A stretch of DNA of 43,187 nt from an uncultured Prochlorococcus sp. (GTDB lineage Bacteria; Cyanobacteriota; Cyanobacteriia; PCC-6307; Cyanobiaceae): the NCBI GenBank assembly GCA_902536545.1, contig CACAXS010000008.1, positions 1 through 43,187 of the forward strand. Direction: 5' to 3'. Made by a program: the position numbers and the translations under genes. Under the pieces are notes generated by a model. The model worked only from the letters and a program-made list of their open reading frames with translations, did no database searches and had not been told where the DNA came from. Below, piece by piece: positions 1 through 43,187 of this stretch. Position 1 is the stretch's first letter. Every line of letters starts with the position of its first letter.

Positions 1-1
1 C

Positions 2-127
2 ACCAAATTCATTGATTATTAAACCGAATTTTTTATTACTCTTCCTTAACAAATATCTAAGAAAAGTTGTTTTACCTGAACCAAGAAAACCGGTAACAAC
101 TATTACTGGTATTTTTTTTTTCATCAT
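2..127 (-). CDS. CobW/COG0523-family P-loop GTPase, N-terminal fragment
   Basis: Partial gene running off the left edge; only the first 42 codons are present. The translation starts [20 protein letters not shown] and continues through TFLRYLLRK to [15 protein letters not shown] is the Walker A loop and the following IINEFG stretch is typical of the CobW/HypB/UreG G3E GTPases, which act as metal chaperones or cofactor-insertion proteins. The metal cannot be told from this fragment. The start is at 127 or the next codon at 124. It lies 6 nt after the stop of the pentapeptide gene on the same strand, so the two are probably co-transcribed. The CXCC metal motif expected further in is outside the window. 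Confidence 0.85.
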
Positions 128-133
128 TAATGA

Positions 134-646
134 TTAACAACCTAGGCTATATTCTGTACTCTCTCCTGTAGAACTATTTGTGCCATTAGCAATTGCGCAT
201 AATTGTTTTTGTTGTGTACGACTAAGAACAGCATCAGTAAAATCTGCACCATCTATTTTTGCTCCTTCAAAATTACTCTCCATTAATAAAGCATTTGTAA
301 AATTAACATCCGAAAGATCTGCATCTGTAAAGTCTGTTGCATAAGCTAGTGCATCTCTTAAATTGGCTCCTGTAAACTTTGAGTTTTGCAATTTACTATT
401 ATTGAATACTGCGCCTTCTAAATTACTATCACTGAAATTAAACCCATTCAAATCAAACTTAACGTATTCGTTACCGCTTAAATCTTGACCATGCATATCT
501 GGCTCTAAATTAAGGTCTTGTTGGTTTCTAATCTCAGGAGGTCTTTTAGCCCATGCAGAATTTACAGAGTTAAAAAATAAAATCCCAACAAATAACAAAG
601 TAATTAAAGCATTTTTTAGTGAGGGGAAAACAATTGATTTAATCAT
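134..646 (-). CDS. Exported pentapeptide-repeat protein
   Basis: 170 residues. A basic start, a hydrophobic core at about residues 12-28 and an AWA cleavage site near residue 33 form a Sec-type signal peptide, so the mature protein should lie in the thylakoid lumen or periplasm. From about residue 54 to 145 it carries A(D/N)LXX-type pentapeptide repeats, for example ANLRDALAYATDFTDADLSD, which fold into a right-handed quadrilateral beta helix. The C-terminus has two Cys that could form a disulfide (QLCAIAN and the terminal SLGC). Lumenal pentapeptide proteins are common in cyanobacteria, but their role is mostly unknown and no specific partner can be named. The CobW GTPase gene follows immediately. 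Confidence 0.85.
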   Translation of the reverse strand: MIKSIVFPSLKNALITLLFVGILFFNSVNSAWAKRPPEIRNQQDLNLEPDMHGQDLSGNEYVKFDLNGFNFSDSNLEGAVFNNSKLQNSKFTGANLRDALAYATDFTDADLSDVNFTNALLMESNFEGAKIDGADFTDAVLSRTQQKQLCAIANGTNSSTGESTEYSLGC

Positions 647-709
647 AATAAGACTGTATTTTAGAACTTAAGTATTTAAAGTCTGTAAGAGTATCTTAAA
701 GGAAAATAT

Positions 710-1327
710 ATGGCAATGTCACTTAAGGTTATTGTTCCTCCTCATCCGTTAATAAAACATTGGCTTTCAATATTGCGAGAAAAAAATACTCCAAATATTT
801 TGTACTCAACAGGATATGAACAATTAGGAAAATGGCTTACATATGAAGCATTACGTAATTGGCTGCCATATAAAAAAGAAATAGTAAATACCGATAATGG
901 AGACGCAGATGGATTCTTTATTGATAATGATTATCCAATAAAAGTTCTCGCAATGTTGCCTGAAGGGTTATCTCTTTGGTTTGGATCCAAGGAGGTAATT
1001 CCTAATTCAACCCTCTCATTAGGAGAACTACCTAAAACTATTGAGTCAAATGAAGGTGTTATTTTTTATTCAGAACAAATAACCACAACATCAGCAACAT
1101 TAAAAACTTTAATTAAATTAAAGGAATTAGGTGTTGATTCCAATAGGATTATTTTAATAGCTGCTATTTGCTCAAATAAAGGGTTAAATGAAATCGCAAA
1201 ATTATTCCCTAATCAGGTAATTTACACCTCTTGTATAGATGAGGAAGACGAAAAAACAAAATTATTAGTACCGGGCATTGGGAATCCTTTATTGTGTTTG
1301 AGCACTATATTTCAAGATAAGAACTAA
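710..1327 (+). CDS. upp: Uracil phosphoribosyltransferase-like protein, degenerate active site
   Basis: 205 residues, resembling the cyanobacterial proteins annotated as upp. The N-terminus VIVPPHPLIKHWLSILREKN and the LTYEALRNWL segment fit UPRT helix positions. The family's PRPP loop (DPMLATGGS type) is absent: that region reads FYSEQITTTSATLKTL. The uracil-binding GxGDxGDR motif appears only as PGIGNPLLC. The fold is therefore probably type I phosphoribosyltransferase, but catalysis of uracil + PRPP to UMP is doubtful. It may be a non-catalytic or repurposed paralogue. An AAAGGA ribosome site lies just before the ATG. A small membrane protein and ilvD follow on the same strand. Confidence 0.65.
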   Translation: MAMSLKVIVPPHPLIKHWLSILREKNTPNILYSTGYEQLGKWLTYEALRNWLPYKKEIVNTDNGDADGFFIDNDYPIKVLAMLPEGLSLWFGSKEVIPNSTLSLGELPKTIESNEGVIFYSEQITTTSATLKTLIKLKELGVDSNRIILIAAICSNKGLNEIAKLFPNQVIYTSCIDEEDEKTKLLVPGIGNPLLCLSTIFQDKN

Positions 1328-1329
1328 TA

Positions 1330-1335
1330 TATAAT
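1330..1335 (+). promoter_or_regulatory. Candidate -10 box (TATAAT)
   Basis: A consensus TATAAT lies 3 nt after the upp-like stop codon and 21 nt before the ATG of the small membrane protein gene, so transcription would begin near 1342. No clear -35 box is seen, which is common in Prochlorococcus. It would allow the 96-residue gene and ilvD to be transcribed separately from the gene before them. Confidence 0.4.
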
Positions 1336-1356
1336 ATAGAAGTAAATACTTTACCA

Positions 1357-1647
1357 ATGTCTGAATACAGAGATTCGTCTTCAAATAATCTTTTATCATT
1401 AATAAGCGGTGCTTTTATTGGAGCAGCAGGTCTAGCTTGGTGGTTAATATCCGAAGCAGACAAAAGAAAGGAGGAAAAAAAACAAAAAGCAATGATGTAT
1501 TCCTCTAGGATTCAAGACGGCTCTGAAGCGGTTGATTTAAATGAAAATATAAATGAATTTGAAGGAGAGAATCTGGAGAAGAAAGTTGAGCAACTTAATT
1601 CTGCAATTGCTGATGTGAGGAAGCAACTTGAAGAGCTGGGGCAATAA
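1357..1647 (+). CDS. Small single-span membrane protein with C-terminal coiled coil
   Basis: 96 residues, not assigned to a named family. A hydrophobic segment at about residues 12-31 (LLSLISGAFIGAAGLAWWLI) is followed by a highly charged stretch (EADKRKEEKKQK) and a heptad-like C-terminus (LEKKVEQLNSAIADVRKQLEEL) that should form a coiled coil. The arrangement resembles YtxH-type small proteins, with an N-terminal anchor and a cytoplasmic coiled coil, but this is only architectural similarity. It sits between the upp-like gene and ilvD on the same strand, 23 nt before the ilvD start. Confidence 0.7.
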   Translation: MSEYRDSSSNNLLSLISGAFIGAAGLAWWLISEADKRKEEKKQKAMMYSSRIQDGSEAVDLNENINEFEGENLEKKVEQLNSAIADVRKQLEELGQ

Positions 1648-1670
1648 TATAAAAAAGGTTCTCAAATAAT

Positions 1671-3344
1671 ATGAATAAACTCAGATCATCTGCAATTACT
1701 CAAGGTGTGCAAAGATCCCCTAATAGATCGATGTTAAGAGCTGTTGGATTTAATGATGAAGATTTTAATAAACCTATTATTGGAGTTGCAAATGGATACA
1801 GCACCATAACACCGTGCAATATGGGTTTAAATAAGTTAGCTCTAAAAGCTAAAGAGTCAATAAAAAGATCAGGTGGGATGCCTCAGATGTTTGGGACGAT
1901 TACAGTAAGTGATGGCATTTCTATGGGAACAGAGGGCATGAAATATTCCCTAGTTTCAAGAGAAGTTATTGCTGATTCAATTGAAACAGCATGCAATGCC
2001 CAGAGTATGGATGGAGTACTTGCTATAGGTGGATGTGACAAAAATATGCCTGGTGCCATGATTGCGATTGCAAGAATGAATATTCCCTCAATTTTCATTT
2101 ATGGAGGGACAATAAAGCCTGGGAAATTACACGGAGAAGATCTTACAGTTGTTAGTGCATTTGAAGCTGTTGGACAATTAACATCAGGCAAAATTACTGA
2201 AGAAAGGCTAATCCAAGTTGAGAAAAATTGTATTCCTGGTGCTGGTAGCTGTGGGGGGATGTTTACAGCTAATACAATGTCTGCGGTTATTGAAGTATTA
2301 GGATTAAGTCTTCCTCACAGTTCCACCATGGCTGCTGAAGATCTTGAAAAAGAACTTAGTGCAGATAAAAGTGCTGAGATATTAGTCTCTGCAATAGAAA
2401 AAGATATAAGACCTTTAGACCTCATGACTAAGAAAGCATTTGAAAATGCAATATCAGTAATTATGGCAATTGGCGGATCAACAAATGCGGTATTGCACAT
2501 CTTAGCTATTGCGAATACTGCAGGAATAGATATTGACATTAATGATTTTGAGAGAATAAGACAAAAAGTACCCGTTATTTGTGACCTTAAACCGAGCGGT
2601 AAATATGTGACGGTGGATCTTCATAAGGCAGGTGGGATTCCACAAGTAATGAAAATACTTTTGAATGCAGGATTAATTCATGGCGATTGCAAAAACATTG
2701 AAGGCAAAACCATTTCAGAATACTTACAGAATATTCCAGATAACCCTCCAACAAATCAAAATGTTATAAGAGACATAGATAACCCTCTCTATAAAAAAGG
2801 ACACCTAGCGATATTAAAAGGTAACTTAGCCAGCGAAGGTTCTGTAGCCAAAATTAGCGGAGTAAAAAACCCTGTATTAACAGGTCCAGCAAAGATTTTT
2901 GAAAGTGAAGAAGACTGTTTAAAATCGATATTGAACAACGATATCAAAGCTGGTGATGTTGTTGTTATTAGAAACGAAGGGCCTGTAGGAGGACCAGGTA
3001 TGAGAGAGATGTTAGCTCCTACATCTGCTATTGTTGGTCAAGGCCTCGGAGAGAAGGTGGCCTTAATTACCGATGGCAGATTTAGCGGTGGTACATATGG
3101 TCTGGTTGTGGGTCACATAGCCCCAGAGGCTGCTGTTGGTGGAAATATTGCTCTAATAAAACAAGGTGATTTAATTACAGTAGATGCTGTAAAACAATTA
3201 ATTGAAGTTGATATATCTGACGAAGAATTAGAAAAAAGAAAAAAAGATTGGGTAAAACCTACACCAAAATACAAAAGAGGGATACTTTCAAAATATTCCA
3301 GAATCGTAAGTACATCAAGTTTAGGTGCTGTTACTGATTTATAG
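1671..3344 (+). CDS. ilvD: Dihydroxy-acid dehydratase
   Basis: 557 residues, full length for the family. It dehydrates 2,3-dihydroxy-3-methylbutanoate and 2,3-dihydroxy-3-methylpentanoate to the 2-oxo acids, the penultimate step of valine and isoleucine synthesis and the precursor of leucine and pantothenate. Three Fe-S ligand cysteines are visible: Cys49 (TITPCNMG), Cys122 (GGCDKNMPG) and Cys194 ([12 protein letters not shown]). The three-Cys pattern fits the shorter 2Fe-2S class found in cyanobacteria and plants. The C-terminal GRFSGGTYG motif, with the Ser that acts as base, is intact. The gene is convergent with the 128-residue hypothetical, 21 nt apart. Confidence 0.97.
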
Positions 3345-3365
3345 ATCAGCTCAAAGTTTATTCTC

Positions 3366-3752
3366 TTAATTAATAAAGTTTTTTATCCTATTTGCTAATT
3401 TTTCTAATCTAGCACTGTATTTTGGTGAGTTGCATTTTTTCCCATTATTGCTATTCATCCACAATGTTTTAACTCCACACCATAATATCGGTTCATTAGG
3501 AAAATTAAGCTTAGAGATAACTAAAGTAAACTCTTTATTTGATTTAAAAAGTTCTAATTCAAGATCGTGAATTTCTAATCTTTTTCCTTCTCTATCTCGA
3601 CATAAGATATTAACCGTCAAATCAATATCTTCCTCTTCGATTTCGTATTCACCATTTATTTTTACCACAGAATGAACAAAAGGTTTATTTGTTAAATCTG
3701 CTGACTTAGCGATTAAGCTCTCTATATTTTTTGTTGGATTTTCAAATAACAC
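3366..3752 (-). CDS. Conserved cyanobacterial hypothetical protein
   Basis: 128 residues, soluble and acidic in the middle (GEYEIEEEDIDLT), with no signal peptide or membrane segment and no motif I recognise. It starts with GTG and overlaps the end of the CIA30 gene by 11 nt. That implies translational coupling and membership of the gnd-pgl-CIA30 unit. The C-terminus contains a Cys/Lys-rich patch (NNGKKCNSPKYSARLEKLANR). Function is unknown; its position suggests a role alongside the CIA30 protein. Confidence 0.7.
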   Translation of the reverse strand: MLFENPTKNIESLIAKSADLTNKPFVHSVVKINGEYEIEEEDIDLTVNILCRDREGKRLEIHDLELELFKSNKEFTLVISKLNFPNEPILWCGVKTLWMNSNNGKKCNSPKYSARLEKLANRIKNFIN

Positions 3753-4290
3753 TTATTGATTTAATTAAAACTTTTATGGAACCCTGTCTAAACTCATTAT
3801 TAAGTAATCCATCATCACCGAACTTAGAGTGTAGTAGTTGCAATCTTTTAATTTTAGATGGCTTGAATTTAAATGGAAACCGTACCTTATTTGCTCTTAC
3901 TGAAGGTTTCAGCTCACTAAATTGAATTTGAACATTTGTTGTTCCGAATTTTTTTGTTGGGAATGATTTAATCCATCTAAGACCACCTGGAATAAATTCG
4001 GTTAGTCCTAGTAGATCATCTTCACAAGCGACAGCAAATTTAAAAGTTCTTCCTTGTCCATCAATATTTAATTGAAAGGATGAATATTCAGATACATCTA
4101 AAGAGGGTTTATAAATTGACGATCTACAGCTAACAAATCCTCCCGCTTTCTCGACGATATTACCCTTTAATAACAAACCAGAATTTGAAATTTCACAAAA
4201 AGCTGAACTTGATCCGCCCATAACAGTATCATTTAATGTTTTCCAACCATCGAACTTCTTTTTCTGGAATAAAAATTTTTTCTTACTCAT
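3742..4290 (-). CDS. CIA30-domain protein
   Basis: 182 residues, essentially one CIA30 domain (family of the complex I intermediate-associated protein 30, a carbohydrate-binding-like beta sandwich). Recognisable blocks are WKTLNDTVMGGSSSAF near the N-terminus, then GGFVSCRSS and YSSFQLNIDGQGRTFKF. No signal peptide is present. In mitochondria CIA30 helps assemble complex I; in plants a CIA30 domain is part of HCF173, needed for psbA translation. The cyanobacterial role is not settled. It follows pgl by 30 nt on the same strand and overlaps the next gene by 11 nt, so it is expressed within an oxidative pentose phosphate operon. Confidence 0.85.
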   Translation of the reverse strand: MSKKKFLFQKKKFDGWKTLNDTVMGGSSSAFCEISNSGLLLKGNIVEKAGGFVSCRSSIYKPSLDVSEYSSFQLNIDGQGRTFKFAVACEDDLLGLTEFIPGGLRWIKSFPTKKFGTTNVQIQFSELKPSVRANKVRFPFKFKPSKIKRLQLLHSKFGDDGLLNNEFRQGSIKVLIKSISVI

Positions 4291-4320
4291 TGTAAAATTT
4301 AAATTATTATTAGACTTTAA

Positions 4321-5058
4321 CTAAATCTCTAATTCTTTTGCTGATTCTTGATCACAAAATATGGAAATTTGATTGATAGATTTTATTAATTTTGATGGTG
4401 TTCTATCAATAGGTTCTTTTTCATCTAATAACCTCTCAAGAGCTATTCTTTTATTGGCTCCACTAACCAAAAATACTATCTTTGATGAGGCTGAAAGGAC
4501 TTTAGGAGTTAATGAAATCCTTTTTAATCCTTTACCTTCATTAAAAATCACAAAATCATCTATATTATTATTTTTTTGATAAGGAAATAGTGAAGCTGTA
4601 TGACCATCTTCTCCAAGACCTAATAAAGTTAAATCAAAGGAGGGAGGAGTTGATTCGCATTTTTCAAATAATTTAGAAATAAATTGATTTTTTATACTTT
4701 CATCATCAGAATCAAAATCATTAAAAATTTCATAGAAATAAGCTTTAGATCCAAAATTAGTTAACAATGAATTTTTCAACATTAACGAGTTACTTAATTC
4801 TGAATTTGGATCAACACATCTTTCATCTCCTAAAAAAACATCAACCATATCCCACCTTAGATCACTATTTGATAAGAGCTTATACACAGATTTAGGGGTT
4901 GAACCTCCACTTACACAAAATTTGAACCTGTCTTTATTTTTTAAAGTATTAACAATTTGACATTCAATAAACCTAAAAACCGCTATTGATAGTTCTAACT
5001 TGTCTTTGTATATGTTTATTTTGTATCCATTTTTGGCCTTTTCAATCATTTCATCCAT
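4321..5058 (-). CDS. pgl: 6-phosphogluconolactonase
   Basis: 245 residues, DevB/SOL type. It hydrolyses 6-phosphogluconolactone to 6-phosphogluconate, the step between zwf and gnd. Family signatures are visible: FCVSGGSTPKSVYKLL, VDVFLGDERCVDP and LGLGEDGHTASLFP. The first ATG (5058) lies inside the end of gnd, giving a 13 nt overlap. The in-frame ATG three codons later (5049) forms an exact ATGA overlap with the gnd stop and may be the real start. Either way translation should be coupled to gnd. Confidence 0.95.
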   Translation of the reverse strand: MDEMIEKAKNGYKINIYKDKLELSIAVFRFIECQIVNTLKNKDRFKFCVSGGSTPKSVYKLLSNSDLRWDMVDVFLGDERCVDPNSELSNSLMLKNSLLTNFGSKAYFYEIFNDFDSDDESIKNQFISKLFEKCESTPPSFDLTLLGLGEDGHTASLFPYQKNNNIDDFVIFNEGKGLKRISLTPKVLSASSKIVFLVSGANKRIALERLLDEKEPIDRTPSKLIKSINQISIFCDQESAKELEI

Positions 5059-6464
5059 TCAGTATGAAAACTACCATCCTTATCAATTCTTTCATATGTA
5101 TGAGAGCCAAAACAGTCTCTCATTGCCTGAACAAGATTCTGAGGGAGTCTATTAGTTCTATAACTATTCAAATAATCTAAAGTACTGGATAGGCATGGGA
5201 CTGGTATACCAGCTTTTGCGGATAATGAAACTACTTTAGCTAAGTTATCTAATCTTGTCGCAATTTCAATGTTGAACCAATCATCAAAAATTAAATTTTT
5301 TAGATAAGGATCTTTGTTATAGGCATCCTGAATTTTACTTAATAATTTTGATCTAATTATGCAACCACCTTTCCATATTTGAGCAATTGATGGCATATTC
5401 AAATCATAGTTATATACTTTAGATGCTTCTCTTAAAATATCCATACCTTGTGCATAGCTAGCAATTGTGGCAAGGACTACTGCATCAAATAAAGGTTTCA
5501 TTCCATCTGATATATTTCCTAAATCAAAATCCTCTATCTCTTTAGATGGAATAGTTTTTTCAATCTCACTACGTTGCTCTTTTAAAGAACTCATTACTCT
5601 TGCATTTAAAGATGCATAGATAGTTGGGACTGATACCCCAAGTTCTAAAGCACTTACAACAGTCCATAACCCCGTACCTTTCTGGCCGGCTTTATCTAAT
5701 ATTTTCTCCACAACATCATCTCCAGTTATCTCATCTTTAGTATTTAGGCAAATCTCTGTTATCTCAACAAGATAAGAAGCTAATTCATCGGTATTATTCC
5801 AAATACCAAATACCTCTGACATCTGCTGACCATTCATACCTTTGACTCGCTTCATAAGGTCATAAGCTTCCGCGAGTATTTGTTCAATTCCATATTCAAT
5901 TCCGTTATGAACAGTTTTTACAAAATGACCTGAGCCTCCTGGTCCAACATATGCTACACATGGTCCGTCTTCAACTTTGGCAGCCATTTTTGTTAATAAG
6001 CTTTCTATTGCATCATATGAAGCCTTAGTACCGCCGGGCATCATACTTGGACCTTCTAGAGCTCCTTTGGCACCTCCTGAGACTCCCATTCCAATGTATC
6101 CAAAACTTTTACTTTCAAGAGTATTTACCCTTCTTTCTGTATCTTTAAATTGAGAGTTGCCGCCATCTATTAATAAATCTCCTTCCTCGAGATATCCAGA
6201 AATATTATCAATTACAGCATCAGTTGCTGGTCCAGCTTTTACCATCATTAGAATTCTTCTAGGTCTCTCTAACTTATTAACGAATTCTTGAAGAGTTTCA
6301 GCTCCTTCTATATTCTTCCCAAGGCCACGACCTTGTAAAAATTCTTCAGTTTTTGAGTAGGTCCTATTAAATACTACACTAGAAAATCCATTTCTCTCTG
6401 CGTTAAGAACTAAATTTTCGCCCATAACACCAAGACCTATTAAACCAAAATGTGCCTTGGACAT
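5046..6464 (-). CDS. gnd: 6-phosphogluconate dehydrogenase, decarboxylating
   Basis: 472 residues, the usual long form. It oxidatively decarboxylates 6-phosphogluconate to ribulose 5-phosphate, making NADPH, which is the main night-time carbon route in cyanobacteria. The N-terminal Rossmann motif GLIGLGVMGENL is at residues 7-18. The substrate segment GGAKGALEGPSMMPGG (130-145) and the catalytic Lys183 and Glu190 in GHFVKTVHNGIEYG are present. The product is the substrate of rpe at 10.5 kb. A 96 nt gap separates it from glgC upstream, and a TATATT-type -10 lies in that gap, so it may have its own promoter. Confidence 0.97.
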   Translation of the reverse strand: MSKAHFGLIGLGVMGENLVLNAERNGFSSVVFNRTYSKTEEFLQGRGLGKNIEGAETLQEFVNKLERPRRILMMVKAGPATDAVIDNISGYLEEGDLLIDGGNSQFKDTERRVNTLESKSFGYIGMGVSGGAKGALEGPSMMPGGTKASYDAIESLLTKMAAKVEDGPCVAYVGPGGSGHFVKTVHNGIEYGIEQILAEAYDLMKRVKGMNGQQMSEVFGIWNNTDELASYLVEITEICLNTKDEITGDDVVEKILDKAGQKGTGLWTVVSALELGVSVPTIYASLNARVMSSLKEQRSEIEKTIPSKEIEDFDLGNISDGMKPLFDAVVLATIASYAQGMDILREASKVYNYDLNMPSIAQIWKGGCIIRSKLLSKIQDAYNKDPYLKNLIFDDWFNIEIATRLDNLAKVVSLSAKAGIPVPCLSSTLDYLNSYRTNRLPQNLVQAMRDCFGSHTYERIDKDGSFHTEWMK

Positions 6465-6560
6465 AAAAAATTAAAAAAACTCGATAAATATAGTGTGCCT
6501 GCAACTCTACAAAATTGCTCAAAAAAAATACTTATGTCAGCGAAAAATGATCGAAAAGAT

Positions 6561-7856
6561 TTAAATAACAGTTCCGTTTGCAATAGTTGCATTTTTAACT
6601 ACTACTACAATTCCATTTCTAATGTAGAAGCCTAATTCTGGCTTATCTGCTTCTTCTATCCGATCTTTATTAATGATCACTACATTATCACCAATTCTTG
6701 TATTTTTATCAAGAATTGCTCTTTTTACAGTTGTACCTTCACCTACTCCAAGAGGCGTTCCGCCTCCTTTTCTTAATGCAATCCTCTCTTCAGGCGATTC
6801 AAAGAAATCGGCACCCATAACAAGAGTGTCCTCAAGAACCGAATCACTTTCGATCCTGCTTCTTACACCTAAAACACAATGTAAAATACTGCATGACTTC
6901 AAGATTGTACCTTCACAAACTATTGAATCAGTAATTTGAGCATCTACAAGTTTAGATGGGGGGAGAAATCTAGGTCTTGTATAAATTGGAAATTTCTCAT
7001 CATAAAAACTAAATGGAGGTTTTGGTTGCTCAGTCAATGCAAGGTTTGACTCAAAGAATGCCCCAATGGTTCCGATATCTTCCCAATAATCATCGAATAC
7101 ATAACTTTTAAGAGTATCGCCTCTATTGAGGGCTTCAGGAATTATGTCCTTACCAAAATCAGTATAATTAGGAAATTTATTTAGAAGATCGAAAAGAGTA
7201 TTTCTACTAAAAACGTAAATACCCATAGAGGCTAGATATGGTTTTTCGGCAGCTGACTCCTCACTTAATCCAAATTTTGAAGTATCTACTGCCATTGCTT
7301 TCAACTTCTTTCCAGTAGGCTTTTCACTGAATTCTTTTATATTTCCTTCATCATCGGTTCTCATGAGGCCAAAACCTTCTGCTTGAGCTTCATCAACAGG
7401 CAAAGCTGCAACAGTTAAATCAGCACCATTATCCCTATGATGTTGAACAAATAAACTGTAGTCCATTCTGTAGAGTTGATCGCCTGACAATATTAAATAT
7501 TCATCAACATCCCATTCTTGAAATAACCATTGGTATTTTCTTACGGCATCAGCAGTACCTTCGAACCACTTTGGACTATCAGGAGTCTGTTGCGCGGCTA
7601 AAACCTCCACAAATCCTTGTCCGAAAGGGCCATTTAAATTATAGGTTCTTCCTATATGTCTATTTAGAGATGCACTATTGAACTGGGTCAATACGTACAT
7701 TTTTTCAATGCCTGAATTTATACAATTACTAATTGGGATATCTATTAAACGATACTTACCTGCCAATGGCACAGCAGGCTTAGCCCTCATTTTTGTTAAA
7801 GGGTAAAGTCTAGAACCTTTTCCTCCTCCGAGGATAATGGCCAACACACGCTTCAT
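6561..7856 (-). CDS. glgC: Glucose-1-phosphate adenylyltransferase (ADP-glucose pyrophosphorylase)
   Basis: 431 residues. It makes ADP-glucose from glucose 1-phosphate and ATP, the committed step of glycogen synthesis, and in cyanobacteria is activated by 3-phosphoglycerate. The nucleotide-binding loop [12 protein letters not shown] is at 10-21. [14 protein letters not shown] is at 97-110, [13 protein letters not shown] carries the metal-binding Asp, and [10 protein letters not shown] includes the glucose-1-P Lys. The C-terminus is a left-handed beta-helix domain with hexapeptide-like turns ([12 protein letters not shown]). It lies between hemA and gnd on the same strand, next to the genes for glycogen's oxidative breakdown route. 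Confidence 0.97.
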
Positions 7857-7986
7857 TCAATCTAATGGAGGTAGACATACAACTAACTAACGTAACTGAT
7901 TATGGGCATATTTAGTAATAAGAATGGTCAGTTTAGGAAGGTATTTCGATAAATCACTTTAAAAACTTAATATAAATGAAAAAAAT

Positions 7987-9297
7987 TTAGCTATTTTTAT
8001 CCTCATCCATCAAAGAAAACAATTTTTCAACGATTTTTAAAGAGGCTTGTCTTTCTTCTCTTGATTGGGGACTTCTCAACTTAGTAACAGGTGTGTGGAG
8101 TATTTTATTGATAATTCCTCTAGTCAAGGCTTCCACAACTTTTCTTTCTCTAGCAGAAAAATCTGGTCCCATCCTACTAAGTGCTTTTTGCAATTCCTCT
8201 TTTCTAATTAACTCCAAATCTGATCTAAGTTTATTAATAACTGGAACCGCCTCTAAACTTGCCCACCATTCTAGAAAAATGATTCTTTCTTCTTCTACTA
8301 AAGATTCTGCTTCCTTTGCGATTTTCTGTCTAAATTCCTGATTTCTCGAAACGACCTCTTGTAGGTCATCCACATCAAATGATTTTACAAATTCATGTTG
8401 TTTAACATCATTAGATATATTTCTCGGTACACCAATATCAATAAATTTAAGTTTATTACTTAAATTTAATTTTTCAATTCTGGCGAGATTAATTATTGGT
8501 TCTTCAGAGGCTGTACTAGTGAAAACAAGAGAAGACAAAGATATATTTTCATCTAATTCATTTATCCCTTTACAAACAATTTCTATATCGGGAAAGTCTA
8601 CCGTAAGATTTAATGCTCTATCAATATTTCTATTGACAAGAATAAGTTTATGACATCCTTTTGATTTTAAATGAGTTATTAAAAGTCTACTCATTCGTCC
8701 AGCCCCAACTACGAGAACCTTCTCTGATTCCAAGCTCATAAGAGTATCGATCCCTTTTTCTTGACCAATTTTTAATTGAGCGAGTTCCACCGCAGCAGAA
8801 CTGATTGATACAGCTCCAGTGCCTAAATTTGTTTCAGACCTAACTTTTTTACCTGTACTAACAGATTGGGTTAATAGTCTATTAAGGATAGGACCAGTAG
8901 ATTGATTCTCTTGACCTAATCTCATCATTTTTTTCACCTGAGAAAGGATTTGCCCTTCACCTAAAACGAGGCTATCAAGTCCTGCAGAAACTTTCATTAA
9001 ATGCAAAACTGCATCTTCTTGTCTAAAGCAAAAAAGGTGAGGATTTAAATCTTCAAAAATAATTCCGGAATAATCTGATATAAATTCTTTAATTGATGAA
9101 ATACCAGCATTTTTATCCTTTACTAGCGCATATATTTCAAGCCTATTACAAGTACTTAAAATTGACACCTCTAAAACATCAGAGAAAGCTTTTAATGCTT
9201 CCAATGACGCTGTTATAGATTGGTCAGGAATACTTAACTTCTCACGCACTTCGACGGGTGCCGTGCGATGACTTAGTCCGACGACAACAATATGCAT
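7987..9297 (-). CDS. hemA: Glutamyl-tRNA reductase
   Basis: 436 residues. It reduces glutamyl-tRNA(Glu) to glutamate-1-semialdehyde with NADPH, the first committed and most regulated step of heme, chlorophyll and bilin synthesis. The start MHIVVVGLSHRTAPVEVREK is diagnostic. The catalytic Cys50 sits in STCNRLEIYAL, the specificity segment HLMKVSAGLDSLVLGEGQIL follows, and the NADPH domain has VLVVGAGRMSRLL. The C-terminal dimerisation helix is complete. It lies 18 nt downstream of glpX on the same strand, so it is likely co-transcribed with it, linking tetrapyrrole entry to a Calvin-cycle gene. Confidence 0.97.
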   Translation of the reverse strand: MHIVVVGLSHRTAPVEVREKLSIPDQSITASLEALKAFSDVLEVSILSTCNRLEIYALVKDKNAGISSIKEFISDYSGIIFEDLNPHLFCFRQEDAVLHLMKVSAGLDSLVLGEGQILSQVKKMMRLGQENQSTGPILNRLLTQSVSTGKKVRSETNLGTGAVSISSAAVELAQLKIGQEKGIDTLMSLESEKVLVVGAGRMSRLLITHLKSKGCHKLILVNRNIDRALNLTVDFPDIEIVCKGINELDENISLSSLVFTSTASEEPIINLARIEKLNLSNKLKFIDIGVPRNISNDVKQHEFVKSFDVDDLQEVVSRNQEFRQKIAKEAESLVEEERIIFLEWWASLEAVPVINKLRSDLELIRKEELQKALSRMGPDFSARERKVVEALTRGIINKILHTPVTKLRSPQSREERQASLKIVEKLFSLMDEDKNS

Positions 9298-9315
9298 AAA
9301 ATTAAAAGTAAATTT

Positions 9316-10317
9316 TTAAAGGCTGATACTCTTAGCACCATCTTTTATATGGACAGTATTTGTGAATCTTGCAGTACTATCTAATGTACTTATTAGTAGA
9401 CTGCTGGTCCTAACGCAATCCTTTTCAAATTTAACTCCGTTAAATAATAATCCATCAGTTATTCCACTTCCAGCGAAAACAACATTTTCTCCGGATGCCA
9501 ATTCGTTAGCTTCATAGATTTTATCTATATCGGTTATTCCCATTTCGTTAAGACGTTTTATATTCCCTTCTTTTGTATATTCAGCCCATTCAGAAGTTTG
9601 AGCAATTGCTGGATCATAAACTAGTTGTCCTTGAAAGTGTCCACCTAGGGCTCTCATTGCAGCAGCCGAAATAACACCTTCTGGAGCTGCACCTATACCC
9701 ATCAAACAATGTGTTCCAGTGCCTGCGAAACCGCATGCAATCGCAGCTTGAACATCACCATCTGATATCGGTTGTACTTTAGCACCACACACTCGAATCT
9801 CTTTAATTAAATCTTTATGCCTTGTTCTATCCATTACAACAACAGTAAGTTCATCAATAGAAAGATCCAAGCAATCACTGAGGATCTTCAAGTTTTCAGT
9901 AGCAGAATTTCTAATATCGACTTTTCCTTTAGCAGCAGGAGGTGCTGCTAATTTATTCATGTAAAAATCAGGAGCATTAAAAAGACCGCCGGTATCTGAT
10001 GCTGCCAAAACCGCCATAGAACCTCTTTGATTATTTGCACAAAGATTAGTTCCTTCACAAGGATCCACTGCGAAGTCAACACCTGGTCCACTTCCACTTC
10101 CTACCTCTTCACCTATGTAAAGCATAGGAGCTTCATCTCTTTCACCTTCTCCAATAACAATTTTCCCTTTCATTTCAATTTTGCCCATTCGCAATCTCAT
10201 TGCTTCAACAGCTGCAGCATCAGCTTCATCTTTTTGACCAAGTCCTGTTAGTTTTGCTGAAGCAATTGCTGCTTGCTCGACAACTTCGAGAATTTCTTGA
10301 ATTAAAGTTTGATTCAC
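9316..10317 (-). CDS. glpX: Class II fructose-1,6-/sedoheptulose-1,7-bisphosphatase
   Basis: 333 residues, GlpX family; in cyanobacteria this enzyme dephosphorylates both fructose-1,6- and sedoheptulose-1,7-bisphosphate in the Calvin cycle. Metal and substrate motifs seen: [31 protein letters not shown] and [10 protein letters not shown], plus the later [13 protein letters not shown] segment. The start codon is GTG (10317) followed by [14 protein letters not shown], matching the family N-terminus. It is divergent from rpe, with a 188 nt spacer holding a perfect palindrome, and is followed 18 nt later by hemA. Confidence 0.97.
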
Positions 10318-10353
10318 AATTAAATTTTTGAGGATTTTCTAAAAGGTTTTGAC

Positions 10354-10359
10354 TATAAT
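10354..10359 (+). promoter_or_regulatory. Candidate -10 box for rpe (TATAAT)
   Basis: Consensus TATAAT in the glpX/rpe divergent spacer, oriented toward rpe. A start near 10365 would put the transcription start inside the palindrome at 10363-10383 and give an approximately 140 nt leader. A plausible -35 is weak (TTTTGAGG region near 10326). The assignment rests on the -10 match alone. Confidence 0.4.
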
Positions 10360-10362
10360 CTC

Positions 10363-10383
10363 ATAAAAAATGTCATTTTTTAT
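10363..10383. promoter_or_regulatory. Perfect 10+1+10 palindrome between glpX and rpe
   Basis: Left arm ATAAAAAATG (10363-10372), one central T, right arm CATTTTTTAT (10374-10383): a perfect dyad with no mismatch. It overlaps the expected start of the plus-strand TATAAT promoter and lies 46 nt before the GTG of glpX. Its symmetry fits a dimeric repressor site shared by two Calvin-cycle genes. As RNA it could form a weak A-U hairpin instead. No known cyanobacterial regulator consensus (NtcA, LexA, Fur) matches it. Confidence 0.45.
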
Positions 10384-10505
10384 AAGAAATATTATGCTAG
10401 TAAGCTTTTTTAAACTCTTTACAGCTGTTACTTTATCAGGCCGTGACTTGAAATTAGGAATTAATAACTAAATATAGTATCTTTATTAAATATTTTAAAA
10501 ATTAA

Positions 10506-11264
10506 ATGACTGAGTCAAATCAAACAAATTTAGCTGGTGTTAATAGACCAATCCAAATAATCCCCTCAGTTTTGCCAGCAGATTGGGCAAATATGGGGGC
10601 ATGCGTGAAAGAACTTGAGGAAGCTGGGGTAGATAGAATTCAATTTGATGTAATGGATGGGAATTTCGTACCAAATCTTACATTCGGTCCTGAAATGATT
10701 GCTGCATGCAGGAAATATTGCAATGTCCCTTTTGAAACCCAATTAATGGTGAGCCAATACAACTGTGAAACAATGCTTGAATCTTATGTAAATGCTACAA
10801 AAGGGGCGAATGGTGAACCAGGAGTAGTAATAGCTCATGCCGAAGCAAATATTCATTTGCATAGAGTTCTCGGAAGAATAAAAGATCTAGGCGGATCTCC
10901 TTCTGTTGCATTAAACCCTCATACTCCTTTTGAAATGATTAAAAACATTATGGATATGGTTGATCATGTTTTGGTTATGACAGTCAATCCAGGCTTTGGT
11001 GGACAGGCTTATATACCAACAATGCTAAATAAAATCAGAGAAATAAGAAACTTTATTATCGAAAAAAACTTAAATGTCGACATTGAAGTTGATGGAGGGA
11101 TAAAAGCAAATTGGACTATTTCACAATGTGCCGATGCTGGTGCTAATTGTTTTATTGCAGGTAGTGGAATGTTTGCTTATCCAACATTAAAAGAAGGTTG
11201 TGAAGACTTGAGAAAAGTTGCCCAAGAAGCACAAAAAGGGAATATTCTTTCAGAACCTAATTAA
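10506..11264 (+). CDS. rpe: Ribulose-phosphate 3-epimerase
   Basis: 252 residues, a TIM barrel that interconverts ribulose 5-phosphate and xylulose 5-phosphate in the Calvin and pentose phosphate pathways. Motifs seen: IIPSVLPADWANMG (family IxPSxLxAD), the metal-site block DRIQFDVMDGNFVPNLTFG with catalytic Asp, the HVLVMTVNPGFGGQ phosphate loop, and DIEVDGGIKAN with the second catalytic Asp. The N-terminal 16 residues before the barrel are slightly extended, as in other picocyanobacteria. The gene is divergent from glpX and convergent with ccsA, with a hairpin across both ends at 11273-11290. Confidence 0.96.
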   Translation: MTESNQTNLAGVNRPIQIIPSVLPADWANMGACVKELEEAGVDRIQFDVMDGNFVPNLTFGPEMIAACRKYCNVPFETQLMVSQYNCETMLESYVNATKGANGEPGVVIAHAEANIHLHRVLGRIKDLGGSPSVALNPHTPFEMIKNIMDMVDHVLVMTVNPGFGGQAYIPTMLNKIREIRNFIIEKNLNVDIEVDGGIKANWTISQCADAGANCFIAGSGMFAYPTLKEGCEDLRKVAQEAQKGNILSEPN

Positions 11265-11272
11265 ATAATCTT

Positions 11273-11290
11273 GGTGATTAAGAAATCACC
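11273..11290. terminator. Hairpin between convergent rpe and ccsA
   Basis: GGTGATT (11273-11279), loop AAGA, AATCACC (11284-11290): a 7 bp stem that follows the rpe stop and spans the ccsA stop codon. Neither side has a clean T-run, so intrinsic termination would be weak. It could act in both directions or simply protect 3' ends. Confidence 0.35.
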
Positions 11291-12215
11291 CAAATATCCA
11301 GCCATAACTATGCAACCCTATTCCTAAGAAATTTACTCCTAAATAACATACTAAAACAACTAAAAAGCCTGTAGATGCTAATAATGCTGGTCTACGCCCT
11401 TGCCAACCCTTGCTTATTCTCATATGCAGATAAGCGGCATAAAACAACCATAAGATAAATGCCCATGTTTCTTTTGGATCCCAACTCCACCATGTGCCCC
11501 AAGCCTCATTAGCCCATACCGCACCTGAAATCAAACCAAGAGTCAAAAGAACAAATCCTATTAATATGGAGCGATAACTTAATGTATCTAGTTCTTCTGA
11601 ATGAGAAAATTCAATAGGTTCAACTAAATTATTTAAAGGATAGTTATTAGAAATCTTAAACCCTCCAATACCTAAAGAACTACTTCTAATTTGGAGAGGT
11701 TTATTTCTATTAATAAACAAAACAGAAACTGAAAGTAAAGAACCTATAATTAACGCCGCGTAACTAAGCATAACGACACTGACATGCATTACTAACCAAC
11801 TAGATCTTAAAGCTGGAACCAAGTTAGATGATAATTTCAAATCTTCAGGCAACGCAAAACAAGCAAAGGACACAGTCAGCAACTCAATAATTATGGCAAT
11901 TGAAGGAATTATTGGAGATTGGTATTCCCTCTCAATCAATAGTTGTCCCATTGTGATCCCCCAAACAAGGAAATAAAGGGATTCATACAAATTGCTGATA
12001 GGAAAGTGTCCAGAAATTGACCACCTAGAAAGTAATTGTAATGATATTAATAAATTCACTAAAATAGTTAAAATTTTTATAGCAACAGAAGACTGTTTTT
12101 TGAAAACTGCAACTAAAGATATTGGTAAATTAATTAATAAAAAATAAAAGACTAAAAGACCTAAGACTGAAACTGGGTCATATATTAAATTTTTGTAAAG
12201 ATTATCTAGTATCAT
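11286..12215 (-). CDS. ccsA: Cytochrome c biogenesis protein CcsA (system II heme handling)
   Basis: 309 residues, strongly hydrophobic with about eight membrane spans. The tryptophan-rich heme motif WGTWWSWDPKETW near residue 240 and the following membrane His (AYLHMRI) are the hallmark of CcsA/ResC. With CcsB it moves heme across the thylakoid membrane and attaches it to c-type cytochromes such as cytochrome f and c6. Another conserved His lies in a transmembrane segment (SSWLVMHVSVVMLSY). It ends the typA-DUF309-lptB-ccsA minus-strand series, separated from lptB by 111 nt. Confidence 0.95.
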   Translation of the reverse strand: MILDNLYKNLIYDPVSVLGLLVFYFLLINLPISLVAVFKKQSSVAIKILTILVNLLISLQLLSRWSISGHFPISNLYESLYFLVWGITMGQLLIEREYQSPIIPSIAIIIELLTVSFACFALPEDLKLSSNLVPALRSSWLVMHVSVVMLSYAALIIGSLLSVSVLFINRNKPLQIRSSSLGIGGFKISNNYPLNNLVEPIEFSHSEELDTLSYRSILIGFVLLTLGLISGAVWANEAWGTWWSWDPKETWAFILWLFYAAYLHMRISKGWQGRRPALLASTGFLVVLVCYLGVNFLGIGLHSYGWIFG

Positions 12216-12326
12216 CCAAGAAATTTATCCGATTTTAATATTAAATGACAAACAAATAATAATTTAAATCATTCATATATGAGTAAATCTTTAATAATTA
12301 AGTTTTAATTTATTTGCAAAAAGATT

Positions 12327-13055
12327 TCAAAGTTTAAAATTATCTCCTAGATAATACTTTTTGACTATTGGATTATCAGCTAATTCCATCGATGAACCGT
12401 TAGCTAAAATTTTTCCTTCACTTAATACATATGATTTGTTAGTAATTAAAAGCGTTTCTCTTACATTATGGTCTGTAATAAGAATCCCAACCCCATCGCT
12501 TCTTAATTTAAGAATTAGTTTCTTTAAATAATTAACAGCTAGAGGATCGATTCCAGCAAACGGTTCATCTAATAACAAATATTTAGGTCCTTTTCTACCT
12601 ACAGTAAGAGCCCTAGCAATTTCACACCTCCTCCTCTCTCCTCCTGAAAGTTGATAACCATAATTATCTACAAAGTTATTCAAATTAAATTCATTAATTA
12701 ATTGCTCTCTTCTATTTCTTATTGCCGCTTTACTATAAGATGAATTTTGCAAAGCCAAATCTATATTATCCTTAACAGTTAGGTCTCTAAATATACTCGC
12801 TTCTTGAGTCAAATAACCCAACCCAAGTCTTGATCTAATTGGGAGAGGAAGATTGGTTATATTTTTTCCATTCATTAAAATTTCGCCTTTATCGGGTTTT
12901 ATATTCCCAACTGCAAGATTAAAAGTAGTAGTTTTCCCAGCACCATTAGGTCCAATCAAACCTACAACTTCCCCTCGATTTACAGTTATGGAAACATCAT
13001 TTACGATTAATCTTCCTTTAATTGAAAGGGATACATTATTTATCTTTAGGTTCAT
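12327..13055 (-). CDS. lptB: LPS export ABC transporter ATP-binding protein
   Basis: 242 residues, a single nucleotide-binding domain of LptB type. Walker A GPNGAGKT is at 35-42. The Q-loop region GLGYLTQEASIFRDLTV is the LptB signature, the ABC signature reads YQLSGGERRRCEIARAL, and Walker B is YLLLDEPFAGIDPLAV. The switch His is in ITDHNVRETL. It energises extraction of lipopolysaccharide from the inner membrane by LptFG, which are not in this window. Only small spacers with poly-A/T tracts separate it from DUF309 upstream. An 8 bp inverted repeat (12285-12292 and 12320-12327) reaches the stop codon and may help define the 3' end. Confidence 0.95.
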   Translation of the reverse strand: MNLKINNVSLSIKGRLIVNDVSITVNRGEVVGLIGPNGAGKTTTFNLAVGNIKPDKGEILMNGKNITNLPLPIRSRLGLGYLTQEASIFRDLTVKDNIDLALQNSSYSKAAIRNRREQLINEFNLNNFVDNYGYQLSGGERRRCEIARALTVGRKGPKYLLLDEPFAGIDPLAVNYLKKLILKLRSDGVGILITDHNVRETLLITNKSYVLSEGKILANGSSMELADNPIVKKYYLGDNFKL

Positions 13056-13146
13056 TTTTCTTGAAATCGATTAATTTTTTTTTCTTGAAAAAAAAATGGA
13101 ATAGAAAATAATAATTTCATTGAAGATAAAGATATATTCATGTTCA

Positions 13147-13515
13147 TCAAAGAGGTTTCAAAAAAGGCTTATCGTTCTCATTTAATAGCTCTTTACATTG
13201 TAATTTCCTCAATAAATCTTCCAAGCATTGGCAGAAGGATTCAAGATCAATTCCTAAATTTATCTTGGTTCTAGTTTTTATTCTACCTAAACCCTCTCCA
13301 AGCAAAATAGTAGCTCCATTTAAATTACCCTTACTTAGGTGAAACTGAGAAACAGATACTTGTAAAATTCCCTGGATAACTTGTCTTTCATCACCATCAA
13401 CGGAATTCCATATTTCTTCAAAAGCATCATGAGCCTCATACCATTCATGATTGTTAAAAAGATTTAAAGCAGTAAAAAGAGAATCTTTAAAATTTTTTGT
13501 ACTTTCTTCGTTCAT
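13147..13515 (-). CDS. DUF309 family protein
   Basis: 122 residues, all helical. The sequence LFNNHEWYEAHDAFEEIWNSV and the following QGILQVSVSQFHLSKGNLNGATILL match DUF309, with the conserved EAHE-type acid/His pattern seen as YEAHDAFEEIW. Biochemical function is unknown for the family, though the His and acidic residues could bind a metal. It starts 11 nt after the typA stop, so it is in the typA transcription unit. Confidence 0.88.
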   Translation of the reverse strand: MNEESTKNFKDSLFTALNLFNNHEWYEAHDAFEEIWNSVDGDERQVIQGILQVSVSQFHLSKGNLNGATILLGEGLGRIKTRTKINLGIDLESFCQCLEDLLRKLQCKELLNENDKPFLKPL

Positions 13516-13526
13516 GAAACTAATTA

Positions 13527-15323
13527 TTAATTTCTTTTCTTTTTATTTATTTTTCTCATTCTTATTGAATCCGGTGTTACCTCTAGCATTTCATCTGAAC
13601 CAATATATTCGAGTGCTCTCTCAAGAGTAATATCAACAGGTGATTGCAAAGTATCAAGTTCTTCTGCCCCTGCAGACCTCATATTAGTCAACTGCTTAGT
13701 TTTACATATATTCAACTCAAGATCTTGAGGTCGATTATTCTCTCCAATTATCATTCCCTTATAAACTTTAACTCCAGGTTTAATAAAATATACTCCCCTA
13801 TCTTCAGCATTCTTTAATGCATAAAATGTGGCCACACCTTCCTCAAAAGCTATAAGGACTCCATTTCTTCTTGTTTCAAAATCTCCTGTTTTAGGTTTAT
13901 ATTCATAAAATGAGTGACTCATGATACCTTCACCTCTCGTTATCCGGACAAATTCACCACGAAATCCAATTAGTCCTCTTGATGGTACAAGAAACTCTAA
14001 TTGAGTTCTCCCATCTGAACTTGTTTGCATGTTTTTCATCTCTGCCTTTCTCGATCCAAGTTTTTCTATACAAGAACCAACGGATACTTCAGGCACATCT
14101 AGGACCAAAGTCTCTATAGGCTCACATTCAACATTATCAATTTCTCTAAAAATCACTTGAGGTTGTGAGATTTGAAACTCGAACCCTTCTCTTCTCATAG
14201 TTTCAATCAAAATACCTAAATGTAACTCTCCTCTCCCTGAAACTGAGAACCTATCAGGAGAATCAGTTTCTTCGACCCTTAACGCAACATTTGTTAAAAG
14301 TTCCCTTTCTAATCTATTTTTTAATTGTCTACTAGTAACAAATTTCCCTTCTTTACCTGCAAATGGAGAATCATTAACAACAAAAGTCATATTCAAGGTG
14401 GGTTCATCAACTTTGATTAATGGAAGTGGATGGGGAGAATCGGGACATGCTATTGTCTCACCAATATTGACGTCATCGAAACCAGAAACAGCAACGATAT
14501 CTCCAGCGAATGCTTCATTTATATCAATCCTTTGTAATCCTTCGAATCCAAGTAATTTACTAACCTTTCCTTTTATAGTTTTACCATTTTCTTTAATTAA
14601 ACTAGCTTGTTGACCATTTTTTATAGTTCCATTATGAATTTTTCCAATTACAATTCTGCCTAAGAAATCAGAATAGTCCAAAGTAGTTATTTGTAGCTGA
14701 AGAGGCTTATTGGCATCTCCTACTGGAGGTGGAACATGTCTTATAATAGCTTCAAAAAGAGGCATCATATTGTCACTATTAGATTCCATCTCTTCTTTTG
14801 CAAAACCGGAAAGGCCGCTTCCAAAAAGATAAGGAAAATCACATTGATCATCATCTGCTCCTAATTCTAAAAACAAGTCCAATACCTTATCAATTGCTAT
14901 TTCTGGGACTACTCTTGGCCTATCAATTTTATTTACAAAAACTATAGGCCTAAGTCCTTTTTCTAATGCTTTTTTCAAAACAAATCTTGTTTGAGGCATC
15001 GGCCCCTCATTAGCATCAACGATAAGCAGACAACCATCGACCATTCCCAAAACCCTCTCTACTTCTCCTCCAAAATCTGCATGTCCGGGTGTATCTATAA
15101 TGTTAATTCTGGTATCTCTATAGTTCACAGCAGTATTTTTTGAGAGTATTGTTATTCCTCTTTCTCTTTCTAGATCATTCGAATCCATTACGCATGTAGG
15201 AATGACTTCATTGTCTCTAAATATTCCTGATTGAGATAACAATGCGTCCACTAGAGTTGTCTTACCATGATCTACGTGCGCAATAATTGCAACATTCCTA
15301 ATTTCTTTTATCGAAGATGACAT
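13527..15323 (-). CDS. typA: Translational GTPase TypA/BipA
   Basis: 598 residues, full length. A ribosome-associated GTPase of the EF-G/LepA superfamily that supports 50S assembly and growth under stress. G1 [10 protein letters not shown] is at 15-24, followed by switch [14 protein letters not shown]3 [12 protein letters not shown] and G4 NKIDR. The BipA-specific middle and C-terminal regions ([31 protein letters not shown]) are present. The leader carries a 7 bp inverted repeat (15342-15348 with 15354-15360) and a GAGAATTCTC palindrome (15387-15396) that could be control sites. Confidence 0.97.
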
Positions 15324-15453
15324 TTATAAATCTTATATAAATAATAGATTAACTCTATTAAGGCTAACTCAAAGAATGCTTATTATGAGAATTCTCTCTT
15401 TAAGACTTTGAAAAACATAATCATATTGAATAACTTAATTTGATGAATTAGGT

Positions 15454-16167
15454 TTATAATTTTCTATTTGAACTTTCAAAAACTTTTAAAGCTTCAATTG
15501 ATCCCTCATATCTCCAATGCCAAGGTTCATAATCTATAAATGTATTATCTTTTGTGAACGATAACTTGAAATGAAATTTAGCTGCATTTTTTATTAGCCA
15601 TTTAAAGGCGTCTGTATTTTCGAATTCGGTCTCAAAGTCTGTTTCTCTTTGAGTAGCATCACCAATATCAATTGCAAAACCAGTACTATGTTCAGAATAT
15701 CCTGGAGGGGCTGAAACTCTAGCTCTTTCTGCAGCTTCCTGATTTCTAAAAGATTTAAGAGAATAGAAGATTTCGTTTTGCAAATTTATTGATCTATAAC
15801 CACTCAAGAAAACTAAATATATGCCATTCTTTTTTGCTTCATCCCTCATCTCTAATAAAGAATCGCGCATATCAATGTGAACTTGAATATTGGGCTCAAT
15901 TAAAACTAGTTTCTTCTTAGGAATTTCCGCATAGGGTAAATGGCCCAAAATTCTATGGTCGTGATTTATCTGAGCTTGAACATTGATATTGCCAAGAGAT
16001 CCTATTTCTATATTTCTGATTAATCGCAACGCAAAGAGAGAAAAAAGGAGACAAAGAAATGGAGAAAATATTAATAATTTTTTTAATAATATTGAGTTGG
16101 AATTATTTAAGTAGATTCTTTTGGCTAGAGGTATATCAGATTGATTTAAATCTTTGTTTTGTTCCAA
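15454..16167 (-). CDS. VanY-type D-alanyl-D-alanine carboxypeptidase
   Basis: 237 residues, peptidase M15B. An N-terminal membrane anchor (about residues 28-46, LLIFSPFLCLLFSLFALRLI) puts the catalytic domain in the periplasm. Zinc and catalytic motifs are intact: FLSGYRSINLQNEIF, SEHSTGFAIDIGD (zinc His and Asp) and EPWHWRYEG (catalytic Glu and third zinc His). It trims the terminal D-Ala from peptidoglycan stem peptides. The start is a TTG; no internal ATG lies before the anchor. It is divergent from chlP. Confidence 0.9.
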   Translation of the reverse strand: MEQNKDLNQSDIPLAKRIYLNNSNSILLKKLLIFSPFLCLLFSLFALRLIRNIEIGSLGNINVQAQINHDHRILGHLPYAEIPKKKLVLIEPNIQVHIDMRDSLLEMRDEAKKNGIYLVFLSGYRSINLQNEIFYSLKSFRNQEAAERARVSAPPGYSEHSTGFAIDIGDATQRETDFETEFENTDAFKWLIKNAAKFHFKLSFTKDNTFIDYEPWHWRYEGSIEALKVFESSNRKL

Positions 16168-16279
16168 TATTTATAGTTAAACCTTGAAAACATATTTCGA
16201 TATTAACTATTATTTTACGAAATGCACTTTTATAAGCAAAAAAGATGTAGTTTTTATATACAGTATTATTTTTTTTCGT

Positions 16280-17620
16280 ATGTTGAGGGTAGCGGTTATT
16301 GGAGGAGGTCCAAGTGGTTCATGTGCTGCAGAAATACTTGCTAAAGCTGGGATAAAAACTTGGCTCTTCGAGAGAAAATTAGATAATGCGAAACCATGTG
16401 GAGGGGCTATTCCTCTTTGCATGGTAGAAGAATTTGATTTGCCTGAGTCGATTATTGATAGAAAAGTAAGGCATATGAGAATGATATCTCCATCAAATAG
16501 AGAGGTAGACATAAGTCTGGATAGAGTTTATGGAAAAAGCGATAATGAGTTTATTGGGATGTGTAGAAGGGAAGTTATGGATGCTTTTATGCGTAACAGA
16601 GCATCGGATCTTGGTGCAACACTAATAAATGGATTGGTTACTTGTATTGATACCGGAAATAATAATCAAGGACCTTATAAACTTTCCTACTCAGATTTTA
16701 CGAATGGAGATAAAAAAGGAGAACTTAAGGAGCTTACTGTTGACCTATTGATAGGAGCTGATGGGGCCAACAGTAGAGTAGCAAAAGCTATGGATGCCGG
16801 GGATTACAAGGTTGCTATTGCATTTCAGGAGAGAATTAAACTGCCTAAAGAAGAAATGAGTTACTACGAAGATCTTGCTGAAATGTATGTAGGCACTGAT
16901 GTTTCTCCAGATTTTTATGGGTGGGTATTTCCTAAATATGATCATGTTGCAGTTGGCACTGGAACTATGCAAAAGAATCAGTCATTAATTAAAGGACTTC
17001 AAGAGGGAGTAAGAAATAGGGCAAAGAAAAGACTTGTAAATGGTGAAGTATTAAAGGTAGAAGCACATCCTATCCCTGAGCATCCAAGACCAAGAAGAGT
17101 TGTTGGGAGAATGGCTTTGGTTGGTGATGCGGCAGGTTATGTTACGAAGAGTTCTGGTGAGGGTATTTATTTTGCGGCAAAGAGCGGGAGAATGTGTGCT
17201 GAAGAAATTGTTGAGGCATCAAAAAACGGTCAAGTAATTCCATCAGAAAAAGATTTGAAAAACTATCTTAAAAAATGGGATAAAAAATATGGCACAACTT
17301 ATAAGGTACTAGAAATCCTTCAAAATATTTTCTACAGAAATGATTCTGCAAGAGAAGCCTTTGTTGAGATGTGTGATGACATGGATGTACAAAGACTTAC
17401 TTTTGATAGTTACTTATACAAAAAAGTTGTTTCCATGAAACCATTACAGCAACTTAAAATTACAATGCTTACACTTGGTTCGATCTTAAGGGGGAAAGCC
17501 TTAGCACCTCAAAACTATAAACCTGTTGATAGTGCGGTCAGGGAAAACAAAGAAGTAGAAAAAATGCTAGAAAATTATTCCATAAAGGGTGGCATTAAAG
17601 TTAAGAGTTCAAAAGTGTAA
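16280..17620 (+). CDS. chlP: Geranylgeranyl diphosphate/chlorophyll reductase
   Basis: 446 residues from the ATG at 16280. An upstream in-frame extension to 16184 exists but is AT-rich, lies in the divergent promoter region, and precedes the real N-terminus LRVAVIGGGPSGSCAAEIL. It reduces the geranylgeranyl side chain to phytyl for (divinyl) chlorophyll, phylloquinone and tocopherol. The FAD-binding GGGPSGS is near the start, CGGAIPLCMVEEF follows, and ALVGDAAGYVTKSSGEGIYFAAKSGR is the second FAD motif of the family. The 3' end overlaps that of glyS by 20 nt (convergent). Confidence 0.96.
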   Translation: MLRVAVIGGGPSGSCAAEILAKAGIKTWLFERKLDNAKPCGGAIPLCMVEEFDLPESIIDRKVRHMRMISPSNREVDISLDRVYGKSDNEFIGMCRREVMDAFMRNRASDLGATLINGLVTCIDTGNNNQGPYKLSYSDFTNGDKKGELKELTVDLLIGADGANSRVAKAMDAGDYKVAIAFQERIKLPKEEMSYYEDLAEMYVGTDVSPDFYGWVFPKYDHVAVGTGTMQKNQSLIKGLQEGVRNRAKKRLVNGEVLKVEAHPIPEHPRPRRVVGRMALVGDAAGYVTKSSGEGIYFAAKSGRMCAEEIVEASKNGQVIPSEKDLKNYLKKWDKKYGTTYKVLEILQNIFYRNDSAREAFVEMCDDMDVQRLTFDSYLYKKVVSMKPLQQLKITMLTLGSILRGKALAPQNYKPVDSAVRENKEVEKMLENYSIKGGIKVKSSKV

Positions 17621-19763
17621 AATCAGCTATTTTTAGAGAATAATTTCTAATTAAGCTCAACAAATTTAGTCTATTATTTCTTATTTTTAAATCCTCTGAC
17701 ATTATTAGGACTCCCCTTTCATTATCAAATAAATCATCGATAGTATTTATATTAATCTCGAACAAATTTAGAAGTTCCAAATAATTGCAATAACCTACTG
17801 AAAAAAGTTTTTCTAATTCTCTAATAAATTCAAAAACTTCCATTTCACAATCTTTTTCAAAAAGTCTTGTGTTTACATAATCTCTAGTTGATAGAACATC
17901 TGTTGGAAAATTACTATTATTTGCTAATTTAGTTACCCTAGTGATTACCTTCTGGATTTCAACAAAATTTTCCCTTTCTTTAAAATTACTAATAGATTTA
18001 ATCCTATTTTTAAGATCAACAATATTTAATACTCTTTTTTGAGATAATTCTTCATTAGAACAAACGGCCTTTATTAATTCTTTACTTAGTGATATTTCTT
18101 CGAGATGACTAACAATTCTTTGAACAAAAAATTCAATTAAATCTTTAAAAACTGTTTCTCTTGAGAAATTTAAATTAGGAAATGCGATTTTCCAAAAATC
18201 AATAAGTTCCTTGAATAATATATCAAAAGACAAATCAAGTTCATAATCCCAAATTATTTTAATCACTCCATTCAAATTTCTTCTTAAAGCATAAGGATCA
18301 GATGATCCACTGGGACGCTTACCAGAAATAAATATACTTATTAAAGTTTCGACCTTATCTGCGATGGAAACTATTGCACCATATTTTGATGAGGGCAAAG
18401 CATCTTTATAAAAAGAAGGTAAATAATGTTCAGCGACAGCCAAACAAACATCCTCACTAAATCCTTCATGTTTGAGATATTTACCACCCATTATTCCTTG
18501 CAGCTCAGGGAATTCGAAAACAATTTCACTACATAAGTCATTTTTACAGTATTTAGCAGCTTCTATTATTTTTTTTTCTTCTAAAGACTTATCTTTTAAA
18601 AATTCAAGAATTTTTTTAGTAACCTCCTCTATTCTTTCTACCCTCTGAAAAATATTTCCAAGTCCTTTCAAATAAGAAACAGATTTAAGCTTTTCGTTTC
18701 TTTCAATTGAAGCAACTTTTTTATCACTTTCTAAAAAAAACTTTGCATCTGAAAACCTTGCCCTCAAGACTTTCTCATTACCCTTAGCAATATTTTTATT
18801 TGACTCTTCAAGACCATTTGAAATAACTAAAAAATTTGTACTAATGTTTTTTTCAGAGCTTAAATCTAGTTTAGAAAAACTATTATTTTTTAATAAAAGA
18901 GGAACATATCTCTGATGACTTTTCATGACAGTTGAAAGAACTTCAAGAGGAAGATCGAGAAATTCTTCACTGAATTTTCCAACTATTAATTCTGGCCATT
19001 CAACTAAATCAATTAATTCATTAAGTAGTACTTCCGAAAGGTCAGGATTCAGATTTAGTGATTGTGATGTTTGATTTATAAGATTTTCAATTTTTTCTTT
19101 TCTTTCATGTCGTTTAACTAAAACTCTATTTTGTTTTAATAATTCAAAAAAATTATCAACATGCTGAATCTCAAAAACCTCATTCAATAGTCTATGACTT
19201 TTTGATTTATTACTTATTTGAATTTTTGGATCACATTCATCAAATGCAAAATCAAGAATTTCATCATTATAAAGAGAAGCAATCCATCTAATAGGTCTTG
19301 AAAATTTTATGTTCCCTGCCCCCCACTTCATAAATCGAGGACCTTGAAGACTCTTCACTACTTTAGGAATAATTGAAGACAACGAAATTCTTGTTGATTT
19401 TCCTTTCTCAATTTTCTTTCCAAAAACAAAATCCCCCTTTTCTGTACTTTTTATTTCAAGCTCGCTTACTTCTATACCTAAACTATTTGCAAAACCAAAA
19501 GCAGCATTAGTAGGAGATCCATTTAAAAAAGCTGAATTTGCTTTAGGCCCTTTTCTTACTATTATCTTATCCTCTGCATAATCTACTAAACCTTCAAGAA
19601 GTAGTACTATCCTCCTTGGTGTGGAAGTGACAACTATATCGTCGAATTTGATTAACTTTTTATCCAATTCAAATTTTATGAGAGATTTAAATTGTTCAAG
19701 AACAGAATGAGAAAATTTTGCGGGCAACTCTTCTGTTCCTATCTCAAGTAAATATTTAGACAA
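17601..19763 (-). CDS. glyS: Glycyl-tRNA synthetase beta subunit
   Basis: 720 residues, full-length beta chain of the alpha2beta2 glycyl-tRNA synthetase. The N-terminus LLEIGTEELPAKF is diagnostic, followed by ATPRR-like TSTPRRIVLLLEGL, then GPRFMKWG, FSRPIRWIASLY and the HD-like region. The C-terminal part with LKNRIKSISNF is the DALR-like anticodon-binding domain. The alpha subunit (glyQ) is elsewhere in the genome. The start is TTG at 19763, only 9 nt from the sir ATG on the opposite strand, so the two genes have essentially no space for separate promoters. Confidence 0.95.
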   Translation of the reverse strand: MSKYLLEIGTEELPAKFSHSVLEQFKSLIKFELDKKLIKFDDIVVTSTPRRIVLLLEGLVDYAEDKIIVRKGPKANSAFLNGSPTNAAFGFANSLGIEVSELEIKSTEKGDFVFGKKIEKGKSTRISLSSIIPKVVKSLQGPRFMKWGAGNIKFSRPIRWIASLYNDEILDFAFDECDPKIQISNKSKSHRLLNEVFEIQHVDNFFELLKQNRVLVKRHERKEKIENLINQTSQSLNLNPDLSEVLLNELIDLVEWPELIVGKFSEEFLDLPLEVLSTVMKSHQRYVPLLLKNNSFSKLDLSSEKNISTNFLVISNGLEESNKNIAKGNEKVLRARFSDAKFFLESDKKVASIERNEKLKSVSYLKGLGNIFQRVERIEEVTKKILEFLKDKSLEEKKIIEAAKYCKNDLCSEIVFEFPELQGIMGGKYLKHEGFSEDVCLAVAEHYLPSFYKDALPSSKYGAIVSIADKVETLISIFISGKRPSGSSDPYALRRNLNGVIKIIWDYELDLSFDILFKELIDFWKIAFPNLNFSRETVFKDLIEFFVQRIVSHLEEISLSKELIKAVCSNEELSQKRVLNIVDLKNRIKSISNFKERENFVEIQKVITRVTKLANNSNFPTDVLSTRDYVNTRLFEKDCEMEVFEFIRELEKLFSVGYCNYLELLNLFEININTIDDLFDNERGVLIMSEDLKIRNNRLNLLSLIRNYSLKIADFTLLNS

Positions 19764-19772
19764 GAAAAAAAT

Positions 19773-21638
19773 ATGACTTCTCTTACTATAATTTACTACC
19801 AGTTAAATAAGCTTTTCGCTAATGTATATAAAGATATATGTTATGGTCCTTTGATCAAGGTTGAGAAAGTAAAAAAGAAAAAAGATTCTGCAAAGGAACA
19901 GACTGTTTGTTTAGCAAATGGACTAGAAGTTTCTAAATTCGAAAATTTTAAAGAAAGTAGCCAATTTCTTAAGGAGCCACTTGCTACGGAATTAGTTAAT
20001 GAGAGTGATCATTTTACTAATGATGCAGTTCAGTTATTAAAATTTCATGGTAGTTATCAACAAGATAACAGGGAAAATAGAAGGCCGGGTAAAAGTAAAG
20101 ATTGGCAAATGATGCTTAGGTTAAGAAATCCGGGCGGTGAAGTCCCAGGGAAATTATTTTTAGCATTAGATGAATTATCTGAAAAACTAGGTAATGGAAC
20201 ACTTAGGGCCACTACAAGACAAGCCTTTCAAATGCATGGAATCAGAAAGGAAAACCTAAAGGAAGTAATTCAAACAATAGTAAATTCAATGGGCTCCACA
20301 TTAGCTGCATGTGGAGACATAAATAGAAACGTTATGGCCCCTGCGGCTCCATTTGATTCGCCGGATTATAATATTGCAAGAGCATTGGCAAAAAAAGTTG
20401 CAGATCTTCTCACCCCAATGGCTGGCCAAGGCACTTTTTTAGAGCTTTGGGCTGATGGAGATTTAGAATATACTATAAAGCCTGACAATGATATTGAAGC
20501 AATTAGGAAGCTCCAATTCAAAGATAATGTTTTTAGTGGGATAAAAGATGAGCCTCTTTATGGTTCAACTTATTTACCGAGAAAATTCAAATGTGCTGTG
20601 ACAGTTCCTGGAGACAATTCTGTTGATCTTCTTACCAATGACATAGGAATAGTTGCCTTTACTTCTAAAGATGGGAACTTAGAAGGATGCAACTTCTATA
20701 TTGGAGGTGGCATGGGTCGCACACATAATAATGAAGAGACCTTTGCCAGAATTGCAGATCCACTTGGATATGTTGAAGAGCCTGATGTTTATGAATTAAT
20801 ACAAAGCATTGTGGCTATTCAAAGAGATTATGGTGATAGAAAATCGAGAAAAAATTCGAGAATGAAATATCTTCTTCATAGAAAAGGTATTAAATGGTTC
20901 AAAAAGATACTTTTTGATAAGTATTTCAAAAAAGAAATTAAAAAAATCAGAAAAGAACCAGATAGGGTTCTTATTGATTACCTAGGTTGGCATAAACAAA
21001 GTAAAACCTCCTATTTTGTAGGTTTACCATTATTATCAGGGAGATTATCTGGAGAGAAGAAGTATACCATCACAAGTATTGTTAAAAAATATAATTTAGA
21101 TTTAAGACTCACACCTAATCAAGATATTTTACTTTGTAATATCGCCAATAAAAACAAAGGTGAAATTCAAAAATCTCTATCAAAAATTGGATACGAAAAT
21201 TTAGGAAACATTAATGAAATACAAAGACATGCTTTAGCTTGTCCTGCTTTACCACTTTGTGGTCTTGCGATGACTGAAGCTGAAAGAATATTACCTGATG
21301 TTTTAAAAAGGATTGAAAATTTATTATTAGATCTAAAAATACAAAAGACAATATTATTCAGAATGACAGGATGTCCGAATGGATGTACTAGGCCTTATAT
21401 GGCAGAATTAGCACTTGTTGGAAGTGGTCAAAACAAATACCAACTATGGTTGGGGGGAAGTAAAAACCTTCAAAGGCTGGCCAAACCATTCTTGCAAAGA
21501 ATGGAACTTAATGATTTAGAAAAAACTCTTAAACCATTATTTTTTAATTGGAAGAATAATTTGGATTTGGATTTCGGAGATTTTATAAATACTCAAGAGG
21601 AAAATTATATATTGAATTTACTAAATAAGAATCAATAG
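19773..21638 (+). CDS. sir: Ferredoxin-sulfite reductase
   Basis: 621 residues from the first ATG. It reduces sulfite to sulfide with six electrons from ferredoxin for cysteine synthesis. Duplicate half-domains: LKFHGSYQQDNRENRRPG and LRATTRQAFQMHGI in the first. The second has the 4Fe-4S/siroheme cysteines at 490, 496 (CPALPLC) and 534, 538 (TGCPNGC). The conserved core begins only at about residue 57. A TTG at 19851, behind TATAAA-like sequence near 19830, is an alternative start that would also free space for the glyS promoter. Sulfite reductase is preferred to nitrite reductase because of overall likeness and lack of nitrate genes nearby. Convergent with the VanX-type gene, 3 nt apart. 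Confidence 0.92.
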   Translation: MTSLTIIYYQLNKLFANVYKDICYGPLIKVEKVKKKKDSAKEQTVCLANGLEVSKFENFKESSQFLKEPLATELVNESDHFTNDAVQLLKFHGSYQQDNRENRRPGKSKDWQMMLRLRNPGGEVPGKLFLALDELSEKLGNGTLRATTRQAFQMHGIRKENLKEVIQTIVNSMGSTLAACGDINRNVMAPAAPFDSPDYNIARALAKKVADLLTPMAGQGTFLELWADGDLEYTIKPDNDIEAIRKLQFKDNVFSGIKDEPLYGSTYLPRKFKCAVTVPGDNSVDLLTNDIGIVAFTSKDGNLEGCNFYIGGGMGRTHNNEETFARIADPLGYVEEPDVYELIQSIVAIQRDYGDRKSRKNSRMKYLLHRKGIKWFKKILFDKYFKKEIKKIRKEPDRVLIDYLGWHKQSKTSYFVGLPLLSGRLSGEKKYTITSIVKKYNLDLRLTPNQDILLCNIANKNKGEIQKSLSKIGYENLGNINEIQRHALACPALPLCGLAMTEAERILPDVLKRIENLLLDLKIQKTILFRMTGCPNGCTRPYMAELALVGSGQNKYQLWLGGSKNLQRLAKPFLQRMELNDLEKTLKPLFFNWKNNLDLDFGDFINTQEENYILNLLNKNQ

Positions 21639-21641
21639 AAT

Positions 21642-22325
21642 CTAAATTTTTCCATAAAGGGCGTTTGCTTTTTTATTTTTCCAAGCCCATAATTGATCAC
21701 CATAACTAAAATGCCACCATTCATTAGGATGTTGAGCAAATCCGAATTTAGTCATAATTTCCCTTAATAAATTTCTTCTACTATTCCAAATAATTGCTTC
21801 TTCATTCTTTATGTTTGCATAAAAATAAGGATTTGAGGTCTCATCCATTTGATCAACCATGCTTCCCATTTCAACAAGATTTCCGTCATTATCTGATAAA
21901 CAAACATCCAATGCACCCCCAGTTGAATGAGGGGGAGGACACCTAATGTCATAAGAAGGATACGCCCAAAATTTTTCAACTTTTTTTAATATGGATGGAT
22001 AAGAATTTATCTTTTCAAAAGAAAAATCAATATCGGATTTTTCGCACTCTAATAAACATGCTCTTTTAAACATAAATTCCTGGACTTCTAAAGGTCGCCA
22101 ACTGTCATAAATTAGAAGGTTAAAACTACTCTTTGATATAAAATAATTATTTACTTTTACTAATCTATTTACGACCTCCTCTCTTAATTTCCAAATAGAA
22201 GTTTTATCTTTGTAAGGTGCTCCTAAATGAGAGTAAGGGTGGGGATCTATAAACTCTAGGCAGCTAGGTATAGCTATTAATTTATCTCCATTATCTTTAA
22301 TTGGTATTTTATTCCAAATTTTCAA
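21642..22325 (-). CDS. VanX-type D-alanyl-D-alanine dipeptidase
   Basis: 227 residues, peptidase M15D. The family features are PHPYSHLGAPY near the N-terminus, YDSWRPLEVQEFMF (the conserved Arg), PPPHSTGGALDVCLSD (zinc His and Asp), GSMVDQMDETS, and HPNEWWHFSYG with catalytic Glu and zinc His. No signal peptide is evident, so it is probably cytoplasmic or leaderless. It likely hydrolyses D-Ala-D-Ala for recycling rather than conferring vancomycin resistance. It starts with TTG. It is the second D-Ala peptidase in the window after the VanY-type enzyme. Confidence 0.88.
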   Translation of the reverse strand: MKIWNKIPIKDNGDKLIAIPSCLEFIDPHPYSHLGAPYKDKTSIWKLREEVVNRLVKVNNYFISKSSFNLLIYDSWRPLEVQEFMFKRACLLECEKSDIDFSFEKINSYPSILKKVEKFWAYPSYDIRCPPPHSTGGALDVCLSDNDGNLVEMGSMVDQMDETSNPYFYANIKNEEAIIWNSRRNLLREIMTKFGFAQHPNEWWHFSYGDQLWAWKNKKANALYGKI

Positions 22326-22382
22326 TTGAAATTTGCAATTGATTTATAGTTGCATATATATCAAAAATTACAATGATAGTTT

Positions 22383-24839
22383 TCAATTTAAGAAATCATG
22401 AATGAATTTGTTATCAGAATTATCAATAAGTATATTCCTTAAAACAATATTTTCTTTTAAATCAGGATCATCACTAACAATCTTAATAGCCTCTTCACGA
22501 GCCTTATCAATAAGAAATTTATTGTTAGGTAAATTGTCCAGTACAAAATCAGGCAATCCGGATTGTCTATATCCTAAAATCTGGCCGGGTCCTCTAAGCT
22601 CCAAGTCTTTTTCAGCAATATAAAAGCCATCATTAGATTTTTGCAAAACACAAAGTCGTTTATTTTCTAATCCATTTTTATCGGGGGTTACCAGATAACA
22701 AAAAGATTTTGTTGATCCTCTACCAACTCTCCCCCTTAATTGATGTAGCTGGGACAATCCAAATCTGTCCGAATTATAAATAATCATAATTGTTGCGTTA
22801 GGCACATCAATGCCAACCTCAATAACTGTGGTTGAAACCAATATATTAATTTCATTCTTTAAAAAAGAATTAATTACTTCATTCTTTTCTTGTGAACTTA
22901 ATTTGCCATGTAATAATCCAACTTTTTTGTTAAAAAAGACCTCTTCTGATAAATGTTTGAATGTTTTCTTTGCAGAGCTTAAATTCATTTTTTCTGAATC
23001 TTCTATAAGTGGCAAAATCACATAAGCTTGCTTTCCCTTATTAATCTCATCTTCAACAATCTTGAACAAGTTAGTTAAATCGTCTTCTGAAATAATTTTT
23101 GTTGTTATAGGAACTCTCCCAGGAGGTAGTTCTGTAATTTGACTCACATCTAAATCACCATAAATAGAAAGCGCAAGAGTTCTTGGAATTGGTGTTGCTG
23201 TCATTGATAACAAGTGAGTATTTTCTCCTTTATTTAGTAATCTATTTCTTTGAGTAACTCCAAATCTATGTTGTTCATCAATTACGACCATGCCTAATGC
23301 ATTAAAGATGACTTTATCCTCAAATAATGCATGAGTACCTACGAGGATATCAACTAATCCATTGTTCAAATTAGAGAAAATTTCTTTTCTCTTTTTTTGA
23401 GGAGTATTTCCAGTAAGTAGTTCAACAGAAACTAAAAGAGGGTTCAAATATTTTAATAAATTTTTATAATGCTGTTCTGCCAATACCTCAGTTGGGACCA
23501 TAAATGCACCTTGCAGGTTTTTTTCAATTACAAGTAAAAGAGACGCTATTGCAATTATGGTTTTACCGCTTCCCACATCTCCCTGAAGCAATCTAGACAT
23601 TGGTACCGGATTAGATAAATCTTTCTTAATTTCATTTAAAACATTTTCTTGAGATTTTGTTAATTCAAAAGGAAAAGTATTTAAAAATTCTTTTAATAAA
23701 GATTTCTTTTGAGGTAATTGTTGGGAAGTTACATTTTTATTCGTCTTTCTTTTTCTAAGTAGGAACTTTATTTGAAGTAGGAATAACTCATCAAAAACCA
23801 AACGTTTTTTTGACTCAATAAGTGCCTGTTGAGTTGTTGGAAAATGAATATTAATCAACGACTCGCTTTTTGATAATAAAGATAATGAATCAAGTTGCTT
23901 TTTATTTAAAATTTCTGGATATTGCTTTGCATAAATTAGTACCTTTTTTACAAGTTTTATAAAACTCATATTTGATAATGCTTCACCTAATGAATACAAG
24001 GGTAATATTTTGCCTGAGAAATTAAAATTATCATTGTTATCCTTAAGAATTTCAATCTGCGGATCTACAAAAGTTTTGCCATACTCTGTCAATTTAACCT
24101 TACCGGAAATTGCTAATTTGGTTCCAGGAGTATACAAAGATTTTTGAGATGTGAAGAAGGAGTAAGATCTAAATCTTCTTCCTAAAAAAAATTTTGTAAC
24201 CTTTATTGAAGACGTTTCATCAGAAACTACAATATTCATGATTGATAAATTACTATTTTTTTTACTCTTATGTATATAAAATCTTTTAACGTTTGCAATG
24301 CAAGTGTATAAATTATCTGGTTTTAAATTTATTATCTTTACTCTATTCGTATAGTCTAAATATGTTCGTGGAAAATAATTAATTAGATCTTTTATATGAA
24401 ATATCCCTAATTCATTAAGCTTATTTTTATAAACTTTTCCTACATTTTTTATTAATGAAATATCTGAATCAAAAGACAAACTTGAATCAGCTTTACTCAG
24501 AAAAACATTATTAGAAATATTATTAGATCTTTCTATTTTTAAAGTTTTACCTAGTTTATAAAGATTTTTTCTTGTATCTATAATTAACCTTTTTCTTTGA
24601 TTTTCATCTAATTTATTATATTCATCATATTTTTTAGAAAATTCATAAAATATTCTTAAGTATTCGTCTGAGAGATTTAAATTATCTAGTTTTTTTAATG
24701 ATTCATGCAAATAATCATTAAAATATTTTTCCCTTCCTAAAGTATTAATAAATTTGTTTTCAGTTTCAATTGTAAGAGATTTTTGAAGAGGTCTTATCCA
24801 ATCTTTAATTAATTTATTATTATTCCCGCCAATAGTCAC
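22383..24839 (-). CDS. recG: ATP-dependent DNA helicase RecG
   Basis: 818 residues, longer than E. coli RecG because of an extra N-terminal helical stretch of about 120 residues, usual in cyanobacteria. The wedge/OB domain spans roughly 125-265. Helicase motifs: Walker A GDVGSGKT at 420-427, DEQH box in VVIDEQHRFGVTQRNRL, SMTATPIPRTLALSIYGDL, and motif VI HQLRGRVGRGSTKSFCYLV, ending with the GPGQILGYRQSGLPDF segment. It remodels stalled forks and branched DNA. The start is GTG at 24839. It follows the 381-residue hypothetical gene by 21 nt on the same strand. Confidence 0.96.
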   Translation of the reverse strand: MTIGGNNNKLIKDWIRPLQKSLTIETENKFINTLGREKYFNDYLHESLKKLDNLNLSDEYLRIFYEFSKKYDEYNKLDENQRKRLIIDTRKNLYKLGKTLKIERSNNISNNVFLSKADSSLSFDSDISLIKNVGKVYKNKLNELGIFHIKDLINYFPRTYLDYTNRVKIINLKPDNLYTCIANVKRFYIHKSKKNSNLSIMNIVVSDETSSIKVTKFFLGRRFRSYSFFTSQKSLYTPGTKLAISGKVKLTEYGKTFVDPQIEILKDNNDNFNFSGKILPLYSLGEALSNMSFIKLVKKVLIYAKQYPEILNKKQLDSLSLLSKSESLINIHFPTTQQALIESKKRLVFDELFLLQIKFLLRKRKTNKNVTSQQLPQKKSLLKEFLNTFPFELTKSQENVLNEIKKDLSNPVPMSRLLQGDVGSGKTIIAIASLLLVIEKNLQGAFMVPTEVLAEQHYKNLLKYLNPLLVSVELLTGNTPQKKRKEIFSNLNNGLVDILVGTHALFEDKVIFNALGMVVIDEQHRFGVTQRNRLLNKGENTHLLSMTATPIPRTLALSIYGDLDVSQITELPPGRVPITTKIISEDDLTNLFKIVEDEINKGKQAYVILPLIEDSEKMNLSSAKKTFKHLSEEVFFNKKVGLLHGKLSSQEKNEVINSFLKNEINILVSTTVIEVGIDVPNATIMIIYNSDRFGLSQLHQLRGRVGRGSTKSFCYLVTPDKNGLENKRLCVLQKSNDGFYIAEKDLELRGPGQILGYRQSGLPDFVLDNLPNNKFLIDKAREEAIKIVSDDPDLKENIVLRNILIDNSDNKFIHDFLN

Positions 24840-24860
24840 ATTTGAAAAAAGAGTTATTTT

Positions 24861-25937
24861 TCAACGTATCTTATTCAAAGTTATTTCTTTTTGCCTCCAA
24901 TATGTCTCTTTTTTAATCAAACGCTGAAATTGATTTTTTAGCTCACTTATTTTGTTCCTTTGAATAGAAAGATTTAAATTTTTAAACTCTAACTCAACAG
25001 TAGATATATTGAAGAAAATAATGCTTGGAAAATTATTGCCGATTAATGATGACCGATTTAAGTTTAATTCGAAATTAATAACAAAAGGATATGGATGTTT
25101 TATCATAAAATTTTTGCCTACTAAGTAATCAAAGGACTCTTTAGAAATCATCTTTTTTATTAGATTTGCTTTGAATAATTCTTGATTAATATTATATGAA
25201 AGATTAAATAGTAAATTTTCCAATGACTTATCTATTAAATCAAAATTATTAAGAATTTGATTTTTTGGTAAATTATCCATTTGATTGATATTTTCTTTTT
25301 CTTGATGTATTGATTTTTCCACCTTTTCTTCTCCTATTAATTCAATTAAGGAGGGAATAAATTGTTTTTCAACTCCTAAATTTTCAAAAATATTGTTTTT
25401 AGATAAATAATTATTATGGTGGTTATTATCTAAATCAAGTGATACGAATCTCTCATAATTATGCGCTTGATAATATTCATAAGTATTTGAAAAGTCTTCA
25501 GTAACCCTGAACTGAGTGGGTTCTTTTAATTGAAAACCATCTTCATATTGAAATTTTTTTTTTTGATCATCTTTTATTTTTTTGGAACTATCAAAAATAG
25601 TAAAATTGGTTTCATTATTTATATTTTTTTCAATTTCATTTATCTTTAATTGTTCTACTGTTAAAAAGGGCAAATTCGTAAATATTAATTTACTTATTTT
25701 TTTTTCAAAAAGACTATAGGATTCATTTTCATTTAAGAAATTATCATTAATTGTTGGATAACTATATATTTGATTAAGGCCTTTTTCTACAGAGATGAAA
25801 AGTAGATCTCTCACTAGATTAAGATAAAGTTCATATTCCCTGTAGATATTTCTAATTAATATTCTTTTTTGTATGTATGCTCTCTCTAATTGAGAATTAA
25901 TTTTATTTATATCTATGAAATTATTCAAATCAATCAA
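24861..25937 (-). CDS. Lineage-specific hypothetical protein between tsf and recG
   Basis: About 358 residues from TTG at 25937, which is 4 nt after the tsf stop. The open frame extends to a GTG at 26006 inside tsf, but that 65 nt overlap is unlikely. The protein is rich in Asn, Ile, Lys, Phe and Glu, with no signal peptide and no domain I recognise. Most of it is low complexity and probably helical (ELYLNLVRDLLFISVEKGLNQ). Position between tsf and recG suggests a fast-evolving member of the rpsB-tsf transcription unit. Confidence 0.6.
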   Translation of the reverse strand: MIDLNNFIDINKINSQLERAYIQKRILIRNIYREYELYLNLVRDLLFISVEKGLNQIYSYPTINDNFLNENESYSLFEKKISKLIFTNLPFLTVEQLKINEIEKNINNETNFTIFDSSKKIKDDQKKKFQYEDGFQLKEPTQFRVTEDFSNTYEYYQAHNYERFVSLDLDNNHHNNYLSKNNIFENLGVEKQFIPSLIELIGEEKVEKSIHQEKENINQMDNLPKNQILNNFDLIDKSLENLLFNLSYNINQELFKANLIKKMISKESFDYLVGKNFMIKHPYPFVINFELNLNRSSLIGNNFPSIIFFNISTVELEFKNLNLSIQRNKISELKNQFQRLIKKETYWRQKEITLNKIR

Positions 25938-25941
25938 GTTA

Positions 25942-26598
25942 CTAGTTTGTTTGCATTGATGCGACCTCTTCAGCAAAGTCCATCTGATTTTTTTCGATAC
26001 CTTCACCCAATGTATATCTTGTAAAGCGTCTCACTTTGATATTTTCCCCAATTTTTGCAGCTGCTTGTTTAACAAGATCCTCAACTGTTAGAGAACTATC
26101 TTTAATGTAGGGTTGTGAAAGCAAAACAAGCTCATTAAGTCTTTTTGCTATTCTCCCTTCAACTATTTTTTCTTTAATTTGTTCTGGTTTTCCAGATAAA
26201 TCATCCCTACCCATTTCAATCTGCTTTTCTTTTTCCACAACATCTTCTGGTATTTCATCAATTGATACATACTCAACATTTGGGCATGCTGCTACTTGCA
26301 TTGAGACATCCTTCAACAGAGATTGGAATATATCACCTCTAGCAACAAAGTCAGTTTCACAATTTAACTCTAGTAAAACTCCGACTCTTGATCCAGTATG
26401 TATATAACTACCAATTGAGCCTTCGGCCGCTACTCTTCCCGACTTCTTTTCAGCACTAGCTATGCCTTTCTTTCTTAACCATTCCAGAGCTTTATCTAGA
26501 TTTCCTTCAGTTTCGTTAAGTGCTCTTTTGCAGTCCATCATTCCTGCACCAGTTTTGTCTCTAAGATCTTTTACAAGTTTTGCTGTAATGTTTCCCAT
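25942..26598 (-). CDS. tsf: Translation elongation factor Ts
   Basis: 218 residues, the short cyanobacterial/chloroplast-type EF-Ts (E. coli has 283). It exchanges GDP for GTP on EF-Tu. The N-terminal UBA-like domain reads [23 protein letters not shown]. The core begins [34 protein letters not shown], with the conserved TDF segment that contacts EF-Tu. The coiled-coil module of the long form is missing, as expected. It is 44 nt after rpsB in the usual rpsB-tsf order. Confidence 0.97.
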
Positions 26599-26642
26599 TT
26601 GAAGTAATAAAAATAAGTGAATAGTAAGTTTAAAATTGAAAT

Positions 26643-27347
26643 TTAATTTTTTCTTTCGGCATTAGAGCCCTTTCTACCCTCATTTATGGCATCTGCAAGT
26701 CTTCCTAAAATAAGTTGCACAGATCTAACGGCATCATCGTTACAAGGAATTGGAACTTCGCACAAATCCGGATCGCAATTTGTATCTAACATTGATACTA
26801 ATGAGATATCTAATTTTCTAGCTTCTAATACTGCATTAGATTCTCTTCTCTGATCAACCAATACAACCACATCTGGTAATCTTCTCATACCCTTAAGTCC
26901 ACCTAAGTATTTTTGTAATCTTTCAAGTTCTCTCCTTAATACTGCAGCTTCTTTTTTAGGCCTCATTGCTATTGAACCACTACTTTCCATTCTTTCTAAA
27001 TCCTTTAATCTTTCAATCCTAGCTTTCATTGTTGTCCAATTAGTCAACATCCCTCCAAGCCATCTTTGATTTACATATGCAGCTCCACAGCGTGTAGCTT
27101 CCTGAGCTACTACATCTGATGCTTGTTTTTTTGTACCGACAAATAGGAAACGTTTACCGCTTTTTGCAGCGTTTCTCGTCCATTTATATGCATTGTTCAT
27201 ACACAATGCTGTTTTTACAAGATCAATAATATGAACTCCATTTCTCGCGCAATATATATACTTAGACATCTTGGGATTCCAACGTCTAGTTTGGTGTCCA
27301 AAATGGGCACCAGCTTCCATCATTTCTGATAGCGATACAACAGCCAT
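26643..27347 (-). CDS. rpsB: 30S ribosomal protein S2
   Basis: 234 residues. The start [24 protein letters not shown] and [26 protein letters not shown] and [12 protein letters not shown] segments are universal S2 blocks. S2 is assembled late on the 30S subunit near the 16S 3' side. No Shine-Dalgarno sequence lies at the usual spacing: the 12 nt between the leader structure and the ATG are CCTTTTTAAATT. The leader carries an interleaved pair of stems (27360-27423) likely to control expression of rpsB and tsf. Confidence 0.97.
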
Positions 27348-27359
27348 AATTTAAAAAGG

Positions 27360-27423
27360 GTTTCGGGTTAGCCTCCATCTGACGGGGAATTAATATTAAA
27401 AATTCACCCGAAACTGTCAGATG
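27360..27423 (-). ncRNA. Candidate rpsB leader pseudoknot (cis-regulatory RNA)
   Basis: Read 5' to 3' on the minus strand: S1 arm CATCTGAC (27423-27416), A, S2 arm GTTTCGGGT (27414-27406), a 22 nt AT-rich segment that can itself fold (GAATT with AATTC), S1 partner GTCAGATG (27383-27376), a 7 nt linker GAGGCTA, and S2 partner ACCCGAAAC (27368-27360). Both stems (8 and 9 bp) are perfect and interleaved, as in an H-type pseudoknot; alternatively they are mutually exclusive folds. S2 ends 12 nt before the rpsB ATG and is followed by CCTTTTT. A GGAGG lies at 27376-27372. Ribosomal S2 leaders in gammaproteobacteria use a pseudoknot for autoregulation; equivalence here is inference. Confidence 0.7.
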
Positions 27424-27442
27424 TGTGAAATTTATTTCAACT

Positions 27443-27448
27443 ATCCTA
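27443..27448 (-). promoter_or_regulatory. Candidate -10 box for rpsB (TAGGAT)
   Basis: TAGGAT on the minus strand would start transcription near 27436, giving a leader of about 90 nt that includes the whole interleaved stem element. There is no convincing -35. The glycosyltransferase gene upstream ends at 27477, leaving room for a promoter. Confidence 0.4.
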
Positions 27449-27476
27449 GCAAGTGATGTGTATTTCTAAAAGTTTT

Positions 27477-28388
27477 TTATCTTGATTTAGTTAACTGTTT
27501 AATGTAAATCATATTTAGAGGGATCCTAAGAACCTCAAGTGCAAGTCTATTTCTTCTTATATTTACTAGGAATCTTAATAAAGGAAGGATTCTATCAACA
27601 CTGATTAGTCCTCCCAAGCAAAGAATTTGCCAAAGTAAATTATGGAGAGGAGTTAATTGAATCATAAATCTAACCCTTAAATTTGGGTGTTTCTTATAAA
27701 AAACTAAAGCCATTTTTGCTCTCTCTTTTTCTTGAGCTATTAATGAATCTATTTGTTCGCAATTAAATGACGGATGCCAATGAAAACCTACTGCATTTGG
27801 GCATTTAATTAATTTTGTCCCAATTTTTTTTAATCTTTCTCCAAGTTCTAAATCCTCCCAACCGTAAAGACTAAAAGAAGTATCAAATAATCCCACACTT
27901 AAAATTAATTCTTTTGATATCGCGACATTCCCAGTAGCAAAGTATGCAAAAGAAGTGTCCATTATTTTATGTTTTTCACTCTGAGGATTTAGAAAATTAG
28001 ATGTATTGACTACAGAGCCATAGGTAAAACATTTTTTATCATTTTTTCTCCAAGAGGTAAGTAATTTTTCTACGTGGCAATTTATAAAATTGTCTAAAAC
28101 AATAAGATCACTATCAATGAATATAATAATTTCGTATTTTGATTTAATTACTCCTAGATTTCTTCCAAGTGCAGGCCCTCCATGTTCTTGCTGAAATAGA
28201 ATAACGTGTGGGAGATTGGGTTTGTTTTTATTTATCCATGAAGTTGTCCCATCAGTTGATCCATCATCAACAACTATGACTTCATAATTACTGATATTTT
28301 TATTTAATTTTTGATTCTCAAGCGCAAAGAGACATTTCTCTAATATAGGTAATCTATTGTAAGTCGGTATAACAATACTTACATCCAT
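27477..28388 (-). CDS. Family 2 glycosyltransferase
   Basis: 303 residues, GT-A fold. The N-terminus VSIVIPTYNRLPILEKCL and VIVVDDGSTDGT are the nucleotide-sugar binding segments. IIIFIDSDLIV has the DxD-like metal site. YGWEDLELGERLKKIG has the catalytic ED pair seen in GT2 and GalNAc-transferase-like enzymes. The C-terminal third is basic and amphipathic (RFLVNIRRNRLALEVLRIPLNMIYIKQL) and may associate with the membrane. It probably adds a sugar to a lipid or surface glycan; donor and acceptor cannot be predicted. It is upstream of rpsB on the same strand but 129 nt away. Confidence 0.88.
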   Translation of the reverse strand: MDVSIVIPTYNRLPILEKCLFALENQKLNKNISNYEVIVVDDGSTDGTTSWINKNKPNLPHVILFQQEHGGPALGRNLGVIKSKYEIIIFIDSDLIVLDNFINCHVEKLLTSWRKNDKKCFTYGSVVNTSNFLNPQSEKHKIMDTSFAYFATGNVAISKELILSVGLFDTSFSLYGWEDLELGERLKKIGTKLIKCPNAVGFHWHPSFNCEQIDSLIAQEKERAKMALVFYKKHPNLRVRFMIQLTPLHNLLWQILCLGGLISVDRILPLLRFLVNIRRNRLALEVLRIPLNMIYIKQLTKSR

Positions 28389-28449
28389 GATAATGTCTTA
28401 AATATGCATAATATATTGAATTCCAAAAGATAAAAATAAAAGATATTAC

Positions 28450-28599
28450 CTAATCAGCTGCACCGCCATTATTTGCTGTACCTGTAACGTTTCCACCATC
28501 AGGTCTTCCATCAGTTCTTAATTTCCTTTTTTTGAATTTTCTAGCATAGGCTCGATTACGTTCCTGCTTTTCTTTTTTTAGATTCCTTCTCTTAGACAT
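28450..28599 (-). CDS. 49-residue basic conserved-type microprotein
   Basis: Short ORF beginning MSKRRNLKKEKQERNRAYAR, very rich in Lys/Arg in its first half (about residues 3-28), then RTDGRPDGGNVTGTANNGGAAD, a Gly/Asn/Asp-rich tail. Stop TAG at 28450-28452. The strongly basic half suggests nucleic-acid or ribosome binding. It is too short for ordinary ORF thresholds but has a clear ATG and strongly protein-like composition, with Arg/Lys and Gly runs unlike random AT-rich DNA. It lies 19 nt downstream of devA on the same strand, so it may be in the pcyA-devBCA unit. No family recognised. Confidence 0.6.
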   Translation of the reverse strand: MSKRRNLKKEKQERNRAYARKFKKRKLRTDGRPDGGNVTGTANNGGAAD

Positions 28600-28618
28600 G
28601 AGATTTTTAACTTTTTAA

Positions 28619-29347
28619 TTATATTAGCTCACTATGAGCATTATATATTTTACCATCTTCCATATTTAATATCCTATCAGCCATATCAGAAATTCTTGGA
28701 TCATGCGTCACCATAAGTACTGAACAATTTTGTTCTTTAGCTAGTTTTCTTAAAAGTGTTACTATTTCTCTTCCTGTGACGCTATCTAAAGCAGAAGTGG
28801 GCTCATCAGCTAATAAAAGTTTTGGGTTCGCAGATAAAGCTCGAGCAATTGCTACTCTCTGTTTCTGCCCACCAGATAAGTCATTTGGCAACTTTTTATG
28901 ATGTTCTTCTAATCCTACTGCTGACAACCAATTCCTTGCTATTTCACGCCTTTGCAAATATGTTAAACCTTTTATTAAATCGGCGCCCATCTGAACATTT
29001 TGTTCTGCTGTTAAACATCTCAGAAGATTGTGACCTTGAAAAATCATTCCGATACTTCTTCTAAGAGTCTGACGCGTTTTCCTTGATGCTCCATTTAACT
29101 GATTATTTAATACAGTTAAATCTCCACTTTGACAGGTCCTCAAGGCACCAATTAATGTTAAAAGAGTTGTTTTACCGCATCCAGAGGGTCCTTTTAAAAG
29201 AACCAACTCTCCTTTATCAATATTTAAATTAACTTCATTAAGAACTTGTTTTTTATTCTCATTTTTTCCATAAAAGTGACTCAAATTATTTATTGAGACT
29301 GTTTTAAGGTTTTTAACATTATTTTTTGATTTATTAGCTTTAATCAT
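28619..29347 (-). CDS. devA: DevA-type ABC exporter ATP-binding protein
   Basis: 242 residues, MacB/LolD-like nucleotide-binding domain. Walker A GPSGCGKT is at 53-60. The DevA-characteristic segment SIGMIFQGHNLLRCLTAEQNVQMG holds the Q-loop; the signature is DLSGGQKQRVAIARAL, Walker B is KLLLADEPTSALD, and the switch His is in LMVTHDPRI. In heterocyst formers DevBCA with TolC exports envelope glycolipids. Unicellular cyanobacteria keep the system with an unknown substrate. It follows devC by 13 nt. Confidence 0.92.
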   Translation of the reverse strand: MIKANKSKNNVKNLKTVSINNLSHFYGKNENKKQVLNEVNLNIDKGELVLLKGPSGCGKTTLLTLIGALRTCQSGDLTVLNNQLNGASRKTRQTLRRSIGMIFQGHNLLRCLTAEQNVQMGADLIKGLTYLQRREIARNWLSAVGLEEHHKKLPNDLSGGQKQRVAIARALSANPKLLLADEPTSALDSVTGREIVTLLRKLAKEQNCSVLMVTHDPRISDMADRILNMEDGKIYNAHSELI

Positions 29348-29360
29348 TTATCTTTAATTT

Positions 29361-30533
29361 TTAAAAAATTTCGGCAGGATCAGCATCAACTAATTTACGC
29401 ATCGCAACTGCGGCAGACCCCATACACATAACTAAAACCAATACGAAAATTAAAATAGTTTTATCTGCGTCCATTATTATTGGGAGTTTAGTAGAACTTC
29501 TTATGACTGAGTAAAGTATTTGTCCAGAGAAATAAGCAGGTAGATAACCAAACAATGCCAACAAAAACCCCTCTCTAGCTACGACAAAAAAAAGGGATTT
29601 GAGTCTATACCCCATTGCCAATAAGGTGGCGTACTCTGGGAGGTGATCTGTAACGTCACTATAAAGAATTTGATAAACGACAACACACCCTACAACAAAA
29701 CCCATCAAGGCTCCCAAGCTAAATATAAAACCTATTGCAGTACTATTTTTCCAATAATTCTTTTCAAATTCTATAAATTGTTTTTTTGTAAGAACCCTAA
29801 CATCATTTGGGAGTGAGTTATTTAATATCCTTGAAATCAATTCAGGATCAGATCCTTTTTTTAGCTTTACCAAACCAATTTCTATACTGCCAGGAGGATT
29901 AGCGGGAAAAAGTCTTAAGAAGGTTTCTCGACTAGTTATCAAATTACCATCTGCACCAAAAGATGGTCCCAACTCCACAAGGCCCTCAACAATTACTCTT
30001 TTTCCAGCAACCTCAGTCTCAACTTTTTTTTCAGACAAATACCATTCTTCGATCGGTCCGAATTCAGGTCTAGATAGTTTGTCAAAAAGAACTCTTGATG
30101 GATTTCTCAATTTATAAGCTTTCTTTGAGAATCCCTCATCTAAAAGAAGTGAATCTGAGGGATTAAAACCTAATGCAAGTATGGACCTAGTTTTAAGATT
30201 TTCGGGATTTCTCCAAAGTAAATAATTTAGATTAACGGGAGCAGTTTTTTCAACATCTTCTACTGCAAGAGCTTGAATTAACCTTCTTTTTGGGAATCCA
30301 CTCATGCTTATAGAACTTTTTGATCTGGGACTTATCAAAACAAGATCTGCATCTAGAAGTTTATGAATAGTTACGCTCGTGTCAAATAAACCATCTCTAA
30401 AACCTAATTGCATAAACATCAAAATTCCTGCAAAACTTATTCCAGCAATGGCAACTGCTAGCCTTAATGGTTGCCTAGTTAATAACAACCAAGCTAATGG
30501 TATTTTTCTAAATTTAAAAAAAGAAAAACTCAT
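29361..30533 (-). CDS. devC: DevC-type ABC exporter permease
   Basis: 390 residues, FtsX/MacB-like permease with one N-terminal span (about 20-42, RLAVAIAGISFAGILMFMQL), a large periplasmic domain, and three C-terminal spans from about residue 270. The periplasmic opening GFRDGLFDTSVTIHKLLDADLVLISPRS is typical of DevC proteins. It pairs with DevA (ATPase) and DevB (membrane fusion). Its ATG overlaps the devB stop by one base (TAATG), so translation is coupled. Confidence 0.92.
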   Translation of the reverse strand: MSFSFFKFRKIPLAWLLLTRQPLRLAVAIAGISFAGILMFMQLGFRDGLFDTSVTIHKLLDADLVLISPRSKSSISMSGFPKRRLIQALAVEDVEKTAPVNLNYLLWRNPENLKTRSILALGFNPSDSLLLDEGFSKKAYKLRNPSRVLFDKLSRPEFGPIEEWYLSEKKVETEVAGKRVIVEGLVELGPSFGADGNLITSRETFLRLFPANPPGSIEIGLVKLKKGSDPELISRILNNSLPNDVRVLTKKQFIEFEKNYWKNSTAIGFIFSLGALMGFVVGCVVVYQILYSDVTDHLPEYATLLAMGYRLKSLFFVVAREGFLLALFGYLPAYFSGQILYSVIRSSTKLPIIMDADKTILIFVLVLVMCMGSAAVAMRKLVDADPAEIF

Positions 30534-31446
30534 TAGGGAATAAATTTTGCAATCACTTTCATTCCTGCATAGTTTTGAACGACATCTATAGAATCTTGAT
30601 CTAGTTTTACTAGTACCTCGATAATTCGCGAATCAGCATCCCCTGTTGGATCAGTCGATAAAACTTTTCTTTGTTTTACTTGAGGACTAATCCTAATCAC
30701 CTTACCCTTGAGATTTTTTTGGAATCCTCCATTCTCACTGCTCAATTCAACATTCTGAGAGATAAAGACTCTATCGATGTCAGATTCATAAACCTCTATC
30801 AAAGCTTCCATTTTTTGACTAGAACCAATATCCAAAATCCCTTCATTTTGAGGCCTCTCACCAACTCTCTTATTTATTCCAAGAATAAAACCATCAATTG
30901 GACTCCTTAGTTTTGAATTAAATAGATCTATCTTGATATTTTTTTGATCTCCGATAAGGTTTATTTTCTGTTTTTGCAATTTTAATAATTCATCTTTTCT
31001 TTGTGAAAACTCTACAAAAGAATAAGCATCTTTGTTCAAAGCTAACTCATACCTTTGAATTTGATCTTTCTTTAGGGTAATTTCTTCGTTAATAGTATTA
31101 ATTAGATTTTCATTTCTTTCAAGATCAGCAATTAATTTTTCTTCATTTTCAAAGATTGCAAGGATATCACCTTTTTTTACAAAATCTCCTTCATTTACAA
31201 AAATTTCGACAATTCGGGGGGAAGAGCCAAACTGACTTATTGGAGCTGCCAATTGCCTAATCTCTCCAGAAGGAGAAAGTTGACCTAGTGCGGCAACAGC
31301 CGTAATAGGAGGTATGAAATCTGAAGTTGTTTCCTCTTGTAATTTTGAAATAGATTTATTATTTCCAGAACAAGAAATAACCCCAAGAGATATTGGTGTA
31401 AATAATAAAAAATAAATAAATAAATTTTTTAATATTTTTAATTTCA

Positions 31447-31447
<1 letters not shown>
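30533..31447 (-). CDS. devB: DevB-type membrane-fusion lipoprotein (HlyD family)
   Basis: 304 residues. The N-terminal hydrophobic segment ends in a lipobox-like VISC near residue 26, so it may be a lipoprotein, which is unusual against the classical DevB membrane anchor. The lipoyl/barrel-sandwich halves flank a coiled-coil hairpin (about residues 110-165, with heptads NENLINTINEEITLKKDQIQRYEL). FVNEGDFVKKGDILAIFENEE and LRSPIDGFILGINKRVGE are the two biotinyl-lipoyl motifs. It bridges DevC to an outer-membrane TolC channel. The start overlaps the pcyA stop by one base (TAATG). Confidence 0.92.
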
Positions 31448-32196
<749 letters not shown>

Positions 32197-32213
32197 TTAA
32201 AGAGAGAACCGAA

Positions 32214-33464
32214 ATGAAAGTAGGAGATGTTCACTACTACACCCATTCAAGCAAAACTAGATGTGTGTTTGTGGATAATAAAGAATTGCCGCTTATAAGC
32301 ATTGATATTTGGTGCAAAGCAGGTTCTTCATTTGAGGATGTTGATAAAAACGGCACTGCTCATTTTCTAGAACATATGATCTTTAAAGGATCTAACAAAA
32401 TAATGCCAGGTGAGTTTGACCTTAAAATTGAATCACTAGGCGGATTAAGTAACGCTTCAACAGGTTATGATGATGTACATTACCATGTCTTAGTTCCACC
32501 CAGTAACTTTAAAGAATCACTTGCTCTTTTGACAAATATTGTCTTTGCTCCAGATTTTAATCCTGATGAATTTATAAAAGAAAAAGGGGTAGTTATTGAT
32601 GAAATAAAACAACAAAATGATCAGCCTGAAGAAAGATTATTTAATTATTTTCTGAAAAGGGTTTGGTTAAGTCCGAATTATGCCAATTCAATTCTGGGAA
32701 CTGAACATAGTATTAAAAACTTAGAGATAAATGACCTTGTGAAATTTCATAGCAAACATTACACTACCGAAAAAATTTGTATTGCAATTGCTGGGAATCT
32801 CTCTGAAGAAATATATAAAATTTTTGAAAAAAGTGATCTATCTGATATAAAAAAAAGTCCAAATTTAATAAATTTAAAAAATAAAACTTCTTTAAAAATT
32901 AGGAATGGTAGAGAGTCAGTTAAGTTTGATAATTTAGAGTTTTCAAGAATATTTATGGCTTGGTTTATCCCAAACCTAAATGATCAAAAAAATATTATTG
33001 GACTAGAGATATTAGCATCAATACTATCTGTTGGAAGAAACAGCAGATTAGTTAAAATTTTAAAAGAAGATAGTAATCATGTTGAATCGATATATGTAGA
33101 TGTAAATGCTGGAGAATTAGGCGGATTATTTATACTGGAAGCAAGTTGTGAGTCCAAAGATATTGATTTAGTAGAAAAGCAAATTAATAAAACAATTGAT
33201 GAGCTCACTAATTGTAAAGCCTTGACATTGGATGAAATAAAAAAAGCAATAAATATTGTTAAAAGTAATTATATCTTTAATTTAGAGACATCTACACAAC
33301 TCACTTCATTCTTTGGAAATGAACTTCTTTGGGGGAGAAAATATTCAATCAATAATTTAGAGAGTCATTTAAGATATTGGAAAGACCTGGATAACTTTAA
33401 AGAGATCACAAAATATATCCGTGGAGAAAAATTCACCTTAGTTGCATCCCCTGACAAATGTTAA
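32214..33464 (+). CDS. M16 zinc peptidase, catalytic subunit
   Basis: 416 residues, peptidase M16B (pitrilysin/processing-peptidase-like). The inverted zinc motif HFLEH is at 50-54, and Glu130 lies exactly 76 residues after the second His, as in the HxxEH-x76-E pattern. No signal peptide is visible. Likely cuts peptides in the cytoplasm, possibly as a dimer with the partner encoded next, which overlaps by 7 nt. The gene diverges from pcyA with only 41 nt between them, so the two promoters must overlap. Confidence 0.93.
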   Translation: MKVGDVHYYTHSSKTRCVFVDNKELPLISIDIWCKAGSSFEDVDKNGTAHFLEHMIFKGSNKIMPGEFDLKIESLGGLSNASTGYDDVHYHVLVPPSNFKESLALLTNIVFAPDFNPDEFIKEKGVVIDEIKQQNDQPEERLFNYFLKRVWLSPNYANSILGTEHSIKNLEINDLVKFHSKHYTTEKICIAIAGNLSEEIYKIFEKSDLSDIKKSPNLINLKNKTSLKIRNGRESVKFDNLEFSRIFMAWFIPNLNDQKNIIGLEILASILSVGRNSRLVKILKEDSNHVESIYVDVNAGELGGLFILEASCESKDIDLVEKQINKTIDELTNCKALTLDEIKKAINIVKSNYIFNLETSTQLTSFFGNELLWGRKYSINNLESHLRYWKDLDNFKEITKYIRGEKFTLVASPDKC

Positions 33465-34675
33465 AAAGATATTTTTTAAATAATAAAAAAAGGAATTTTT
33501 CAACTGCTTCAATTTGGATTAAAGGAGGCAGTGATGTGGATAGTGTTGGTAAAAAAGGTATAAACAAGATCCTCAGTTCATTACTTACTAGAGGATGTGA
33601 GGGTTTCAATAATTTCACTCTTTCAGAGTATATTGAGTCCTATGGAGCAGAATTAAATCAAGAAGTATTTGAAGATGGTATTTCAATAAGCATTAAATCC
33701 CTAAATGAACATTTCAGCAAATTATTTCCTTTAATAGATTTAATAATTAATAAACCAACTCTCTTAGAAATTGAATTTCAAAAAGTAAAAAAATCCTCAA
33801 TCAATTTTATAAAAAAAGATAAAGAGAATCCATTTAATATTTGTTTTGAAAACTGGAGAAAAATTGTTTACTCAAATCATCCTTACGCCTTTAATGCAAA
33901 TGGCAATGCAAATGATGTCTCAAAGATAACCTATGAAGATATTTTGCTTGAGTTTAAAAATTTCAAAAGTCGAGATAAGTATATAATTTCAAATAATTTA
34001 GAAATAGATGGAGTAAGTATTGAAACATTAGAAAAAAACCCCTTAGTAGAAAAATCAAGAACTATAAATCACGATTTAAGCCCTAACAATAGATTTAATT
34101 TTAATAATAATGATTCAAATCAAACAATAATAATGATGGGGGACCAAACTTGCTCGCGAAGAAGTAGTGAATATTTGCCACTTAAGGTTTTGGAGTCATA
34201 TTTATCTTATGGAATGAGCGCTGCTTTATTTAAACTTTTTAGAGAAAAACATGGTATTACTTACGATTTAGGTGTTTATTATCCTATAAGGAGTGGGAAT
34301 GCCCCATTTTTAATTTATTTATCGGTTTCTAATAAGCAAGCACTTTTTGCTTTTGAACTTTTGTCAACACTATGGAAAAATTTACTTTTTAATCCGTTGA
34401 CTGATGCTGAAATACTTTTAGCAAAAGAAAAACTAAAAGGTTCTTTTCTATTAGGTAGTCAATCACTAGATGAAATTTTACAGAGAAATATACAATTAAT
34501 TAGTTATGGAATTTCACCAATCTCTGAGATCGATTTAAATTCAAAAATAAAGGAAATATCTTCGTTAGATATTCTGAAATTAACTGAGAAATATTTTTCA
34601 AAACCTTTTCTGAGTATTTCTGGAAATGAAAAAATATGTTTAGAAATTTCTAATAGGTGGAAGAAAAACTTTTAA
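33458..34675 (+). CDS. M16 peptidase homologue, non-catalytic partner
   Basis: 405 residues, M16 fold, but the zinc motif is missing: the region corresponding to HxxEH reads KKGINKILSSLLTRGCEGF. Late in the protein the Arg/Tyr segment FKLFREKHGITYDLGVYYP, which holds substrate in M16 partners, is kept. This is the usual active-plus-inactive pair of bacterial M16B enzymes, with the two chains forming one closing chamber. It begins in the last codons of the first gene (7 nt overlap). The 3' end faces sipA with a 9 bp hairpin over both stops. Confidence 0.9.
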   Translation: MLKRYFLNNKKRNFSTASIWIKGGSDVDSVGKKGINKILSSLLTRGCEGFNNFTLSEYIESYGAELNQEVFEDGISISIKSLNEHFSKLFPLIDLIINKPTLLEIEFQKVKKSSINFIKKDKENPFNICFENWRKIVYSNHPYAFNANGNANDVSKITYEDILLEFKNFKSRDKYIISNNLEIDGVSIETLEKNPLVEKSRTINHDLSPNNRFNFNNNDSNQTIIMMGDQTCSRRSSEYLPLKVLESYLSYGMSAALFKLFREKHGITYDLGVYYPIRSGNAPFLIYLSVSNKQALFAFELLSTLWKNLLFNPLTDAEILLAKEKLKGSFLLGSQSLDEILQRNIQLISYGISPISEIDLNSKIKEISSLDILKLTEKYFSKPFLSISGNEKICLEISNRWKKNF

Positions 34676-34687
34676 GCTAGTTTTTCT
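34662..34687. terminator. Hairpin across convergent M16 and sipA stops
   Basis: AGAAAAACT (34662-34670), 8 nt loop, AGTTTTTCT (34679-34687): 9 bp stem. It includes the end of the M16 partner gene and the TAG of sipA. Symmetric, so it could act on both transcripts, but the stem is A-T rich and the T-run lies inside it rather than after it, so termination may be weak. Confidence 0.4.
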
Positions 34688-34886
34688 CAATCTTATCAAT
34701 ATCGATTAAAAAAGAACCTCTTCTAAACTTCACTTCAACAATATCTGGGGATTTAATTGATAGGATTTCCCCAATTTCATCAATTGCCACTAGATCAGGT
34801 GGTCTTAACATAGGCATGTAATCTGAAGTCTTCAAGTAAGAGACTGGCGCAATCAACTTAACCTTATCGTTGATCTCAAATTTCAT
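34677..34886 (-). CDS. sipA: DUF3148 protein, SipA-like regulator
   Basis: 69 residues, an SH3-like beta barrel. The segment YLKTSDYMPMLRPPDLVAIDEIGEI is the hallmark of the small cyanobacterial DUF3148/SipA proteins, and it ends EVKFRRGSFLIDIDKIE. In other cyanobacteria SipA binds the histidine kinase NblS (Hik33/DspA) and stimulates it in high-light and nutrient stress signalling. The kinase is not in this window. The gene is divergent from ftsH, which is also a high-light stress gene, sharing a spacer of about 107 nt. Confidence 0.8.
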   Translation of the reverse strand: MKFEINDKVKLIAPVSYLKTSDYMPMLRPPDLVAIDEIGEILSIKSPDIVEVKFRRGSFLIDIDKIEKN

Positions 34887-34993
34887 TTATAAATTGGATA
34901 CATTCAACAGTAGTATAAGCATAAAGTTGGAGAAAATATCAACGAAATGCACCGATTCATTCTACAATCTTAGAATTGACTTTCTACAAATTA

Positions 34994-36907
34994 ATGAATC
35001 AAAAATTTAAAACATTAATTTTATGGGCTTTACCTATACTTTTAGTATTAGCACTTTCTTACCAATTTTTATCTTCAGGCAATGTTGATTCTCTGAAATC
35101 TAATGGGACTACTGTTGCACCAAGAAATTCTGCGGTAGCAAGAGTTAGTTACGGCAGATTTTTAGATTACATTAATTCAGGAAGAGTTACATCTGTTGAT
35201 ATTTTTGAGGGAGGCAGAAATGCAGTTATAGAGACAATAGATTCGGATTTAGATAATAAAGTTCAAAGGTTACGAGTAGATCTTCCCGGCTTAACACCAG
35301 AACTTATAAGTATTTTAAAAAATGAGGGAATCAGTTTTGATGTTCATCCGGTTAAAACAGCTCCTCCTGCATTAGGAATTTTGGGTAATTTACTCTTCCC
35401 GGCTATTTTAATTGGAGGTTTAATTTTGCTAGCAAGGAGGTCTAATGGTATGCCTGGAGGACCTGGCCAAGCAATGCAGTTTGGTAAAACAAAGGCACGA
35501 TTTGCAATGGAAGCAGAAACAGGAGTTATTTTCGATGATGTTGCAGGTGTTAATGAAGCCAAACAGGATTTGCAAGAAGTTGTCACTTTTCTGAAAAAAC
35601 CAGAAAAATTTACGTCTGTTGGAGCAAGGATTCCAAAAGGCGTTTTATTAGTTGGCCCTCCTGGTACTGGTAAAACCCTTTTAGCAAAAGCAATTGCAGG
35701 TGAAGCAGGTGTACCATTTTTCTCACTATCAGGTTCTGAATTTGTTGAAATGTTTGTTGGTGTTGGTGCCAGCAGAGTTAGAGACTTATTCAAAAGAGCT
35801 AAAGAGAATAGTCCTTGTTTAATCTTTATCGATGAAATCGATGCTGTCGGAAGGCAAAGAGGTGCAGGTATTGGTGGAGGCAATGATGAGAGAGAACAAA
35901 CTCTCAACCAATTACTTACTGAAATGGATGGTTTTGAAGGTAATAGTGGGATAATAATAATTGCAGCCACAAACAGACCCGATGTTTTAGATTCAGCTCT
36001 AATGAGACCTGGCAGATTTGATAGACAAGTAACTGTTGACGCACCTGATATTAAGGGGAGACTATCAATATTAGAAGTTCATGCCAAGAATAAGAAACTT
36101 CAAGAGGATTTAACACTTGAAAGCATTGCGAGAAGAACACCGGGTTTTACTGGAGCAGATTTAGCAAATTTATTAAATGAGGCTGCCATATTAACCGCAA
36201 GGAGGAGAAAAGACTCTATTAGTATTTCAGAAATTGATGACTCTGTAGATAGGATTGTCGCAGGAATGGAAGGTTCTCCGTTAACAGATGGAAGAAGCAA
36301 GAGATTAATTGCTTATCACGAAGTTGGCCATGCACTTATAGGTTCACTTGTGAAAGCACATGATCCTGTGCAAAAAGTGACCGTCATTCCAAGAGGCCAG
36401 GCTAAAGGATTAACTTGGTTTACCCCAGACGATGAACAAACCCTTGTTAGCAGGGCTCAACTAAAAGCGAGAATAATGGGTGCTTTAGGAGGTAGAGCTG
36501 CTGAAGATGTAGTTTTTGGAGAAGGTGAGATTACTACTGGAGCGGGAGGTGATTTCCAACAAGTTGCCTCAATGGCACGCCAAATGGTTACCAGATTTGG
36601 AATGAGTAATTTGGGTCCCATAGCTTTAGAAAGTGGTAATCAAGAAGTATTTGTTGGTAGAGATTTAATGACTAGAAGTGAAGTTTCTGATTCAATCTCT
36701 AAACAAATAGATGAAAGTGTAAGAGTAATGGTAAAGGAGTGTTATAAAGAAACTTACGAAATAGTAAGCAAAAATAGAGAAGCTATGGATAAGATAGTCG
36801 ACCTATTAATCGAAAAAGAAACGTTAGATGGTGATGAATTTGTAAGCATTCTTTCCAAATTCACAAAAATTCCTGAAAAAGAAAGAACCCCTCAATTATT
36901 AAATTAG
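34994..36907 (+). CDS. ftsH: ATP-dependent zinc metalloprotease FtsH
   Basis: 637 residues from the ATG at 34994; an in-frame TTG at 34976 gives six more residues, but the ATG begins the expected [16 protein letters not shown]. The first span is at about 7-25, a lumenal/periplasmic domain follows, and the second span is near 128-147. Walker A GPPGTGKT is at 221-228, Walker B is [12 protein letters not shown], the SRH is [20 protein letters not shown], and the zinc HEVGH is at 442-446. Thylakoid FtsH degrades photodamaged D1 in photosystem II repair. Its leader carries a 6 bp inverted repeat (34959-34964 and 34971-34976). The last 4 nt overlap clpP in opposite orientation. Confidence 0.97.
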
Positions 36908-37491
36908 ACTTTAATAGGTTTCTTATCTAATACCAAATCAATTAAACCGTACTCAACAGCTTCGTTTGGTGACATATAAAAATCCCTATCAGTATCTTCT
37001 TTGATAGTGTCATAATCCTTCCCTGTTCTCTCTGAAAGTTCAGTATTTAGTCGCTCTTTTAAGAACAGAATTTCATCTGCTTGAATTCTTATATCACTTG
37101 CTTGTCCTCTAGCACCACCAAGTGGTTGATGAATCATTATTCTTGAATGTCTAAGGCTGCTTCTTTTTCCTTTAGTACCTGCTGCAAGCAAAAATGCACC
37201 CATACTAGCTGCAAGGCCTACACAAACTGTATGAATGTCAGGCTTTACATGCTGCATTGTGTCAAAGATACCCAATCCATCATATACGGATCCTCCTGGT
37301 GAATTTATGTACATATAAATATCCTTATCTGGATCCTCTGCTTCAAGGAACAATAATTGAGCAACAATTCTATTAGCAGTTTCACTAGTAACTTGTTCTC
37401 CCAAAAAGATTATCCTCTCTCTTAAAAGTCTCGAATAAATATCAAAGACTCTTTCACTACCGCCAGATTCTTCTAATACTAAAGGGATCAT
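36904..37491 (-). CDS. clpP: ATP-dependent Clp protease proteolytic subunit
   Basis: 195 residues. Catalytic triad present: Ser96 in [11 protein letters not shown], His121 in MIHQPLGG, Asp170 in DTDRDFYMS. It forms the Clp chamber that degrades substrates delivered by ClpC or ClpX. Cyanobacteria have several clpP genes, and the exact number of this copy is not assigned. It has a good promoter (TTGACT with 16 nt to TAATAA) and is convergent with ftsH, so two protease genes share a 3' end. psb29 is divergent from it. Confidence 0.96.
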
Positions 37492-37507
37492 AATAATATT
37501 TATCTGT

Positions 37508-37535
37508 TTATTAGATATTAACTATATTGAGTCAA
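37508..37535 (-). promoter_or_regulatory. clpP promoter (TTGACT, 16 nt, TAATAA)
   Basis: On the minus strand, -35 TTGACT (37535-37530) and -10 TAATAA (37513-37508) are separated by 16 nt. The start would be near 37501, about 10 nt before the clpP ATG. This is one of the few promoters in the window with both boxes recognisable. Confidence 0.55.
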
Positions 37536-37543
37536 CATACGCT

Positions 37544-37558
37544 AACCTTATTAAGGTT
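37544..37558. promoter_or_regulatory. Perfect 7+1+7 palindrome between clpP and psb29
   Basis: AACCTTA (37544-37550), central T, TAAGGTT (37552-37558). It is just upstream of the clpP -35 box and about 13 nt before the likely psb29 start at 37572. This suits a dimeric regulator acting on both genes, or the site may simply serve as the AAGG-containing leader of psb29. Confidence 0.4.
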
Positions 37559-37571
37559 TACATATAAAAAA

Positions 37572-38180
37572 TTGAAAGAAAAATTGACTGTTTCAGATAG
37601 CAAGAAGGTATTTCATGAAAAATTCCCTTACGTCATTCCTGGTTTATATAAAAGAATAGTTGATGAAATGCTTGTTGAACTTAATCTTCTAAACCATCAA
37701 AATGAATTTACGCAAGATTACCTCTTTTGTATCGGCCTCACCGAAACATTCAAAGAATTAATGAAGGGATATCAACCTGAAAAAAACTTGGATCTACTTT
37801 TTGAATCTTTATGTAGTTCTACAAATTTTGAAGCAAAGGAAATTAATGAAATATCTCAAAAATCTCAAAAGGAATTTAAGGATAAAACATCTAAAGATAT
37901 TCTGGAATTATTAATAGAAAAAAGTAACTCTAAACTTTATCCCTCAAGGATTTTGAACTTAGGGATATATATCTTAATTTCAAACTCCCATGATCTTAAA
38001 AATAAAGATGAATCAAAGACAAGTAAGATGATTTCTGATATTTTTGAAAAATTAAACTTATCTGCTAATAAAGCAGAAAAAGATATTGGAATTTATACAA
38101 GCAGTATATCAAAAATGGAACAAGCAAAAGAATTAATTGAAGAGCTAAGAATTAAGGATAAGAAAAAAGAACAAAAATAA
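37572..38180 (+). CDS. psb29: Psb29/Thf1 photosystem II biogenesis protein
   Basis: 202 residues from TTG at 37572 (start KEKLTVSDSKKVFHEKFPYV). An open frame reaches 37527, but that would overlap the clpP promoter. YKRIVDEMLVELNLL and FTQDYLFCIGLTETFKELMKGYQP are the Psb29/Thf1 signature. The C-terminus is a Lys/Glu-rich helix, likely coiled. In cyanobacteria and plants Psb29 acts in PSII biogenesis and repair by controlling FtsH levels. It lies one gene away from ftsH here, divergent from clpP, which is functionally notable. Confidence 0.88.
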   Translation: MKEKLTVSDSKKVFHEKFPYVIPGLYKRIVDEMLVELNLLNHQNEFTQDYLFCIGLTETFKELMKGYQPEKNLDLLFESLCSSTNFEAKEINEISQKSQKEFKDKTSKDILELLIEKSNSKLYPSRILNLGIYILISNSHDLKNKDESKTSKMISDIFEKLNLSANKAEKDIGIYTSSISKMEQAKELIEELRIKDKKKEQK

Positions 38181-38183
38181 TAT

Positions 38184-38324
38184 CTATTTTTTTAATCTTT
38201 TTTTATCTTTCCAAGAAACATAGGATATATAAATTACACCAAATGTTATGAATATGAGTAAAACGAACGATGATAATATAAGAAACTTACTTAAATTGAC
38301 TTCATAAGTTAAAAATGAAATCAT
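38184..38324 (-). CDS. 46-residue small membrane protein overlapping petN
   Basis: ORF starting [20 protein letters not shown] with one long hydrophobic span (about residues 14-36) and a basic C-terminus ([10 protein letters not shown]), giving a typical single-span inside-positive layout. Its ATG overlaps the petN stop as ATGA, so it should be translated with petN. Not assigned to a named family. It is convergent with psb29, 3 nt away. It could be an uncharacterised photosynthesis-membrane subunit or assembly factor; that is inference. Confidence 0.55.
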
Positions 38325-38422
38325 ATATCAATGGAACCATCACCATTTCTTCCCCAAACAACCATGGCAATCGAAAAAGTAAAAATTGCAGCCAATGCTG
38401 CCCAACCTATTTGAAAAATCAT
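38321..38422 (-). CDS. petN: Cytochrome b6f complex subunit VIII (PetN)
   Basis: 33 residues starting [20 protein letters not shown] followed by [13 protein letters not shown]. The single span and the terminal [11 protein letters not shown] sequence are diagnostic of PetN, an essential small subunit of the cytochrome b6f complex in the thylakoid membrane. An upstream in-frame ATG at 38440 would add MRDLNL, but the ATG at 38422 matches the family start. It is followed by a 46-residue membrane protein through an ATGA overlap. Confidence 0.9.
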
Positions 38423-38537
38423 TAAATTTAAATCTCTCATATAAATATAACAGAACTTCAAAATTTTTAATCATTTTAAAGCTAAAGTTAATTTCTCAGA
38501 AACAAAATTTTATCAATAGAATAAAAATAAATTTAAA

Positions 38538-38816
38538 TTGGGAAGATTAGTTTTAAATCATAGTACAAATATAGAAGGTCTAATTCCACTACTTCAAAAA
38601 CTTGCACTGGACATTAATATCAAGACGATAACTCCAGCTGCTATTTCAAGATCAAGGGGAAGATCTTCTAAATTGATAATAAGATTGTCAGTGAAAACTA
38701 TAAACGGATATAAAGCAATAGCAAGAAAGGGTAAAACAGCTCAAGAAGTTTTTATTTCAACAGACTTAAGTAAAGATGAATTGAAACAAATTATAGATAT
38801 TTATAATAGAAAGTAA
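38538..38816 (+). CDS. DUF2103 family protein
   Basis: 92 residues starting at a TTG. GRLVLNHSTNIEGLIPLLQKLA and ITPAAISRSRGRSSKLIIRLSVKTINGYKAIARKGKTAQEVFI match the cyanobacterial DUF2103 proteins, described as predicted metal-binding. The His of NHST is kept. The protein is basic (many Lys/Arg), so nucleic-acid binding is another possibility. No ATG start is available in frame before the conserved GRLV, which supports TTG. Confidence 0.8.
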   Translation: MGRLVLNHSTNIEGLIPLLQKLALDINIKTITPAAISRSRGRSSKLIIRLSVKTINGYKAIARKGKTAQEVFISTDLSKDELKQIIDIYNRK

Positions 38817-38856
38817 TTAAATTAAAGAAAATTAGAAAATAGTTAGGAGAGAACAA

Positions 38857-39063
38857 ATGAAATTGGCATTAAATTTTTCTATCTTTTTATTGGCCTTTTT
38901 TTCATTTAGTAATGAATCATTATCACTTACTGACTTCCAAATTAAAAGATTTTGCAAAAAGGAGAAAAGGGTATCTTTATGCATCAAAAAATTACAACAG
39001 AAAAGATCTGATCTCCAAGAAGGAAAGCTAATTGAAATACTTGTAACACCTTATAAAGGGTAA
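38857..39063 (+). CDS. Small exported protein, two cysteines
   Basis: 68 residues. The N-terminus has a signal peptide (LALNFSIFLLAFFSFSNESLS, cleavage near residue 23). The mature part, TDFQIKRFCKKEKRVSLCIKK, is basic and has two Cys nine residues apart, which could form a disulfide in the periplasm or lumen. A strong AGGAGA ribosome site is 9 nt before the ATG, one of the best in the window. No family recognised. Confidence 0.65.
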   Translation: MKLALNFSIFLLAFFSFSNESLSLTDFQIKRFCKKEKRVSLCIKKLQQKRSDLQEGKLIEILVTPYKG

Positions 39064-39076
39064 TTAGAAATTGAAT

Positions 39077-39346
39077 TTAAATTTCAAATTCTGATTCGAA
39101 AAGATTAAAAGCATTTTTGTAGCTTGTGAGAAGTTCTTCAGAATTATCAGAAAATCCTTGTAGTTCGTAATCTTCTTTTAATTCATTATATAAGTAAACC
39201 ACTTTATTAAAAGCGCTCATATATTCTTTTTGTATGTCTTCATCATCGATATCATAGATTTTTGCAAGTACTAATTCGACATTTTTTTTTGATGAATATA
39301 TTTTTTTCTCAAAATCTTTATTTAACTTCCTTCTTTTTTTTGCCAT
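39077..39346 (-). CDS. Hypothetical helical protein, 89 residues
   Basis: Basic N-terminus (MAKKRRKLNKDFEKKIYSSKK), then acidic amphipathic helices (LVLAKIYDIDDEDIQKEYMSAF and ELLTSYKNAFNLFESEFEI). No cysteine, signal peptide or membrane span. Convergent with the small exported protein; the 13 nt between them and the flanks form an imperfect A/T palindrome around 39067-39093. Function unknown. Confidence 0.55.
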   Translation of the reverse strand: MAKKRRKLNKDFEKKIYSSKKNVELVLAKIYDIDDEDIQKEYMSAFNKVVYLYNELKEDYELQGFSDNSEELLTSYKNAFNLFESEFEI

Positions 39347-39474
39347 TTAAAATTTTTAAATACAAATTAACAATACTCAAATTCATAGATAAATTAAATT
39401 AAAACTTATAAAATAAAAATATAGTTTCCAAATCAAAATAAAACCTCTACATTCCAAATAAATCATTAGATGAT

Positions 39475-39912
39475 ATGAGTAAAAAAGAAACAACTAATCC
39501 TAAAGAAGTTAGAAATCAAAACTATGAAGCCAAGAAAATGAATACTTCCGAAAACTTTAAGAAAAAGAAAGATAAGGATCTTCCATGGTGGGTAGAATTA
39601 TTATTTGTTCAAATAGGATTACCAGATAAATTACTAATAAAAATATTAAAAGCCCAAAAAACATCTAAAGAATTTATTAAAAATGAAAACAAATCAATAA
39701 TAATATTTTTGTTTGTAATTACTACATTGGCATATTTTTATCCAGTTATTAAACATGCAAAAAATAAATTAGATTGCGAAGCGATGGCAAGAAATTATAT
39801 TATTAAAAATAAAAATATAATCGGAATCAATAATAGGGAAATAAAAATGATATCTACAAATTTTTGTTATGGTGGCGAGGAAATCTATGAAATAGAAAAT
39901 TTAAAAAATTAA
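39475..39912 (+). CDS. Hypothetical membrane protein, 145 residues
   Basis: A charged N-terminus, a possible amphipathic segment (LPWWVELLFVQIGLPDKLL, about residues 36-54) and a clear membrane span at about 74-92. The C-terminal domain is likely outside and has two Cys (LDCEAMARNYI and STNFCYGGEEIY). The composition is AT-driven, Lys/Asn/Ile rich. Not recognised. Part of the small-gene run. Confidence 0.55.
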   Translation: MSKKETTNPKEVRNQNYEAKKMNTSENFKKKKDKDLPWWVELLFVQIGLPDKLLIKILKAQKTSKEFIKNENKSIIIFLFVITTLAYFYPVIKHAKNKLDCEAMARNYIIKNKNIIGINNREIKMISTNFCYGGEEIYEIENLKN

Positions 39913-39992
39913 ATTTTCATTATTCTCTACAAATAAGCATCTCAATATTATGATATTAACTTTAAATTTAATAAAATTTAAATTTTATTCCT

Positions 39993-40169
39993 ATGACTAA
40001 TATAAAACAAAAGAAAGAAAACGTAAAAATGCATTTAAAAGATTTGAGGCAAAACTTAAAGAAAATGCATTTAGAAGTTACGGAAGAATTAATATTACCG
40101 AACCCAAGCGATGTAAAAGACTTGATGAAAAAAATGGATAAACTATTAAAATTAATAGAATCAAAATAA
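39993..40169 (+). CDS. 58-residue helical microprotein
   Basis: ORF beginning MTNIKQKKENVKMHLKDLRQ and ending MDKLLKLIESK, nearly all predicted helix with Leu/Met at heptad positions and a short LPNPSDV turn in the middle. That pattern gives two helices and suggests a helical hairpin. No signal peptide or membrane span. Arrangement resembles the other small helical proteins in this region; function unknown. Confidence 0.5.
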   Translation: MTNIKQKKENVKMHLKDLRQNLKKMHLEVTEELILPNPSDVKDLMKKMDKLLKLIESK

Positions 40170-40210
40170 ACTATAATTTAAATAATTTAGAATCATCAAA
40201 AGCTAAAAAA

Positions 40211-40561
40211 ATGAAGATAATAAAACAATTTCCATTGATAATTCTAGTTACAATTTTCTTAATTTCTTGTAAGACATCAACTAATAAAGAGTATCCCATA
40301 AATAATTTCGAAAAAAATATTGAGGAGAATCCTAATTCAGAAAAGAAAAGAATGGAAATAAAGTTTTCTTGTGGAGAGGATGGAATTTCAGAATACTTAG
40401 ATAATGGATGGAGTATTATAAGAGAAGATTCCCAAGAAAAAATTTGCACATGGAAATCTGTTCCTGCTACAAAAGATTGTAATATGGAAAAAGATAAAGG
40501 ATGTAAAATAACACAGCCAGATAAAATAGGTGAAGAGAAAATTTATTTATTGGAAAAATAA
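40211..40561 (+). CDS. Small cysteine-containing lipoprotein
   Basis: 116 residues. Signal sequence with lipobox LISC at 17-20, so it is probably lipid-anchored. The mature domain has Cys in FSCGEDGISEYL, EKICTWKS, TKDCNMEK and KGCKIT, an even number consistent with two disulfides. WSIIREDSQEKICTWKSVPA resembles small periplasmic domains of the SH3 type, but I cannot assign a family. Its stop is 9 nt before the next short ORF. Confidence 0.6.
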   Translation: MKIIKQFPLIILVTIFLISCKTSTNKEYPINNFEKNIEENPNSEKKRMEIKFSCGEDGISEYLDNGWSIIREDSQEKICTWKSVPATKDCNMEKDKGCKITQPDKIGEEKIYLLEK

Positions 40562-40570
40562 ATTTAATAT

Positions 40571-40699
40571 ATGACTCCAAAATCAGAACACTTAGTTGAT
40601 TTAATTTTTAAGAAATTAAAAACCTATAAAAATAAAAAAATATTTTTAGAAAAAGAAAGTTTTAATAAATTTATTCTTTCTCTTTTCAAAGAAAACTGA
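40571..40699 (+). CDS. 42-residue microprotein
   Basis: ORF with start MTPKSEHLVDLIFKKLKTYK and end KFILSLFKEN, predicted two amphipathic basic helices. It follows the lipoprotein by 9 nt on the same strand, so it may be co-translated. Short and AT-rich, so this could be a chance frame. Confidence 0.35.
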   Translation: MTPKSEHLVDLIFKKLKTYKNKKIFLEKESFNKFILSLFKEN

Positions 40700-40758
40700 A
40701 ACAGGGAATTATTTAACATAACTGCTATATTTAAATAAATTCTATAATTAACAGAATT

Positions 40759-40854
40759 ATGGTTAATTTTTCTTCATTAACTGTTATCTTGGCAATTATA
40801 TTTATTGCAAGTCTTTATTTTTTATTTAGGGTTACCTCTAGTACAAAGAACTAA
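40759..40854 (+). CDS. 31-residue single-span membrane microprotein
   Basis: ORF MVNFSSLTVILAIIFIASLY followed by FLFRVTSSTKN. Nearly the whole chain is one membrane helix with a short basic tail, the layout of small photosystem or cytochrome b6f subunits, but I cannot match it to PsbX, PsbY, PsaM, PetL or PetM. A TATAAT box at 40743-40748 lies just before, which would make the message almost leaderless. Convergent with the 60-residue gene. Confidence 0.45.
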   Translation: MVNFSSLTVILAIIFIASLYFLFRVTSSTKN

Positions 40855-40875
40855 AAAATATTTTTAAATTCATTC

Positions 40876-41058
40876 TTAGATGATCGGATCATCTCTTAGT
40901 AGTAAAACCGTATGCTTACTTAAACCATCATTAATCCATTCCTTATATTCTTCTAGGACACACTTTTTATCAGAATTATCTAGTAAGTTAATTCTTTGCT
41001 TTGCATTGTCTAAGGCCAACTTAATACATAATTTATAATCATTAGAGTTTTCTTGCAT
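40876..41058 (-). CDS. Hypothetical protein, 60 residues
   Basis: Short acidic/helical protein, MQENSNDYKLCIKLALDNAK start and two Cys (KLCIK, KKCVLEEYKEW). The last codons (LLRDDPII) lie on a 7 bp hairpin AGATGAT-CGG-ATCATCT (40878-40894) that also overlaps the stop. No family recognised. Confidence 0.5.
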   Translation of the reverse strand: MQENSNDYKLCIKLALDNAKQRINLLDNSDKKCVLEEYKEWINDGLSKHTVLLLRDDPII

Positions 41059-41199
41059 AAGTTTTTATTTAAATCTTAGTGAAAATAATTTCTTATTCTG
41101 TATAGAAAATTACAATAATAAGCGTTGAATTAATAAGAGTATCAAGCAATACGGAAGAATTTTTAATATATTTGAGATAATGATTTTTTTTTAAATCCT

Positions 41200-41394
41200 A
41201 TGTCATACGAAGCAGGCAGTAAAGAATGTAGACATTTAATTGAAGCCAAAGAAAGTCTTCTATCAACATTAGATGCTTTGAGTAATATAAATTCGACCGA
41301 TCTAATACAAATTCAAATTAAAGAAATTTACAATATCTTGGAACAGATGCACGATAAAAGAAAAAAAATAGAATCAGCTACAAATTATCTTTAA
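41200..41394 (+). CDS. Hypothetical helical protein, 64 residues
   Basis: Starts MSYEAGSKECRHLIEAKESL; all helix with a leucine-rich amphipathic pattern (LLSTLDALSNINSTDLIQIQIKEIYNILEQM), suggesting a helical hairpin dimer. One Cys-Arg-His triplet near residue 10. The following strand carries a CCAA...TTGG hairpin and T-run that could end the transcript. Function unknown. Confidence 0.5.
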   Translation: MSYEAGSKECRHLIEAKESLLSTLDALSNINSTDLIQIQIKEIYNILEQMHDKRKKIESATNYL

Positions 41395-41408
41395 AATATT
41401 AAAATTAA

Positions 41409-41434
41409 CCAAAATTTTTCAAAATTGGCTTTTT
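41409..41434 (+). terminator. Weak intrinsic terminator-like hairpin
   Basis: CCAA...TTGG arms (41409-41428) with an A/T-rich centre, followed directly by CTTTTT. It lies 15 nt after the 64-residue gene on the plus strand and overlaps the end of the converging 65-residue gene. The stem is imperfect, so confidence is low. Confidence 0.35.
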
Positions 41435-41616
41435 ATCTTGGTTACTCTTTTTTCTGATAATAAATCCAATAAAGCATCAAGCTGTGCGAGTACTTCCTTA
41501 GCTTCATTAAGATCTGGCAATAAATCTTCTTTGATAAGCATTTGATGCATCTCTCTAAGCTCTAACCTTATATATCTAAGGTGAGAACTGACTTCCTCTC
41601 TCTTAGTTGCACTCAT
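41419..41616 (-). CDS. Hypothetical helical protein, 65 residues
   Basis: Starts MSATKREEVSSHLRYIRLEL and continues REMHQMLIKEDLLPDLNEAKEVL; a helical hairpin with an LPDL turn, much like the pattern EELILPNP in the 58-residue protein at 39993. This may reflect a shared small fold. It has a good AAGGA ribosome site and a TATAAT box at 41637-41642 on this strand, so it is very likely expressed. Confidence 0.6.
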   Translation of the reverse strand: MSATKREEVSSHLRYIRLELREMHQMLIKEDLLPDLNEAKEVLAQLDALLDLLSEKRVTKIKSQF

Positions 41617-41636
41617 ATTTCCTTTTTAATCTTTAC

Positions 41637-41642
41637 ATTATA
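41637..41642 (-). promoter_or_regulatory. -10 box (TATAAT) of the 65-residue gene
   Basis: Consensus TATAAT on the minus strand, 20 nt before the ATG at 41616. Transcription should start near 41630, leaving a short leader with AAGGA. No clear -35. Confidence 0.5.
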
Positions 41643-41752
41643 CAATATGATCTTTTCTGAGACCCATATTACTTTTGTTGAATTGAAAAATTATTTCAGA
41701 CTTAACAACATATCAAAATCTCTTAAGGTTGGTCTGTAGTAATATATCCATC

Positions 41753-41926
41753 ATGAAAAAGAAAAAATCAAAAAAAAATAAATTACATTCAAATTTAAGA
41801 GATCAGAAATTAGGTCAAACAAAAAATTCTGCGAAATTAGTACTTTTTGTATTTGGAATAGGCCCAATAATTGGGATAATTATTTTTTTATACAGTAAGG
41901 GATTTTTTAATTCACCAACTATTTAA
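41753..41926 (+). CDS. 57-residue basic membrane microprotein
   Basis: Start chosen at the ATG (41753); an upstream TTG frame begins at 41729. MKKKKSKKNKLHSNLRDQKL is a strongly basic N-terminus, followed by one membrane span (LVLFVFGIGPIIGIIIFLYS, about 30-49) and the tail KGFFNSPTI. By charge the basic end should stay inside. No family recognised. Confidence 0.5.
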   Translation: MKKKKSKKNKLHSNLRDQKLGQTKNSAKLVLFVFGIGPIIGIIIFLYSKGFFNSPTI

Positions 41927-41983
41927 ATCTTCAATAATTAAGATTAATTCTAAATAATTAACTTAAATAAAATTTAAAAATAA

Positions 41984-42187
41984 TTATTGAAATTTTTTTA
42001 ATGAAAATATCCTAAATTCAGCAACTTTTCTAGCATTTTTTGGATTAGATATTAAAAAAGGATGTTCTGATAAAAGTTCAAATACCTTATCTATCTTTAG
42101 TCGTATATCATCACAATCAATATTTTTCCATTCCTCATCAAATGAAATTGCAAAGCTATCAGCATTATCATATAGTTTATTTTTCAT
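41984..42187 (-). CDS. Hypothetical protein, 67 residues
   Basis: MKNKLYDNADSFAISFDEEW then DCDDIRLKIDKVFELLSEHPFLISNPKNARKVAEFRIFS: acidic first half and a basic helix at the C-terminus. No signal, membrane span or known motif. Downstream of it on the plus strand is a 227 nt spacer with a 7 bp TTTCAGA/TCTGAAA hairpin (42213-42238). Confidence 0.5.
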   Translation of the reverse strand: MKNKLYDNADSFAISFDEEWKNIDCDDIRLKIDKVFELLSEHPFLISNPKNARKVAEFRIFSLKKFQ

Positions 42188-42375
42188 AATATTAGGAATT
42201 AAATTAAGAAAATTTCAGAAATCCGACCCAATCTGAAAGAGTAATTAGAAAAAGCATATAAAACTATACTCGTGTCAATCTTAGTAATACCTCTTTTTGA
42301 ATGTTCCTTAAAATTATACTTTAATATTATTATTTAAATTTAAACGAAGTTGAATTCATATAAATCTGATACCAT

Positions 42376-42406
42376 TTGACAGAAGTGTTACAATATTGAC
42401 ATATGT
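42376..42406 (+). promoter_or_regulatory. Tandem 11-nt repeats at the promoter of the ribbon-helix-helix gene
   Basis: TTGACAGAAGT (42376-42386) and TTGACATATGT (42396-42406) match at 9 of 11 positions and are exactly 20 nt apart, two helical turns. A TACAAT box (42389-42394) lies between them, so binding would block RNA polymerase. Ribbon-helix-helix proteins typically bind tandem repeats; the next gene encodes one. The first TTGACA could alternatively be read as a -35. Confidence 0.45.
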
Positions 42407-42414
42407 AAAGACTC

Positions 42415-42783
42415 ATGGAAAATAAAGTTAAAAGGATAGGATATCTCCCTAGAAAAAGGGTACTTGAAATTATTGATGAAATATCCAAAAGCGAATCAAT
42501 AAGCAGATCTAAAGTAGTTGGAATATTAGTTGAGGAAGCATTAGATGCCAGAGGAATTGCGAATTTTGGATATAGTAATATCAGTAAGTCAAATACTTAC
42601 AAGTCGGATGATTTAAAAAATCTCCAAAATGAGAATGCCCACTTAAAAGATGCTGAAGATGAATTTGTTGATGATAGTGGTTACACAGTTTCATCTCACA
42701 AAACTTTAGACCGCTCAATATCTTCTGCAGATATTGAATTAGCAAATAAAATTAATATTCTTAAAGAATCAGGATTAATATGA
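42415..42783 (+). CDS. Ribbon-helix-helix-like DNA-binding protein
   Basis: 122 residues. Residues 4-48 (KVKRIGYLPRKRVLEIIDEISKSESISRSKVVGILVEEAL) have the pattern of the CopG/Arc ribbon-helix-helix fold: a short strand, then two helices with SxSRSKVV at the turn. The C-terminal part is polar and acidic (NLQNENAHLKDAEDEFVDD). Likely a small transcription regulator, perhaps self-controlled through the tandem repeats just upstream. No toxin partner follows. Assignment is by fold pattern only. Confidence 0.6.
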   Translation: MENKVKRIGYLPRKRVLEIIDEISKSESISRSKVVGILVEEALDARGIANFGYSNISKSNTYKSDDLKNLQNENAHLKDAEDEFVDDSGYTVSSHKTLDRSISSADIELANKINILKESGLI

Positions 42784-42914
42784 ATTTTATTGAGTAATTA
42801 TTTAATTTTTTAATGCATAACATTGGATCATTGTTTATTCTTAGTCAAGAGTAATATTCTTTTTACATAATTCGAATATTAAATCCTTTCTAATATTAAT
42901 TTTGTAATTTTAAA

Positions 42915-43187
42915 ATGAAAGATATTAAATGTCCTTCATGTGGCAAAACTTTCCGAATTGATCCCAGCAGCTTTGAAGAAATACTTCTTCAGATAAAAGA
43001 CGAAGAATTCAACAAACAAATAAAAGAAAGACTTATTTTGGCTGAAGAAGATAATAAAAAAGCCTTAGAAATTTTAAAACATGAGTTAAAAATTCAACTA
43101 ATAGAGCAAAATCGCATTAAAGAGTCTGAGATCCAAACTCTTGAATCAAAATTAAAAATAGCTGAAGAAAAGAAAGCAAATTCCCTT
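42915..43187 (+). CDS. DUF2130 protein, N-terminal fragment
   Basis: First 91 codons of a gene running off the right edge. It begins MKDIKCPSCGKTFRIDPSSF, a zinc-ribbon-like CPSCG start, then a long charged coiled coil (QIKDEEFNKQIKERLILAEE onward). That order matches DUF2130 proteins, which continue into a restriction-endonuclease-like nuclease domain. Only the N-terminus is seen, so nuclease function cannot be judged. It lies 131 nt after the ribbon-helix-helix gene. Confidence 0.7.
   Translation, partial: MKDIKCPSCGKTFRIDPSSFEEILLQIKDEEFNKQIKERLILAEEDNKKALEILKHELKIQLIEQNRIKESEIQTLESKLKIAEEKKANSL

Follow-up and report, generated by a model that had tools for sequence, protein, structure and literature searches.

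Introduction

Ribosomal protein S2 of Escherichia coli, assisted by S1, represses translation of the rpsB-tsf messenger by a mechanism that has been called unclear, and the ribosome binding site is reported to lie outside the operator (PMC10931766). Does an operator of the same kind stand before rpsB in Prochlorococcus, where the leader of this gene carries two interleaved stems capable of forming a pseudoknot? The leader considered here lies in a window of 43,187 nucleotides, the whole stretch of DNA that was analysed, from an uncultured Prochlorococcus sp. (contig CACAXS010000008.1). The stems had been noticed from the sequence alone in what we call the original prediction.

Structured RNA upstream of the S2 gene has been described before. 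Meyer et al. reported the rpsB motif, including its pseudoknot, in 2009 and named Cyanobacteria among the hosts (PMC2704228), P2 being absent or very short in that phylum, and a structured element in the rps2 5'UTR of Synechocystis and Microcystis (cluster 394) was predicted in the same year (PMC2662882). At the level of Cyanobacteria, both publications run counter to the earlier supposition that no such leader had been described for this lineage. Table 1 of PMC1242208 names leaders of other ribosomal protein operons of Prochlorococcus and Synechococcus, rpsB not being among them, and our literature search found neither a study of ribosomal protein feedback in Prochlorococcus nor experimental data on the rpsB leader of the window. 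We argue herein that the element is most likely the form that the rpsB motif takes in Prochlorococcus, functioning as an S2-responsive operator in the leader of the rpsB-tsf mRNA.

Architecture of the rpsB leader

The predicted gene context is borne out by Pfam matches to Ribosomal_S2 and EF_TS (Table 1), and the assumed lineage by the titles of the closest named rpsB loci, of which 78 of the best 80 say Prochlorococcus. Read on the minus strand, the leader has the order CACA-CATCTGAC-A-GTTTCGGGT-22 nt-GTCAGATG-GAGGCTA-ACCCGAAAC-12 nt-ATG. Two perfect interleaved stems of 8 and 9 bp are thus found where the original prediction had placed them, and the sequence confirms the lengths it had given for the loops (1, 22 and 7 nt) as well as its 12-nt gap to the ATG; nested folds also return the small hairpin that it had proposed within the 22-nt loop.

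Table 1. Positions of genes, leader segments and the putative promoter element in the window.
Feature	Position	Strand	Remarks
tsf, elongation factor Ts	25942..26598	minus	Pfam PF00889 EF_TS, E 1.6e-35; 44 nt 3' of rpsB
rpsB, ribosomal protein S2	26643..27347	minus	Pfam PF00318 Ribosomal_S2, E 3.6e-91; ATG starts at 27347
Pyrimidine/A-T linker to AUG, 12 nt	27348..27359	minus	without Shine-Dalgarno
Pseudoknot stem b, 3' arm (b') ACCCGAAAC	27360..27368	minus	perfect pairing; ninth pair G-C
GAGGCTA between a' and b'	27369..27375	minus	with the preceding G, conserved GGAGG
Stem a (P1), 3' arm (a') GTCAGATG	27376..27383	minus	perfect pairing; stem covariation
CCC in the 22-nt loop	27386-27384	minus	potential partner of the GGG in arm b; conserved
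22-nt loop	27384..27405	minus	small hairpin GAATT...AATTC (P3), nested folds
Pseudoknot stem b, 5' arm GTTTCGGGT (J2-3 region of Meyer et al.)	27406..27414	minus	93.4% of cells paired
Single A between arms a and b	27415	minus	
Stem a (P1), 5' arm CATCTGAC	27416..27423	minus	double-sided changes at 7 of 8 pairs; 96.8% of cells paired
-10-like hexamer TAGGAT, within TTGCTAGGAT	27443..27448	minus	pattern match in relatives
Glycosyltransferase gene	27477-28388		other flank of the rpsB leader

Upstream of the stems, an extended -10-like pattern, picked post hoc with the sequences already viewed, occurs in all 39 leaders of the window's genus, 18-20 nt 5' of stem a (4.4 in mononucleotide shuffles). 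It recurs in 54 of 54 leaders from other genera of the family and in 21 of 23 from outside it, where shuffles lead one to expect 8.8 and 2.0, respectively. The TAGGAT hexamer would set the transcription start about 10-15 nt upstream of stem a, and transcription probably begins just downstream of this conserved hexamer.

Are the stems due to chance?

In an AT-rich leader, complementarity may arise by accident. From 100 first-order Markov sequences, one would expect a strand of 43 kb to contain 0.08 interleaved perfect pairs of 8 and 9 bp with loops of this kind, while a scan of the minus strand of the window returned two places, the rpsB leader and 39981-39905. The expectation is probably too low, because interleaved pairs of 7 and 7 bp number 24 and 20 on the real strands versus 7.0 expected, about three times as common as modelled, which favours the chance explanation to some extent. 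So does the nested fold of the whole 145-nt leader, whose stability is ordinary (z -0.17). The 60-nt core is unusually stable (z -2.78), with 1 of 200 shuffles as good. As to the second site (39905-39981, minus strand), its arms contain A and T only, so its pairs are probably a matter of low complexity. What speaks against accident is conservation of the stems across families together with the covariation of stem a, where 47 cells carry double-sided changes against 12.3 in shuffles (see below); the latter refutes chance complementarity, and we give this explanation practically no weight.

Conservation and covariation in relatives

We compared 116 cyanobacterial rpsB leaders, comprising 39 of the window's genus (window included), 54 of other genera of its family and 23 of other families of the class. 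They consist of all 56 rpsB matches of one search and of 60 picked from 186 matching genomes, about one per genus among the matches listed plus second members; the genera absent from this sample include g32, g47 and g67. The leaders are mutually related, so that a tally of sequences does not give the number of events; the 93 family leaders amount to 32 distinct stem rows. Positions for stem a and the pseudoknot core were found in every one of the 116 leaders, a result that is partly by construction, since the search anchor was the element's own ACCCG/GGAGG-like 3' part. The registers of three leaders (L044, L048 and L052) were set by hand, and L044 retained its automatic register in the counts of the -10 pattern, GGAGG, T-run, Shine-Dalgarno, ninth pair and CCC.

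Both stems are kept across this collection, and GGAGG, formed by the segment between a' and b' and its preceding G, persists in 38 of 39 leaders of the genus, 53 of 54 of the other genera and 18 of 23 outside the family, as well as in the E. coli leader. The spacing between P1 and the knot arm is 0-3 nt in nearly all leaders, i.e., P2 is absent or very short. Outside the family (L031-L053), the loop from the knot arm to a' spans 11 to 107 nt with the core kept, and one of these leaders, L049, carries an additional insertion at the place of P2, in between stem a and the knot arm.

Covariation was assessed in a structure-blind alignment of 27 of the 116 leaders, picked for short loops. In stem a, 96.8% of the cells are paired versus 77.0% in shuffles, with double-sided changes at seven of the eight pairs, and in this alignment the P1 helix covaries strongly. 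For the knot, 93.4% of cells are paired versus 88.5% in shuffles, and none of 500 shuffles matches it in any of five measures. Its double changes affect four of nine pairs, all within the outer four. When the knot partners are slid by +1, only 53.5% of cells pair, and double changes are found at 4 pairs and in 9 cells, the true register having 4 and 8. There is hardly any variation of the knot inside the family, for which reason shuffles cannot test it there (300 of 300 equal it). Given that the slid register equals the true one on double changes and that the family knot is nearly invariant, the pseudoknot is supported mainly by conservation, its covariation being modest. The covariation test proposed for both stems was therefore strongly positive for stem a and less so for the knot, and the pseudoknot claim as such is upheld by the knot being conserved throughout the 116 leaders and by pairing in excess of shuffles.

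The comparison also bears on a second idea of the original prediction, namely a transcription attenuator in which stem b and the following T-run form an intrinsic terminator and stem a acts as antiterminator. CCTTTTT does follow b' directly in the window, and within the genus TTTT occupies this place in 31 of 39 leaders, but in only 1 of 54 from the other genera and 1 of 23 from outside the family, where the stems are kept nonetheless. Moreover, stem b would have to enclose a 37-nt loop, and the sole terminator-like site of our scan is a different hairpin (27423-27405) of low G-C. Because the T-run is a habit of an AT-rich genus that its relatives do not keep, we hold a terminator switch to be very improbable. 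A better candidate for an alternative fold would be the predicted pairing of the GGG of arm b with the CCC beside a'.

Relation to the rpsB motif and to the E. coli operator

The window element lies directly upstream of rpsB and has P1 covariation, a pseudoknot and a short or absent P2. It therefore resembles the rpsB motif (PMC2704228), with which it shares the position upstream of rpsB, the long P1, the P3 hairpin, the short or absent P2, and a pseudoknot formed by J2-3 and the 3' extension that follows P1. The motif is described with five pseudoknot pairs outside Firmicutes, whereas nine are possible in the window leader. Cluster 394 is likewise a conserved structured element before the S2 gene; it belongs to Synechocystis and Microcystis, not Prochlorococcus, and the passages on it mention no pseudoknot (PMC2662882).

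The Rfam search proposed earlier gave a divided answer: the whole window yielded no match at the gathering threshold, and the E. coli family t44 (RF00127) matched the window leader below threshold, with 26.2 bits (E 0.00099 for 221 bases) where the curated cut-off is 44 and the E. coli leader scores 83.5 bits. At genome scale, just one of 194 cyanobacterial genomes, not the window's own, had a t44 match at E <= 0.001, and none of the 194 reached the cut-off; among five other cyanobacterial leaders there was one match (L033, E 0.012). A control genome, that of Thermotoga maritima, also has a t44 match below the cut-off. Cyanobacterial members are thus missed by the t44 model and hence unannotated.

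Since t44 came to E <= 0.001 in just one genome, we built a model, R1, from cyanobacterial leaders only, 27 of the 116 picked for short loops (A1/R1). R1 matches the E. coli leader end to end with 29 bits (E 2.6e-6 for 43.5 kb; R1 E-values are rough), and CACACA, stem a, GUGGAGGC and AACCC align in register. Run against 291 genomes of the class, several of which had supplied its leaders, it matches 242 and gives no match in the other 49, two of which (G039 and G121) do have rpsB matches. In the five genomes where it was compared with rpsB coordinates (G000, G015, G176, G195 and G248), the match ends 3-5 nt before rpsB. The likeness to t44/tff of E. coli extends to CACAC before P1, GGGUG, GUGGAGGC and AACCC, which keep their order and register; E. 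coli has an AGAGG about 13 nt past the AACCCC of the knot, whereas the window leader has no such AGAGG and scores under the family cut-off. What the sequences show, then, is that the conserved blocks recur, with their order unchanged, in the rpsB leader of E. coli.

Taken together, an S2 operator is favoured by several lines of evidence: placement in 116 of 116 leaders, covariation of stem a and a knot that beats 500 of 500 shuffles; the reciprocal t44 and R1 matches with the E. coli operator and the presence of R1 in 242 of 291 genomes; the repression of E. coli rpsB-tsf by S2 (PMC10931766) and the published occurrence of the motif in Cyanobacteria (PMC2704228); and the competing pairing predicted in all 93 family leaders, described below. 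Counted against it are the t44 score far under the cut-off, with 1 of 194 genomes at E <= 0.001, the weakness of knot covariation by the slide control, and the 49 of 291 genomes missed by R1. A conserved structure might instead set basal translation or mRNA stability with no response to S2. Our literature search found no reports of binding or regulation for cyanobacterial rpsB leaders, and with Shine-Dalgarno absent the structure could simply position the ribosome; but it has conserved blocks in common with the S2 operator of E. coli, which occupies the equivalent position ahead of rpsB, and this makes the explanation an unlikely one. On the operator reading, a documented kind of S2 operator would now be placed in Prochlorococcus.

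Traits of the family

Three traits set the family leaders apart. Firstly, a Shine-Dalgarno-like 4-mer after the knot core occurs in 0 of 93 family leaders versus 23 of 23 outside. The original prediction was right that none sits at normal spacing, but this is also the rule in the window, where 1 of 22 ATG open reading frames of at least 165 aa, with start codons taken as mechanically listed, has such a 4-mer at -18 to -4. The idea that Shine-Dalgarno loss is special to rpsB is not supported by this count, nor by the report that Prochlorococcus likely does not rely on Shine-Dalgarno (PMC5607370). Secondly, the ninth knot pair is G-C in 92 of 93 family leaders versus 1 of 23 outside (L043). Thirdly, CCC or ACCU stands just before a' in 91 of 93 family leaders (exceptions L059 and L068) versus 1 of 23 outside (L048); among leaders from the family's other genera, the C residues at -2 and -3 from a' are 98-100% conserved, as against 38-50% at -7 to -10.

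The third trait provides a partner for the knot arm. When b' is omitted, folding predicts for each of the 93 family leaders that the GGG of this arm pairs with the loop, at a mean probability of 0.97-0.99; outside the family, 13 of 23 leaders have a comparable predicted pairing, the mean probability being 0.55. Those 13 leaders speak against a competing pairing exclusive to the family; by the fold predictions, the pairing is fixed and strengthened there. In the window, the nested fold has a predicted energy of -17.2 kcal/mol, the fold with the arms free -9.7 and the knot stem, treated as a duplex, about -13. By these energies, the nested and knot states are too close to rank once the pseudoknot penalty, which they leave out, is counted.

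The core element is known, and what looks new is the three family traits only. In our literature search, lost Shine-Dalgarno, ninth G-C pair and competing GGG partner were not found described, and the text on the rpsB motif, compared here by its wording, makes no mention of a lost Shine-Dalgarno or of CCC beside a' (PMC2704228).

A possible mode of action

If the leader acts as an S2 operator, transcription would start shortly upstream of stem a, and stem a and the GGG-CCC pairing would form first in the nascent RNA. As b' emerges, the knot could replace GGG-CCC, and surplus S2, perhaps with S1, would bind and stabilise the folded core. The b' arm, ending 12 nt before the AUG, would then lie within the ribosome footprint and hinder loading, and synthesis of S2 and EF-Ts would fall. 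In E. coli the operator reportedly excludes the ribosome binding site and its mechanism is called unclear (PMC10931766), so that occlusion by b' is our own inference.

As Shine-Dalgarno is absent, the knot is one G-C longer and the GGG partner is conserved beside a', the family leader may flip between a nested fold with b' free and the closed knot. We tentatively suggest, as a possibility that is more doubtful than the operator itself, that the family rebuilt an ancient S2 operator for Shine-Dalgarno-free initiation by losing the Shine-Dalgarno, gaining the G-C pair and fixing UCCC/UACC beside a' as a mutually exclusive partner for the GGG(U) of the knot. S2 would in that case tip a two-state refolding towards the knot and would have no Shine-Dalgarno to cover. 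An RNA regulator shared with E. coli would have persisted after the adjacent Shine-Dalgarno was gone, and S2 control without Shine-Dalgarno masking becomes testable.

One family member (L059, 158-245) departs from the pattern: its knot arm is weakened (ACTCG, with a G-U pair) and CTT replaces CCC beside a', as if both partners of the GGG had drifted together.
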